Assembly: GCA_000223315.2 (NCBI GenBank)
Contig: AFUS01000003.1
Location: 1 to 64,000, forward strand
Direction: 5' to 3'
Length of the DNA stretch: 64,000 nt
Source of the DNA: Parvimonas sp. oral taxon 393 str. F0440
GTDB lineage: Bacteria > Bacillota > Clostridia > Tissierellales > Peptoniphilaceae
How positions within the stretch are numbered: position 1 is the stretch's first letter; each line of letters begins with the position of its first letter. The notes below the pieces were generated by a model. It saw only the letters and a program-made list of their open reading frames with translations, made no database searches and was not told the DNA's origin. The position numbers were made by a program, and so were the translations under genes. Below, in pieces: positions 1-64,000 of this stretch.

Positions 1-399
1 TTCCATTTCCAACCGTCTTTTTCTGTTACTGTCTTTGTTTCTACTACAGTTCCGTTCTTTAACAGATTAATCTTAATTTCTTTTGGTCTCTTTCCGTCTT
101 GGTTATTATTGTCTTTCCAAGTCTTACTTCCTTCTACTTCTGTCTTTTCAGGTTCTCTTGTATTTGTTACTGTAAAGCCTTCTTTTGCACTTCCTGTAAC
201 TTTACTTTCATATCCGTTTCCTACAGCTTCTTCTTTTACAGTATATTCTATTTTCTTTCCGGCTTTATATTCGTCAAGATCTGTGAAACTTCCTGTCCAG
301 TTATTTGCTTCTGTTAAAGTAAGAGTTTTATCTGTTGGTTGTCTGTCAGCTAATAATCTAACTGTTACACTTGCAGGTCTTACTCCGTCTTGGTTATTT
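1..399 (-). pseudogene. CnaB-repeat adhesin, 3' continuation after frameshift (runs off window)
   Basis: The minus strand stays open from about 399 to base 1 in a frame shifted by one from the adhesin ORF upstream. It encodes the rest of an eleventh CnaB unit (NNQDGVRPASVTV) and the start of a twelfth (KTWKDNNNQDGKRP). Compared with the parallel repeat at 940-985, the frameshift is one extra base around 400-402, which creates a TAA. The C-terminal sortase signal must lie outside the window. It is either a real truncation, a phase-variable site or a sequencing error. Confidence 0.8.
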
Positions 400-3300
400 T
401 TAATCTTCCCAAGCCTTTGTTACTTGTACTGATGTCTTTCCAGGTGTGTATGAATTCTTAACATTATGTCCTGTTACTTCTGTTGTGTAACCTTCTACTT
501 GTTCTTCTGTAATTGTGTAGTTGATTACTTCTCCCTTTTCATACTTGTCAAGATCTTCAAATTTCCATTTCCATCCATCTTTTTCTGTTACTGTCTTTGT
601 TTCTAATACTTTACCATTCTTTAACAGATTAATCTTAATTTCTTTCGGTCTCTTTCCGTCTTGGTCATTTTTATCATCCCAAGTCTTAGATCCTTCTACT
701 TCTGTCTTTTCAGGTTCTCTTTTGTTAACTACATTGAATTCAGTTTCTGAAGTTTGTGTGATAAAACCTGCATATCCGTTTCCAATATCTTCTTCTTCAA
801 TTGAATAATCAATCTTTTTACCGTCTTTGTATTCATCAAGATTGTCAAAACTTCCCTTCCAACCATTTTCTTTTGTTAAAGTAATAGTTTTATTAGTTGG
901 TTGTCCGTTTGCAAATAACTTAATTGTTACACTTGTAGGTCTCTTTCCATCTTGGTTATCCTTATCTTCCCAAGCCTTTGTTACTTTTACTGATGTCTTT
1001 CCGGGTGTGTATTTGTTCTTTAGGTTATAGCCTGTTATTTCTTTTTCATAACCTTCTACTTTTTCTTCATCTATAGAGTAAGTGATTTCTTTACCATTTT
1101 CGTATTTTGGTAATCCTTTGAATTCATACTTCCACTTATCATCTGCACCTTTTGTAACTTCTTTTGTTTCTACAACTTCAGGATCTTTATCTCCAACTTT
1201 TTTAATTAATTTAACTTTAATTGATGTTGGTCTCTTTCCGTCTTGGTTATTTGCATCGTCCCAAGTCTTTTCTCCTGAGATATCTACTGTTTCCGGTGTA
1301 TGTGTATTAGTAAGATTATAACCTGATAATGCTCCTACATAACCCGCTACAGCTTCTTCTTCTATAGAATAAGTTATTTCTGTACCTTTTTCATATCTTG
1401 GTAAACCTTTGAATTCATATGTCCACTTCTTATCAGCACCTTCTCTGACTTCTTTTGTTTCTACAACTTCAGGTGCTTTATCTCCAACCTTTTTAATTAA
1501 CTTAACAGTTATTTTTTCAGGTCTCTTTCCGTCTTGGTTGTTGTTATCATTCCAAGTCTTTTCCCCTTTTACATCTACTGTCTCCGGTGTATGTTTATTT
1601 GTTAAATTGTAGTCTGGACCATTTGTTGTTCTTGATTTAACTTTATCATAACCATCTACTTTAACTTCATCTATACTATATTCAATTGGTTTTCCACCTT
1701 CATATAACGGTAAGTCTGCAAACTCATATTTCCATTTGCCATCAGTATCCGGTGTAACATCTTTTCGTGTTACTTCACTTGTTTTTCCATCTACCGTTTT
1801 CTTCAAGATTACAGTTATTTTTTCAGGTCTCTTTCCATCTTGGTTATCATTGTCATCCCAAGTCTTTTCTCCTGATACTTTTGTTTTTCCAGGTGTATAT
1901 GAATTCTTAATATTATTTCCATCTATAGTTTTTGTATATCCAGGTACTTCTTCTTCATCTATAGAATAAGTTATTAATTTACCATCTTCATATTTTGGTA
2001 AATCATTGAATTCATATTTCCACTTCTTATCAGTTCCTTCTTTAACTTCTTTTGTTTCTACAACTTCAGGTGCTTTATCTCCAACTTTCTTAATCAATTG
2101 AACTTTTATTGTTGTTGGACGTTTTCCGTCTTGGTTATTCGCATCGTCCCAAGTCTTTTCTCCTGAAATATTTACTTTTCCAGGTGTATATGAATTCTTG
2201 ATGTTAGTTCCATCTATAGTTTTTGTATAGCCTGTTACTTCTTCTTCATCTATAGTGTATTTGATTTCCTTACCATTTTCATATTTTGGTAAATTCTTGA
2301 ATTCATATGTCCACTTCTTATCAGTACCTTCTTTAACTTCTTTTCTTTGTACCTCTACAGGCTGTCCGTTTTCAACTTGTTTGATTAATTTAACTGTAAT
2401 TGATTTTGGACGCTTTCCATCTTGGTTGTTTGCATCATCCCAAGTCTTTTCACCTTTTACATCTACTGTCTCCGGTGTATGTGAATTCTTAATGTTGTTT
2501 CCTGTTATAGCTTTGTCATAACCCGGTACATCTTCTTCATCTATAGTGTAAGTGATTTCTTTACCATTTTCATATTTCGGTAAATTTTTAAATTCATATG
2601 TCCACTTCTTATCAGGACCTTCTTTAACTTCTACTGTTTTTTCAACTACAGGATTTGCATCTCCAACTTTTTTCATTAACTTAACTTTTATTGTTGTTGG
2701 ACGCTTTCCATCTTGGTTATCTTTATCATCCCAAGTCTTTTCTCCTGAGATATCTACAGTCTCCGGTTTATGTGTATTCTTAATGTTATTTCCTGTTATA
2801 ACTTTATCATAACCTGCTACAGCTTCTTCATCTATAGAGTATGTGATTTCTTTACCATTTTCATATTTTGGTAAATCCTTAAATTCATATTTCCATTTAT
2901 CATCTGCACCTTTTGTGACTTCTTGTCTTTGTGCTTCTACAGGTTGTCCGTTTCCAACTTTTTTCATTAACTTAACAGTTATTTTTGTTGGTCTCTTTCC
3001 GTCTTGGTCATTGTTATCTTCCCAAGTCTTTTCCCCTGAAATATTTACTTTTTCAGGTTCTCTCGTATTTGTTACTTTGAACCCGTTTTCAGCTGAACCT
3101 GAAATAACACTAGTATAACCTTCTCCAACTGAAAGTTCCTTTATTGTATATTTTATTTTCTTTCCATCTTTATATTCATCAAGATTGTCAAAGCTACCCT
3201 TCCAGCCTTCTGATGCTTTTAAAGTAAGTTGTTTATCTGTTTCTACATCATCTGCAAGTAACTTAACTGTTATTTCTTTTGGTCTTTTACCATCTTGGTC

Positions 3301-4671
3301 ATTTGCATCTTGCCAAGCTTTCTCAACATTAATTTTTACTTTTGATCTTTTATTCTTAACTGTATAGAATATAGCTTCTCCTCCAACTATAGTTAAGTCA
3401 TACTCTTTTCCGTCAGGAATATAACCTGTAGGAGCTCCTATTTCTTTAATCTTATACTTACCGGGATCAAGTTTTGGAGAAACAGCTTCACCGTTAGCAT
3501 CTGTAGTCAAATCAAAAGTTGTACCATCAGCAACTTTTGTAATTCTAAATTTCGCATTAGCTAATTTTTTTGTGTTATCTTCTTCATCAATTTTAATAAT
3601 TTTGATTTTTTGATTTAAGTCACCTTGACCGCCACCACCGGCTTGTGCACTTAAAAAGTAACTACTAGATGAACCATTCTCTTCTGTACTTGTAAAACTA
3701 CCTTTATTTTTCAATTTAAGCTGAGGAATATAAGTAGAATTATAAGTCATAGAAAATTGTCTTCCTGAAGTGTTTCCAAGAAGACCACTAATATTAAACT
3801 CAAATTTAGTATCATTATCTAAGAATTTTATATAATTTTTTAGTTGCTCATAATTATAAGTTTTTATAAACTTCTTAATAGCACCATATTCATCAAACTC
3901 TACTTCATTTAAAACAAATGTCTCTTTCAAATAATGAATTCCCGGAGGAAGATTTCCGGAATCGACAAAGAGCTCATCTTTTATTAACACATTTGAGAAA
4001 TGTCCTTTTTTGTGATTTATACGAAGAGTCCATTTTGCTTTGTTTACATCTCCGGGTACTTTTTCACCCCATTTAACAAATAATTCATTATTAAGTCCCG
4101 GTTTTGGCGCTATTGGAACTGTTATAGTAAAAGGAACCCCACCAATCGATACAGTAATTTGATTGTTCTGTCCTGCATTTATATGATGATGTGCAAATGT
4201 GGCTTCTAAAAATATATTGCCTTTTATATTTTCTCTATTTTCTACATATTTTGTAAAAGTTACCTTTACAGTGCCACCACCTGCTTCGCCTTTTGAATCA
4301 ACATGTGCATTAGCAATTACAGTATGACCATCCGGTGCATAAAGTGGGAAATCAACTACTGATGCAGGTTCTGTAGGAAATTTAAACTGTTTAGGAAGTT
4401 GAATAGTAAAGTAATCCCCTTCTTTTAACGTCTTCCCATAAACACTTGCATCCCAATCCATTTCCAAACGAAACTTGCTCCAATATCCAAGCGGTGTTCC
4501 TGAAGGTATAGTATTACCATCTTTATCCTTAATTTCAAATCTTGTAATTTTTGTTTGTACACGGTCAACCCCTTCCGCAAACAAATTTCCACTACTAAAT
4601 ATTGTTCCAAAAAATATTACACAGGCTAAAAATAAGGATAAAGCTCTGTGAATAATTTCTTTTTTTCTCAT
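400..4671 (-). CDS. Large CnaB-repeat surface adhesin (frameshifted at 3' end)
   Basis: This is a secreted surface protein of 1423 residues up to the frameshift. Residues 1-32 are a signal peptide (basic MRKK, then a hydrophobic core ending near LFAEG). Residues about 40-340 resemble the two-domain collagen/fibrinogen-binding type adhesion module. Residues about 355-440 form a SpaA-like prealbumin domain (KIIKIDEEDNTKKLANAKF). From about 445 there are ten CnaB domains of about 85 residues, each opening with KTWxDxxxQDGKRP and each having the Lys and Glu expected for an isopeptide bond. Such stalks lift an adhesive tip away from the cell wall. The start has a good AGGAGG site. No LPXTG is seen because the frame breaks first; the continuation is at 1-399. 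Confidence 0.88.
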   Translation of the reverse strand: MRKKEIIHRALSLFLACVIFFGTIFSSGNLFAEGVDRVQTKITRFEIKDKDGNTIPSGTPLGYWSKFRLEMDWDASVYGKTLKEGDYFTIQLPKQFKFPTEPASVVDFPLYAPDGHTVIANAHVDSKGEAGGGTVKVTFTKYVENRENIKGNIFLEATFAHHHINAGQNNQITVSIGGVPFTITVPIAPKPGLNNELFVKWGEKVPGDVNKAKWTLRINHKKGHFSNVLIKDELFVDSGNLPPGIHYLKETFVLNEVEFDEYGAIKKFIKTYNYEQLKNYIKFLDNDTKFEFNISGLLGNTSGRQFSMTYNSTYIPQLKLKNKGSFTSTEENGSSSSYFLSAQAGGGGQGDLNQKIKIIKIDEEDNTKKLANAKFRITKVADGTTFDLTTDANGEAVSPKLDPGKYKIKEIGAPTGYIPDGKEYDLTIVGGEAIFYTVKNKRSKVKINVEKAWQDANDQDGKRPKEITVKLLADDVETDKQLTLKASEGWKGSFDNLDEYKDGKKIKYTIKELSVGEGYTSVISGSAENGFKVTNTREPEKVNISGEKTWEDNNDQDGKRPTKITVKLMKKVGNGQPVEAQRQEVTKGADDKWKYEFKDLPKYENGKEITYSIDEEAVAGYDKVITGNNIKNTHKPETVDISGEKTWDDKDNQDGKRPTTIKVKLMKKVGDANPVVEKTVEVKEGPDKKWTYEFKNLPKYENGKEITYTIDEEDVPGYDKAITGNNIKNSHTPETVDVKGEKTWDDANNQDGKRPKSITVKLIKQVENGQPVEVQRKEVKEGTDKKWTYEFKNLPKYENGKEIKYTIDEEEVTGYTKTIDGTNIKNSYTPGKVNISGEKTWDDANNQDGKRPTTIKVQLIKKVGDKAPEVVETKEVKEGTDKKWKYEFNDLPKYEDGKLITYSIDEEEVPGYTKTIDGNNIKNSYTPGKTKVSGEKTWDDNDNQDGKRPEKITVILKKTVDGKTSEVTRKDVTPDTDGKWKYEFADLPLYEGGKPIEYSIDEVKVDGYDKVKSRTTNGPDYNLTNKHTPETVDVKGEKTWNDNNNQDGKRPEKITVKLIKKVGDKAPEVVETKEVREGADKKWTYEFKGLPRYEKGTEITYSIEEEAVAGYVGALSGYNLTNTHTPETVDISGEKTWDDANNQDGKRPTSIKVKLIKKVGDKDPEVVETKEVTKGADDKWKYEFKGLPKYENGKEITYSIDEEKVEGYEKEITGYNLKNKYTPGKTSVKVTKAWEDKDNQDGKRPTSVTIKLFANGQPTNKTITLTKENGWKGSFDNLDEYKDGKKIDYSIEEEDIGNGYAGFITQTSETEFNVVNKREPEKTEVEGSKTWDDKNDQDGKRPKEIKINLLKNGKVLETKTVTEKDGWKWKFEDLDKYEKGEVINYTITEEQVEGYTTEVTGHNVKNSYTPGKTSVQVTKAWED

Positions 4672-4859
4672 CTGATTTTTCCCTCCTATAAAATTTTGTA
4701 AATTTTAAAATTTTTAAAATATTTAAAATAATTAAAATAATTAAAAACTCAGAAATTTTATTTTTTGTACTTTATTATACCATAATTATGACTAATTGTC
4801 CAATAATTTTATCAACAATAGTTTAATTTCCTTGAAAAATCTTTAATATTAGACCTTAC

Positions 4860-4892
4860 ATAAAAAAGAACCTATTTTATTATTAGGTTCTT
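4860..4892 (-). terminator. Rho-independent terminator after ccdA
   Basis: A 9-bp stem (AAGAACCTA with TAGGTTCTT) is followed on the minus strand by a T run. It ends the thioredoxin-ccdA unit before the adhesin gene. Confidence 0.75.
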
Positions 4893-4922
4893 CTATCTTT
4901 ATATTTGTTTAAAATTTTCTTT

Positions 4923-5615
4923 TTAAAATCCAAGATATAGGAAATATAATCCTATAAGTAAAATTATTATTCCAAATGCAATTTTTACAATATCTGAAAT
5001 TTTTCCATAAGATTTATTTGACATCACTTTGCCTACAAATCCCGTGCTTGTTCCTGCAACAATTACTAAAATACTATTTCCTATTGAATAAAGTAAAAAT
5101 AGTAATACTCCCCAAAGTAAACTTCCCTTTGAGGCAACAATTGCAAGTAATGCAACTAAAATCGGTGTTGAACAGGGACTTGAAAACAGTCCTGCCATTA
5201 TTCCGACAATTAAAGCTCCTATATATCCTGTCTTTTTGCTTTTATTAGTCAAGATTTTACTTGGGACTACATTTATTACTTCCCAAGTTTGTAATGCCAT
5301 TAAAATCATTACAATCCCTAAAAATATATTCCAAAGTTGTCCGGATTGATTAAAAATTTTACTAAGTAGAGCAGCTAAAACCCCAAGTGTAGTATAAGTT
5401 ATTGCCATTCCGATGGCAAAAACAACTGAAATTTTAAAAGCTCTTTTAGTATCATCTTCTTTAGTTCCGGTCATAAAACCTATGATTAAAGGAATAGAAG
5501 CTAGTGAACAAGGTGAAATTGAAGTTAATATTCCCCCAAGTAACGCTAGAATAGGAGCAAAAATACTAAATGATTTTAAGCTTTCCCCAATTACGCTCTC
5601 TAAATTATTTAACAT
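4923..5615 (-). CDS. ccdA: CcdA/DsbD-type thiol-disulfide transmembrane protein
   Basis: A 230-residue membrane protein with about six hydrophobic segments. The two conserved cysteines lie in ISPCSLASIPL (near residue 36) and SSPCSTPILVAL (near residue 145), the pattern of the CcdA family, which carries electrons from cytoplasmic thioredoxin to extracytoplasmic thiol proteins. The start overlaps the last codons of the upstream selenothioredoxin gene by 11 bases, so the two are translationally coupled and the thioredoxin is its likely client. There are no cytochrome c genes nearby, so the role is probably general extracytoplasmic reduction, for example of a methionine sulfoxide reductase. Confidence 0.88.
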   Translation of the reverse strand: MLNNLESVIGESLKSFSIFAPILALLGGILTSISPCSLASIPLIIGFMTGTKEDDTKRAFKISVVFAIGMAITYTTLGVLAALLSKIFNQSGQLWNIFLGIVMILMALQTWEVINVVPSKILTNKSKKTGYIGALIVGIMAGLFSSPCSTPILVALLAIVASKGSLLWGVLLFLLYSIGNSILVIVAGTSTGFVGKVMSNKSYGKISDIVKIAFGIIILLIGLYFLYLGF

Positions 5616-6216
5616 TTTTTAACATCTCCTCAATTACTTCTTTTAACTCATCATATTTAACCACACCTTCAGAACCACCAAATTTTAATTCACCGGACTT
5701 TTTATCTTCATAGGCAACATAGCTTATTTTTTTTGCCAGAGTTTCTGAAGCTTCAAAAGGAGTTCCATCTGCATTAAAGTAGAACAATGTAGGTGTTGCT
5801 CTTATAGGAAATTGTGAAGCAAATTCTCTTTGTTTTCTAATGTCAATAGTTTTTATGATTACCCTATCTTTATATTCTTCTCTCAGTTTTTCCAAAACCG
5901 GGTGCTGAACAGCACAAGCGCCTCAGCCGTTTTGGCTGAAATCCAAAACCATAACCTTTTTTTGACTTTTTAGACTTTCTAAAGTTAATTTTTCGTCTGA
6001 ATTTGAATCTTTTGAAGATTCTTTATTCTTATTTGAGTCTTCTTTATTATTAGATTCTTTTTTTGAATCTGTATCTTTAGACTTGTTTTCAGTAATTGTA
6101 TTATTTTTGGATTTTTCATTTTCATTATTTTTGGATTTTACATAAAAATTTTTAAAAATGAAAATTCCAAAAACTAATATTAAGACTGAACCCAGTGCAA
6201 TAATTTTCTTTTTCAT
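5605..6216 (-). CDS. Membrane-anchored thioredoxin-like selenoprotein (UGA = Sec)
   Basis: Reading through the in-frame TGA at 5923-5925 gives about 203 residues. Residues 1-25 are a membrane anchor without a lipobox. A Lys/Asn/Ser/Glu-rich linker runs to about residue 80, then a thioredoxin fold follows. The active site reads QNG-U-GAC, so selenocysteine (residue 98) takes the place of the nucleophilic cysteine of CxxC. The cis-proline motif RATPT lies downstream. The frame is open on both sides of the TGA with conserved thioredoxin sequence, so this is not a normal stop. It is coupled to ccdA and is likely an extracytoplasmic reductase. A selenium operon lies at 46-48.7 kb. SelA/B/C/D are not in the window. 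Confidence 0.85.
5899..5925 (-). promoter_or_regulatory. Candidate bacterial SECIS element just 3' of the UGA
   Basis: After the UGA the message can fold into a hairpin, GTGCT-GTTC-AGCAC, with GU in the apical loop as in bacterial SECIS elements. An outer stem (CCAAAACGG with CCGGTTTTGG) would enclose the UGA itself. The UGA-to-loop distance, about 12 bases, is a little short, so the fold is tentative. Confidence 0.6.
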
Positions 6217-6550
6217 AATTCTCTCTCCTTATAGATTTTGATAGAATTATACCCTATAATAAAAATAAATAATCATAATCAATAAGAAGCGTGGTAAATA
6301 AATTTCTATTTTCTTTAAAATTAGTACATTTGACTGTAGAAATTTTATTGTTTTTTAGTCATTTTTTATTTTTAAAGTTTATTTCCTTTTAACATCTAGC
6401 CATTAAACAAAGATTCTTCTTTGATACGTCGTTTTGACTGAAGCGTTAGCGAGATGAATCTAGCCCTAACTTTGCTTGTTTACGAGCAATAGTAGGTCTG
6501 ATGGGGTAATGTATGTTTAGATACAATTACTCTGGAAATCTCATTTTTTT

Positions 6551-7016
6551 ATTAAAGTATAGTCAACTACAATCATTACATATATAATCACCGAGCTTTA
6601 TGAGATCTCTCCACTTCATTCGTTTCACTCATTTCGGTCGAGATGACGTATTGGGGATATCTCTTCGCAAAGTACTATGACGTGAGTTATTTTGTTTTTT
6701 ATATAATTTTAAAATACTATGATGTAGATTTTTATTTTTCTAATATATTTATAAAGATAATTTGAAGTTTATTTACTTTTAACGTCAAGCTCTGAAACAA
6801 AGCTATTTGCCTTATATGTCATTTCGACCGAAACGAAGCGTGCTGAGTGAAGTGGAGAAATCTCATACTTTTTCTTTAGAAAAAGTAAATGTATCGCAGA
6901 TACATAAAATGATAAATATTGTCATTTCCAAGCTTTAGAAGATTTCTAAAATATTTATATCAAATGATACAAGTACTTATTTAGAACTACTTTTATTTGC
7001 TAGCACAGAGCCTTAG
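6551..7016 (+). repeat. Direct repeat copy 1 (about 465 bp)
   Basis: This stretch, from ATTAAAGTATAGTCAACTAC to CCTTAGGAGATCT, is repeated almost base for base about 524 bases downstream at 7075-7541. It contains one pair of oppositely oriented repeat modules. Confidence 0.8.
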
Positions 7017-7074
7017 GAGATCTCCAGAGTCATTGTAGTATTGATACAATTACTCTGAAAATCTTATTCTTTTG

Positions 7075-7541
7075 ATTAAAGTATAGTCAACTACAATCAT
7101 TACATATATAATCACCGAGCTTTATGAGATCTCTCCACTTCATTCGTTTCACTCATTTCGGTCGAGATGACGTATTGGGGATATCTCTTCGCAAAGTACT
7201 ATGACGTGAGTTATTTTGTTTTTTATATAATTTTAAAATACTATGATGTAGATTTTTATTTTTTCTAATATATTTATAAAGATAATTTGAAGTTTGTTTA
7301 CTGTTAACGTCTTGCTCTGAAACAAAGCTATTTGCCTTATACGTCATTTCGACCGAAACGAAGCGTGCTGAGTGAAGTGGAGAAATCTCATACTTTTTCT
7401 TTAGAAAAAGTAAATGTATCGCAGATACATAAAATGATAAATATCGTCATTTCCAAGCTTTAGAAGATTTCTAAAATATTTATATTAAATGATACGAGTA
7501 CTTCTTTAGAACTACTTTTATTTGCTAGCACGGAGCCTTAG
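7075..7541 (+). repeat. Direct repeat copy 2 (about 465 bp)
   Basis: Near-identical copy of 6551-7016, separated by a spacer of about 58 bases. A partial third copy of the distal part follows at about 7700-7850. Confidence 0.8.
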
Positions 7542-7893
7542 GAGATCTCTCCACTTCATTCGTTTCACTCATTTCAGTCGAGATGACGTGTTGGGGGCTT
7601 TTCTCTACATTGTGCTATGACGTGAAGTATTTTATTTTTATATAATATTTTCAATAATTTTTTGATACATTTTATATTTTTTAAAATATTTCTTTTAAAA
7701 TTTGAAGTTTGTTTACTTTTAACGTCAAGCTCTGAAACAAAGCTATTTGCCTTATACGTCATTTCGACCGAAACGAAGTGTGCTGAGTGAAGTGGAGAAA
7801 TCTCATACTTTTTCTTTAGAAAAAGTAAATGTATCGCAGATACATACACTGTAAAAAACCTAAATTTAATTAAAATTTTGTGATTTTTACAAC

Positions 7894-7918
7894 AAAAAAT
7901 AGGCTATACGCCTATTTT
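7894..7918 (-). terminator. Terminator overlapping the end of the B6 kinase gene
   Basis: A 9-bp stem (AAAATAGGC with GCCTATTTT) with a 5-base loop is followed by T residues on the minus strand. The stop codon lies in the stem. Confidence 0.75.
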
Positions 7919-8687
7919 AAAGTTTTCTAATTGTATTTCATTTAATCCATCTTGTTTTTCTTGTTTTATGATATTTTCAAATAATAGAGTTTGAATTTTT
8001 TGTATGGAGTTTTCTAATTTTTCTCCCTTTACTAACTCAGATGTTACAAGTGAAGAAAATACATCTCCCGTTCCACATATTTTTATATCTATTTTTTACT
8101 TTCAAACCATTTTATTGTATTTTCAGAAAAATATAAGGTATTAAGTATATTATTTTTTCAAAACTTTTTATAATAATTCGTTTTACTCCCATTTCAAGAA
8201 GATTTTTTGCTATTTTTTCCACATCTTCTCTTTCGATTTCAGAGAAATTTTTGTTATAATTGGTAAGCAACATTGCTTCCGTTAAATTTGGAGTTACAAC
8301 ATCTGCAAATTTCAAAAGTTCTTTGTAAAAAGTTATTTGTTCAGTTGTTGTTCCGGAATACTTTACACCATTATCCCCAAGTATTGTGTCTAAAATTACT
8401 TTTCCTTTAAATTTTTGTAAAATATCTTTTATTATTCTAAAAGTTTCTTCATTGTCAATAAATCCGATATAAATAGCATCAACTTTTTTAATTTCAAAGA
8501 TTTTTTTAGCAATTTCAGAAAAATTTGGCATAGCAAAACTTATATAATCTTTATAACTCATATTTGAAGAAAATATTTTTGTTGGAAGCCCAAAAACCTC
8601 GTGACCATTTTGTGATAATACAGAAATATTTGCCTTTAATGCCATATTTCCAACAACACAGTAGTCATTAAAAACTAAAATTTTCAT
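7904..8687 (-). pseudogene. pdxK: Pyridoxal/pyridoxamine kinase (PfkB/ThiD fold), two frameshifts
   Basis: The first 190 codons read MKILVFNDYCVVGNMALKAN with LDTILGDNGVKYSG, typical of pyridoxal kinase-like members of the ribokinase superfamily, which phosphorylate B6 vitamers. The frame is then lost near 8160 and again near 8090. In each case adding one A to an A run restores it, and the restored C-terminus carries ICGTGDVFSSLV, the anion-hole and catalytic Asp motif, ending at the TAG at 7904. The gene starts directly after the stop of the ECF transporter gene. A ThiD-like hydroxymethylpyrimidine kinase is the alternative; the MocR neighbour favours B6. Confidence 0.75.
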
Positions 8688-9239
8688 CTATCTTATAGCC
8701 TTTTTTAAAATTGGTTTTAAAGCCTTTACCAATAATACAGCAATTATTACACCTACAACCGCATTAGTTGTTGAAGCCCAAAGCCTTTGTACTCCTTTTG
8801 CAATTGCTCCCGCTTGAGGCAATCCCTTAACATATATATCCGTTATATAACTTTTTGTTAAATATAAAATTACATAAGTAACTGCTCCTGTAATTGAACC
8901 GATTAAGTTTTTCTTAAAGTTTTCGGCATTTGCTCCATTAGAATAAGCGATTTTTCCACAGATAAAAGCCATTAAGAACTTGAATGTAAATGTAAATGGT
9001 GCAGATGGTAAATAAATAGGATTAATAAGGTCAAAAATTGCTGATCCCAAACCTGCTGAAAGTCCGCCTGCAAGAGGCCCTAATAGTAAACCACATAACA
9101 GACAAAATCCGTTTCCGATATGTACTCTAGTTGCACTTGCTCCAAGCGGTATTTGAATTTGAATTTGTGATGCAACAAAAACAACTGCCGCCATTACTCC
9201 TATTAAAGTTATTTTTTTAATACTTAATTTCCTTTCCAT
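8688..9239 (-). CDS. ECF transporter S component, probably for a B6 vitamer
   Basis: A 183-residue hydrophobic protein with about five to six membrane segments. Features of ECF S components include a cytoplasmic basic start (MERKLSIKKITLIGVMAAVV) and a small-residue-rich core (GLLLGPLAGGLSAGLGSAIFD). S components give substrate specificity to a shared EcfA/A'/T module, which is not in this window. The downstream kinase starts immediately after its stop, and a MocR-type regulator is divergent upstream. Together these suggest uptake and trapping of pyridoxine or pyridoxal, by inference from context. Confidence 0.82.
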   Translation of the reverse strand: MERKLSIKKITLIGVMAAVVFVASQIQIQIPLGASATRVHIGNGFCLLCGLLLGPLAGGLSAGLGSAIFDLINPIYLPSAPFTFTFKFLMAFICGKIAYSNGANAENFKKNLIGSITGAVTYVILYLTKSYITDIYVKGLPQAGAIAKGVQRLWASTTNAVVGVIIAVLLVKALKPILKKAIR

Positions 9240-9251
9240 ATAAATGCTCCT

Positions 9252-9309
9252 TTGATTAATTTAATTAAATATAGTATAATACATCTATTGATACTGTTTG
9301 TAGTATCAA
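9252..9309. promoter_or_regulatory. Divergent promoter with MocR/PdxR-type palindromic operator
   Basis: A near-ideal plus-strand promoter has TTGATT (9252-9257), a 17-base spacer and TATAAT (9275-9280). A minus-strand -10 (TATACT, 9273-9278) overlaps it. The perfect inverted repeat TTGATACT-N6-AGTATCAA (9288-9309) sits at the regulator's transcription start and upstream of the transporter promoter, as expected for an autoregulator that also controls the B6 genes. Confidence 0.65.
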
Positions 9310-9334
9310 AATAATATTTTTTTATGGTGTCAGA

Positions 9335-10655
9335 ATGTTAGTATTAAATAACGGCATACTTTATATGCAAATATATGAATATTTCAAAAACGAAATAATA
9401 AATGGTACTTACAAGGCAAATACAAAACTTCCGAGCAAAAGAAATTTGGCAAAGGAATATAAAATTTCCTTAAATACTGTTGACAATGCCTATTCAAAAC
9501 TTTTGGAAGAAGGCTTTATTTATTCAAAAGAAAGACAGGGCTTTTTCGTTTCAGACGTTGGAGAGCTTTATGTTCTAAATAACAAACCAATCCACATAAC
9601 AAAGGAAGAAGAAAATATTGAATACGACTTTTCATACAGCGGTGTAAGTGATGAATTTCCCTATAAGGTATTTAAAAAAATTTCTTCCAATATTTTTGAT
9701 AATAAAGATATTTTAGAGAAAGTTGATTATCAGGGATATCTTCCACTTCGAACACAGATATCGGAATATCTAAATAAGTCAAGAGGTTTTAAGGCAGAAC
9801 CTTCACAAATTGTCATTTCAAGCGGATCCGAATATCTTTTTCAAATTATTTTTAAATTAATTTCAGGAAAATTCGGAATCGAAGACCCGGGATACAGTAT
9901 GCTTTCCAATATAATGGATACAAATGATATAAAATACGAATTTATTTCAGTTGACGAAAATGGAATGGATTTAAAAAATTAAAAAAGTCAAAATCGGATT
10001 TTTGTGTTATAACTCCTGCACATCAATTTCCAACCGGAGTTATAATGAATATGCAAAGGCGTGTTGAGCTTTTGAATATGAAAAAGATAAAATATGTAAT
10101 TGAGGACGACTACGACAGCGAATTCAAATACTCAAAAAGACCTGTTCCCGCATTAAAATCAATCGATGTAAATGATAAGGTAATTTATATCGGCTCTTTT
10201 TCAAAGTCAATCTCTCCTAGTTTTAGAGTGAGCTTTATGGTTCTCCCTTTTAACTTGGTTGAAAAATACAATAAAATTTTTAAATTCTTTATCTGTCCTG
10301 TTTCAATTATGGTTCAAAAAATGCTTACCGTTTTTATAGAGACTGGAGAATTTGAAAAACATTTAAACAGAATGAGAAAAATTTATTCTAAAAAAAGACA
10401 ATTATTAATTGATATGTTAAGTGAAAGAAAAGATATCACAATAAGAGGGGCGGATGCCGGACTTCATATAGTTTTAGAATATCCTAAAAATTACTCGGAA
10501 GAATATATTGTAAAAAAAGCGAAAGAAAAAAGATAAAAGTCTATGGATTTGGCTCTTATGGAACAAAAAGAGAAATTCCTTCTATTTTATTAGGTTTTGC
10601 AACACTTAGTGAAGAAAAACTGAAAGAAGGAGTAAAATTATTTTTAGAGATTTAG
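9335..10655 (+). pseudogene. MocR/PdxR-type regulator (GntR wHTH + aminotransferase fold), two frameshifts
   Basis: The N-terminus has a GntR winged helix (PSKRNLAKEYKISLNTVDNAY, residues about 30-55), followed by a fold-type I aminotransferase domain that senses PLP. The PLP lysine is in YIGSFSKSISPSFR. The frame breaks near 9975 and near 10530. One extra A at each A run restores it, and the true C-terminus (VYGFGSYGTKREIPS) ends at 10655. It is divergent from the B6 transporter/kinase pair with a shared palindrome, so it most likely activates or represses them in response to PLP. There is little ribosome-site sequence at the first ATG, and residue 11 is an alternative start. Confidence 0.78.
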
Positions 10656-10663
10656 GAGGATAT

Positions 10664-11068
10664 ATGGAATTAAGAGAATTTGATTTTAATGAATACTTTG
10701 AAGATATTAAGAGAATCTTTAAATCTGCAAACTGGTCAGCCTACCTAAAAGATGACGAAAAACTAAAAAGAGCTTTTGAAAATTCAATTTATCTTTTAGG
10801 TGCTTTCGATAACAGTAAATTAGTCGGCTTTATCCGTTGTGTAGGAGATGGCGAACATATACTTCTTATTCAAGACTTAATTGTAGATTCCAATTATTAT
10901 AGACAGGGAATTGGAACAAAGCTGTTTAAGGCGGTTTCTGAAAAATATAAAGATGTTAGGAGTTTTTGTCTTTTTACAGATATTCATGATATTAGAGATA
11001 ATGAATTTTATAAATCTGTGGGAATGATAAAAATTGAAGAAAAAGATATAATTTCTTATATCAGATAA
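10664..11068 (+). CDS. GNAT family N-acetyltransferase
   Basis: A 134-residue single-domain protein. The acetyl-CoA binding motif is DLIVDSNYYRQGIGTKLFKAV (residues about 70-90), with the usual C-terminal strand-helix (DNEFYKSVGMIKIEE). The ribosome site GGAGGATAT overlaps the end of the MocR gene, so the two are probably co-transcribed. The substrate cannot be told from sequence. Confidence 0.85.
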   Translation: MELREFDFNEYFEDIKRIFKSANWSAYLKDDEKLKRAFENSIYLLGAFDNSKLVGFIRCVGDGEHILLIQDLIVDSNYYRQGIGTKLFKAVSEKYKDVRSFCLFTDIHDIRDNEFYKSVGMIKIEEKDIISYIR

Positions 11069-11080
11069 TTTTTTCAATAT

Positions 11081-11107
11081 AAAAGCTGTGATTTTCTCAC
11101 AGCTTTT
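11081..11107 (+). terminator. Bidirectional terminator
   Basis: An 11-bp stem (AAAAGCTGTGA with TCACAGCTTTT) lies between the convergent acetyltransferase and lipoprotein genes. A/T runs flank both sides. Confidence 0.75.
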
Positions 11108-11140
11108 ATATTCATCAGTTACTCTTTCCATCTATTTCAA

Positions 11141-12566
11141 TTATTTTTCAACAAGTTCGGCAGATTTATAGTTAATTTTATCTAATAAAAGATCCAAAGT
11201 CTGTTCTCCTGCCACCAATTTATATTTTTATATTCTTTAATATCTTTTGTACTTACTATAACGGACTTATATTCTGATTTTGGTTTATATTCCGCTAGAG
11301 TTTTTCCGTTTTCATCTAAAACTTTAAGATTTTCTTTAGTTTTTTTAGAAAAACTCATTAAAATACTTCCTTGAGTTGAAGAATCTCCAAAAGTCTTGGT
11401 CGTTGAACCATTACCGGTTGCGATAAATGTTCCTCCGGTTATTTTTGCAGAGCCTCCATAATTTATTGCTGATTTATCATCATTATTTGAGCTCTCAACA
11501 AAAGTTTCTCCTCCGGAAATGGAAATATCTCCTTTAGAGTTAAGTCCATTATTTTTAGAGTGAATACTAACCTTTCCTCCTACTATTCGTATAAAAAGAG
11601 AATCCATTTCGGTATTTTTCTCGCTACTTGTAATTATGCCATCATCTTTCGAAACAACCCTTGTGTTTCCGCCTCTTATGTCTATATTTTCGCTTTCAAT
11701 ACCATTTTCTTCACTCTTAATATTTATTTTCCCATTATTTATTGTAACATTTGAGTTTGAATTTATACCGTCTTTACCCGCTGAAATATCTAATTTTCCA
11801 TTTGCAATAAATACTGTGCCTTTTTTTTCATTACCTCGCACTTTTAAGCCTGTACCTTTTTCTCCCGCTTTGATATCGTATTTACCATCAGCTATTGCTA
11901 CAGAATTTTTTGCACTTATAGTATTTCCTGCAGTATCCATCGTATATTTTCCATCTACAAATACAACTTTATCTTGAGATACAATTCCTCTACCATAAGG
12001 TGAAAGGAGATTTAAAATTCCCGTACCATTAAAACTCAAATCACTTTTTGAAAAAATAACTGAATCATTATTGTCATCTTTACTAAAGTTTCCCTTTAGT
12101 TCTAATTTATTATTACTATCAGAAGCAAGAGTAATAATAGTCTTTTTTGCATTTTCAACTAAAATTAAATTTCCCTTTGAAGAAGAAATCTCCACTCCCT
12201 TAAAAACAAGTCTAACTTTATCATCACTTTTTGCATTAACTACAATCTGTCCTTCATCAAGTTTACCGGTTAAAATATAAGTTCCACCTGAAGAAATTGT
12301 TACAACATTTCCTGAAACACTAATATTTTCCCTTTTATATTTGAAATATCACTTAAATTCAAAACTGTACTATTATTTTCATCAACCATTGCATCGTAAT
12401 CATCATCTGAAAAAATATTTGACTTAGCATTTGAATTCGTTTTATTAATCTTCATATTTTGCATCGACTGTGTATTGGCTTCTTTAGTAGTTTTACTACA
12501 AGATATCAAACAACCGGACAATATCGCCAAGCTGAATAATTCAACTACCAATTTATTAGCTTTCAT
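11141..12566 (-). pseudogene. Carbohydrate-binding lipoprotein (DUF4353/Cthe_2159-like), two frameshifts
   Basis: The start MKANKLVVELFSLAILSGC has a lipobox-like cysteine, so the product is probably lipid-anchored. The body is a right-handed parallel beta-helix type repeat protein (successive GKLDISAG, GKINIKSEENG, GGKVSIHSKNNGL units), as in the DUF4353 family; the Cthe_2159 relative binds polygalacturonate. The frame breaks near 12325 and near 11225. Restoring one A each time joins residue 85 to ISVSGNVVTISSGGTYILTG and gives a C-terminus KLVAGEQTLDLLLDKINYK, ending at 11141. There is no obvious operon partner. Confidence 0.72.
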
Positions 12567-12719
12567 ATGTCCTCCTTAATTCTATTTCAATACAATTAAA
12601 CTTTTTACTTATTTTGTAATTATATTTTACAAAAGAAACCTTTGATTAACCTTAAATATATTTTTGTTTTAGAATTTTTTGAGTAAAATAAAAATAAAAA
12701 ACGATTAAAAAGATTTACA

Positions 12720-13290
12720 TAGCGGATGTATCTACGATACATTTCACTTTTGCTTTTACATAAGCAAAAGTGTGAGATCTCCACAGTAGATTGTTGATTG
12801 TTTACAAGTAAACAATCAAATGAGATTTCTCCACCACACTCAGCTATGCTTCGTTTCGGTCGAAATGACGTATTTGGAGAAATCTTCGATTAAGAGCTAG
12901 ACGTTAAAAGTAAAAAAATTCAAAGATTATTATTAAAATTTCATAGAAAACAAAATGTTTCACGTCTTAGCACTTTGAAGAGAAATACCCCCAACACGTC
13001 ATCTCGAGCGAAGTGCAACGAAGTCAATCTAGCCCTAACTTTGTTTACTTGTAAACAAAAGTAGGGCTGACGGAGTCATTGTGTACAATGACTCTGGAGA
13101 TCTCAATTATTGTTTGTTCGCAAACAATAATATTTCTGAAAGAAATAAAAATATACTTTTTTTATGTATCTACGATACATTTACTTTTGCTAAAGCAAAA
13201 GTATGAGATCTTTCGACTCCGTTGCACTTCGCTCAAGATGACGTATACAGAAAATACCTTTGTTTAAGAGCTAGACGTTAAAATTAAATA
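12720..13290. repeat. Block of mosaic palindromic intergenic repeats
   Basis: About 570 bases sharing modules with 6.4-7.85 and 39.4-40.05 kb. Small hairpins here include ATGTATC-TAC-GATACAT (12726-12742), CACTTTTGCTT/AAGCAAAAGTG (12745-12772), TTGATTGTTTAC/GTAAACAATCAA (12794-12819) and ATTATTGTTTG-TTCG-CAAACAATAAT (13106-13131). Different palindromes occupy equivalent slots next to GAGATCT, so the block reads as a cassette mosaic. No gene is seen in it. Confidence 0.78.
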
Positions 13291-13360
13291 AAACTTCAAA
13301 AAGTATTAAAAATTCGAAAAATTTAAAAATTATTTAAAATTATATAAAATAAAACACAAA

Positions 13361-13389
13361 AAAGAGCTATTAATTTAATAACAGCTCTT
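13361..13389 (-). terminator. Terminator of the two-component operon
   Basis: The stem AAGAGCT/AGCTCTT, extended by TTA/TAA, is followed by a T run on the minus strand just after the kinase gene. Confidence 0.75.
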
Positions 13390-13403
13390 ATATTCTTTAA
13401 TTT

Positions 13404-14615
13404 TTAAAATTTAACTGTAAAAATAATTCTTTCTCCGTCAAAACTGTCTGCAGAAATTTTTCCCTTATGTTTTAAAACTATTGATTGGGCTATGGAAAGA
13501 CCTATTCCATATCCACCGGTTTTACTATTTCTTGAACTATCTGCTCTGTAAAATCTTTCGAATAATACATTATAATTCTTGACTTCTAAATTATCCGCTT
13601 CATTTTCAACTGTAAATACAATTCTTTTGTTTTGTTTTATAAGTTTTACATTTATATCACTTTTTTCTCTTGCATATTTTATAGCGTTGTCGAGTAAAAT
13701 TCCTATAACCTGTCTAATTAACTTTTCATTTCCCTTAAACGAAATTCCTGATTCAATATCTGTAATAATATCTTTATCCATACTTAAAGCATAGTCTTTA
13801 ACATCCGTAACACAATCGGTTAATACATCTGAAAAGGAAAATCCATCTTTTCAAGATTATCGGACTCTTCAAGTTTTGTAAGAGAGATTAAATTTCCAAT
13901 AAGACCATTTAATCTATTTACCTGCTTGTGAATATTACCCGTCCATTTACTTTCTCCACTTTCCATTTCAAGTACATCGGCACTTGTCTTTATTATGGCT
14001 AGTGGAGTTTTTAACTCATGACTTGCATCGGTGATAAAAGCATTTTGCTTTTCATAAGCCTGAACCATCGGTGCGACCGCCTTTTTAGATAGAACAAATG
14101 AAAAAAGAGCAACAAATCCTAAAACGAAAACACTGATTACAACACTGTTTCCAAGATTTGAATAAAAGACGTCATAATCCTTTACAACATCTACAAAGGC
14201 AATTAATTTTCCCTTGTCCGTATTTTCAACCATATATTTAAAGCCCTTATAATATCCACTTGTTTTCCCTTTGCCAAGACAGTTTTGGCATATTCAACCG
14301 CTTCAGATGCACTTGTAAAAAAACATCATCAGTATTAACTGTTACTACATTTTTCTTATTGTCAGTCTTAACAGTAAAAAATCTGTTAGAAAAGTTTTTA
14401 AGATAGAGTGTCTTTTTTTCATCCGAATTTTCATTAATTACTGCAAAACTTGGCATAACTCCATTGTTTTCTACCAATGTCTTAAGCAATTCGTCAGAGC
14501 TGTGATTAATATTATAAAAGTTTGCAATATTGACAAAAGCCATTATTGACAAAACTACAATCGATATAATTCCAACTGAAAAATAGATAAACTTTTTTCT
14601 AAGTTTAATTTCCAT
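13404..14615 (-). pseudogene. Sensor histidine kinase, three frameshifts
   Basis: In three open segments the minus strand encodes a complete membrane kinase of about 400 residues. There is an N-terminal membrane helix, an extracellular domain of about 130 residues, a second membrane helix, an H-box ASHELKTPLAIIKTS, an N-box with LLDNAIKYA and a G-box GGYGIGLSIAQ. The frame breaks near 14328, 14270 and 13850 at T or A runs, and one added base restores each join. It overlaps the response regulator gene by 11 bases. The stimulus is unknown. Confidence 0.82.
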
Positions 14616-15285
14616 TTATAGCCTCCAAAGAATAGCCTACATTTCTGGTTACTTTAATTTCTGCATTGGCTTCCAACTTTGCAAGTTTTTTTCTTAAATA
14701 TGAAATATAAACCCAAACAACACTTATGTCGGAATCCGTATCATAACCCCAGATTTTATCCATAAAAGTATCTGCAGAAATTATATTTGAAGGTGTTGAC
14801 ATAAGCATTTCAAGCATTTGAAATTCCTTATTTGTAAGTTTATAACTACCTTTTGCAGAAGATAATTCAAAAGTCGTTCTATTCAAAGTAATATTTCCAA
14901 ATGTCAAAACATTATCCGTAATATTTTCTTTTCTTCTAGTTATAGCTCTAAGTCTTGCAAGAAGCTCTTTAACTTCAAAAGGCTTAGTAAGATAATCATC
15001 CGCACCACTATCAAGTCCAACAATCTTATCATCAAGTTCTGACTTTGCAGTAAGCATAATAACCGGAATACTGTTTCCCTGTTCCCTTATAGTTTTTAAA
15101 ACTGTAATTCCATCAACCTTTGGCATCATAATATCTAAAACAACGGCATCATAATTTTCAGCTTCCAAATAAGTAAGTGCTTCCTCGCCGTCATAAACAA
15201 CATCAACTGAATATTTATTTCCTTTCAAAATAGCAGAAAGTCCATCTGCTAAATCAATTTCATCTTCACAAATTAAAATTCTCAT
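14605..15285 (-). CDS. OmpR/PhoB-family response regulator
   Basis: A 226-residue protein with a receiver domain (acidic pocket ICEDEID; phospho-acceptor Asp in VVLDIMMPKVDG; Lys in LTKPFE) and a C-terminal winged helix (residues about 125-224, NKEFQMLEMLMSTPSNIIS). It precedes the histidine kinase with an 11-base overlap, so they are a cognate pair. It has no other gene partner, since the lipoprotein gene 0.8 kb away is separated by repeats and a terminator. Confidence 0.92.
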   Translation of the reverse strand: MRILICEDEIDLADGLSAILKGNKYSVDVVYDGEEALTYLEAENYDAVVLDIMMPKVDGITVLKTIREQGNSIPVIMLTAKSELDDKIVGLDSGADDYLTKPFEVKELLARLRAITRRKENITDNVLTFGNITLNRTTFELSSAKGSYKLTNKEFQMLEMLMSTPSNIISADTFMDKIWGYDTDSDISVVWVYISYLRKKLAKLEANAEIKVTRNVGYSLEAINGN

Positions 15286-15362
15286 AAAATCACCCCGTAT
15301 TTATATACTATAACATATTTATACTATAACAGTATAACCTTAAAACAACTTAAAATCAAGTA

Positions 15363-15391
15363 CAAAAAAATGAGATTTAACATCTCACTTT
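15363..15391 (-). terminator. Terminator of the capsule operon
   Basis: The stem TGAGAT/ATCTCA sits in flanking A/T runs with seven Ts on the minus strand. It lies 85 bases after rmlA, the last gene of the capsule locus. Confidence 0.65.
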
Positions 15392-15475
15392 TATCTTTTT
15401 ACTCTTCTGTATCCTGTTTTTATATAATATCCAGTCAAGTAATATGACTAATTGTCAAATGAATAAAATGAATTT

Positions 15476-16345
15476 TTATTTTTCATTTGCAATTCTGATT
15501 AAATATTCTCCATAATCACTTTTCAAAAGTTGTTGTGCCAATTTTAAAAGCTGTTCTTTATCTATATAGCCCATTCTAAAAGCTATTTCCTCTATGCAAG
15601 ATATATATAAACCGGCTCTTTTTTGTACAGTATGAACAAAATTACCTGCCTCAATTAACCCTTCGTGAGTTCCTGTATCAAGCCAAGACATCCCCCTTCC
15701 TAAAAGGTTTACTTTTAGTTTTCCTCTTTTTAAGTATTCCTCATTAACTGAAGTTATTTCCAACTCTCCTCTTTTTGAAGGTTTAATTTTCTTTGCAATT
15801 TCAATTACATCATTATCATAGAAATATAAACCCGGAATAGCATAATTTGATTTTGGATCTTTAGGTTTTTCTTCCAATCCGACAACTTTATGATTTTCAT
15901 CAAACTCAACAACCCCAAATTCGCTAGGATTTTTTACATAGTATCCAAAAATTTCTGCACCTTCATCTAATGAAGCTGATTTTTGTAAAACATAAGAAAA
16001 ACCTCTTCCATAAAATACATTATCCCCTAGAACAAGACAAACTTTATCATCTCCGATAAATTCCTCTCCCAATATAAATGCTTCTGCAATTCCATTCGGT
16101 TCTTTTTGAACCATATAGCTTATAGACAAACCATAATCTGAACCGTCCTCTAAAAGTTCTTGATAAAAAGGTAAATCTCTTTCAGTTGAAATTATCAAAA
16201 TTTCTTTAATTCCGGCTAACATCAATGTTGATAAGGGATAGTAAATCATAGGTTTATCATAAATAGGCAATATCTGCTTTGATATTGATTTAGTTATAGG
16301 ATATAGCCTAGTTCCCGCTCCCCCTGCTAAAATTATTCCTTTCAT
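15476..16345 (-). CDS. rmlA: Glucose-1-phosphate thymidylyltransferase
   Basis: This 289-residue enzyme joins dTTP and glucose-1-phosphate to make dTDP-glucose, the first step to dTDP-deoxysugars. The N-terminal nucleotide motif is [19 protein letters not shown], and the sugar-binding region includes [12 protein letters not shown] and [12 protein letters not shown]. Length and order match RmlA/RfbA. It is the last gene of the capsule locus, away from rmlB and rmlC at its other end, and no rmlD accompanies it. AGGAGG precedes the ATG. Confidence 0.95.
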
Positions 16346-16366
16346 AAATCCTCCTAAAATAATATA

Positions 16367-17354
16367 TTATAAAGCTAATAAAAATTTTATATTATTAAAA
16401 ATATAATCCATATCATCAAAATTATAACGTTGATCAACAGGTATTGGCAAAATATCTCTTGCAAATACAAATTCCAACATTTCCTCGCTACATTCCTGCA
16501 AAACATTAGGCCAAAGAGTTGGAATAAAAATTTTTCTTTTATTAATTCTTTTTTTAAATTTTCTGAAGATAATTTATACTTTTTATTATCAATCAATAAG
16601 GGATAAGAAAAAGCTCCCTTTACTAATCTAATATCCAACTCATTTATGCTTGATAGTTTACTATGTATATATTTAAAATTATCCGTTCTAATATTTTCTA
16701 TCTCTCTAAAATTTAAAGAATAAAGTATATTCTCAGTTAATTTTGATATATATTTTATTCCTTCAGTTTCAAATCTTTCATTATTTTTGACAAAATCCGA
16801 ATAAAATTCCGTACTTGAATTCTCAAATCTTCCGAGTAAAAAATTCATTTTATCATAAGATTTATCAATTTCTAAATCTTCTTCCAACACAGTATCTGTA
16901 TACAAAACAGCTCCGTCGGATACTCCAAAAAATTTTCTAAAGGTATATATAGTATCTGAATTTTCCAAAGGTTCATTAAAAAATGCTTGAGCATTGTCAA
17001 TAATAATTCTATTTTTATATTTTTCAATAAAAAATTCAATATTTTTCAAAGATATCTGCCCATAAAAATTAATAAGATAAAAATACTCTCCATCTTGTAA
17101 CTCTATATTCAATGGTAAAAAATTTTTATTAATATTATAAAACCTCATTTTTACATTATACTCTTTGCAAATTTTTGTTATAGAATCACAATTAAAATAT
17201 GGTAATAATATTTTTTTATCCATCTAGCCCTAATCAAATAAGCAAGTGCAGAACGACCGCTATTTAATTTTACAACATTTAAATTTTTAGGTGCTTTGTG
17301 AAAATCAAAACTTTTAAAATGTTCAAATTCTAAATATCCACCGATTTCTTTCAT
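16367..17354 (-). pseudogene. DegT/DnrJ/EryC1-like aminotransferase of the capsule locus, two frameshifts
   Basis: The true start is the ATG at 17354 behind GGAGGG, giving MKEIGGYLEFEHFKSFDFHK and then LNSGRSALAYLIRAR. The frame breaks near 17220 and near 16550. One added A at each restores a protein of about 330 residues ending at 16367. The PLP lysine is probably in YTFRKFFGVSDGA. This is a distant branch of the sugar/amino transaminase family found in capsule clusters. The substrate is not predictable. It lies between the flippase and rmlA. Confidence 0.7.
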
Positions 17355-17373
17355 ATACCCTCCTAAAAATTTT

Positions 17374-18795
17374 CTATCTTTTCAAAATCTCTAATACTTT
17401 TGATTTATTTTTATATGCGAAATATAATATGCCAATTCCGTAAAAAATAATTATAAAATATCTAATAAATAGCATTTTATAAACCAAATTAAATATAAAT
17501 GAAAGAGTTGTAAATGTAATTAATACAACAAGTATATATTTTATATCATAAACAAATTGCATTTTCATAAATTTTACCAAATAATAATGTAAAACAAACA
17601 AAACAGCATATCCTACCAATGTTGTATATGCGGCAATGATATATCCATATTCAGGCAACATTGGAATAAATATAAAATTAAGTATTATATTTAAAATCGT
17701 TGCAATGATAGTAGCTACTGCAACACTAATTGTTCTCTTTTTATAAAACTCTATATTTACATACATTGTATAAATGAATTCAAAAACACAACTGGTTATA
17801 AGAGGTGGTAGACAGTAAACTGCTGCCATATACTGCTTTCCTCCTAAAATATAAATAAGTTCAGGAACTACCATAAGCACCCCTGTACTTATAATAAAAA
17901 ATATTCCTATATATATTTTTGAAACTTTTTTAATTTCTGAATATTTTTCATAATGCAAGGATTCAAGTAACCATGGAGCCCATGCTTTATTCATAGAATC
18001 ATATAAAATTGTAACTATATTATAACAACTATAGGCAATACTATAAATAGCCGTATATTCAGCTCCGCTAATTTTGGTTATTATAACTTTATCAGATGCA
18101 CTTAAAAGATAAATTGACAATACATGTGGAACAAGAGGCAAACAAATAACCGTTGCATATTTCCAATACTTAAATTTTATCTTTTTACCAATATATACCA
18201 AATAAATATAAATTATTATTCCGATAATAATTTGTGGAATATATGTTCCAACAAATCTTCCCAACAATTTGTCATTCATAAATAAAACCAACACTAAAGA
18301 CAAAAAAGTTGAAACTACTATGGAAATCCCTGTTAGTACAACAAAAAATTTATATTTAAAAAATGCTCTTTGTTTTGTAATTAACATTAAGTATGCAGGA
18401 TAAACCAATAAATATATAAACATAATATTTATATATTTCATTTCCATTTGAAATAAGTTTATAAAAAAACCTTGAAATACAAAAACAATAATATATAAAA
18501 TTATGGTAACAAATGTAGTCATTGATAAAATAGACCAAATATAACTATCTATATCATCTTCATGTTCCAATTTTGAACGTATTATTGAAGAATGTAAATC
18601 TAATGCAGTAAGTACGCTTAATATACTAATCCAAGATGTCATATTACTGAAACTTCCAACTTCAGACTTTGTAAGCAATCTTGTAAAAATAGGAGTAGTA
18701 ATAAAAGCCATCCCTCTAAATATAAAATTGCATATAGTGTACCATATTCCTGCTTTTGCTACTATATTCCCACTCTTTCCTTTATTTTCTTCCAA
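17374..18795 (-). CDS. wzx: Wzx-type polysaccharide flippase
   Basis: A 473-residue membrane protein with about 12-14 segments, of the MOP/polysaccharide-synthase family. It starts KAGIWYTICNFIFRGMAFITTPIFTRLLT, the usual Wzx opening. Such proteins flip the undecaprenyl-linked repeat unit to the outer face. It follows the polymerase gene by two bases. Assignment rests on topology, the N-terminal pattern and locus position. Confidence 0.88.
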   Translation of the reverse strand: MEENKGKSGNIVAKAGIWYTICNFIFRGMAFITTPIFTRLLTKSEVGSFSNMTSWISILSVLTALDLHSSIIRSKLEHEDDIDSYIWSILSMTTFVTIILYIIVFVFQGFFINLFQMEMKYINIMFIYLLVYPAYLMLITKQRAFFKYKFFVVLTGISIVVSTFLSLVLVLFMNDKLLGRFVGTYIPQIIIGIIIYIYLVYIGKKIKFKYWKYATVICLPLVPHVLSIYLLSASDKVIITKISGAEYTAIYSIAYSCYNIVTILYDSMNKAWAPWLLESLHYEKYSEIKKVSKIYIGIFFIISTGVLMVVPELIYILGGKQYMAAVYCLPPLITSCVFEFIYTMYVNIEFYKKRTISVAVATIIATILNIILNFIFIPMLPEYGYIIAAYTTLVGYAVLFVLHYYLVKFMKMQFVYDIKYILVVLITFTTLSFIFNLVYKMLFIRYFIIIFYGIGILYFAYKNKSKVLEILKR

Positions 18796-18797
18796 GA

Positions 18798-20066
18798 CTA
18801 TTCCCCTAACTGTAAACTGAAATGTTTATAATTACGCTTTTTTCTTGTTTCCAGATAACAACCAACCATTATACCTATAGTTCCCCAAAAGGCATTATTA
18901 TTCCAATAACTTAAAGATAAAAATAAACAGAATGAAGAAGACAGAAATATTAAAAATATTCCTCTCCACTCTTTTCTATTTTTGTTAAAAAACATAATTA
19001 AAATATTTATAAAAATAAACTCAATATTATTAAACCAAAAAAACTCCAAAATCAACTAAAATTTCCAATATAACTGAATGAGGATATCCTGCAAAAATTA
19101 TATCAGTAATAATATGTCTAGTTCCCATGCCTCCATATCCAAGCGGATTTTGTTTTATCATTTCAATTGTTCTTCCCCAAATTATAGACCTTCCACTATC
19201 GCTCGATATTGTTCCAAGTAAAATTTTATCTATAAATCTCGACGAAAAACCGATCATATTTATTTGATTTGAAATAAAAACTAAAATATTATTTCTAAAA
19301 TAATACAAAACAGATCCAATTGAAAAAATACAATTAACTTATTTTTATATTTTAAAAAATTATTACGATTTGAAAATTCTAAAAGCCAATACATAATAAT
19401 AAAAGTTATTATAAATATAAAAGGTCCTCTGGAGCCCCCAATAAATAACATTACTACAAATCCCATAGTTATAAGGATATCCGATGTTTTCTTATATTTA
19501 AAGGAAGAATATAAAAAAGCTATTAAAAAAATAACAATTGATATCCAAATGAAACACTATAGCTCATCTTAGCCTGTCCGTTACTACCGACAACTCCATA
19601 CCAGAAACCTCTTTGAGTATATAAATAAATTTCATTTAAAAAATAAAAAAACATTAAACAACCTGAAATCTTTATATTCCTTAACATTTTATTTGGATTA
19701 TTGACCATTCTAACAAATAAATAAGTATAAATTCCATGTGTAGGAAAAAAAACTGTATCCCAAATACCGTATTCTCTTTTTAAATAGTATGGTGTATATT
19801 CAGGATGAAATAGCCATGTAATTCCAAAAAATAATATTAAAAATATATATAATATAGCAAAATCTGCTTTTAAATATTTTTTTGAATCTACAAAAAACAA
19901 TATAAATATCGGAACATAAATCATCAAAAGTGTAAAAAAACACTTATCGTATTCGGTATCTTTAAAAAAGAAAAAATGATATAAAAAAAGGATTAGCAAA
20001 ATATACAATAAATGAAAAATTAATTAAGTTTTCATCACTTATATAAACAAGCTTTTTATTTATCAT
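18798..20066 (-). pseudogene. wzy: Wzy-type O-antigen/capsule polymerase, several frameshifts
   Basis: Four overlapping minus-strand segments (20008-19523, 19466-19281, 19308-19030, 19055-18798) and an N-terminal piece from the ATG at 20066 (MINKKLVYISDE) give a membrane protein of about 420 residues. The conserved loop NPLGYGGMGTRHI followed by GYPHSVILEILVDFGVF is characteristic of the Wzy/O-antigen ligase family. At least four single-base changes in A/T runs are needed to break it this way. It would join repeat units outside the membrane. Confidence 0.75.
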
Positions 20067-20090
20067 AATTTCCTCCTTTTCCAAATATCC

Positions 20091-21272
20091 TTAAATTACT
20101 AAATTCATTCTTTTTACAAGTTCATCAATTTCAGATTTTATTCCTCTTTGCATTACAATTTGCGGACCTATAAGTTGTCCAATTCCATTGACTTCAATTA
20201 CAACCCAACCCTTAGATGTATAAGCCATATCCCAAGACAAAAAACCCATACCTTGTACATCTTTAGCAATGCTTTTACAAATATCCAACATTTCTTTCCA
20301 TTTTGGAATTTCACTACCTTTAAATTTAATTTTGGTATCGGGATGCTCAGTATAAACATTTTTATATTCATCAAAACCGTCAGTATTTACTATCCCTGTT
20401 TTTTCATCAACACCAATAATAATCCCGCCGGCACCTCCATTATCAACAAAAGAACCATCTCTTCCTGTTCTCATAAAACAATATGGAACTTCTACAGTCC
20501 CATCTTTCATTACCATAGTCATACATCTTATAGTATTCACACTTGAAGCATTAAATCTTGCCATTTCTTCTGATTGAACAACCAATTCTTCCAACAAAAA
20601 TTTGCCGGTATTCTTCTCTTTATTAAAATATTCTTCAATGTTAATATTTTCCATATTTATTAATTCAATATTATTTCCTTGAGCAGAATTTATTTTCTTC
20701 TTTACAAAAATTTTATGCTTATCTATAAAATTTTTAAAATCTTCCAATTTTGTATGTCTATTAAAAATTAAAATATCCCTTTTAAAATACTTTGAAAATT
20801 GTTTAAAACTATCTGCTTTATTAATCACATATTGAAGTTTGGTAATATCATTTACTGAATATCCAAACTTAAAAGTATCTATATCAGAAACAAACTCCTT
20901 TTTTTCACCATAACTCTTCCCTTCCAATCTAAAACCGACATATTCGGAAGGCAAAAAACCATAGGCTAATCTGCAAAAAATCATATCATTCCTTAAAGAT
21001 TCTTTATCTTCAATATCTTTATAATCAGAAACTTTTTTTATCATAATTTCCATTTCATCAATTATATGTTTAAATGAACTGCCACATTCTTTAAGATATT
21101 TTTCTACTGTAATTTTTTTGAAGTTTTCATCTTCTTCACACTTTTTTATTATATCTTTAGATAAAAGTTTATTATCCAATCTTTTTATTTTCAGTCTTTG
21201 AAGTGCTTTTCTAATCCCAAAGACTTTAGGATAACACTTACGAACTATATTACATAATTCACCTTTATTCAA
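20091..21272 (-). CDS. Sugar-transfer-associated ATP-grasp protein
   Basis: About 394 residues. The TTG at 21272 is chosen as start because AAAGGAG lies seven bases upstream; the frame extends further to 21323 but would overlap the previous gene. The C-terminal half has the ATPgrasp_ST pattern: FLLEELVVQSEEMARFNASS, then MRTGRDGSFVDNGGAGGI, then WDMAYTSKGWVVIEVNGIG with metal-binding Asp/Glu/Asn. This family is found in glycan clusters and probably ligates a carboxylate to an amine, possibly an amino acid to the glycan. The reaction is unknown. Confidence 0.8.
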   Translation of the reverse strand: MNKGELCNIVRKCYPKVFGIRKALQRLKIKRLDNKLLSKDIIKKCEEDENFKKITVEKYLKECGSSFKHIIDEMEIMIKKVSDYKDIEDKESLRNDMIFCRLAYGFLPSEYVGFRLEGKSYGEKKEFVSDIDTFKFGYSVNDITKLQYVINKADSFKQFSKYFKRDILIFNRHTKLEDFKNFIDKHKIFVKKKINSAQGNNIELINMENINIEEYFNKEKNTGKFLLEELVVQSEEMARFNASSVNTIRCMTMVMKDGTVEVPYCFMRTGRDGSFVDNGGAGGIIIGVDEKTGIVNTDGFDEYKNVYTEHPDTKIKFKGSEIPKWKEMLDICKSIAKDVQGMGFLSWDMAYTSKGWVVIEVNGIGQLIGPQIVMQRGIKSEIDELVKRMNLVI

Positions 21273-21295
21273 AATTTTCTCCTTTAAAAATAATT

Positions 21296-22440
21296 TTATC
21301 TCATTGAATTCAATGAATCCCAAAGATTTAACTTAGTTCCTATATTATTTTCTATAGCTTTTTGATAACATTCATATCCCCAAGCAACATCTTCTATCGG
21401 CATTCCTCCAACGGCATAAATTAAAATTTGATCTTCATTTTCACGACCAACTTCTTCTCCACAAATTATAGCACCAAGATCAATAATATCTTCTCTTAAA
21501 ATTTTATTTTCACAAACAGCATCATAAAAAGCCATTCCCAATAATGTAGAAACTGTCTTTTGTGTTGGAAGTTCTCTGCCTGAACCCCAACCGGAATACA
21601 TCTTATAATTATCCGCAACAGCTCTAACAGCCGGCTTGTTTGAAATAAAATCCGAATCTACCAAAAGAGCAGATGCACTTATTATCAATGCACCTTTTTT
21701 TATCCAACTTTCATTTATATATGGATTATCGTTAAAATTCTTTGCATTGGTAGTTCCAAAATATATAATATCGGAATCTTTACAAGCCTCTTCAATAGAA
21801 TTACAAACAATAAATTCCTTTATATTGGGATATTTTTCTTTAACATAATTTATAAATGACTCTATTTTTCTTTTCCTCTACCTTTAATTTTAATTGTAGA
21901 AATACTTGGTTTAACCTCAAGAAATGCATCTAAAGAGTAAATACTCATAGTTCCCGGTCCGATAATACTCAAAATTTTCGGATCTTTTTTACTTAAATAT
22001 TTTACTCCCAGTCCTGCAACTGCTCCGGTTCTCATAGAACTTAAAATATTTGCAGACATATACGCAATGGGCGCTCCTGTAACAACATCCATTAAAGACA
22101 TCATCAAAATAGAACGTGGTAAATCCAAATTTCTATTATTAGGATTTGAACCGTAAGACTTAATTCCGAACATATGATATTTACCACCTAAATATGCGGG
22201 CATAGCCATAAATCTATAATCGGGAGCACTAAGCGGCATTCCTTCTATCTCAGATTCTTTAGGAAATGAAACTCTTATGCCATGTTCATTGGCATCATCT
22301 CCACCCATTCTGTAATCACCTTTGTGAAGCAATCTAAAAGTTTCATCCATAGTTTCAATACAGCCTTTCATATCACGAACTCCGGCTTTTATCATATCGT
22401 CTTCATTTAAATATAAAAAATCTATTCTACCATTATCCAT
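21296..22440 (-). pseudogene. Ornithine cyclodeaminase/mu-crystallin family dehydrogenase, one frameshift
   Basis: About 381 residues after one repair near 21875 (add an A in GGAAAAG). The N-terminal half includes GIKSYGSNPNNRNLDLPRS and the ILSSMRTGAVAGLGVKYLSKKDPKILSIIGPGTMS region, a Rossmann nucleotide site. The C-terminal half has WGSGRELPTQKTVSTLLG. The length matches the longer OCD branch that automated annotation often calls tyramine oxidase subunit B. OCD relatives include SbnB, which makes an opine-like amino acid. In this locus it may make an unusual amino acid for the capsule. Its start overlaps the ATP-grasp gene upstream by eight bases. Confidence 0.72.
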
Positions 22441-23736
22441 TAATTTTCTCCTTAATTTTTAGCTTCATCGGATTGATAATTTCCATAATCATATTATTAC
22501 CATTTTCATCTAAAACTACAAGTTTTTCTTTCATTAAATTTATTACTTCATCCAATTTTTCTTTATTCTCAGTAGCACATAAAACATAAGCTAAAACTTG
22601 TTCAGTTGTTCCTCTAACATTTATTTCATCGCCTATTGTATGGAGCAAATTAAACTTCAAAAGTCCGCTGTTTTTTTCGATTTCATCAATTCCGCCTATA
22701 TGTGAAATTTTCCCATTTGTTAGGGAAATTGTAACAATCATTCCAAATCCCTCAAAATACGGATTGCTCTTTTCAAGTAATTCAACATCCATTTCTCCTG
22801 TTAAAGAATATTTAATTAGTTGATGCATTTGATTATATCCTGAAAAATGCTCAATAATTCCATAAGTATATCCACCATTTAATCTATAACCCGTTTCGTG
22901 AATATAAAATTTTCCATTATCGTAAAATCCTTGAAAAAAACAAAACCATCCTTCATATTATTATCTGAAATGAATTTTCTAATATGTTTGTCCATATTCT
23001 CAATCCATTCATCCAAATATACTGACGGATATAACATCCCAAGTCCGGAAGGTGCAATATTAGGGTCGGTAACTTTTACATATCTATCACCCATTGCACT
23101 TAAATAGGCAACACCATTATATATCATATAATACACACTGAATTCTTTATCAACTTCCATTAACTTTTCTATTAAAACTTTTCCAACTTTAGAATAAGTA
23201 AAAGCTTCTTCAATATTAGATTTTAAGTCCTCTTTTTTAAAACATTTGTAAACACCTTTAGAACCGCTATAATCCGCCGGCTTTACAACAACAGGAAGTT
23301 CTATTTCATCAATCTTTTCTAAATAATTTTCTTTATTTACAGAAATCCAAGGAACTATCGGAACCCCTGATTTTACACAAGATTTCTTGAATAATTCTTT
23401 ATCTATACAAGTATTTATATTTTCTTTATTTCCACAAAACGGTTTATTCAGGATATTACATATTTCCTGATTATAAGGAAGCAACATATCATTATATCCG
23501 GTAAATATTCCGTCTATATTTTCTTCTTTACATATAGAAACCAGTTTTTCAACATCTATTGCACTGACTAAAAAACTTTTATCTGCAATTTTTTTTGCCG
23601 GGGAGTTTTCGTAATAATCTGCAACATAAGTCTTAATTCCTAAGCTTTGTGATTCTTTTACTATCTCACTATGTTGTCTTGTAGCTCCTAAAATAAGTAA
23701 TTTTTTCCCATCTAAATTTTTATATATATTTTCCAA
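22433..23736 (-). pseudogene. ATP-grasp ligase (PylC/CarB-like), one frameshift
   Basis: About 434 residues. The N-terminal part has a pre-ATP-grasp domain (GKKLLILGATRQHSEIV), then the nucleotide region VVVKPADYSGSKGVYKC and a second Lys/Glu block. Near 22920 the frame is lost. In the restored frame FYIHETGYRLNGGYTYGIIEH supplies the metal-binding Glu and Asn-like region of an ATP-grasp ligase. It forms acyl-phosphate-activated amide bonds in relatives. It is coupled to the OCD-family gene (8-base overlap), which suggests that one makes the other's substrate. Confidence 0.75.
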
Positions 23737-23749
23737 TTTTATCTATCTC

Positions 23750-24562
23750 CTATATGTTAAGATTTTCATTGATTTCTTTAATAGCTAAATCGAAATAATA
23801 TCTTGAAACTTTTCTAGAATTTATACTACTTCCATCTTTATTATAACCAATAAAACTTCCTCTATTGGCAGCCCCTCTCATATTACTATTTTTCTTATTA
23901 AAAACCATAGAAATAAGTGCAAAACACATTTTTAAATCAAGCATAAAACTTACATTTTCAACATAGTAAATATCATTTTCAAATTGTCCTGTCCAAGTAT
24001 TCCCATATTTTGTATTATGTATTCTAGGACATTCTAGACCAGGCTTAACGGCAGTTCTTTTTTTATGTCTCTCGCTATAACGACTATTATATTGAATAGC
24101 CAAAGGTCTGGGGCCAATTATGGACATATCCCCTTTAAAGACACTCCAAAAATTAATTAATTCATCCAACGAAGTTTTCCTAACAAATTTTCCTAATTTG
24201 GTAACTCTTTGATCAGGTGGTAACAACTCTCCTAACTCATTTTTTTCATTAGTCATATTACGAAATTTAACCAAATTAAATAATTTTCCATCTTTTCCTA
24301 TTCTTACCTGTTTAAAAATTATAGGTAAACCTACATCAAAATAAGTTAATATCATTAAAATAAAATTTATTGGTAAAACAAGCAAAAGAACCGTTCCTGA
24401 AACTATTATATCTAACACACGTTTTATATACCTTGTATAAAAGGTATCTTTTGAAATTACTATTTTATCATTTTTATTTACAATATTAATAGTATCTTCA
24501 GAAATAACTTTAGCAACAGCATCAAATAATAATTGATGGGGTATCCCTTCTACGTCACCCAA
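23750..24562 (-). CDS. Initiating sugar transferase (polyprenyl-phosphate glycosyl-1-phosphate transferase)
   Basis: A bacterial sugar transferase with one membrane helix after YIKRVLDIIVSGTVLLLVLP, then IIFKQVRIGKDGKLFNLVKFR, SLDELINFWSVFKGDMSIIGPRP and AVKPGLECPR, the usual PGPT catalytic signature. It loads the first sugar-1-phosphate on undecaprenyl phosphate. The annotated start is a TTG at 24562, but the likely true start is the ATG at 24588 behind AGGAG, with one A missing in the fourth codon (MEKGKDYIDL). The C-terminus extends about 50 residues beyond the family core. Confidence 0.9.
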   Translation of the reverse strand: MGDVEGIPHQLLFDAVAKVISEDTINIVNKNDKIVISKDTFYTRYIKRVLDIIVSGTVLLLVLPINFILMILTYFDVGLPIIFKQVRIGKDGKLFNLVKFRNMTNEKNELGELLPPDQRVTKLGKFVRKTSLDELINFWSVFKGDMSIIGPRPLAIQYNSRYSERHKKRTAVKPGLECPRIHNTKYGNTWTGQFENDIYYVENVSFMLDLKMCFALISMVFNKKNSNMRGAANRGSFIGYNKDGSSINSRKVSRYYFDLAIKEINENLNI

Positions 24563-24601
24563 ATCAATATAATCTTTTCCTTTTCCATAAAAACTCCTAA
24601 A

Positions 24602-25798
24602 TTACTTTACCGATATTTTTATAAGATTTTGTGAATTTCTGACAATTCTTTCCAATTCTTCCTTAGTTTTACAATTTATTATAACAGTACCGATAGTTTC
24701 ATTTGCTCCTGTGAAAGAATTTACAAAGTCGCCTTTAGAAATCCACAAATCAACTTCTACAATGGCTTCTTTTACAACTTTATCAATAATCAACTCTTGA
24801 AAAATACCACTTTCGTTACTGTGTAAAATTAGTTCTCCCCAAAATCCATCATATTTTGGTTTAGTCAATCCTTCAATTTTCATTCCTAAAGATGCTTTAA
24901 CTGATGCTGTAATGATATCTTGTCCAGTTGATAATTTAAGAATTTCCGCCAATCTGTTTCCACCCGCTCTTGGAGTACATTCCATTATATATGGTTTTCC
25001 ATTTTTACCAATGCGAGTTTCAATATTATAAATTGATGATTTCAGATTCAAAAGTTTCATCAATCTTTGTAATTCGAATTCTAATTCTTTCTGCATTTCA
25101 ATAGTCATACTGGATGGCCAAATATAAGCTGAAGGAGTATATGGATTATCTGCCTTCTCATCAAACAATTGATCGTTGAACGAGCAAAAAACCAAATTTC
25201 CATCAACGGAAAAACTATCTGTATCACTTGAAAATCCTAATTTTTCTATAAATTCTTCAACTATAATTTCTCCTGATGCTGAATATTTAAATGCATATTC
25301 AAAAGCCTCTTTAAAATCTTCTAAATTATTAACTCTTATAACTCCTTTACTGCCTGCAGAATCCACAGGTTTTACAATTATAGGAAGTTCAAATTTCTCT
25401 ATATTATTAATGGCCTCTTCATAATTTTTATAAGTTTCTGATTTTGGAACATTGAAATTATTTTTTTCTAAAAATTTTCTAAATTTCCCCTTGTTTTGCA
25501 ATATTTCAATAGATTCATAAGGACTTGTAGAAAGACCCAATTCAGTTGCAACATAACTTGCAACAACTACACCCGGATCGGTAGCAAATGACATTATACC
25601 ATCAATTTTAAGCTTCCTAGCTAATTTTAAAACAGCTTCTTTATCTACAATACTAACATTGTGATACTCATTTGAATATTTATGAGCAATATTATCCGGT
25701 AAATAATCACAAGTTATTACATATACCCCTAAATTCTGTGCTGCTTTTATAGCAGGAATCAAATAACTTGATCCTCCTAAAAGTAATAATTTTTTCAT
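24602..25798 (-). CDS. ATP-grasp ligase (PylC/CarB-like)
   Basis: About 398 residues from the ATG at 25798 (MKKLLLLGGSSYLIPAIKA), chosen because TAGGAG precedes it; an upstream start at 25828 lacks a site. The pre-ATP-grasp fold is followed by LPIIVKPVDSAGSKGVIRV (nucleotide loop), SASGEIIVEEFIE and YIMECTPRAGGNRLAEI, with the metal-binding Glu and Arg/Asn. This intact member resembles the ligase at 22433-23736. Two related ligases in one capsule locus suggest two separate amide couplings. The substrate is unknown. Confidence 0.85.
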   Translation of the reverse strand: MKKLLLLGGSSYLIPAIKAAQNLGVYVITCDYLPDNIAHKYSNEYHNVSIVDKEAVLKLARKLKIDGIMSFATDPGVVVASYVATELGLSTSPYESIEILQNKGKFRKFLEKNNFNVPKSETYKNYEEAINNIEKFELPIIVKPVDSAGSKGVIRVNNLEDFKEAFEYAFKYSASGEIIVEEFIEKLGFSSDTDSFSVDGNLVFCSFNDQLFDEKADNPYTPSAYIWPSSMTIEMQKELEFELQRLMKLLNLKSSIYNIETRIGKNGKPYIMECTPRAGGNRLAEILKLSTGQDIITASVKASLGMKIEGLTKPKYDGFWGELILHSNESGIFQELIIDKVVKEAIVEVDLWISKGDFVNSFTGANETIGTVIINCKTKEELERIVRNSQNLIKISVK

Positions 25799-25820
25799 AA
25801 AAACTCCTAAAACAAATATA

Positions 25821-26969
25821 TTATCCAAAAATTTTCAATTTATATGCTTTATTCATAAGATTATTTACAATCCAAGCAAAAATTATTGATAATATTAAAG
25901 TAATTATAAATCTAGTCCCTGAATAGTAAATTAAAGTTTCTTTTAATGATTTACTCACTAGCCCAACTATTATAGGTAATCCTTCATAGACAAATGCATG
26001 AGTCATATATAATTCAAATGAAATATCTCCTAGAAATTGGAACGGTTTTTTCTTTAAAATTTTAGATACACAACCTTTATCATTTTTAAAAGCAATTAAT
26101 AAAAACACAAAAGGAAATGTCCATATCCAGGCGCTGTATATATTTAGTTTATTAAAATTATTAAAAATATATACAATAAAAAATAAAGCTACCGCAAAAA
26201 TTTCAACAATATTAGCTTTAAAAAATCTAACTTTCTTTTGAATTTTCGGCATATATTCACATAGCAAAATCCCCGCTAAACCTTCCCCAAATATTCTAAA
26301 CCAAGGATTAACATAACGTAAATATAATGACCCCTTACCTATTATAGCCATAATTAGACAGATTAAAAGTTCTATTCCATAAGTTATAATGCAAATATTT
26401 AAAGATTTTTTTAACCAAATTTTTTTAACTTCTATATCTCCACTATTTATCTTTTTCAAAAAAATATATCCAAAAATATAAAAAGCAAATAAAACTGATA
26501 TATACCAAGAAGGTCCATGAAATGAATAAAATGTGACCTCATAAGGTATAAAAGCCTTTATTAAAAATATATTTGCAAATATATTAAAAATCCAAGTTGA
26601 ACTGCCTATAATAACATTTTTATTAATTTCAGCATTTTTAGAAAATAAAATACTTATTCCTAAAGCTAAAATAAAAACCACAATAACTAAAGGATAAATT
26701 CTTTTAAGTTTTGATACAATATAATCTTTAAAATTTCTGTCTTTCCAAGTATATGCCAAAAAAAATCCGGAAATCAAAAAAAATAAAGTTGTAAATCTAG
26801 ACCCATATTGCATAAAATTTTTCCAAATAATATACCAAAAAGGATTTTTTGCATCTGATAAATAAGACATATGAGAAAAAAGAATAAATAGAGCTCCTAT
26901 TCCCTTAAGGGCATTGTAAGAATATATTTTTTCTTTTTTCGTTTTTTTCATCTGTATTTTCTTAATCAT
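25821..26969 (-). CDS. Acyltransferase-3 family membrane O-acyltransferase
   Basis: A 382-residue protein with about ten membrane segments. It begins YNALKGIGALFILFSHMSY, the family's catalytic His region, and has TLFFLISGFFLAYTW with a further polar residue. Members acetylate sugars of surface polysaccharides at the membrane. The start overlaps the transaminase stop (ATGA), so the two are coupled. It probably adds O-acetyl groups to the repeat unit. Confidence 0.88.
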   Translation of the reverse strand: MIKKIQMKKTKKEKIYSYNALKGIGALFILFSHMSYLSDAKNPFWYIIWKNFMQYGSRFTTLFFLISGFFLAYTWKDRNFKDYIVSKLKRIYPLVIVVFILALGISILFSKNAEINKNVIIGSSTWIFNIFANIFLIKAFIPYEVTFYSFHGPSWYISVLFAFYIFGYIFLKKINSGDIEVKKIWLKKSLNICIITYGIELLICLIMAIIGKGSLYLRYVNPWFRIFGEGLAGILLCEYMPKIQKKVRFFKANIVEIFAVALFFIVYIFNNFNKLNIYSAWIWTFPFVFLLIAFKNDKGCVSKILKKKPFQFLGDISFELYMTHAFVYEGLPIIVGLVSKSLKETLIYYSGTRFIITLILSIIFAWIVNNLMNKAYKLKIFG

Positions 26970-28068
26970 TTAATATCTCATCACAGACTCTATCTACATC
27001 ATCTATTGTCATATCGGCATACAGAGGCAATGTAAGCACTGTATCTGAAATGCGATTTGAAATAGGTAAATCAACTAAGCCATACTTTTCTTTGTAGCAT
27101 TCAACTTTATTTGTAATAGGAAAGAAATATTTTCTTGCATAAATATTGGAATTTCCCAATTTTTCTTGAACTTCATTCCTATTTAATTTATATCCGTCAA
27201 AAATCACCGGAAAATATGAATAATTCCATTTTGTATCTTTATCCGGTTTTGGAATTTTTATTCCATCAATTCCGTCTAATCTTTTATAGTAATGTTCAGC
27301 AACAACTTTTCGTTTTGCGATTTCTTCATCTATATGTCTAAGATTGCAGACTCCCATTGCCGCTTCAAACTCATTCATGCGTGCATTTGTTCCTATATGG
27401 CAAACTTCTTCATGTCCTCTAAATCCAAAGTTTACAATTTCTCTCATTGGAAGAAATTTTTCATTATCTTTAGTTTTATAAGATACTATTCCACCTTCAA
27501 TTGTATGGAATACCTTTGTAGCATGTGTACTAAACATAGAAATATCGCCAAAATTCCCAACTCCTATTCCTTTGTAAGTAACCCCAAAAGCATGAGCTGC
27601 ATCATATATTACATATAAATTATATTTTTTGGCGATTTTTTCGATTTTTTCCACATCACAAATAAATCCATAAACATGAGTTGCCACAATAGCCACTGTT
27701 TTATCAGTTATTGCTTTTTCAACCAAATCCGGATCAATAGTGTAATTATCTTCCTTAATATCCACAAAAACAGGTGTTAGCCCATTTCTAACTATTGAAT
27801 GTGTTGTAGAAATATGAGTATAAGCAGTTGTAATGACTTCTCCTTCCAACTTTAATCCATTAATAGCTACCTCTAAAGCAACATGACCATTTGCAAAACA
27901 ATATACTTCTTCAACATTCAAATATTTTTTTAATTCTTCTTCAAATTTTATAGATTCAACTCCCCTGTTTGAAAGCCATCTACTTTCCCATAACGGTTTA
28001 ATTTCTTCACAATATTCTTCAAATGTAGGCATTGAAGATTTTGTTACATTAATTCTTGATTTTTCCAT
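26962..28068 (-). CDS. DegT/DnrJ/EryC1/StrS aminotransferase, VioA-like sugar transaminase
   Basis: A 368-residue PLP enzyme. The PLP-binding lysine is in SMFSTHATKVFHTIEGG, with YDAAHAFGVTYKG upstream. The FSxHATKxFHTxEGG pattern is typical of dTDP-4-keto-6-deoxyglucose 4-transaminases such as VioA, which make dTDP-Qui4N. RmlA and RmlB in the same locus provide that 4-keto substrate. It is intact, with a good ribosome site, and lies just after rmlC in transcription order. A 3-keto transaminase is the alternative, but no ketoisomerase is seen. Confidence 0.88.
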   Translation of the reverse strand: MEKSRINVTKSSMPTFEEYCEEIKPLWESRWLSNRGVESIKFEEELKKYLNVEEVYCFANGHVALEVAINGLKLEGEVITTAYTHISTTHSIVRNGLTPVFVDIKEDNYTIDPDLVEKAITDKTVAIVATHVYGFICDVEKIEKIAKKYNLYVIYDAAHAFGVTYKGIGVGNFGDISMFSTHATKVFHTIEGGIVSYKTKDNEKFLPMREIVNFGFRGHEEVCHIGTNARMNEFEAAMGVCNLRHIDEEIAKRKVVAEHYYKRLDGIDGIKIPKPDKDTKWNYSYFPVIFDGYKLNRNEVQEKLGNSNIYARKYFFPITNKVECYKEKYGLVDLPISNRISDTVLTLPLYADMTIDDVDRVCDEILND

Positions 28069-28105
28069 AAATTCTCCTAAAAAATAATAAATATATTAAT
28101 AAAAA

Positions 28106-28699
28106 TTAAATCGCTTTAAATGTTTCCCATTTTTTATCTTTTTCACTTAACAATATTTCCGTTCCGTCTTCTAAACAGTATTTTAAGTTACCTGAAACTT
28201 TATCAACCTTTTTTACAAGCTCCGGCCATTCAATTCCAATGCTTTCGTCATTCCAAAGTATTCCGCCTTCATCTCCGGGGTGATAAAAATCCGTACATTT
28301 GTAACAAAAAACAGCCGTATCGGATAAAACTAAAAGTCCATGGGCGAAGCCTTCAGGAACAAAAAATTGTTTCTTGTTTTCTTCTGAAAGTTCAACTCCG
28401 AACCATTTACCATAAGTTTTACTGTTTTTTCTTAAGTCAACCGCTACATCAAAAACTCTTCCTGATAAAACTCTGGCAAGTTTAGCTTGTGGATGTTGTT
28501 TTTGAAAATGCAAACCTCTAAGCACACCTTTTGTAGATGTACTTTGATTTTCCTGAACAAATACAGCATCTATCCCCTGTTCTTTTAAATCTCTTTTATT
28601 GTAAACTTCCATAAAATTTCCACGATTATCGCCTATAACTGTCGGTTCAATCACATAAAGCCCCTCAATATCACATTTAGTTACTTTAATTTGTCCCAT
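28106..28699 (-). CDS. rmlC: dTDP-4-dehydrorhamnose 3,5-epimerase
   Basis: This 197-residue cupin has the RmlC signatures FMEVYNKRDL, GVLRGLHFQKQHPQAKLARV (with the catalytic His), FDVAVDLRKNS and FVPEGFAHGLLVLSD with YKCTDFYHPGDEGG. It epimerises dTDP-4-keto-6-deoxyglucose at C3 and C5. It starts at the last base of rmlB. The next step to dTDP-rhamnose needs RmlD, which is not in the window, so either it is elsewhere or the product is another sugar. Confidence 0.95.
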   Translation of the reverse strand: MGQIKVTKCDIEGLYVIEPTVIGDNRGNFMEVYNKRDLKEQGIDAVFVQENQSTSTKGVLRGLHFQKQHPQAKLARVLSGRVFDVAVDLRKNSKTYGKWFGVELSEENKKQFFVPEGFAHGLLVLSDTAVFCYKCTDFYHPGDEGGILWNDESIGIEWPELVKKVDKVSGNLKYCLEDGTEILLSEKDKKWETFKAI

Positions 28700-29718
28700 T
28701 ATTTATCTCCATACATCTTTTCATAATAATTTTGATATTCTCCCGAGATGATATCTTCCCACCATTCTTTATTTTCTAAATACCAATTAATAGTCTTGAT
28801 AATTCCATCTTCAAACATAGTTTCAGGAAACCAACCCAACTCATTATGAATTTTAGTAGGGTCAATAGCATATCTCATATCATGACCTTTTCTATCTTTA
28901 ACAAATTTTATTAAATCTTCAGATTTATTCAATTCTTTACATATAAGTTTTACAATATCAATGTTCTTCATTTCGTTATGACCACCAATATTATAAACTT
29001 CTCCAACTTTTCCTTTATGAATAATTAAGTCTATCGCTTTACAATGATCATCAACATAAAGCCAATCTCTAACATTAAGTCCTTCTCCATAAACAGGTAA
29101 ATCTTTATCCGACAATGCATTTGCAATCATCAGTGGAATAAGTTTTTCCGGAAATTGATAAGGTCCATAATTATTACTGCATCTGCTTATGCTAACCGGT
29201 AAGCCATAAGTCCTATGATATGCTGAAACTAATAAATCTGCGGCAGCTTTTGAGGAACTATATGGTGAACTTGTATTAATAGGAGTTTCTTCTGTAAATA
29301 ATAAGTCAGGTCTATCTAAAGGCAAATCTCCATAAACTTCATCTGTTGAAACTTGATGAAATCTTTTAATCCCATATTTTTTACAAGCATCCATCAAAAC
29401 TGAAGTTCCCAAAATATTTGTAGTTAAAAATTCTTCCGGACTTTCGATTGAACGGTCAACATGACTTTCCGCAGCAAAATTTACAACTATATCCGGTTTA
29501 TACTCTTCAAAAATTTTATAAATTTCTTCTCTATTACAAATATCCTCTTTTATAAAAATAAAGTTAGGGTTATTTTCAACAATTTTTAGGGTTTTTAAAT
29601 TTCCTGCATAAGTCAATTTGTCAATGCAAATAATCTTATAATCCTCATATTTATTCATAATATAAAAAATAAAATTGGAACCAATAAATCCGGCACCACC
29701 TGTTACTATTAATTTCAT
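28699..29718 (-). CDS. rmlB: dTDP-glucose 4,6-dehydratase
   Basis: A 339-residue extended short-chain dehydrogenase. The NAD site is VTGGAGFIGSNF, the catalytic triad includes VSTDEVYGDL and YSSSKAAADLL, and the substrate region has NNYGPYQFPEKLIPL. It converts dTDP-glucose to dTDP-4-keto-6-deoxyglucose, the branch point for rhamnose and 4-amino sugars. It is adjacent to rmlC and follows the tyrosine-kinase gene by nine bases. Confidence 0.96.
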   Translation of the reverse strand: MKLIVTGGAGFIGSNFIFYIMNKYEDYKIICIDKLTYAGNLKTLKIVENNPNFIFIKEDICNREEIYKIFEEYKPDIVVNFAAESHVDRSIESPEEFLTTNILGTSVLMDACKKYGIKRFHQVSTDEVYGDLPLDRPDLLFTEETPINTSSPYSSSKAAADLLVSAYHRTYGLPVSISRCSNNYGPYQFPEKLIPLMIANALSDKDLPVYGEGLNVRDWLYVDDHCKAIDLIIHKGKVGEVYNIGGHNEMKNIDIVKLICKELNKSEDLIKFVKDRKGHDMRYAIDPTKIHNELGWFPETMFEDGIIKTINWYLENKEWWEDIISGEYQNYYEKMYGDK

Positions 29719-29727
29719 AAAATCCCC

Positions 29728-30410
29728 CTATTGTTTTCCAAAATTCACATAATGTCCATAGGAACCATAGTTCATAATACTCATATCAACATCATTCAAA
29801 ATAATTCCTAAAAAATTATTATTTACTTTTTTAGTCTATTTACACTATCGATCAAAACTTTTCTTTTTATAGAATTTGATTTTACAACTATCATACTTGA
29901 ATCACAGTACTCTGATATTACTATTGAATCTATACTGTCAGAAATCGGTGGTGATAATATGAATATATAATCATAATATTTTTTAAATAAATTTATTAAT
30001 TCTTCAAATCTTCCAATTTTTAACAATTCTATAATATTTTTGGTTTTTATACCTGAAAACAAAATATTAAATCCCTTTATACCTGTATTGTATAATATAC
30101 TTTCCATATTTACATTTCCTGTTAAGTAATTAGCCAAACCAATATTTTCTTCTGAAGGTTTAACAATTTTATATAACAAACTTCTTCTAAAATCAGCATC
30201 TATAATTAAAACTCTCTTTTCAAGTTTAGTTAAATAATAAGCAAGATTAATTATGACAGGAATTTCTCCTTCGTTTTTTCCGCAAGTTGTTACTAATATT
30301 GATGATTTATCATTTAGTCCGAGTCTAACATTTGTACTTGTTTCATTATAATATTCAACATTATCAGAATTAAAAATTCTCTTGTTTTTAAAAAGATCAA
30401 TATTTTGCAT
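29728..30410 (-). pseudogene. cpsD: CpsD/CapB-like tyrosine kinase with degenerate nucleotide motifs, one frameshift
   Basis: About 228 residues once one A is restored near 29835. The fold is that of a BY-kinase: VLIIDADFRRS (Walker A') and a C-terminal tyrosine cluster MNYGSYGHYVNFGKQ. The Walker A loop reads CGKNEGEIPVIIN, where GEGKST is expected, so the ATP-binding lysine is replaced by Glu. Walker B reads YIFILSPP, where DTPP is expected. The protein may therefore be unable to bind ATP. It overlaps the CpsC-like gene by 14 bases. The degeneracy lies within an uninterrupted frame and is not explained by the frameshift. Confidence 0.78.
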
Positions 30411-31104
30411 TTTTATTTCTACCTTTTTTTGATTCGTTTTTTTGAACTGTTCCTAAATTTTTTGGAACTATTCCAAGCAAATTTATTCCTAAATCATATT
30501 TTATATCACTCGGAGTAACTATCTTATTATTTAAAATTTCTCTTAAAAACAAATATATAACCCCTAATGATAAACTACCTAGGAAAGCTATTACGACTGT
30601 CTTCGTTATATTTGGTGAGTAAGGTGTTGTACTTTCCTCCGCTTTTTCCAATATCGTAACATCGGAAACTTTGACAAGTTCTTTTACTCTTTCTATAAAT
30701 TTATCTCTAACTGCAACAACTATGTCAAATGCTTTCCCCGAATCTGTACTTGAATATGTCATAGTTATAGATTTATTTTGGTCATCAAAATTAACCTTTA
30801 AATTTTTCAGTAATTCCTCTGTTGAGATATTCAGTTTTTGACTTTCTATAACAGATTTTATGGAATCCTTGTTCTTTACTTCACTGGTTATCTGATTATT
30901 AAATTGATATTTCTCATTATAATTAGATAAATATATTGTTGTCGAAGATTTATATTTATAAGGCACAAATTCCATGGTATACAATCCAACCAATAATGAA
31001 ATCATCAGTGAAAAAATTATAATTTTTAATTTGTTTTTCCATATAATCTTAATTAATCTAACTAAATCTACAGAGAAATAGTCTCCATTATTGTATTGTT
31101 CCAT
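30397..31104 (-). CDS. cpsC: CpsC/Wzz-type chain-length and kinase-adaptor protein
   Basis: A 235-residue membrane protein with two helices (about residues 22-45, KIIIFSLMISLLVGLY, and about 170-190, TKTVVIAFLGSLSLGVIYLF) flanking an extracellular domain. A proline-containing stretch (TPYSPNITKT) precedes the second helix, as in Wzz/CpsC proteins. It sets polymer length and activates the partner tyrosine kinase through its cytoplasmic tail. It lies directly upstream of, and overlaps, the cpsD-like gene. Confidence 0.9.
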   Translation of the reverse strand: MEQYNNGDYFSVDLVRLIKIIWKNKLKIIIFSLMISLLVGLYTMEFVPYKYKSSTTIYLSNYNEKYQFNNQITSEVKNKDSIKSVIESQKLNISTEELLKNLKVNFDDQNKSITMTYSSTDSGKAFDIVVAVRDKFIERVKELVKVSDVTILEKAEESTTPYSPNITKTVVIAFLGSLSLGVIYLFLREILNNKIVTPSDIKYDLGINLLGIVPKNLGTVQKNESKKGRNKNAKY

Positions 31105-31120
31105 AGTACTCCTTTTTAAA

Positions 31121-32590
31121 TTATTTTCCCTCTAATATACTTTGTATTTTACTTTTACAACTTTCTAAACTTTGTTTATTAATTTCCATCATATATAGTT
31201 TATATCCAGGCATAGCATAAGATGGCAATCCCATCTTACCTACTCCGTTAAGAGCTTGAGATTCTATCTTGAAATCTTCTCCGGAATCAAGTTGTTGATT
31301 TACCAATTCCATAATTTCACTAACCGGCATATCAGTTTGTACTGAAGAAGACAATTCATCTAAGATTGAACTGAAATTACTTAAAGCCGCTTTTGAAGTC
31401 ATTTTCTTTATTATCGCAGCTATAACTTTTTCATGGTTTTTACCTCTATCTCTATCTCCATCAGCAAGTCCATATCTTTCACGAACAAATCCTAAAGCTT
31501 TTTTAGAATCTAAATGTACAGTTCCAACAGGGAAATGATATTTTCCATGATAAGAAACAAAATCCTGATCATTGTAAACATCAATTCCGCCAACTAAATC
31601 TATCAACTTCATAAAAGTGGTAAAATTAACTCTTGCATAATGTTCAATTTTTATTCCATATAAATTTTCTAAAGTTTTAAGAGATGTTTTTATTCCGTAA
31701 ATTCCTGAATGAGTCAATTTATCATATTGATTATTTCCTCCATTTGGAATTTTTACATAAGAATCTCTAGGTGTTGTAGTTAAAACAATCTTATGAGTCT
31801 TTTTATTAACTGTAATAAGAACATTTACATCGCTTCTTGATACTGTAGTTATCGGGCCGTAAGTGTCTATACCGCTTACATAGATATTAAAACTGTCTTT
31901 ATTTGTCAAGTCTTTATCTTTTTCCGTTTTGTCTTCTTTTACTTCTTCAACTATTTTGTATTCATAAATCTTTTTAATCTTTTCAAGATAATCAGGATGA
32001 GCATTTGCAATTAAATCTCCATAAGCGGCATTTAAAACCATAACTTGAGATTTCCCTGAAATTAAATCTTCATATGCCTGTAAATATGATTTAGTACCTT
32101 GAATACTTAATTTTACATTAGCTTTATTCTGAACTTCTTTAACTAATTTATCAATATTTTCTTTATCCATTTCAGTCGGAGCAAGAACTTTACTCTTAAT
32201 ATCATTGATACTGTTCATGTCACTATCTGCACGAACTACGACAACCATAGTCTTTTCTGTTATTTTTGCATTTTCATTTAATTTGTTAAATAAATTAAGA
32301 CCTTTATTCATATAATTAAATGCAAAAATTGTTATAATTATAAAAAATACTGAACAGATAGTTGTAAATATTTTTCCTTTACGAATTATATTTAAAACCA
32401 ACACCAATATTAAAACTCCTGCCATAAAAGCTAAAATTATGTAATTAATTTTTTTGAAATTTAACAGATTATATTTAAACATTATAAATAAGTCTGCTAT
32501 CGTAAAAAACGACAAAACCGCAAAAAGAACCCAATTTATAATCAAAAAAACTTTTCTTCCTACATTTTTGCCTTCTATTTGTTTATTCAT
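31121..32590 (-). CDS. LytR-CpsA-Psr (LCP) family capsule attachment protein
   Basis: About 489 residues from the ATG at 32590, with GGAGG seven bases upstream (in-frame ATGs further up lack a site). Three membrane helices sit near the N-terminus, then an accessory extracellular region, then the LCP domain: PRDSYVKIPNGG, then FTTFMKLIDLVGGIDVY, then VRERYGLADGDRDRGKNHE with the Arg/Asp cluster that binds polyprenyl pyrophosphate. LCP enzymes transfer the capsule to peptidoglycan. It is the first gene of the capsule locus, as in streptococcal cps (CpsA). Confidence 0.92.
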   Translation of the reverse strand: MNKQIEGKNVGRKVFLIINWVLFAVLSFFTIADLFIMFKYNLLNFKKINYIILAFMAGVLILVLVLNIIRKGKIFTTICSVFFIIITIFAFNYMNKGLNLFNKLNENAKITEKTMVVVVRADSDMNSINDIKSKVLAPTEMDKENIDKLVKEVQNKANVKLSIQGTKSYLQAYEDLISGKSQVMVLNAAYGDLIANAHPDYLEKIKKIYEYKIVEEVKEDKTEKDKDLTNKDSFNIYVSGIDTYGPITTVSRSDVNVLITVNKKTHKIVLTTTPRDSYVKIPNGGNNQYDKLTHSGIYGIKTSLKTLENLYGIKIEHYARVNFTTFMKLIDLVGGIDVYNDQDFVSYHGKYHFPVGTVHLDSKKALGFVRERYGLADGDRDRGKNHEKVIAAIIKKMTSKAALSNFSSILDELSSSVQTDMPVSEIMELVNQQLDSGEDFKIESQALNGVGKMGLPSYAMPGYKLYMMEINKQSLESCKSKIQSILEGK

Positions 32591-32753
32591 TATCATTCCT
32601 CCTAAATATATTAAATAAATATTCATATTATTGTAGCATAAAATCAAGATTTTTTCAATGTTTTTACTATTTTAAAAGAAAATCACTGTAAAATAATAAT
32701 AATAATAAAAACATAATTTCTATTTTCTAAAATTTTGTAATTTTTTGCAAGAA

Positions 32754-32778
32754 AAAAGCCACCCTAAGCGATGGCTTA
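32754..32778 (-). terminator. Terminator of pflA
   Basis: The stem AAGCCA/TGGCTT, overlapping the pflA stop, is followed by a T run on the minus strand. It separates pfl genes from the capsule locus. Confidence 0.7.
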
Positions 32779-33504
32779 AATTAGATTTAATTTACTTCTT
32801 ACATAACTTTCAAGCATTGAAGCTTTCTCTTTATTCATAGGTGGAACACCTTTCAGTTTGTAATCTCTTCCAAGTTCTTTATACTTTTCAACTCCCATTA
32901 TATGATAAGGTAGTATTTCAACTCTCTCTATTTTATCTCGATAAGGCTTAATTATTTCAATAAATTTATCCATTGATTCCTTATTATCTGTAAAACCGGG
33001 AACCATAACATGTCTGAACCAAATTTTACCTTTATAATATTTTTCAATATATTCCAAAAATTTATAAAAGCCGTCCATCTTTTGCTTTACCATTTCTATA
33101 TAGCCTTGGTTTGAAAAACTTTTTACATCCAAAAGAATTGTATCTGTATTTTCTAAAATTTCTTTAAAATACTTTTCATTTCCATAACCGCTTGTGTCAA
33201 TACAAGTATTATATCCATTTTCTTTTAAAAGCTTTAGAGTTTCAGCAAGAAATTCACCTTGTAAAAGAGGCTCTCCACCTGAAAAAGTTACTCCGCCATT
33301 ATCTCTATAATATGTCTTGTATCTTTTGGCTTTAGACAGCACAAAATCAGGTGTTATCTCCGTACCACCTTGCAATGCCTGAGTATCCGGGTTGTGACAG
33401 TAAAGGCATCTAAGGGGGCAGCCTTGTAAAAAGAAAATTGTCCTTATGCCCGGTCCATCAACAAGCCCCATTGTTTCAATCGAATGTAACCTGCCTATTA
33501 CCAT
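32776..33504 (-). CDS. pflA: Pyruvate formate-lyase-activating enzyme
   Basis: A 242-residue radical SAM enzyme. The 4Fe-4S motif is GCPLRCLYCHNPDTQ (CxxxCxxC), followed by TFSGGEPLLQ for S-adenosylmethionine binding. It makes the glycyl radical on PflB under anaerobic conditions. It lies just after pflB, with a hairpin between, so it is probably made at a lower level by read-through. Confidence 0.96.
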   Translation of the reverse strand: MVIGRLHSIETMGLVDGPGIRTIFFLQGCPLRCLYCHNPDTQALQGGTEITPDFVLSKAKRYKTYYRDNGGVTFSGGEPLLQGEFLAETLKLLKENGYNTCIDTSGYGNEKYFKEILENTDTILLDVKSFSNQGYIEMVKQKMDGFYKFLEYIEKYYKGKIWFRHVMVPGFTDNKESMDKFIEIIKPYRDKIERVEILPYHIMGVEKYKELGRDYKLKGVPPMNKEKASMLESYVRSKLNLI

Positions 33505-33535
33505 AAAATCTCCTTAACAAAAAATATGTAGAAAA

Positions 33536-33561
33536 AACAAAGCAGGACAACCTGCTTTGTT
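33536..33561 (-). terminator. Strong hairpin between pflB and pflA
   Basis: An 11-bp perfect stem (AACAAAGCAGG with CCTGCTTTGTT), 4-base loop and a six-T tail on the minus strand. It probably attenuates transcription so that the activase is less abundant than the lyase. Confidence 0.75.
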
Positions 33562-33577
33562 TTGTATTATCATCTTC

Positions 33578-35824
33578 TTAACGACTTTCGTGGAAAGTTC
33601 TGTGAATTACTTCCATTTGTTGTTCTTTTGTAAGTCTATTAAATCTAACAGCATATCCTGAAACACGAATTGTTAAGTTTGGATATTTTTCAGGATGTTC
33701 ATAAGCATCCATTAAAGTTGCTCTATCAAGTACATTAACATTCAAATGGAATGCCAATTGTTCAAAATAACCGTCCATTAAGTTTGTTAAATTAACTTTT
33801 CTTTCATCTTCACTCTTTCCTAATGCTGTAGGAACTATTGAGAATGTATTTGAAATACCGTCTTGACAACATCCTGCAAAAGGAATTTTTGCAACAGAGT
33901 TAAGTGATGCAATTGCACCTGTCTTATCTCTTCCATGCATTGGGTTAGCACCCGGTGCAAATGGTTCGCCTTTCTTTCTTCCGTCAGGAGTTGTTCCTGT
34001 CTTCTTACCATAAACTACATTTGAAGTTATAGTTAAGATTGAAAGAGTATGTTCAGAATTTCTGTAAGTAGGAGTTTTTCTAAGTTCTTCCATAAATCCT
34101 TCGATAACTTCTACTGCTATTGAGTCAACTCTGTCATCATCATTTCCGTAAGTTGGGAAATCTCCTTCAATTTCAAAGTCAATAGCTAATCCGTTTTCAT
34201 CTCTTATAGGTTTAACTTTTGCATATTTAATAGCACTTAATGAGTCTGCTACAATTGAAATACCTGCTACACCGAATGCCATATATCTATGAACAAAAGT
34301 ATCGTGTAGAGCCATTTGTCCGGCTTCATAAGCATATTTATCGTGCATATAGTGAATTGTATTCATTGTATTTACATAAAGTTTTGCAACTTTTTCTAAA
34401 ACTAATTTGTAGTTAGCATAAACTTTGTCAAAATCTAAAACTTCATCTTTAATTGGTTCAATACCATCTAATACTTTGATTAAAGAACCGTCTTTTGCTC
34501 TCTTCATTTCATCAACGCCACCGTTAATAGCATAAAGAAGTGATTTTGCAAGATTTGCTCTAGCTCCGAAGAATTGCATTTGTTTACCAATTACCATTGA
34601 AGATACACAACAAGCAATTGCATAGTCATCTCCGTGAACCGGTCTCATTGCATCATCATTTTCATATTGTAATGAACCTGTTTGAATACTCATTTTTGAG
34701 CAATAATTTTTCCAAGCTTCCGGTAAATCTAAACTCCAAAGAACAGTCATATTTGGTTCCGGTGAAGAATCTAAATTAGTTAAAGTGTGTAAAATTCTAA
34801 AAGCAGTTTTAGTAACTAATGTTCTTCCATCAACTCCCATACCACCTAATGATTCAGTAACCCAAGTAGGATCTCCTGCGAATAAATCATCATATTCAGG
34901 AGTTCTTAAATGTCTCATCATTCTAAGTTTCATAACGAATTGGTCGATTAATTCTTGAGCTTCACTTTCTGTTAAAGTTCCTTCATCAATATCTCTCTTG
35001 ATGTAAATATCTAAGAAACCACCATTTCTACCAAGACTCATTGCAGCTCCGTTATTTTCTTTAACCGCTGCTAAATAAGCAAAGTATAACCATTGAATAG
35101 CTTCTTTTGCATTTGTAGCAGGAACAGAAATATCATATCCATATTCCAAAGCCATTTTCTTCATTTCGTCTAAAGCTCTGTATTGTTCAGAAAGTTCTTC
35201 TCTAAGTCTGATTATATCTTCTGAAGCTAATTCACTTTCTAATTTTCTATATTCATTTAATTTATCTTCTCTTAATCTGTCAATTCCGTAAAGAGCAACT
35301 CTTCTGTAATCTCCGATGATTCTTCCACGTCCATAAGCATCAGGAAGACCTGTTAAAAGACCTACAGTTCTTGCTTTTCTCATTTGAGAAGTATAAGCAT
35401 CGAATACTCCTTGATTATGAGTTTTTCTGAATTGATTAAAATATTTTTCAATAGTTGGATCCATCTTTAATCCATAAGCGTCTAAAGAATTTGTAACCAT
35501 TCTGTATCCGCCATAAGGATTTACGATTCTCTTCATTGGTTCATCAGTTTGGAAACCTACAATCAATTCATTTTCTTTGTCTAAATAACCAGCAGGAAAA
35601 TTGTTAATTCCTGAAACTCTTGTAGTATCAACTTTTACAGTTTTTGTTCTAACTTCTTCTAAGATTAAGTCTTCAGCTTTTTTCCATAAATTTTTTGTTC
35701 TTTCAGTTGGTTCAGCTAAAAAACTTTCATCTCCTTCATAAGGTGTATAGTTTAATTGAATGAAATCTCTTGTGTCAATATTTTCACTCCAATTTCCTTT
35801 TTTAAAACCTCTCCATGCGTCCAT
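33578..35824 (-). CDS. pflB: Formate C-acetyltransferase (pyruvate formate-lyase)
   Basis: A 748-residue glycyl radical enzyme that splits pyruvate and CoA into acetyl-CoA and formate. The adjacent active-site cysteines are in IACCVSSM (about residue 408) and the radical glycine is in [11 protein letters not shown] near the C-terminus. The length matches the family. It is followed by its activase. Upstream lies a CRP/FNR-type palindrome, consistent with control by oxygen or carbon state. Its presence indicates fermentative, anaerobic metabolism. Confidence 0.97.
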
Positions 35825-35865
35825 AAAATCATCTCCTATTTATATTCATTATCTAAATTTATTTT

Positions 35866-35917
35866 CGTACATATAGTATATACCCAACAAATACTTTCGT
35901 CTGTGATTGTAATCACA
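35866..35917 (-). promoter_or_regulatory. pflB promoter with CRP/FNR-type operator
   Basis: The palindrome TGTGATTGTAATCACA (35902-35917) fits the CRP/FNR consensus TGTGA-N6-TCACA. A minus-strand -10 (TATACT) lies near 35875-35880, so the operator centre is about 40-43 bases upstream of the predicted start, the usual class II activator position. Confidence 0.6.
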
Positions 35918-36189
35918 AAAATATATATTTTTTTGATTATTTTTATATTTTTTCAAACATTTTCATAAAATTTTTAAAAAATTTATTAATATCGCGAAAA
36001 TATATTTAAAATACTAAATAGTTTGTAACTAATAAATTTTCTAATCGTTTTCACAGAAGTGTAAAACATATTAATATTTTTAACAAAATTACTATATTAC
36101 AATAAAGTTTTTGGACTAAAAATTTTTTATAATACTATGATTTAATATGTGTTTTTTCATAATTTTAAAAAATATATACTTGCTATTTA
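35918..36189. other. AT-rich intergenic region, no gene seen
   Basis: About 270 bases of A/T-rich sequence between the pflB operator and the terminator of the M18 peptidase gene. I see no open frame with coding character, no repeat and no RNA signature. Confidence 0.6.
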
Positions 36190-36229
36190 ATAAAAAAACA
36201 CCTACTCGATGTAAATATCTTGTAGGTGT
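36190..36229 (-). terminator. Terminator of the M18 aminopeptidase gene
   Basis: The 8-bp stem ACACCTAC/GTAGGTGT with a 16-base loop is followed by seven Ts on the minus strand. Confidence 0.7.
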
Positions 36230-36248
36230 AAATTTTAAAAAATATTTC

Positions 36249-37622
36249 TTATAACATAAATGCCTTATATGCTTTGTAACTCATATAAACATCTATTTTG
36301 CTTGTAACTTCGTATGGTGAGTGCATACTCAATGTAGCAGGACCTGCATCTAAAACTTCCGCACCGTATTTTGCAAGAAGTAATGCTATTGTTCCGCCAC
36401 CGCCTTGATCTACTTTGCCAAGTTCCGCTGTTTGCCATACAACATTATTTTCTTTGAATACTTTTCTAACTTCTGCTAAAAATTCAGCATTTGCATCACT
36501 TGAACCGAATTTTCCACCGCTTCCTGTGTATTTGCAAATTGTAATTCCTGAACCGATTACGGCAGAGTTCATAGCTTCACAAGTATCTGCAAAATCAGGG
36601 TCTAATCCCGCTGCAACGTCAGCTGATAACACTTTAGAATTCTTTAATGAACGATTAACTTTTAATTGGCAAAAATCTCCTTCAAGATTTACAAGTTCAG
36701 TCATTGTATTTTCCCAGAAATATGATGCCATACCTGTATTACCCATTGAGCCTATTTCTTCTTTATCCATAAATAATCCGCAAGCTGTTCTCTTTGGATT
36801 TTCAATTTCAAAAATAGCACGCATTGTTGTAAAAGCACAAACTCTATCATCTTGTCCATATCCAATAACCATTGATCTGTCAAGACCTAAATCTCTAGCT
36901 TCCCCTGCAGGTACAATTTCCAATTCTGCAATTCTGAAATCTTCTTCTTCAAAATTATATTTTTCTTTTATTAATTTTAGAACATTTTCTTTAACAGCAT
37001 CTTTTTCAGTATCTTTTAGTGGAATATTTCCAACTAAAATATTCATTTGTTCTCCAACCAATGCTTCACGAGCAGTTTTAGCTAATTGATTTTTAGATAA
37101 GTGAATTAATAAATCTGTTACACAAAATACTGGATCATCCTTATCTTCTCCAATGTGAACTTCTATTTTTTCTCCGGCTGAATTGTAAACAACTCCGTGA
37201 ATTGCTAAAGGAATAGTTGCATATTGATATAATTTAACTCCACCATAATAATGAGTTTTCATTTTTGTTAAATTATTTGCTTCATACAAAGGATTTTGTT
37301 TAACATCCAAACGTGGACTGTCAATATGTGCCCCAACGATATTTAGTCCATTTTCCAAAGGTTCAGTTCCCATTACAAAAAGAGCAACTGACTTGTTTTT
37401 ATGATTTAGATAAAACTTATCTCCAGCTTTAAATTTTTCTCCTGATTTATAAAGTTCTTCCAAATCTCTAAAGCCCTTTTCCTTTGCTTGACGAATAATT
37501 TCTGCACAAGCAAGTCTTTCAGTTTTTGATACTGATAAAAACTTTTTATAATCATTACAAAAATCAAAAACTAAATCTTTTTCTGCATCTTCAATTTGCA
37601 ACCATGCACTCTTATTTTCCAT
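36249..37622 (-). CDS. M18 family aminopeptidase
   Basis: About 457 residues from the ATG at 37622 (MENKSAWLQIEDAEKD), preferred because AGGAGG lies just upstream; the frame opens 33 bases earlier without a site. Zinc-ligand motifs include GAHIDSPRLDVKQ near the start, MDKEEIGSMGNTGM in the middle and DAGPATLSMHSPYEV near the end, as in aspartyl aminopeptidase relatives. It is cytosolic and trims N-terminal residues from peptides, fitting a peptide-fermenting lifestyle. It is a single-gene unit with its own terminator. Confidence 0.92.
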   Translation of the reverse strand: MENKSAWLQIEDAEKDLVFDFCNDYKKFLSVSKTERLACAEIIRQAKEKGFRDLEELYKSGEKFKAGDKFYLNHKNKSVALFVMGTEPLENGLNIVGAHIDSPRLDVKQNPLYEANNLTKMKTHYYGGVKLYQYATIPLAIHGVVYNSAGEKIEVHIGEDKDDPVFCVTDLLIHLSKNQLAKTAREALVGEQMNILVGNIPLKDTEKDAVKENVLKLIKEKYNFEEEDFRIAELEIVPAGEARDLGLDRSMVIGYGQDDRVCAFTTMRAIFEIENPKRTACGLFMDKEEIGSMGNTGMASYFWENTMTELVNLEGDFCQLKVNRSLKNSKVLSADVAAGLDPDFADTCEAMNSAVIGSGITICKYTGSGGKFGSSDANAEFLAEVRKVFKENNVVWQTAELGKVDQGGGGTIALLLAKYGAEVLDAGPATLSMHSPYEVTSKIDVYMSYKAYKAFML

Positions 37623-37700
37623 AACATGCCTCCTATTATAATACATTTTTTTCACAAGACCATTATAACATAATTAAGTTTACAATTAAAGCTCTAAAAC

Positions 37701-38963
37701 TTATCTTATACTAACTTTACCCGCTTCACATTTTATCTTCATATTCACTTCTGAATTTTTATTTTTTCTTCCATGTTTCCCAAAGCCTGAAAAAGATTCT
37801 CCGAAAATTCTCACACTTCCCATTCCAACACTGTATTCGTATTCTATTTCTCCATATAATTTTTCAACTTCTAAAGTTGCATTACCTGCATTAACATCAA
37901 GTTTAAACATCTCTTGGTATTCTACTTCACCTTTAATATTTCCGGCATTGACTTCTACATTAAAATTCTTAACTTCAAAATCAAATAAATTTACATTTCC
38001 TGCATTTACTTGTAAATTGAAATTTTCAAGTTCCAATTCGTTGATTCTGAGATTTGTAGCATTGATTTCCCCTGAAATTGAAATATTCTCCGGAATATAA
38101 ATTGTAAGGGAAGAATCCTTAATGAAATCATCATCTACCATAATTCCGTTTCTATCAAGTTTCCCAACCAAGCCTTTATTGTAAATCTTTAATCTATTTA
38201 GATTCTTATCGCAATATAATTTTGTTCTCTTTACATTTCTTGCCTTTACTCTGACAAGCTTATCATCGCTTCTCTCAAATTTTACATTTAATGCATTTAA
38301 GTCAACATCTATATAATCAATACCCTCAAAAAAGGTATCCATATTTTCATTTGAATAGTCCATTTCATCCTCATCATAAATTTCATAATCTTCATCTTCA
38401 CTAGGTTGATATTTAACTCTAACATATTTTTTTGTATATTTACCCGGATTTTTTGAAATATCATTAACCAACATTCTATATAACCATTTTATTAACCATC
38501 CGAAAACATATAATAAAATGATAAATAATACTAATCTTCCGCCCCAAGTAATAATTAAGTCCGGTCTAAAAATAATTGAAAAAGGCAAAGTAAGTAAAGA
38601 AATTATTAATCCCACAACGGAAAATACAATCCAAATTACGAAACAAAGAATTGCTATAATAAAAATTGGAACCAACAATGGAAAAGAAAAAATTCCAAGT
38701 CCGACAAGAGATAGTTTTTTCCAAAAACTTCTTTTCTTTTTACCGCTTCTTTCGCTATCCTCTTCTTCCATTTCAATATCTTCAGCCAAAATTTCCATTG
38801 CAACTTTTCTCGGATTCCCAAAACTTTCAGGAACTTCATCATCAAAGTCAATTCCCTGCTCATCAAACATCTCATTGTAAAAACTTTCTATATTTCGTCT
38901 TTCTTCTTTAGAAATATTTTTTAAATAAGACATCAGCTTTCTCATAAAAGTCCTTCTATTCAT
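37701..38963 (-). CDS. HAAS-domain membrane protein with DUF4097-like beta repeats
   Basis: About 420 residues. The start at 38963 has GGAGG five bases upstream. Residues about 1-60 (RRTFMRKLMSYLKNISKEE) form the HAAS/DUF1700 helical domain common in partners of PadR regulators. Two hydrophobic segments follow (about residues 90-150), then an acidic linker and a beta-repeat region (NLFDFEVKNFNVEVNAGNIKGEVEY) like DUF4097 adhesin-type repeats. It overlaps the PadR gene by eight bases. It is probably an envelope-stress or anti-regulatory partner, but the function is unknown. Confidence 0.8.
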   Translation of the reverse strand: MNRRTFMRKLMSYLKNISKEERRNIESFYNEMFDEQGIDFDDEVPESFGNPRKVAMEILAEDIEMEEEDSERSGKKKRSFWKKLSLVGLGIFSFPLLVPIFIIAILCFVIWIVFSVVGLIISLLTLPFSIIFRPDLIITWGGRLVLFIILLYVFGWLIKWLYRMLVNDISKNPGKYTKKYVRVKYQPSEDEDYEIYDEDEMDYSNENMDTFFEGIDYIDVDLNALNVKFERSDDKLVRVKARNVKRTKLYCDKNLNRLKIYNKGLVGKLDRNGIMVDDDFIKDSSLTIYIPENISISGEINATNLRINELELENFNLQVNAGNVNLFDFEVKNFNVEVNAGNIKGEVEYQEMFKLDVNAGNATLEVEKLYGEIEYEYSVGMGSVRIFGESFSGFGKHGRKNKNSEVNMKIKCEAGKVSIR

Positions 38964-39267
38964 CATTACCTCCAACTATCTGATTTACTTGCTTAACATA
39001 TATATTCCATTTTTCTTTATTAAAATTTAAAACATCTCGACCTGCCCCGGTTATACGATAATATCTTCTATTTCTACCGTCAAAAGCGACATCATAACTA
39101 TCCAAGAGACCATTTTTTAGAAGTCTTCTCAAAACCGGATAGAGAGTTGACTCTGAAATCTCAATGGTAGCCATAAGTTTTTGAGTAATCTCATAACCAT
39201 AAGTATCACTTCGATTAACTATCGCCAGAACACAAAAGTCTAAAATTTCTCCCTGAATTGAAAACAT
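38956..39267 (-). CDS. PadR family transcriptional regulator
   Basis: A 103-residue winged-helix protein. The core reads ILDFCVLAIVNRSDTYGYEITQ and STLYPVLRRLLKNGLLDSY, then DGRNRRYYRITGAG, the PadR signature. The ATG at 39267 has AAGGAG upstream. It is coupled to the HAAS membrane protein, a pairing seen widely in Firmicutes. It likely controls its own operon. Confidence 0.93.
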   Translation of the reverse strand: MFSIQGEILDFCVLAIVNRSDTYGYEITQKLMATIEISESTLYPVLRRLLKNGLLDSYDVAFDGRNRRYYRITGAGRDVLNFNKEKWNIYVKQVNQIVGGNDE

Positions 39268-39394
39268 AAGCACTCCTTTCTCAAAACATTATTAACTTAC
39301 TTATATTATATAACGTATAGTATATAAAGTCAATATATTTTTTGGGATTTTTTTGTTTTGCTGTTTCTAAAAATTTTTTAAAATCTTTCGACTT

Positions 39395-40056
39395 TTATTT
39401 TCTTTTAACGTCTAGCCACTAAATTAGTTATTCCACTTATATGTCATTTCGACCGAAACAAGGCGTAGCTGAGTGTAGTGGAGAAATCTCATAGTTTTGC
39501 TTACGAGTAAGTAAAACTAAAATGTATCGTAGATACATAGATTACAGAAATCAAAAAATCTTACAGTAATCGATTTGATTTTCAAATTTAATAAAAAACT
39601 AATTTCTAATTCTTTTTAGATTTCTTTCAGAAATATTATTGTTTGTAAACAAACAATAATTGAGATCTTTCGACTTCGTTTCACTTCGCTCAAGATGACG
39701 TATTAGGGGCTTTTCTTTGCAAAGTAATATGACGTGAATTATTTTATTTCTATATAATTTCAACTAATTTTTATTTTTCAATATTATTTTTATATATTTT
39801 TGAAACTTATTTACTACTAACGTCTATTTCTTAAACAACTTTGTTTTCCTTACACGTTATTTTGAGCAAAACAAAGTAAAATAAATAGTTAAATATTATT
39901 GAAATTTTTTAAATATTTTTTAAAGTTTATTTCCCATTAACGTCTAGCACTAAAACAGCGACTTTTCCCTTATACGTCATTTCGACCGTAGCGATAGCGA
40001 AGTGGAGAAATCTCACACTTTTGTTGCAAACAAAAGTGAATGTGTCGTAGATACAT
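39395..40056. repeat. Block of mosaic palindromic intergenic repeats
   Basis: Modules shared with the 6.4-7.85 and 12.7-13.3 kb blocks appear here: TTTTAACGTCTAGCC lead-ins (near 39408 and 39938), TCATTTCGACCGAAAC followed by GTGGAGAAATCTCATA, the opposite-orientation TTCGCTCAAGATGACGTA, and palindromes such as ATGTATC-GTA-GATACAT and ATTATTGTTTGT with its partner (near 39640-39662). No gene is seen. Confidence 0.78.
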
Positions 40057-40059
40057 AGA

Positions 40060-40090
40060 TAAAAAAAGAAGCATCTTAAAACGCTTCTTA
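40060..40090 (-). terminator. Terminator of the methyltransferase gene
   Basis: The 7-bp stem AAGAAGC/GCTTCTT with a run of seven Ts on the minus strand. Confidence 0.7.
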
Positions 40091-40117
40091 GTTTTTACAA
40101 TTTTTTTGCAATTACCA

Positions 40118-40705
40118 CTATATGCTTTTTTCATCTAGATGATATTCAGCAGAAAATCCTATTTTTTCTAGAATTTCAATCAATTTATCTCCTGTATAGA
40201 CATTAAAATCTAACATATCAGCCCATTTTTTTATATTTATATTTTCTCTTGCACTTCCTTCATTACAAATTAGAAATGTTCCTCCCACAACAAGAATTCT
40301 ATGAATTTCTTTAAATGCTTTTTCAATATCTTGCCAAAAATATATAGTTTCAAATGCTGTTACAATATCTAAACTTTCATCTTCAAATGGAATTTCAGAT
40401 ACATCCCCTTCAAAAATCTTACATCTTCCATCTTTAATTTCTTTTTCATTTAATTCCCTTGAAACTTGAACACTCATCTTTGAGTAATCTAGTCCATATA
40501 CATATTTTGCCTTAGTTAAAAAATACTGAACATTTCTTCCGCCACCACAACCTAAGTCTATTATTTTATCTCCTTCTTTTATATCTAAAAATGACCTCGC
40601 CCATGATGCCAACTTTTCATGTCCTTTATTCATTCCTTTAACCATAATCTTTCCACCCAAATTTTCTTTTGGTTTTATAACATTTTCAAAAAATTTTTTA
40701 AACAT
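40118..40705 (-). CDS. Class I SAM-dependent methyltransferase
   Basis: About 195 residues from the ATG at 40705 behind GGAGG. Motif I reads IIDLGCGGGRNVQYFL and is followed by the acidic strand VYGLDYSKMSVQ, then DVSEIPFEDESLDIV and FKEIHRILVVGGTFLI, the UbiE/Methyltransf_11 pattern. The substrate is unknown. It is a single-gene unit, isolated between repeats and a terminator. Confidence 0.88.
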   Translation of the reverse strand: MFKKFFENVIKPKENLGGKIMVKGMNKGHEKLASWARSFLDIKEGDKIIDLGCGGGRNVQYFLTKAKYVYGLDYSKMSVQVSRELNEKEIKDGRCKIFEGDVSEIPFEDESLDIVTAFETIYFWQDIEKAFKEIHRILVVGGTFLICNEGSARENINIKKWADMLDFNVYTGDKLIEILEKIGFSAEYHLDEKSI

Positions 40706-40786
40706 AAAGACCTCCAACTCATTTGATATTATTTATCAAATATATCTTATCACTATTTAATTCAATAATCAATATTATTATATAAA

Positions 40787-40813
40787 AAACAGCGAATTCA
40801 AAAATTCACTGTT
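40787..40813 (-). terminator. Terminator of the walJ-rlmH-ttcA unit
   Basis: A long stem (AAACAG-C-GAATT with AATTC-A-CTGTTT) is followed by a T run on the minus strand. Confidence 0.7.
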
Positions 40814-40831
40814 TACATTTTTTGTATTTAT

Positions 40832-41749
40832 TTACTCATAAAATGGATTGTCGTTTTCGTATTTTTCGTTGAAATCTACTTTATGTCCATTTATTTCGTA
40901 GCCCAATAGTAAATTTATGTTTACATTTTCTGCTGCTCTAAAGATTGAACTGTCGACATTTTTAAAGTCTTTTTTCAAGTTTTCGATTAAGTCTTTTATT
41001 TGATATCTTTTGTTTCCGATTTTTTTAGCTGCAACCATACAAGCACAATTTAAAGGCATAAGTCCTGTTGACTTCATCCACCTTATTATATATTCTTCTT
41101 CTATAAGATATAGAGGCCTTATTATTTCCATATCTTCAAAATTTTTCGCCTTTAGTTTAGGTGGCATTGTCTTAAAACTTCCAGCACATAATAAGTTAAG
41201 CATTGTTGTTTCAATTACATCATTAAAATGATGACCTAATGCCAATTTGTTACAGCCAAGCTCTTTAGCTTTTGCATAGAGCGAACCTCTTCTCATTCTT
41301 GCACACATATAGCAAGGGTAATCCCCTGCAATTTTGTCTGCAACTGCAAAAATATCAGCAGGATAATATGTAAGAGGAATTTCAAGATAACTTGCATTTT
41401 CTAAAAGCAACTCTTTTATGGACGGATGATAACCCGGATCCATTGCTATAAATTCAAGTTCAAAATTATCTTTTCCATTCTTTTTAAGCTCTTGAAAAAG
41501 TTTTGCCATAATCAAGCTGTCTTTTCCGCCTGAAATTGCAACCGCAATCTTATCTCCGTCTTCTATTAAATTGTATTCTTTAATCGCCTTTACAAATTTT
41601 GACCAAATATGTTTTCTATATCTTTTTATCAGCGACCTTTCAATATCTTTAAGCTCGGCTCTTTCGTTTTCAGGAAAAAGAACAGGACAAGTCGCCTGTA
41701 AGTTATTTTCTCTATTTTCCATTATATCTTTTATTTCCTTATTTTCCAT
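40832..41749 (-). CDS. TtcA-family PP-loop tRNA thiolation protein
   Basis: A 305-residue protein with the PP-loop ATP motif AVAISGGKDSLIMA (about residue 67) and the cysteine pairs CYMCARMRRG and NCACM that hold an iron-sulfur cluster. TtcA makes 2-thiocytidine at tRNA position 32; many Gram-positive relatives are uncharacterised members of the same group. It is the last gene of a three-gene unit with rlmH, both acting on RNA. Confidence 0.87.
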   Translation of the reverse strand: MENKEIKDIMENRENNLQATCPVLFPENERAELKDIERSLIKRYRKHIWSKFVKAIKEYNLIEDGDKIAVAISGGKDSLIMAKLFQELKKNGKDNFELEFIAMDPGYHPSIKELLLENASYLEIPLTYYPADIFAVADKIAGDYPCYMCARMRRGSLYAKAKELGCNKLALGHHFNDVIETTMLNLLCAGSFKTMPPKLKAKNFEDMEIIRPLYLIEEEYIIRWMKSTGLMPLNCACMVAAKKIGNKRYQIKDLIENLKKDFKNVDSSIFRAAENVNINLLLGYEINGHKVDFNEKYENDNPFYE

Positions 41750-41756
41750 ATTTCTC

Positions 41757-42239
41757 CTATTTATGATATATTTGATTATTCATAATTTTAAAAGCTCTGT
41801 AGATTTGTTCTAATAAAACAACTCTAAATAGTTGGTGTGGGAGTGTAAATTTTGAAAAAGAAAGTTTAAAATTACTTCTTTTCTTTATTTCATCTCCTAG
41901 TCCGAAACTTCCACCGATTACGAATATAAATTTTGAGTTTCCGTCATTCATTTTATCTTCTAAAAATTTTGAAAAGTCTTCACTGCCTATTGTTTTTCCT
42001 AAAATTTCAAGGGTTATAACAAAATCGGAATCTGAAATTTTATTTAAAATTCTTCCCTCTTCTTTTTTTAATACATTTTCAATTTCCAATTTACTCGGTG
42101 TTTGTGTCAAGATTTTTTCTTCAGGAATTTCAATGATTTCAATTTTTGAAAAAGCCGAAATTCTCTTTTTATATTCATCACAGGCATCTTTAAAAAATTT
42201 TTCGGATAGCTTTCCTACACATAAAATTTTTATATTCAT
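41757..42239 (-). CDS. rlmH: 23S rRNA (pseudouridine1915-N3)-methyltransferase
   Basis: A 160-residue SPOUT-class enzyme. The cofactor-binding knot includes FVIGGSFGLGDEIKKR and the C-terminus reads LLEQIYRAFKIMNNQIYHK, which is diagnostic for RlmH. It methylates the helix 69 pseudouridine of 23S rRNA. It starts one base after the upstream metallohydrolase gene stop, as in many Firmicutes where walJ (yycJ) precedes rlmH. Confidence 0.96.
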   Translation of the reverse strand: MNIKILCVGKLSEKFFKDACDEYKKRISAFSKIEIIEIPEEKILTQTPSKLEIENVLKKEEGRILNKISDSDFVITLEILGKTIGSEDFSKFLEDKMNDGNSKFIFVIGGSFGLGDEIKKRSNFKLSFSKFTLPHQLFRVVLLEQIYRAFKIMNNQIYHK

Positions 42240-42240
42240 A

Positions 42241-43029
42241 TTACACTTCCGTTATACTGCTGTTTTCAAATCTTCTTGCAACTTCTAAATTCGTATATTT
42301 AATTACATTTTCTTTATCTAAAATTCCAAAAACTTCGTCATAAGCAAGTTTTTCTTTATTATTCGTTTCACTTAAATGTCCAAGATATACCTTTTTGCAT
42401 TTATCCGTTACAACTTCGGAGAGTACATTTCCACTTGTAACATTTGAAATATGACCAAAATCCCCCAAAATTCTCTGTTTTAAATTGTAGTCATAAGGTC
42501 CATTTTTAAGCATTTCCAAATCGTGATTTGCCTCAAAATAAAAAATCTTTGAACCCTTAATCTTTTCTTTCATATGATTTGTAATAATTCCCGTATCAGT
42601 TAAAAGGCTGACTTTTCCATAATCTGTATTAAAGACAAAACCCATTCCTCTTGCACAATCGTGTGAAATTTCCAAGGTATATAAATCAAAAAGAGAAAAT
42701 CTGTGCTTCTTTTCGGTGCCGATAACCACAATATTTTCATCTTTAATTTTTCCCAGTTTAGATGCACCGGCAGTTAGTGTTTCAACATTAGAACAAATCT
42801 TGATATCATAACGTCTGGAGAGCACTCCGGCACCTCTTATATGATCAATATGTTCATGAGTTAAAAATATCAAATCAATCGTACTTGGATCAACTCCCAA
42901 TTGTTTTAAATTACATTCAATTTTCTTTCCACTAAAACCTGCATCTATTAAATATCTTTTGTTATCAACTTCTAAAAAGCAACAATTACCGTCGCTCCCG
43001 CTAAAAAGCGGACAAAATCTTAAGCCCAT
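42241..43029 (-). CDS. Metallo-beta-lactamase fold hydrolase, WalJ/YycJ-like
   Basis: About 262 residues from the ATG at 43029 behind GGAGG. The zinc motif THEHIDHIRGAG (HxHxDH) follows a start CPLFSGSDGNCCFLEV, the YycJ pattern (often SGSSGN). YycJ/WalJ is reported as a DNA-repair exonuclease near the WalRK system; here walRK is not adjacent but rlmH is. It lies first in a three-gene unit. Confidence 0.88.
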   Translation of the reverse strand: MGLRFCPLFSGSDGNCCFLEVDNKRYLIDAGFSGKKIECNLKQLGVDPSTIDLIFLTHEHIDHIRGAGVLSRRYDIKICSNVETLTAGASKLGKIKDENIVVIGTEKKHRFSLFDLYTLEISHDCARGMGFVFNTDYGKVSLLTDTGIITNHMKEKIKGSKIFYFEANHDLEMLKNGPYDYNLKQRILGDFGHISNVTSGNVLSEVVTDKCKKVYLGHLSETNNKEKLAYDEVFGILDKENVIKYTNLEVARRFENSSITEV

Positions 43030-43092
43030 ATTTCCTCCATTCATACAAGCTTTATTTTATCATATTTTTGACAAAAATCCAAAATTTTCCAT

Positions 43093-43120
43093 AAAAAAAT
43101 TAGGCTTTCACCTAATTTTT
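43093..43120. terminator. Bidirectional terminator-like hairpin
   Basis: The 10-bp stem AAAAATTAGG/CCTAATTTTT has a 6-base loop. Between here and the next hairpin (43121-43318) the sequence is AT-rich and shows nothing else. Confidence 0.65.
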
Positions 43121-43318
43121 ATCAATAAAACTTAATCTCTTTTTTAATTCTAATTTTTTAAATAATTTTTCTCTAAAATAATCAATAAATATACATCCTA
43201 TTTTCCTCCTAAAATAATAATAAACTAAAGTTAGTTATATAATAATTAGTAAAAATTGTCAAAATTTATTATTAATTTCATTAGTTATTAGATTGTTATA
43301 ATAATTTTAAACATTCAA

Positions 43319-43349
43319 AAAGTTCATCTTGAATTCCAAGATGAACTTT
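43319..43349 (-). terminator. Terminator of the NlpC/P60 gene
   Basis: A perfect 13-bp stem (AAGTTCATCTTG core) with a 5-base loop, 29 bases after the stop codon. Confidence 0.75.
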
Positions 43350-43377
43350 AATATATTTTTAACTCTATTTTTGTTTT

Positions 43378-45756
43378 TTATTTTTCTACAGAAGGTGGAT
43401 AACCGAAACCAACAGGATGATGTTGACAATATGTTGAAATCCAATTGTCCAAAGTGATAACCCTCTTGTATCCAACACTTTCCATTACTTTTCCGTCTCC
43501 GATATAAATTCCGACATGTCCATAGATACGTCCCATTCTACTTCCACTACTACTGCTTTCAACAGCTACAATCATTCCTATTTTTAATTTACCAATATCT
43601 GAAGTAAAAGTATAGTTTCTATACATATCATTGGCATTCCCACCTAAATATCCTAGTCCGGCATTTTGATAAACTCTTGAAACCCATTTTGCACATAAAT
43701 TTCGGCCTGGAGAACTTGTATTATATGCCGCATTTAAAATTCTCATTTGAACTTCTTCAGAAGCCATATAATATTTTCTATTATTTTTGTATTTCCCGTT
43801 TACAAAATCCATTTCGCCGTTTCCATCAACGGCTTTTCCGGTATATTTTTTACCATTTCTAAAGAAAAACCAGTCATATCCATCATCATACCAACCATTT
43901 GCGGGAAGTTTATTTTCATTATAATAAATTCCGTTTATATAAGTCTTTCCGTTGGACTCTAATCCTTCTTTATATAATTTTTCTTCATATATTCCATTGG
44001 CGTATTTTCCTTCTACAAAATATCTTTTTCCATTGCCGTCAATTCCGTGTCCTGTAAATTTTTTTCCATCTTTAAAGAAATACCAAGCACTTCCGTCGTC
44101 GCACCACCAATTAGCAATTTTTCCTTCTCTGTAAAATATTTCATCTATATAACAATTTGCGTATTTTCCATTTGCAAATTGCATTTCTCCATTACCATCA
44201 ACAGCTTTTCCGGTAAGTTTTTTACCATCTCTAAAGAAATACCAAGTACTTCCGTCATCATACCAACCATTTGCAGGAAGTTTATTTTCATCATAATAAA
44301 TTCCTTTTATATAAGTTTGTCCTTTTGACTTTAAACCTTCCTTATATAGTATTCCTTCATATTCTCCGTTAGCATATTTTCCGTCTACAAAATATTTTTT
44401 CCCACTAAGATCAATTCCATATCCGGTATATTTTTTCCCATTTTGGAAAAAATACCAAGCACTTCCGTCATCGCACCACCAATTGGCTATTTTCCCTTCT
44501 CTGTAAAATATTTCATCTATATAAGTATTTGCGTATTTACCATTTACAAATTGCATTTCTCCGTTGTCGTCAACAGCTTTTCCGGTAAATTTTTTACCAT
44601 CTCTAAAGAAATACCAAGCACTTCCGTCATCGTACCAACCATTTGCAGGAAGCTTATTCTCATCATAATAAATTTCATTAATATAAGTTTGTCCTTCTGA
44701 CTTTAAACCTTCCTTATAAAGTATTCCTTCATATTCTCCGTTAGCATATTTTCCGTCTACAAAATATTTTTTCCCACTAAGATCAATTCCATATCCGGTA
44801 TATTTTTTCCCATTTTGGAAAAATACCAAGCACTTCCGTCATCGCACCACCAATTAGCTATTTTCCCTTCTCTGTAAAATATTTCATCTATATAAGTATT
44901 TGCATATTTCCCATTTACAAATTGCATTTCGCCATTGCCATCTACTGCTTTTCCGTTATGTTTTTTACCTTCTTTAAAAAAATACCATGCAGTTCCGTCA
45001 TCATACCACCAATTTGCAAGTTTTCCATTTTCATAAAAAAGTTTATTTACATAACCATTTACATACTTTCCATTTACAAAATACCTTTTCCCATTGCCAT
45101 CTACTCCATAGCCATTATGTTTTTTACCGTTTTGGAAAAAATACCAAGAAGTTCCGTCGTCATACCACCAGTTTGCAGGCTTTAAATCTTCTCCATAGAA
45201 AATTCCATCTACATAGACTCTTCCTTCTGACTTTAGTCCATTTTTATATAGCATGTCTTCGTAAATGCCACTTCCATATTTCCCATTTAAAAATATCTTT
45301 TTCCATTGCCATCTACTCCAAGACCGGTATATTTTTTACCGTTTTGGAAAAATACCATGCTGTTCCATCATTGTACCACCAGTTTGCAGGTTTTGCATCA
45401 TCGCCATAGAAAATTTCATCCACATAGACTCTTCCCTTTGATTTTGCTCCATTTTCATAAAGGACATCTTTGTAAATTCCGCTACCATACTTGCCATTTA
45501 AAAAGTATTTAGATCCCCCTTTATCAATTGCAAGTCCTGTAAATTTCTTTCCGCTTTGGAAATAGTATAAATCATCTCCGTCATTATACCAACCATTTGC
45601 AAGTTTTCCGTTTTCATCATAAAAAATATTTTCTACATAAACTAATTTTTTCTCATTTTCATTTATATTTTCAGCAAAAAGTTTATTACTAAATCCCAAA
45701 TTAAAAATTAATAATAAAGAAAAAATCATTAAAGATATTTTTTTAAATGCTTTCAT
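43378..45756 (-). pseudogene. Secreted NlpC/P60 peptidoglycan hydrolase with ten cell-wall-binding repeats, frameshifts
   Basis: The start MKAFKKISLMIFSLLLIF is a signal peptide. Ten modules follow, each of about 62-65 residues built on WWYDDGTAWYFFKEGKK and an FVNGKY half, related to choline/cell-wall-binding repeats. The C-terminal domain has NLCAKWVSRVYQNAG (catalytic Cys) and GRIYGHVGIYIG (catalytic His), the NlpC/P60 pattern. The frame breaks near 45345, 45300 and 44822, each at an A/T run where sister repeats have one more base. Repeats at about 44440 and 44820 are nearly identical DNA. It probably cuts the cell wall. Confidence 0.83.
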
Positions 45757-45869
45757 TCAATCCTCCTAAAAATATAATAAATCTATTGGCGATTATATAA
45801 TATTTAAACAAAAATGTCAAATGAAGATTATTTTTACTAAATATATTTACAGTTTAAATTTTTTTAAGC

Positions 45870-45903
45870 AAAAAAGTCATCCTGAAACTCAAGATGACCT
45901 TTC
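45870..45903 (-). terminator. Terminator of the selenium operon
   Basis: The stem around GTCATC/GATGAC with flanking AA/TT and a T run on the minus strand follows the DUF3343 gene. Confidence 0.65.
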
Positions 45904-45956
45904 ACATCAATATTTAATTTAAAGATTTTCAGAAGTTTTAAAAAAACTTGTTAAAT

Positions 45957-46181
45957 CTATAATTCTTCACATTCTTCCCATTCTATGTCTTCTTTTTCCA
46001 AAAGTTCTAAAAGACTAGCTTTTAAATCCGGACTACATTCCCAAGCAATTCCGCAACCGGCTGATAAAACTCTTGGTACAGGGACAAGTTTTCCTGAAAG
46101 GTTATTTTCTTTACATACGCTTTCAGTTGCCATTGCCTCTGCCGTCGTATAGAATGTTGTATACAGCTTAGTATCTTTCAT
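45957..46181 (-). CDS. DUF3343 protein, putative Se/S carrier-like
   Basis: A 74-residue protein with the DUF3343 core VPVPRVLSAGCGIAWECSP, in which the GCG cysteine is conserved. Members travel with YedE, YedF and a class V aminotransferase in selenium-using bacteria and are regarded as possible selenium or sulfur carriers. The start overlaps the stop of the yedF-like gene, so the two are coupled. The biochemical role is unproven. Confidence 0.85.
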   Translation of the reverse strand: MKDTKLYTTFYTTAEAMATESVCKENNLSGKLVPVPRVLSAGCGIAWECSPDLKASLLELLEKEDIEWEECEEL

Positions 46182-46387
46182 TATTCTACAATAATTTCAA
46201 AATCCAATCCAACTTCTTTTACAGAAGTTTTTTTGCCTTGACTGTTTGCAAAATGAGTTATATTTTTTACAACATGAGCTTCACTGGCTAAGACTTTGTA
46301 AGTTTCATTTTTATTTTCTTTAAGGGCATCTTGTAAAATTAAAACCGGTTCCGGACAAGACAATCCTCTAACGTCTAATTCTTTCAT
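46181..46387 (-). CDS. yedF: TusA-like selenium metabolism protein (YedF-type, single domain)
   Basis: A 68-residue TusA-fold protein with the CPxP motif LSCPEPVLILQDAL near residue 11, whose cysteine carries sulfur or selenium in relatives. Selenium-linked YedF proteins are often about 200 residues with a second domain; here only the TusA domain is present. It lies 10 bases after the yedE stop and overlaps the DUF3343 gene, so the three are one operon. Confidence 0.88.
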   Translation of the reverse strand: MKELDVRGLSCPEPVLILQDALKENKNETYKVLASEAHVVKNITHFANSQGKKTSVKEVGLDFEIIVE

Positions 46388-46397
46388 ATCTATCTCC

Positions 46398-47507
46398 TTA
46401 ATTCTTATTTATTTTTTCTTTTCTCAATCCGCAATAAGCTATTATAAATAGTGCAACTATTGAAATAATGACAAATACTTGTCCATTTATTCCGGGACCA
46501 CCTGCTGCTGCTTTAATTCCTTTTTCTACATTTTCAACTGCTGCTGCACCTGCCGCTAATTTGAAATTATGAGCAAAGGCTGCACCTACGAACATTCCAA
46601 GTACAGTTATAACTGAATCTGATGATCCTGTTCCTGCAAGAACTAATTGTCTTAAAGGACAACCTCCAAGTAATACTGCACAAAAACCTACAGCATACAT
46701 AGATAGTAAATTCCAAATTGTTTGAGCATGAGCTATCGGTCCGAAAGCAACAAATTTAAAGTTGTTTGTAGCTAAATTATAACCTAACATTACGATAAAA
46801 ATTCCAGCTATAACTGAGAATAATCTAAAATCTTTTACTAAGATTATATCTCTAAGTGATCCTGCAAAACACATTCTGCTTCTTTGTGCAATTACACCAA
46901 ATACAAGTCCTACTGCAAGTGCCGCATACCATACTGCATGCATACTTCCAGGTCCTTTTTTACTGAAAACATAAAGAGATGGAACAGCAATAGCAAGAGC
47001 GAATAATCCTGCTACAACTATTGGTAAAACATATCCATTTTCTTTCTTTATCGGATAAGCTCTTCCTAAACTGAAGCCTTTTCTTAAGAAGAATGCTCCT
47101 GTCGCAACACCGGCTGCAAAACCAACAAATCCTACATAAGAACTTATATCTCCGGCTGCCATTCTTAAAATCATTCTTAAAGGACATCCCAAGAATACAA
47201 GAGCACAAACCATCATTATTACACCTAAGAAAAATCTGATAACAGGTGATGAACCGGCTGTTGATCTATATTCTTTTGTAAATAATGAAACTAAAAATGC
47301 ACCTAAAATAATACCTACAATTTCCGGTCTAAAATATTGAACCACTTCTGCATTATGGAACTTCATAGCTCCTGCAGTATCTCTAATAAAACAAGCTATA
47401 CAAAAGGCCATATTTTTAGGATTGCCTAAATATGCAAGCAAAGCTGCTCCAAGACCTGCGATAATTCCCAAAGTCAACAATCCCTTTTTTGTGTTAAAAA
47501 AACGCAT
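46398..47507 (-). CDS. yedE: YedE-family putative selenium transporter
   Basis: A 369-residue polytopic membrane protein made of two YeeE/YedE halves. Each half has a conserved motif, FLGCPLRMILRMAAGD (about residue 102) and LLGGCPLRQLVLAGTG (about residue 280), and a third cysteine is in RSRMCFAGSLRD. Relatives move thiosulfate or selenium compounds. It starts four bases before the cysteine desulfurase stop and is followed by yedF and DUF3343, a set that marks selenium utilisation. Confidence 0.92.
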   Translation of the reverse strand: MRFFNTKKGLLTLGIIAGLGAALLAYLGNPKNMAFCIACFIRDTAGAMKFHNAEVVQYFRPEIVGIILGAFLVSLFTKEYRSTAGSSPVIRFFLGVIMMVCALVFLGCPLRMILRMAAGDISSYVGFVGFAAGVATGAFFLRKGFSLGRAYPIKKENGYVLPIVVAGLFALAIAVPSLYVFSKKGPGSMHAVWYAALAVGLVFGVIAQRSRMCFAGSLRDIILVKDFRLFSVIAGIFIVMLGYNLATNNFKFVAFGPIAHAQTIWNLLSMYAVGFCAVLLGGCPLRQLVLAGTGSSDSVITVLGMFVGAAFAHNFKLAAGAAAVENVEKGIKAAAGGPGINGQVFVIISIVALFIIAYCGLRKEKINKN

Positions 47508-47511
47508 TTTA

Positions 47512-48653
47512 TTACCTCCTATCGTCTATAATTTTTTTAATTGCGTTTATAGCAAGCTCTACCTCATCAAATGTATTTGAATGAGAAAAGCTAAATCTAA
47601 CCATACCCTGTTCAACAGTTCCAAGTGCTTTGTGTATTAGAGGAGCACAGTGAGCTCCGGGTCTTGTTGAAATTTTATACTCTTCATATAAAATATTACT
47701 AACTTCAGAAGAGTCCATATCTGAAATATTTAATGAAACTATTGGTGCTCTTAGGTCTGTTTCAAAATCTCCATAAACCTTAACTTCAGGAAATTTAGTT
47801 ACTCCATCATAAAATTTCCTTGCAAGCTCCATAGATTTATTAGTTAAATTTTCCATTTTATTTCTTAAAATATAGTCAATAGATGCATGAAGCCCTGCAA
47901 TTCCATGCGAATTTAAAGTCCCTGCTTCAAGTCTAGTCGGCATCTTATCAGGTTGAAACTCATCATAGCTGTGAGTTCCACTTCCTCCAACCATAAAAGG
48001 TCTTATATAAACTTCTTCTCTAACACATAATGCACCTGTTCCTTGAGGTCCAAGCATTGATTTGTGACCTGTAAAACAAAGTACATCAATATTCATCTCT
48101 TTCATATCTATATTAAAAGCTCCTGCGGTTTGAGATGCATCTACAACAAAAAGAAGATTATTATTTCTACAAAAATCTCCATACTTTTTTAAATCTGTAA
48201 TATTTCCTGTAACATTTGATGCATGAGTTATAACTATAGCTTTAGTATTCGCTTTAATTAAAGATGGAATCTCATCAAAATTAATAACTCCATTTTCTAA
48301 AACTCCTATGTAACTTACTTCAACACCCTTTTCTTTCAAATAATGTATAGGTCTTAAAACGGAATTATGTTCTGCTACGGAAGTGATTATATGATCATTT
48401 TCTGAAAATAGACCATTTATTGCAATATTTAAACTTTCAGTTGCATTTTTTGTAAAAACTACCTGACGAGAATTTCCAACATTAAACATCTTTGCTATTT
48501 TTTTCTGGTTTCAAAAACAATCCTATCTGCACTTAAGCTTTCTTCATGAACTCCACGAGAAGAATTTCCAAAATTTTTCAATGCATTTACAACCGCATCA
48601 ATAACTTCTGCAGGTTTGTTTTTTGTAGTCGCTGAATTATCAAAATAAATCAC
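47512..48653 (-). pseudogene. Cysteine desulfurase/selenocysteine lyase-like class V aminotransferase, one frameshift
   Basis: About 381 residues from the GTG at 48653 behind AGGAGGG (VIYFDNSATTKNKP). The frame is lost near 48500, where an A7 run should be A8 to give KKIAKMFNVG. PLP lysine is in CFTGHKSMLGPQGTG and the catalytic cysteine is in STRPGAHCAPL. In this operon it most likely releases selenium or sulfur from (seleno)cysteine for the YedE/YedF/DUF3343 set. It lies next to the hairpin array at 48741-48974. Confidence 0.87.
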
Positions 48654-48740
48654 TATAAACCCTCCTTCGTGAAAAAATTTTTACATATCAAATATTTAAA
48701 AATAATACTTCTTAAATTTATCATAACGAAAACAATCTTC

Positions 48741-48974
48741 TAATATGTTTACCACAAGGCATAAACATATTATGATTATATCATAACTCCTTTTTGATTA
48801 TTTTTTTAGGTAGTTATGATGAAATAGTAATAGGTTTATCATAAGGCATAAACCTATTACTATTATATCAAAACTTCATTTTGATTATTGTTATATTGTT
48901 GTTTTGATGAAATAGTAATAGCTTTATCATAGGGCATAAACCTATTACTATTATATATCAATATTACAATATTG
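48741..48974. repeat. Array of covarying hairpins with a conserved 10-base loop
   Basis: Three units spaced 87-88 bases. Stems are 48741-48751/48762-48772 (11 bp), 48823-48838/48849-48864 (16 bp) and 48911-48926/48937-48952 (16 bp, one C-C mismatch). The loops are ccacaaggca, tcataaggca and tcatagggca, so NCANARGGCA is shared while the stems differ but keep pairing. Between units lie further stems: 48780-48788/48812-48820, 48867-48874/48901-48908 and 48959-48965/48968-48974. The array lies between the divergent selenium operon and DUF969 operon, and could belong to either 5' leader. Confidence 0.7.
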
Positions 48975-49303
48975 TCAAATTTTAGATAATTTTCAATAAA
49001 AATATCTATATCGATTATGTTTCTTAATAATTATTGATAAAGAACAATAAATATTCTTGAATATATTGAAAATACTGAATTATAAATCCACAACATTTTT
49101 CTTTTTAAATAATTATATAAAGATTGTTTATCAATTTTCTTTTAACATCTACTTATAACTTTAACAAAGCACTATTTAAAAATATAAACATTTATGATAT
49201 ACTATAATTAATTACTTATATATTATTAAGAACAGTTTCTTTATAGTATTAAAGAAAATCTTTTTAATAGTAAGTAATAAAAATAAATTTATAGGAGGAA
49301 GAT
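48975..49303. other. AT-rich leader of the DUF969 operon, no gene seen
   Basis: About 330 bases without open frame or repeat. A possible plus-strand -10 (TATAAT, 49203-49208) is visible without a clear -35, and GGAGGAAG precedes the DUF969 start. Confidence 0.5.
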
Positions 49304-49993
49304 ATGCAAAATTATTTAGTTTTAATCGGTATTGTAATTATTGTTGTGGGTTTTGTTTTAAAACTTGATGTAATTTCTGTAGTTTTAATCGCAGGTTTCG
49401 CAACAGGTCTTGCCGGTGGAAAAGGAATTCTAGAAATTTTGAATATTATAGGTAAAGGATTTGTCGAAAACAGATATATGAGTTTATTCTTTACAACACT
49501 TATCGTAATAGGTATTATGGAAAGAAACGGTCTTAAAGAAAAGGCTGCTGACGGAATACGAAAAATCAAGGGTGCTAGTGCAGGTTTGGTTATTTGGTTA
49601 TATTTATTCATACGTTGGTTAGCTGCAATATTTTCTTTACGTCTAGGCGGACATGTTCAATTTGTAAGACCTTTAATTTTACCAATGGCAGAAGGTGCTG
49701 CTACTAAGACAGTTGACCTTACTGAAACTAAACTAGAAGACTTAAAAGGTTTAGCTGGTGCTGTTGAAAATTATGGTAATTTCTTTGGACAAAATGTATT
49801 CCCTGTTGCTTCAGGTGTTTTGCTTATTGCTTCAACACTTAAAGATAAAGGATATGCTGTCGAAGGTTCTGATATAGCATACTATTCTCTATTTGTTGGT
49901 ATTGCAATGATTATATTATCAGTTATTCAATGTTTCTTATTTGAAATGAAACTTAGAAAGGATGGTGTAAAAAATGTTAAAGTGGATAAGTAG
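49304..49993 (+). CDS. DUF969 family membrane protein
   Basis: A 229-residue membrane protein with about six segments. DUF969 proteins are found with DUF979 and pyrrolidone-carboxylate peptidase, and are thought to form a two-part permease, perhaps for pyroglutamate or its peptides. Here RFSLRLGGHVQFVRPLILPM is a conserved-looking loop. It has a strong GGAGGAAG site and overlaps DUF979 by 20 bases. The substrate is inferred only from the operon. Confidence 0.88.
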   Translation: MQNYLVLIGIVIIVVGFVLKLDVISVVLIAGFATGLAGGKGILEILNIIGKGFVENRYMSLFFTTLIVIGIMERNGLKEKAADGIRKIKGASAGLVIWLYLFIRWLAAIFSLRLGGHVQFVRPLILPMAEGAATKTVDLTETKLEDLKGLAGAVENYGNFFGQNVFPVASGVLLIASTLKDKGYAVEGSDIAYYSLFVGIAMIILSVIQCFLFEMKLRKDGVKNVKVDK

Positions 49994-50975
49994 TAATACA
50001 TTTTTTATTGATGAATTCATTTATATTCTTTGTGGGTTAATTTCAATTTTAACAGCATTTAGAGCCTTAAAGAATAAAGAATCAAGAATTGGTACATTTA
50101 TTTTTTGGTTTTTAGTTGGAATTATATTTGCTTTTGGAGGATTCTTAATAAAATATCTTCCTGATCAAGGTGGAATCATAGTTGGTGCTATGCTTGTTGC
50201 TTGTGGATTTCTTACTCTTACAAAACAAGTTAAAATTGGAGAATTCAACCCTCCATCTGAAGAAGAAAGAAGAAAAAATGCAGATAAAGTTGGTTGGAAA
50301 ATTTTTATTCCAGCATTGATTATGGCAGGACTCGGATTTTTTATGTCACAATTTAAATCATTTAAAATTGTAATCGGAACAGATGCTAAGGGTAAAGATT
50401 TAATTTTTGGATTTTCAACTGCACAAGTTTTAGGAATTTCGGCAATAATTGCTTTAATTCTAGCTATTATAATTGCTAAACCTAAAGTTGAAGATATGAA
50501 AGAAGATACTTCTAGACTTTTGATGCAAGTTGGTTCATCAAGTTTATTACCTCAACTTTTAGGAGCACTTGGAATTGTATTTACAGCTGCAGGTGTAGGT
50601 AATGTAATAGGAGAATTTGCTGGTGGCATTGTAGGCGGTGGCGGAAGAGTTGCCGGAGTTGTTGCTTACTGTTTAGGTATGGTAATCTTTACTATGATTA
50701 TGGGTAATGCCTTTGCTGCATTTACTGTAATCACAATCGGTGTTGGTATTCCTTTTGTAATCGCACAAGGTGGAAATCCTGCTGTAGTTGGAGCTTTAGG
50801 TATGACTTCTGGTTACTGCGGAACTCTATTAACTCCAATGGCCGCAAACTTTAACATTGTTCCTGCTGCAATTCTAGAAACTAAAGATAAATACACGATA
50901 ATAAAGACACAGGCACCTATGGCTCTTGCAATGATTTTAGTTCATATCGTGCTTATGTTAGTACTAGCATTTTAG
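49974..50975 (+). CDS. DUF979 family membrane protein
   Basis: A 333-residue protein with nine to ten membrane segments and a glycine-rich stretch ([20 protein letters not shown], residues about 215-235). It is the constant partner of DUF969. The gene start lies inside the end of DUF969 and pcp follows 11 bases after its stop. The two are probably subunits of one transporter. Function is otherwise unknown. Confidence 0.88.
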
Positions 50976-50986
50976 GAGATGATTTA

Positions 50987-51628
50987 ATGAAAATATTAGT
51001 TAGTGGATTTGACCCATTTGGTGGAGAAAAAATTAATCCTGCAATTGAGTCTGTAAAATTATTACCAGACGAAATTAAAGGGGCAAAAATAATTAAAGTA
51101 GAAATTCCAACAGTAGCAAGAAAGAGTTTAAAGAAACTTGAAGAAGTTATTGAAATTGAAAAACCGGATGTAGTTTTAAGTATAGGACAAGCAGGTGGTA
51201 GAACAGATATTTCAGTAGAAAGAGTTGGAATTAATATGGATGATTTTAGAATCAAAGATAATGAAGGAAATCAACCGATTGATGAAAAAATCGCTAAAGA
51301 TGGTCCTGATGCATATCTTGTAACTATTCCTATAAAAGCTATGGTTCAAAAAATGATTGAAAACAAAATTCCTGCTTCTGTTTCAAATACAGCTGGAACT
51401 TTCGTTTGTAACCATGTTTGCTACGGAATGGCACATCTTGCAAGTACAAAATATCCGAATATGAGAACAGGCTTTGTTCATATTCCATTTTTACCAGAAC
51501 AAGTTGTAGATAAAAGAAATATGCCATCAATGCCATTAGAATTGATTGCAAAAGGATTAGAATATGCAATCGAAGCTATCGTTGAAAACAAAGAAGACAT
51601 TAAGGTAGAAGGCGGAGCAACACATTAA
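50987..51628 (+). CDS. pcp: Pyrrolidone-carboxylate peptidase
   Basis: A 213-residue C15 cysteine peptidase that removes N-terminal pyroglutamate. It starts [20 protein letters not shown]; the catalytic cysteine is in [13 protein letters not shown] (about residue 142) and the histidine is in [13 protein letters not shown] (about residue 165). TTAGGAGATG precedes the ATG. It is the last gene of the DUF969-DUF979 operon, which suggests import and then cleavage of pyroglutamyl peptides. Confidence 0.97.
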
Positions 51629-51633
51629 AAAAC

Positions 51634-51670
51634 AAAAAGGTTAGAGAAACTAAAAACTCTAACCTTTTTT
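51634..51670 (+). terminator. Terminator of the DUF969-DUF979-pcp operon
   Basis: The 13-bp stem around AAGGTTAGAG/CTCTAACCTT is followed by a T run. Confidence 0.8.
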
Positions 51671-51686
51671 ACTTTTAATTATATAT

Positions 51687-52514
51687 TTACTTTACAATAA
51701 CTTTATCATAGGCAAGTCTTTCAAGTTCTCCTTGCAAAATTACTTCTCCGGTATATTTATAACCACAGGAGATAATGAAATTTCTCATCTTTTTATTGTC
51801 TTTATGAGTATCAATTCTTAAATCCATTCTCTTCCTTTTTGCAAAATTTTCAATATAGCTCATCATTTTTCTCCCAAAACTTTGCTTTTTATATTCATTT
51901 GAAGTCGCTACCTTATGAATGCTAATATAAGGAAGTGAAGTATTCCATTTTCCATTTATATTCTCATAATCTTCATCTATTCCTTCAACCAAACAAGCTG
52001 TGGAAACTATCCTTTTATGATATTCTAAAACATATAGGTCTATCCCCAAATGTTCATCAATATCTTTAAAACTTGGAACATATTGCCCTTGCCATTGATC
52101 AACTCCATCATTTTTTAGTGATTCTGCTCCTTCAAGATATATTTCTAAAATACTTTCTCTATCTGACTCATTAGCCATTCTAAATGTCAAAACTTCATAT
52201 TTTAAATTTAAAGAAACAAATAAAGAAAAGAAAATTATACTCATAACTAAAATACCAAAGATCATTCCAACAAGATACTTTATATTAAACTCAAAAATCG
52301 AATCAAAAAACAAATATACAAATAAGAAATCAAATTCAAAATTTATAATATTCAACATTTTTAAAATTTTCTTATAAAATTTATCTGAAATTGTATAATT
52401 TATAGAATTAATATACTTAAAACCAATCTTAAAAGCAAATTCAATTAATACTAAAACAACAAGTAAAATGTAATCTCCAGTAGAGGCTTTAAATGAAAGC
52501 CCAAATATAAACAT
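51687..52514 (-). CDS. Membrane-anchored GNAT family acetyltransferase
   Basis: A 275-residue protein. The first half is hydrophobic with about three to four membrane segments (YILLVVLVLIEFAFKI; LVGMIFGILVMSIIFFSLFV). From about residue 125 a GNAT domain follows: TFRMANESDRESILEIYLEG, then ISIHKVATSNEYKKQSFGRKMM (acetyl-CoA site) and MRNFIISCGYKYTGEV. A GNAT domain fused to a membrane region is unusual. No operon partner is clear, and no frame break separates the halves. Confidence 0.78.
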   Translation of the reverse strand: MFIFGLSFKASTGDYILLVVLVLIEFAFKIGFKYINSINYTISDKFYKKILKMLNIINFEFDFLFVYLFFDSIFEFNIKYLVGMIFGILVMSIIFFSLFVSLNLKYEVLTFRMANESDRESILEIYLEGAESLKNDGVDQWQGQYVPSFKDIDEHLGIDLYVLEYHKRIVSTACLVEGIDEDYENINGKWNTSLPYISIHKVATSNEYKKQSFGRKMMSYIENFAKRKRMDLRIDTHKDNKKMRNFIISCGYKYTGEVILQGELERLAYDKVIVK

Positions 52515-52575
52515 AATAACTAAAAAATTAATTTAAGATAATTAGATAAATTTTTATTTTTGCAAAATGAATTCA

Positions 52576-52947
52576 TTACTTTATTTTAACTCCTATATTT
52601 TTTATCATTCTCCATTGAGGAATTTCTCCATTATCTCCCCAATATTCATCAAGTTTTGAAATTTTCCCATTTTCTAGTAGTATAAAGGAATTAACATAAA
52701 ATGAAGATTTTTCAAAAACATTTATTACTTTTGCAACTGCAATAATTAAATTTCCGATTTGTTCAACCCTTTCAACTTCTCCACCCCATTTATCAGGATA
52801 AGTGCAATTAACTTCAATAAACTCATCAACAGTAAATCTTTCATTAGTATTATGCCAATCAATATAAGCATCTTCATTAAAAAATTTTTTAATCTCCAAA
52901 GCATTTTGACTTAAAATCGAATCATAAAATTTATAAACATCGAACAT
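52576..52947 (-). CDS. NTF2/SnoaL-like protein
   Basis: A 123-residue protein with an N-terminal helix (FDVYKFYDSILSQNALEIKKFF), a short acidic motif and a C-terminal strand pattern ending ILLENGKISKLDEYWGDNGEIPQW, as in SnoaL/NTF2-like small-molecule-binding folds. AGGAG precedes the start. Function is unknown. Confidence 0.75.
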   Translation of the reverse strand: MFDVYKFYDSILSQNALEIKKFFNEDAYIDWHNTNERFTVDEFIEVNCTYPDKWGGEVERVEQIGNLIIAVAKVINVFEKSSFYVNSFILLENGKISKLDEYWGDNGEIPQWRMIKNIGVKIK

Positions 52948-53178
52948 ATTTACTCCTTTTTTTCTATAATAATTTTATTAAATTTATATATAATGTATAT
53001 TATACTTAAAATAAAATGAAAATTCAAATTAGTTTGAATATAGTTCTTTTTATAAATTAAATTTATATTTTAGTTTAATATTTTGTACAAAAAATTATTT
53101 GAAATATATTATAAATAATTTAGATTTTTTATTCGAATTATGATACAATATACTTAAAATACAATGCTAGTATTATAA

Positions 53179-53757
53179 AACATAAACCAAAGTTACAAAG
53201 ATTTAGAAAACATGCTTATTTTTTTAGAAAAATACAATATTAAAAAATTTACGATTGCTGTATTTGTTAAAACTAAAAGTAAATATAATTCTGTAAAAGA
53301 AGATTTTTTAAAAATAAAAAATTTGAAAGAAGATCTTTATAAATTTATTGTTAAAAATAATTTAAAAATAAACTTAAAGATAGAGGGTTGTATGTTGTAT
53401 TTTGCATATGATTATTTAGCATATAATGATATAAAAGTTTCTAATATACAAAAATTAGAATATGGATGTGAAGTTGGTCAAACAAAGTTAGAAATTCTGA
53501 GTAATGGTGTGATTTCTGGATGCCCTGCACATACACATTTAGATAAAAACACAAATAATGTTTTTAAAAAAACAATAAAATATGTATGGAATAACAATAA
53601 AGATTTAGAGTATTATAGAAATTTAAAAAACAAAGATCCTTGTTGTGATAATTGTAAATTAAACTTTTTTTGTAATGGAGGATGTCCTGCTGAAAGAATA
53701 AAACAGCAAAAAACGTTGAATATAGAAAACAGGAGAGATGATAGATGTCAGTTTTAG
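53179..53757 (+). pseudogene. Remnant of a radical SAM/SPASM peptide maturase (C-terminal half only)
   Basis: The open frame runs from 53179, after a TAA, with ATG at 53212. It encodes about 180 residues ending in a SPASM-type cysteine cluster (YGCEVGQTKLEIL, SGCPAHTHLD, PCCDNCKLNFFCNGGCPAERI). The N-terminal CxxxCxxC radical SAM core is missing, and I find no trace of it in the 230 bases upstream. Frame before the ATG (NQSYKDLEN) continues the expected homology, so the gene is truncated rather than short by design. It overlaps the MFS gene by 13 bases, as in a peptide-maturation and export operon. Confidence 0.68.
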
Positions 53758-54945
53758 AATATAAATTTCTTAAAATAAATAATACTAATAAATTTAAAGT
53801 TTATTTAATTACTTTCATTTCTAATTTTATTTTATTCTATTCTCCAATAATTTTTTATTTTATAAAAATTTTGGAATAGACATATTCAAAATAGGTATTA
53901 TTTTTTCAGTAACCAGTATAAGTAATATAATTTTTGAAATTCCTTTTGGACTGTTTGCAGATAAAAAATCTCCGAAATTAAGTGTATGCATCGGTTCTGT
54001 TATGATAACTCTCTCTCTAGTCGGATTATTTTTCAGTACGAGTTTTTTCCAATTTTTAATATGTGCAATTTTTATGGCTGTTGGAGATGCCGGAATGTCC
54101 GGAGCAAATAGTGTTTTGTTAATGAACTTACTTGAAAGAGAAGAAGAAGTGTTTGAAATTTCATCAATATCAAGTGGAATTTCAAACATTCTCGGTGGAC
54201 TCATAATAGGCTTTATATACAATATCAATATACGACTTCCATTTTTAATTTCGATGGTTTTATCAATATTGAATTTATTTTTGTATCTATCAATATCTGA
54301 GAAACATATAAATACTGAAAAAGAAAAAGTTCAAATAGAAAATGTAAATTTTAAAACTGCTTTTTTATTTTTAAAAAACAAGTTTTCATATTTCTAATAT
54401 TATTACTTTCATATATTTCCATACCGCAAGTTGCAATTTATTTTCCCGAGTATCTGGACTTTTTCAAAATAAATTCAAAATATATCGGAATTATGTATAT
54501 GATTGCAAATATAATTAGTATGTTCGGAACAAAATTTCATCAAATTTATTTAAAAAAATATAATCCCATGGTAAAACTTAAATACTGTTTTTTATTTTTA
54601 ATGATTTCTACATTTGTGATGTGGATTTCGAAAAATTTTTTTGTTTCCATGTTTTTTTATGCAATATATAGATTTATAACAGGCTACTTTTACTTACTGT
54701 TTTCAATGTATATAAATTCAAAAACTGATTTACACTACAAATCTACAATATTATCAATAAAAAATGTAATTGTACAAATTGCATTTATACTAAGTGATCC
54801 GTTAGTTACATTTATAATAAAGGAATTCGGAATTAGCAGAAGTTATTGTTTTGCTTTCATTTCTATAACAGTAATATTTTTGATTGTATTATTTTATAAA
54901 ACAGGCAATCCGAAAGAAACACTTTTTGAAAAGAAACCTGCTTAA
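53745..54945 (+). pseudogene. MFS transporter, two frameshifts
   Basis: A complete 12-segment-type transporter of about 400 residues in three segments (MSVLEYKFLKINNTNKFKV, IDIFKIGIIFSVTSISNIIF and the rest). The first-half signature GLFADKKSPKLSV is typical of MFS loops. The frame breaks near 53872 and near 54390 at A and T runs, and one base restores each. Overlap with the SPASM gene suggests peptide export. Confidence 0.75.
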
Positions 54946-54974
54946 ATATTTGACAACTGAGAATAAAAAATTTA

Positions 54975-55041
54975 AAAACTGTTTCCATCAGTTTTATATT
55001 TCGACTTTTATAAAAAAAGTCGAAGAGTTTTTACTCTTCAA
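54975..55041 (+). terminator. Cluster of hairpins after the MFS gene
   Basis: The stem AAAACTG/CAGTTTT (54975-54995) is followed by two more hairpins (CGACTTTT/AAAAGTCG and GAAGAG/CTCTTC). The first is the likely terminator for the plus strand. Confidence 0.55.
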
Positions 55042-55054
55042 CTTTAGTTGTTAA

Positions 55055-55085
55055 AACAAAAAATCATCCATTCATTGGGATGATT
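55055..55085 (-). terminator. rrn operon terminator (distal)
   Basis: The 8-bp stem AATCATCC/GGATGATT with a T tail on the minus strand follows the last 5S-like unit. Confidence 0.75.
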
Positions 55086-55092
55086 TTTTTGT

Positions 55093-55291
55093 TTGGCTGT
55101 TTTCTATTCTCCCAGTACGAGATGTACTAGTACCTTCGACGTTTAAGAGCTTTCGCTGTCGAAACTTGCCATTTGTTTCACAAATGGAGTTTCTTAGCAT
55201 CTGACCTACGACGCAATCATAGATTGCTGTTAGGTCATGAACTTCTATATTCGAGATAGAACAGGTGTTCCTTTTAAGCCTCACAGCCATA
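55093..55291 (-). rRNA. rrf: 5S rRNA-like unit A with an 87-base structured insert
   Basis: Both halves of a 5S rRNA are present (helix I GGCTGT/ACAGCC closes), but an 87-base insert (55153-55239) lies between GAAGTT and AAGCTC. The insert folds into two long hairpins (GACCTA...TAGGTC and GAAACT...AGTTTC). The 5' half also differs from unit B in the loop C region. It lies beyond a terminator, so transcription is doubtful. It may be a pseudo-5S. Confidence 0.6.
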
Positions 55292-55294
55292 CTT

Positions 55295-55330
55295 GTTTGT
55301 TTGCTGTTAAGCTATGAGCTTTCACTATAT
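55295..55330 (-). repeat. Stray tail segment of a unit C-like 5S
   Basis: This stretch matches the 3' tail of unit C (GTGAAAGCTC..AGCTTAAC), but no 5' half precedes it. It is a leftover of recombination between 5S-like units. Confidence 0.5.
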
Positions 55331-55340
55331 TCTTATTAAA

Positions 55341-55366
55341 ACAAAAAATCACTCTTTCGAGTGATT
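55341..55366 (-). terminator. rrn operon terminator after 5S unit B
   Basis: The 8-bp stem AATCACTC/GAGTGATT with a T run on the minus strand sits directly after the normal 5S gene and is probably the main end of the rrn operon. Confidence 0.75.
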
Positions 55367-55376
55367 TATGCTTTGT

Positions 55377-55490
55377 TTGGCTGTTTTCTATTCTCCCAAT
55401 ACGAGATGTACTAGTACCTTCGACGTTTAAGAGCTTAACTTCTGTGTTCGAGATGGGAACAGGTGTATCCTCCTAGCCATCACAGCCATA
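55377..55490 (-). rRNA. rrf: 5S ribosomal RNA (unit B, canonical)
   Basis: About 114 bases with the usual features: helix I GGCTGT/ACAGCC, the CCCATCTCGAACACAGAAG region and GGTACTAGTACATCTCG. It has no insert and is followed by a terminator. This is the copy most likely to be functional. Confidence 0.92.
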
Positions 55491-55510
55491 CTTATTTATT
55501 TACTTTTCTT

Positions 55511-55670
55511 TGCCGTTAAGCTCTGAGCTTTCACTGTCGAAACTTGCCATTTGTTTCACAAATGGAGTTTCTTAGCATCTGACCTACGACGCAATCATAG
55601 ATTGCTGTTAGGTCATGAACTTCTGTGTTCGAGATGGGAACAGAGTAGCCTCTTAAGCCTTACAGCCATA
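55511..55670 (-). rRNA. 5S rRNA-like unit C: 5' half plus insert, altered 3' end
   Basis: The 5' half (through GAAGTT) is close to unit B, then comes the same 87-base insert as in unit A (55531-55617, one base different), then AAGCTCAGAGCTTAACGGC instead of the normal 3' half. The 3' tail can pair with the 5' end (about 10 of 11 positions). It is transcribed directly after 23S. It may be a truncated 5S or a 5S-derived RNA. Confidence 0.55.
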
Positions 55671-55739
55671 CTTGTTTACTTTTCTTTTTCAATATATTTC
55701 TGTTTAATACCCTTCCAACTAAAGAGTATATATTTCTGG

Positions 55740-58637
<2,898 letters not shown>

Positions 58638-58667
58638 AATATATTTCTCTTTAATTGTCAGGTTTCT

Positions 58668-58743
58668 TGGTGGAGATGAGGAGATTCGAACTCCTGACCC
58701 CCTGCTTGCAAGGCAGGTGCTCTCCCAACTGAGCTACACCCCC
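58668..58743 (-). tRNA. tRNA-Ala (anticodon UGC)
   Basis: A 76-base tRNA in the 16S-23S spacer. It has GGGGGTGTAGCTCAG at the 5' end, anticodon loop CTTGCAA, T-loop GTTCGAAT and an encoded CCA. Only this tRNA is in the spacer. Confidence 0.96.
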
Positions 58744-58923
58744 AAAATGTTTTTTACGACAGTATAAATTTTTGGGGGTTTTGCGTACCCCTTTTTCTTT
58801 TATACTATCATTTTGGTATTTTCTTTTAGTTAGCCTTACAGCTTTTGGTTTAAAATTAAAAAAATCGAACCAAAAAACAGTGATAAAACTAAGAATTTAT
58901 TTTGAACTGTCGTTCTTAGTACT

Positions 58924-60456
<1,533 letters not shown>

Positions 60457-60572
60457 AGTTCGTCTGCTCTCGCTGACTTTTTGTTACACCAAATTATTGT
60501 TTTTCTTTGTACTCTCAAAGTTTTTATCACTGTTTACTTTTCTTGGTTCATGTCACTATCTGCGACCTTAAT

Positions 60573-60601
60573 ATTATATCACTATTATTTTTATTTGTCA
60601 A
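60573..60601 (-). promoter_or_regulatory. rrn promoter P2
   Basis: TTGACA (60596-60601), a 17-base spacer and TATAAT (60573-60578) on the minus strand, an exact consensus. Confidence 0.85.
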
Positions 60602-60682
60602 CACTTTTTTTAAAAATTTTCAAAAAATATTTCAAAATTTATTTTGTGTTATATTATTAAGTTTTTGCATAAGTGTTTTAAT

Positions 60683-60711
60683 ATTATACCAATATTTTTT
60701 TGTATAGTCAA
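60683..60711 (-). promoter_or_regulatory. rrn promoter P1
   Basis: TTGACT (60706-60711), a 17-base spacer and TATAAT (60683-60688) on the minus strand. It lies about 110 bases upstream of P2, giving tandem promoters as in many Firmicutes rrn operons. Confidence 0.8.
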
Positions 60712-60773
60712 TACTCTTTTGACATATTTTTTATCTTTATATAATAAATTTTCTTATTACAAAATCTTTTTAC

Positions 60774-60810
60774 AAAAAAAGCTTAGTTTTTATATCTAAG
60801 CTATTTTTTG
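60774..60810 (-). terminator. Terminator of glpK
   Basis: The stem AGCTTAG/CTAAGCT in A/T flanks is followed by seven Ts on the minus strand. Confidence 0.75.
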
Positions 60811-60817
60811 TAATATT

Positions 60818-62988
<2,171 letters not shown>

Positions 62989-62989
62989 T

Positions 62990-63841
62990 TTAATGACCCC
63001 CTTCAGATGCAGTTATTGCCTCATAAATTTCTTTTAAAGGTACAGTTCTACTTCCATGCGCTCTTATCTCGTCCTCATCTTTCGCTAAAATATAGGCAAT
63101 TTTTAGCTTGGAGAAATTTTTAAGATTTCTAATAGCCAAAACATTTCTGTCTTTAACTACTGCACTGATTAAATCAACCGAACCGGAAACGGAATAAACC
63201 ATTTTTTCCAGTTTTTCCCTACTTTCAAAAAGTACTACCTTTTTGTCCTTAATAATAATTATATAGTCAAGATAATCAAAAAAATAATTTACATTTTTAC
63301 TATGAATAATCGGAGTATATCCCTTTCTTCTATAATTTCCCATCAGAATATCACTTAATTTTCTAATATCCAAACTTGAAAGTCCAATTTCCGGCTTATT
63401 AAAAAGAAGATATTTTTTATTCATACAAATAGTAACTATTGTTTTAAAAACTGTGCAATTTTGAACATTCTCTTCAGCCTTGAACTTCTTATCCAAATCT
63501 AATTTAAAAGACTCACAAAGCTCTAATGCATAAGGTAAATCGAAATCTGAATTAAAATCAGCTATATTTTTTAAAACCTGTCTTAAAGTATATCCCTCAT
63601 AAAACTCCATTTTCGGACACATATAAATTAAATCTCTTGCATCTTCAGGAGCTTTTTCATCAATTAGAACAATTCCATCTTCTTTAAAAGTATAATTGCA
63701 TAGTATATTAAAAATTGTAGTTCCACCTGAGTTAATTCTACCTAAAATCCCGTATGTTTTTCCCTCTTCAATCTCTAAATTAAAATCTTCAATCGCAACA
63801 AATTTTCCATAATTTTTCTTTAAATTCTTAATTTCAATCAT
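62990..63841 (-). CDS. ABC-transporter ATPase homologue with degenerate catalytic motifs
   Basis: About 283 residues from the ATG at 63841 (MIEIKNLKKNYGK); GAGGAAA precedes it. The fold is that of an ABC nucleotide-binding domain, but Walker A reads GRINSGGTTIFN, with Gly in place of the essential Lys. The signature region has no LSGGQ (ENVQNCTVFKTI). Walker B reads YLLFNKPEIGLSSLD, with Asn-Lys in place of Asp-Glu. The H-loop region keeps IIHSKN. The frame is intact, so these are real substitutions. It may be a non-hydrolysing regulator. Confidence 0.8.
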   Translation of the reverse strand: MIEIKNLKKNYGKFVAIEDFNLEIEEGKTYGILGRINSGGTTIFNILCNYTFKEDGIVLIDEKAPEDARDLIYMCPKMEFYEGYTLRQVLKNIADFNSDFDLPYALELCESFKLDLDKKFKAEENVQNCTVFKTIVTICMNKKYLLFNKPEIGLSSLDIRKLSDILMGNYRRKGYTPIIHSKNVNYFFDYLDYIIIIKDKKVVLFESREKLEKMVYSVSGSVDLISAVVKDRNVLAIRNLKNFSKLKIAYILAKDEDEIRAHGSRTVPLKEIYEAITASEGGH

Positions 63842-63842
63842 C

Positions 63843-64000
63843 TTATATTTCCTCAATAATATCTAAAATAATACTCTTAACAACCTTTGCTGACTCCAAA
63901 ACAAAAGTCTCAAAGTCACAGTCAGCTTCTTCATTTGCATTATCGGATATTGAACGTAGCGCTAAATACCCAACATTATTTAAGTGACAAGTGTGTACTA
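63843..64000 (-). CDS. mtnN: MTA/SAH nucleosidase, C-terminal part (runs off window)
   Basis: The last 52 residues end at the TAA at 63843 and include ALRSISDNANEEADCDFETFV, the conserved C-terminal Asp-containing block of 5'-methylthioadenosine/S-adenosylhomocysteine nucleosidase. It has no start in the window. The stop is one base before the ABC gene's start codon, so they may be co-transcribed. Confidence 0.85.
   Translation of the reverse strand, partial: VHTCHLNNVGYLALRSISDNANEEADCDFETFVLESAKVVKSIILDIIEEI

Follow-up and report, generated by a model that had tools for sequence, protein, structure and literature searches.

Two of the three 5S rRNA-like units in an rRNA operon of Parvimonas sp. 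oral taxon 393 str. F0440 carry an insert that appears to belong to a family of two-hairpin elements, dispersed among Parvimonas relatives and conserved in structure (hereafter, X). On the basis of sequence comparisons, we consider it probable that this dispersed element entered 5S rRNA genes and that the resulting chimeras are pseudogene-like by-products; the most fitting description is that of insert-bearing 5S pseudogenes, which would be either co-transcribed with the operon or reached by read-through.

Three 5S-like units in one rRNA operon

The window (that is, the whole stretch of 64,000 nucleotides that was analysed) contains an rRNA operon with the order 16S, tRNA-Ala, 23S, unit C, unit B and unit A on the minus strand (Table 1). 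The initial annotation had described unit B as normal, which its Rfam match bears out, and had assigned to units A and C a shared 87-base insert differing in one base; coordinates and sequences agree with this, the single difference being AGTGA in unit C and AGCGA in unit A. In both units, the insert lies exactly between GAAGTT and AAGCTC, a junction that is continuous in unit B and that we take to be 56/57–58 in E. coli numbering, near the helix II/III junction (counted by hand against the E. coli sequence). Loop C of unit A reads CTAT where normal 5S rRNA has CCCAT. The two hairpins that had been proposed for the insert are recovered in predicted folds and in the covariation described below, and the insert of unit A is internally base-paired. 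Sequence and minimum-energy fold likewise support the earlier claim that unit C lacks a 3′ half and has a tail (GAGCUUAACGGC) that pairs with its own 5′ end. Both units fold far better than shuffled sequences (z = −4.98 for unit C and −5.29 for unit A, with 0 of 200 shuffles as good in each case). As unit A lies beyond a terminator-like hairpin, a transcript of unit A would need read-through or an unseen promoter.

Table 1. Features of the rRNA operon and its 5S-like units, in operon order
Feature	Position	Strand	Basis or remark
16S rRNA gene	58930..60455	-	Rfam SSU_rRNA_bacteria, 1573.6 bits
tRNA-Ala (TGC), 16S-23S spacer	58668..58743	-	ARAGORN and Rfam tRNA
23S rRNA gene	55736..58634	-	Rfam LSU_rRNA_bacteria, 2793.8 bits
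Unit C, whole	55512-55670	-	Next after 23S in operon order
Unit C, 5S 5′ half	55618..55670	-	Helix II altered relative to normal 5S; sequence comparison
Unit C, 87-nt insert	55531..55617	-	Base C plus two-hairpin element X (86 nt); sequence and fold
Hairpin 1 of unit C insert	~55580-55615	-	Fold
Hairpin 2 of unit C insert	~55533-55576	-	Fold
Unit C, tail AAGCTCAGAGCTTAACGGC	55512..55530	-	Replaces 5S 3′ half, pairs with own 5′ end; sequence and fold
Unit B, intact 5S rRNA gene	55375..55490	-	Rfam 5S_rRNA, 75.2 bits, model 1-120
Terminator-like hairpin and T-run, 3′ of unit B	55346..55367	-	Between units B and A
Tail-like leader GTGAAAGCTCATAGCTTAACAGC ahead of unit A	55303..55325	-	Resembles C-type tail; sequence; repeat family D4
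Unit A, whole	55091-55291	-	Last of the three units
Unit A, 5S 5′ half	55240..55291	-	Loop C and helix III altered (CTGTTCTATCTCGAATATAG); sequence comparison
Unit A, 87-nt insert	55153..55239	-	One base off unit C insert; sequence and fold
Unit A, 5S 3′ half	55091..55152	-	In 65-nt repeat (family D3), 98% identical to unit B stretch
Hairpin AAATCATCCcaatgaatGGATGATTT and T's, 3′ of unit A	55052..55088	-	Terminator by eye; sequence; not among computed terminator-like hairpins

Elsewhere in the window, Rfam finds the dfrA-dnaX RNA motif twice in tandem at 48775-48937 on the minus strand (90.0 and 81.8 bits). The list of open reading frames contains apparently split genes at 9335-10536, 13404-14615 and 43378-45756, named by eye as a GntR/MocR-like regulator, a sensor histidine kinase and a long cell-wall-binding-repeat protein, together with a 1423-aa frame (400-4671, minus strand) with many Cna-B-like repeats (EKTWDD..NQDGKRP), by eye a likely surface protein.

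Insert-bearing 5S units across Parvimonas

Comparison of rrn operons in this and related genomes, as had been proposed initially, revealed the 5S insert in five of six Parvimonas genomes (own included). Together these hold 14 X-bearing units in 10 loci: three are A-type, which keep the 5S 3′ half, and the other 11 are C-type, with a tail in its place that appears to be a short complement of the 5′ end (the X-less relic described below is counted apart). At least one normal 5S gene is present in each of the 10 loci, and 17 such genes are uncut, not counting those cut by contig ends in L068 and L073. An intact 5S gene directly follows 10 of the 11 C-type units; the exception, G004_a2, is followed by another C-type unit and has lost part of its 5S half and the closing stem formed by 5′ end and tail. 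Only two of the 14 units (unit A of the window and G001_C6) have both 5S halves around the insert, given that the third A-type unit, G002_c, retains the 3′ half with the 5′ half gone and all C-type units, unit C included, are devoid of a 3′ half. A missing terminal part next to a normal 5S gene, as in insert-bearing 5S pseudogenes, is therefore found in the 11 C-type units and G002_c; unit A misses no part.

The own genome has three rrn loci with 5S, which contain four intact 5S genes, three X-bearing units and one relic. In locus C1, the order is 23S, normal 5S, hairpin and T-run, tail-like leader, C-type unit, normal 5S and tRNAs. At locus C2, the relic (a decayed 5S 5′ half without X, TATGGATTTTTATGATTGAG...GAAGTTCATTAAATAG) is followed by a normal 5S gene and tRNAs. 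Units in Parvimonas micra SYY, which was reached through one exact match of 25 bases in a set of species-level genomes, read as in G005. No X was seen in G003, the sixth Parvimonas genome, although this absence is weak as G003 is a draft with its single 5S match at a contig end. As a separate observation, a short leader (AAGCTC..AGCTTAACRGC; in the window, the leader listed in Table 1, with like places in L066 and L070) precedes later 5S copies, even those without a preceding X; pairing between this leader and the start of the 5S behind it would be possible.

We give practically no credence to assembly error or contamination as the origin of these units. The own assembly (1,483,165 bases) does consist of five contigs at 89.68% completeness, but this genome has a third copy in a different rrn locus, and like units are present in four further genomes, two of which are single-contig (G002 and G004), and in P. 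micra SYY. The possibility raised initially, that the units could be exposed as an assembly chimera, falls with these copies.

Structure and conservation of X

The part shared by copies of X is hairpin 1, ATGACCTAACAG[AC]AATCTNTGATT[GT]CGTNGTAGGTCAG. Hairpin 2 varies in sequence and recurs in shape, with closing stems such as GCCGC/GCGGC, GCAAC/GTTGC and ATCGCATT/AATGCGAT among the 27 folds obtained from 28 loci (all except L030); the predicted fold departs from the usual hairpin-2 shape in L019, L021, L027, L075, L076, L133 and L138. In the Parvimonas alignment (13 of the 14 copies, 12 distinct; G004_b, which equals G004_a1 over X, was left out), 99.2% of cells are paired and two-sided change is seen at four pairs, each of them in hairpin 2, a result matched by 0 of 500 shuffles; one closing pair of hairpin 2 is GC in five copies, GU in four and AU in three. 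Hairpin 1 is near-invariant in Parvimonas, with no two-sided change, and is of little informative value there. Across the family, however, 70 distinct rows from many genera have 97.8% of hairpin-1 cells paired and two-sided change at nine of 13 pairs (44 cells as opposed to 6.2 in shuffles, with 0 of 500 shuffles as good), in an alignment that was fitted to the model and is hence biased towards it. Kinship among rows can inflate such covariation tests; nonetheless, slid controls fall far below. Compensatory changes thus support hairpin 2 in Parvimonas and hairpin 1 in the family.

No Rfam family scored above its gathering threshold on X in the window, in ten further loci or in part of L109. 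The left edge of X, beside T-rich bases, is identical in 5S, tRNA and terminator contexts; the T at this edge is found in 78 of 81 contexts, a frequency that partly reflects selection because this T is a position of model R1.

The two components of the chimeras differ in divergence. The mean pairwise difference of the 5S 5′ half is 0.229 among 13 of the 14 chimeras (G002_c having no 5′ half) versus 0.057 among the 17 normal genes, that is, the half is about four times more variable in the chimeras. For X the value is 0.064 over 14 copies, raised by one copy that is 12 bases longer in hairpin 2. These figures suggest that the 5S part is weakly constrained and that X is either strongly constrained or often homogenised.

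Dispersal of X beyond Parvimonas 5S genes

When insert and tail were searched against 149 relatives (own included), 20 of these had matches. A covariance model built on hairpin 1 matched 53 of 130 genomes of the family at E ≤ 0.001 (the own and other Parvimonas genomes included), although the weakest of these matches may be other hairpins. Both X copies of the window score 69.7 bits, copies from these loci having helped to build the model. Among 398 genomes across the phylum, the own genome was the only match, in a search that was less sensitive (16 candidates per genome, compared with 49 in the family search, and stricter filters); G036, for example, matched weakly in the family search (8.6e-4) and not in that of the phylum. 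A phylum-wide spread of X was therefore unseen at this lower sensitivity.

In total, 98 X matches were recorded over the 71 sources searched, and 93 entered the count of contexts after leaving out L148 and L028 (repeats of listed places) and the weak L125:1264, L029:1485 and L126:400. Setting aside eight Parvimonas rows left 81 distinct non-Parvimonas contexts. Most X copies outside Parvimonas lie away from RNA genes. Outside 5S, X is found downstream of terminators, between tRNAs, within prophages and 23S-5S spacers, next to truncated 5′ ends of tRNAs and, in reversed orientation, within 23S insertions. A tRNA, 5S or 23S gene is present within 400 bases in 18 of the 81 contexts, on the same strand in 16; the two opposite-strand contexts are inside 23S genes. 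X starts directly after at least five T in 13 of the 81 contexts, most of them preceded by a terminator-like hairpin as judged by eye. In L030, a 16-tRNA stretch from a genome belonging to the same taxonomic order, three different X copies with varied hairpin-1 inner stems lie between tRNA genes at 426, 772 and 1066. In G007 (L109-L117), X lies within a longer GC-rich dispersed repeat that is tandem in places (period of about 300 bases) and has REP-like CCGACTCCGCT stretches.

Plasmid and phage collections contain X in five Streptococcus prophage records and one Peptoclostridium replicon. The element lies just ahead of the large terminase gene in two annotated Streptococcus prophages and, by eye, likewise in a phage-like region of G001 for which no plasmid match was found; in five further loci, it follows a stop codon between apparent phage genes (by eye). 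We also observed that X before the terminase follows a terminator-like T-run each time (L074, L075 and L064), with a terminator in L075 unlike those in L074 and L064. No clean empty X site was found in phages, and outside rRNA genes no close strains were found that differ cleanly in an empty versus a filled site.

REP/BIME elements are mosaic palindromic repeats, short intergenic hairpin modules that often lie after genes. X resembles these in being short, repeated, mosaic, hairpin-based and often located after genes, but differs in having no link to a Y1/RAYT transposase; to our knowledge, a location inside stable RNA genes, which X takes up, is unusual for REP/BIME. A Y1 transposase is not supported as the mover of X given that its presence does not track copy number: PF01797 is above cut-off in five of 15 genomes and in none of G013, G023, G053 and G072, which have 17, 9, 11 and 16 matches to model R1, respectively. 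We found no enzyme that moves X.

Parallel cases at tRNA and 23S rRNA genes

Chimeras of X also occur at tRNA genes, namely tRNA-Ala (L016), tRNA-Val (L022 and L106, in two genomes of one genus with two tandem units in each) and tRNA-Gly (L020). Their order is the upstream region, the first 10-12 tRNA bases, X, the upstream region again and an intact tRNA, with direct repeats of 193 nt at 98% (L016), 152 nt at 94% (L022) and 88 nt at 94% (L020). G047 shows an alternation of X with repeats (180 nt at 99%) that consist of the 5S 3′ end plus terminator. The Parvimonas 5S chimeras are arranged in like order, that is, 5S 5′ half, X, tail and leader, and intact 5S. The duplication at chimeras could be explained either by unequal crossing-over that followed a first insertion or by template switching in which X served as filler. 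As a side observation made by eye, the tRNA-Val chimeras keep, on the 3′ side, a stretch complementary to the tRNA 5′ end (in L022, CGUCU opposite GGACG) that echoes the 5S tail.

In the 23S genes of three relatives, an insertion of about 312-343 bases holds a reversed X (one copy seen in G159, four in G162 and two in G158), so that the RNA strand there is the complement of X. Relative to the 23S gene in the window, which is itself without it, the insertion falls between the equivalents of positions 1163 and 1177-1180; we take this position to be helix 45.

Taken further, X could be a mobile element of Gram-positive anaerobes, acting at the RNA level or guided by RNA structure, that aims at stable RNA genes (5S, tRNA and 23S), a reading that we hold to be quite unlikely. 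It seems similarly improbable to us that the chimeras are what such targeting leaves behind, that is, the 5′ end of a host RNA gene fused to X with an intact gene copy next to it. On that reading, X chimeras would formally resemble those eukaryotic SINEs that have a 5S or tRNA head.

Relation to known rRNA inserts

The kind of gene described here is already known from expanded 5S genes and 5S pseudogenes: the text of Stepanov and Fox (2021; PMC7812874), in the portions considered here, describes 89 expanded 5S rRNAs of 15 structural types, truncated insert-bearing pseudogenes, and motifs like the thermoanaerobacterial insert between genes of other genomes (including rRNA leaders and spacers). 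As in its clostridial and Pseudoalteromonas cases, the Parvimonas insert is structured and coexists with normal 5S, truncated insert-bearing copies lie at rrn operons, and 57-58 is one of the sites listed there. The truncated copies in Parvimonas, however, lie directly before an intact 5S gene in 10 of 11 cases, whereas those in that source are usually downstream of normal 5S, and the Parvimonas insert family stands apart in that it could be followed to dispersed copies, whose covariation was tested, as well as to loci of tRNA and 23S. Parvimonas, Peptoniphil- and Tissierell- are absent from the main text of that source, Table 1 rows and supplement aside, and it was the only directly relevant literature found on an X repeat or Parvimonas 5S inserts (in coverage mostly outside subscription papers). 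As far as our searches go, what is new is that such units occur in Parvimonas, the insert family with its covariation, the finding of this insert family at 5S, 23S and tRNA loci within a single bacterial family, and the source of the 5S insert.

The initial annotation had called 5S inserts very rare, with a large one known in Halococcus morrhuae. Rarity stands, but such inserts are not confined to Halococcus, and the likeness holds only as an analogy between large structured 5S inserts: in the same source, the archaeal insert is at site 104.1-105, belongs to the cell's only 5S type and is seen in the ribosome, whereas that of Parvimonas is bacterial, at 56/57-58 and beside intact 5S. The 23S intervening sequences (IVSs), common in helices 9, 25 and 45 (PMC4990558), are similarly hairpin-rich, patchy inserts in an rRNA gene, although X is only part of the 23S insertions found here and is reversed. 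An insertion in the mature rRNA coding region, as in IVSs, is seen for X in 5S and in the 23S genes of G158, G159 and G162; the hosts of IVSs listed in the portions of PMC4990558 considered here do not include 5S.

Competing explanations and proposed origin

The initial annotation had offered an inserted 5S rRNA, an RNA derived from 5S, or pseudogenes, of which our comparisons favour the last and make the first unlikely. A ribosomal role for unit A or C is unlikely given the normal 5S gene in each of the 10 loci, the variability of the 5S half and the site itself, as 57-58 is reported to be blocked by uL5 (PMC7812874, in its portions considered here); the intact genes beside the split ones likewise suggest that split copies are probably not used in ribosomes. 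In particular, we regard it as very unlikely that unit A is a working expanded 5S rRNA that enters ribosomes with its insert and creates two kinds of ribosome (compare H. morrhuae and Thermoanaerobacterium). Although unit A has both 5S halves, a 3′ half nearly equal to the normal gene and an internally paired insert, and although expanded and normal 5S coexist in other genomes of the same source, a terminator-like hairpin precedes the unit, its loop C is altered, and a 3′ half is kept by only three of the 14 X-bearing units, G002_c among them having no 5′ half.

Given that C-type units lie inside the rrn transcript and fold stably, a functional 5S-derived RNA is possible. Specifically, the C-type chimera (5S 5′ half, X and tail) could be a new small RNA, freed from the rrn transcript by 5S-type processing at the closing stem, with RNA-binding proteins or the maturation of 5S as its target; we judge this quite unlikely. 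The 11 units in five genomes, the hairpin-2 covariation of X and the stable fold of unit C speak for it, as does the closing stem: the 5′ end pairs with the tail in folds of 10 of the 11 units, the stem is paired in 90% of cells versus at most 64% when slid, and changes that lengthen it (such as AAGGCUU) are present in five of the six copies adjoining 23S. Yet covariation in this stem is no better than in shuffles (0.169 versus 0.164, with 399 of 500 shuffles at least equal) and no two-sided change is seen, so that the stem is not supported as a covarying, and hence selected, helix; moreover, the 5S half varies, in G004_a2 part of that half is gone together with the stem, and the tail is also found upstream of 5S genes with no X ahead of it. 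That the chimeras are neutral debris only (that is, a chance insertion spread by gene conversion, with hairpins kept merely by homogenisation) is unlikely, too. The variable 5S half and the X-less relic at locus C2 would fit, but the two-sided compensatory changes in hairpin 2 (Parvimonas) and hairpin 1 (family) would not be expected from homogenisation alone and count against such a history.

We favour entry of X into 5S genes, and the following steps can be envisioned. In an ancestor of the X-bearing Parvimonas, X may have inserted into a 5S gene at 56/57-58, between GAAGTT and AAGCTC; the site is evident from comparison with intact 5S copies, and the direction (element into 5S) is suggested by the many places of X outside 5S. 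The interrupted gene may then have multiplied within and between rrn operons through recombination of tandem 5S copies, with some copies having the 5S 3′ half and most having the tail instead. Ribosomal 5S rRNA would be supplied by the intact genes, and the C-type units, as part of the rrn transcript, would probably be trimmed off with the spacer, like 23S IVSs. The 5S part is decaying, and X is the part that stays conserved, through selection on its fold, homogenisation between copies, or both. Counting against this reading, the conserved fold of X in the chimeras, along with the frequent pairing of 5′ end and tail, could reflect a use of the chimera RNA itself; so do the lack of a matching mover enzyme and of clean empty and filled site pairs in our searches, and the reversed orientation of X in the 23S insertion.

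Implications

These findings bear on the origin of rRNA expansion segments and intervening sequences. As one small structured element is found free in genomes and in 5S, 23S and tRNA loci, the path from a dispersed repeat to an rRNA insert can be followed and tested in this family, for which a family-level RNA or DNA structure is supplied with no Rfam match over threshold found. For 5S annotation, the chimeras call for caution, as such units can be missed or misread. The dispersal of X suggests a source from which such rare rRNA inserts can come and, if the targeting of stable RNA genes considered above were true, rRNA expansion segments and 23S IVSs would share one mobile source.
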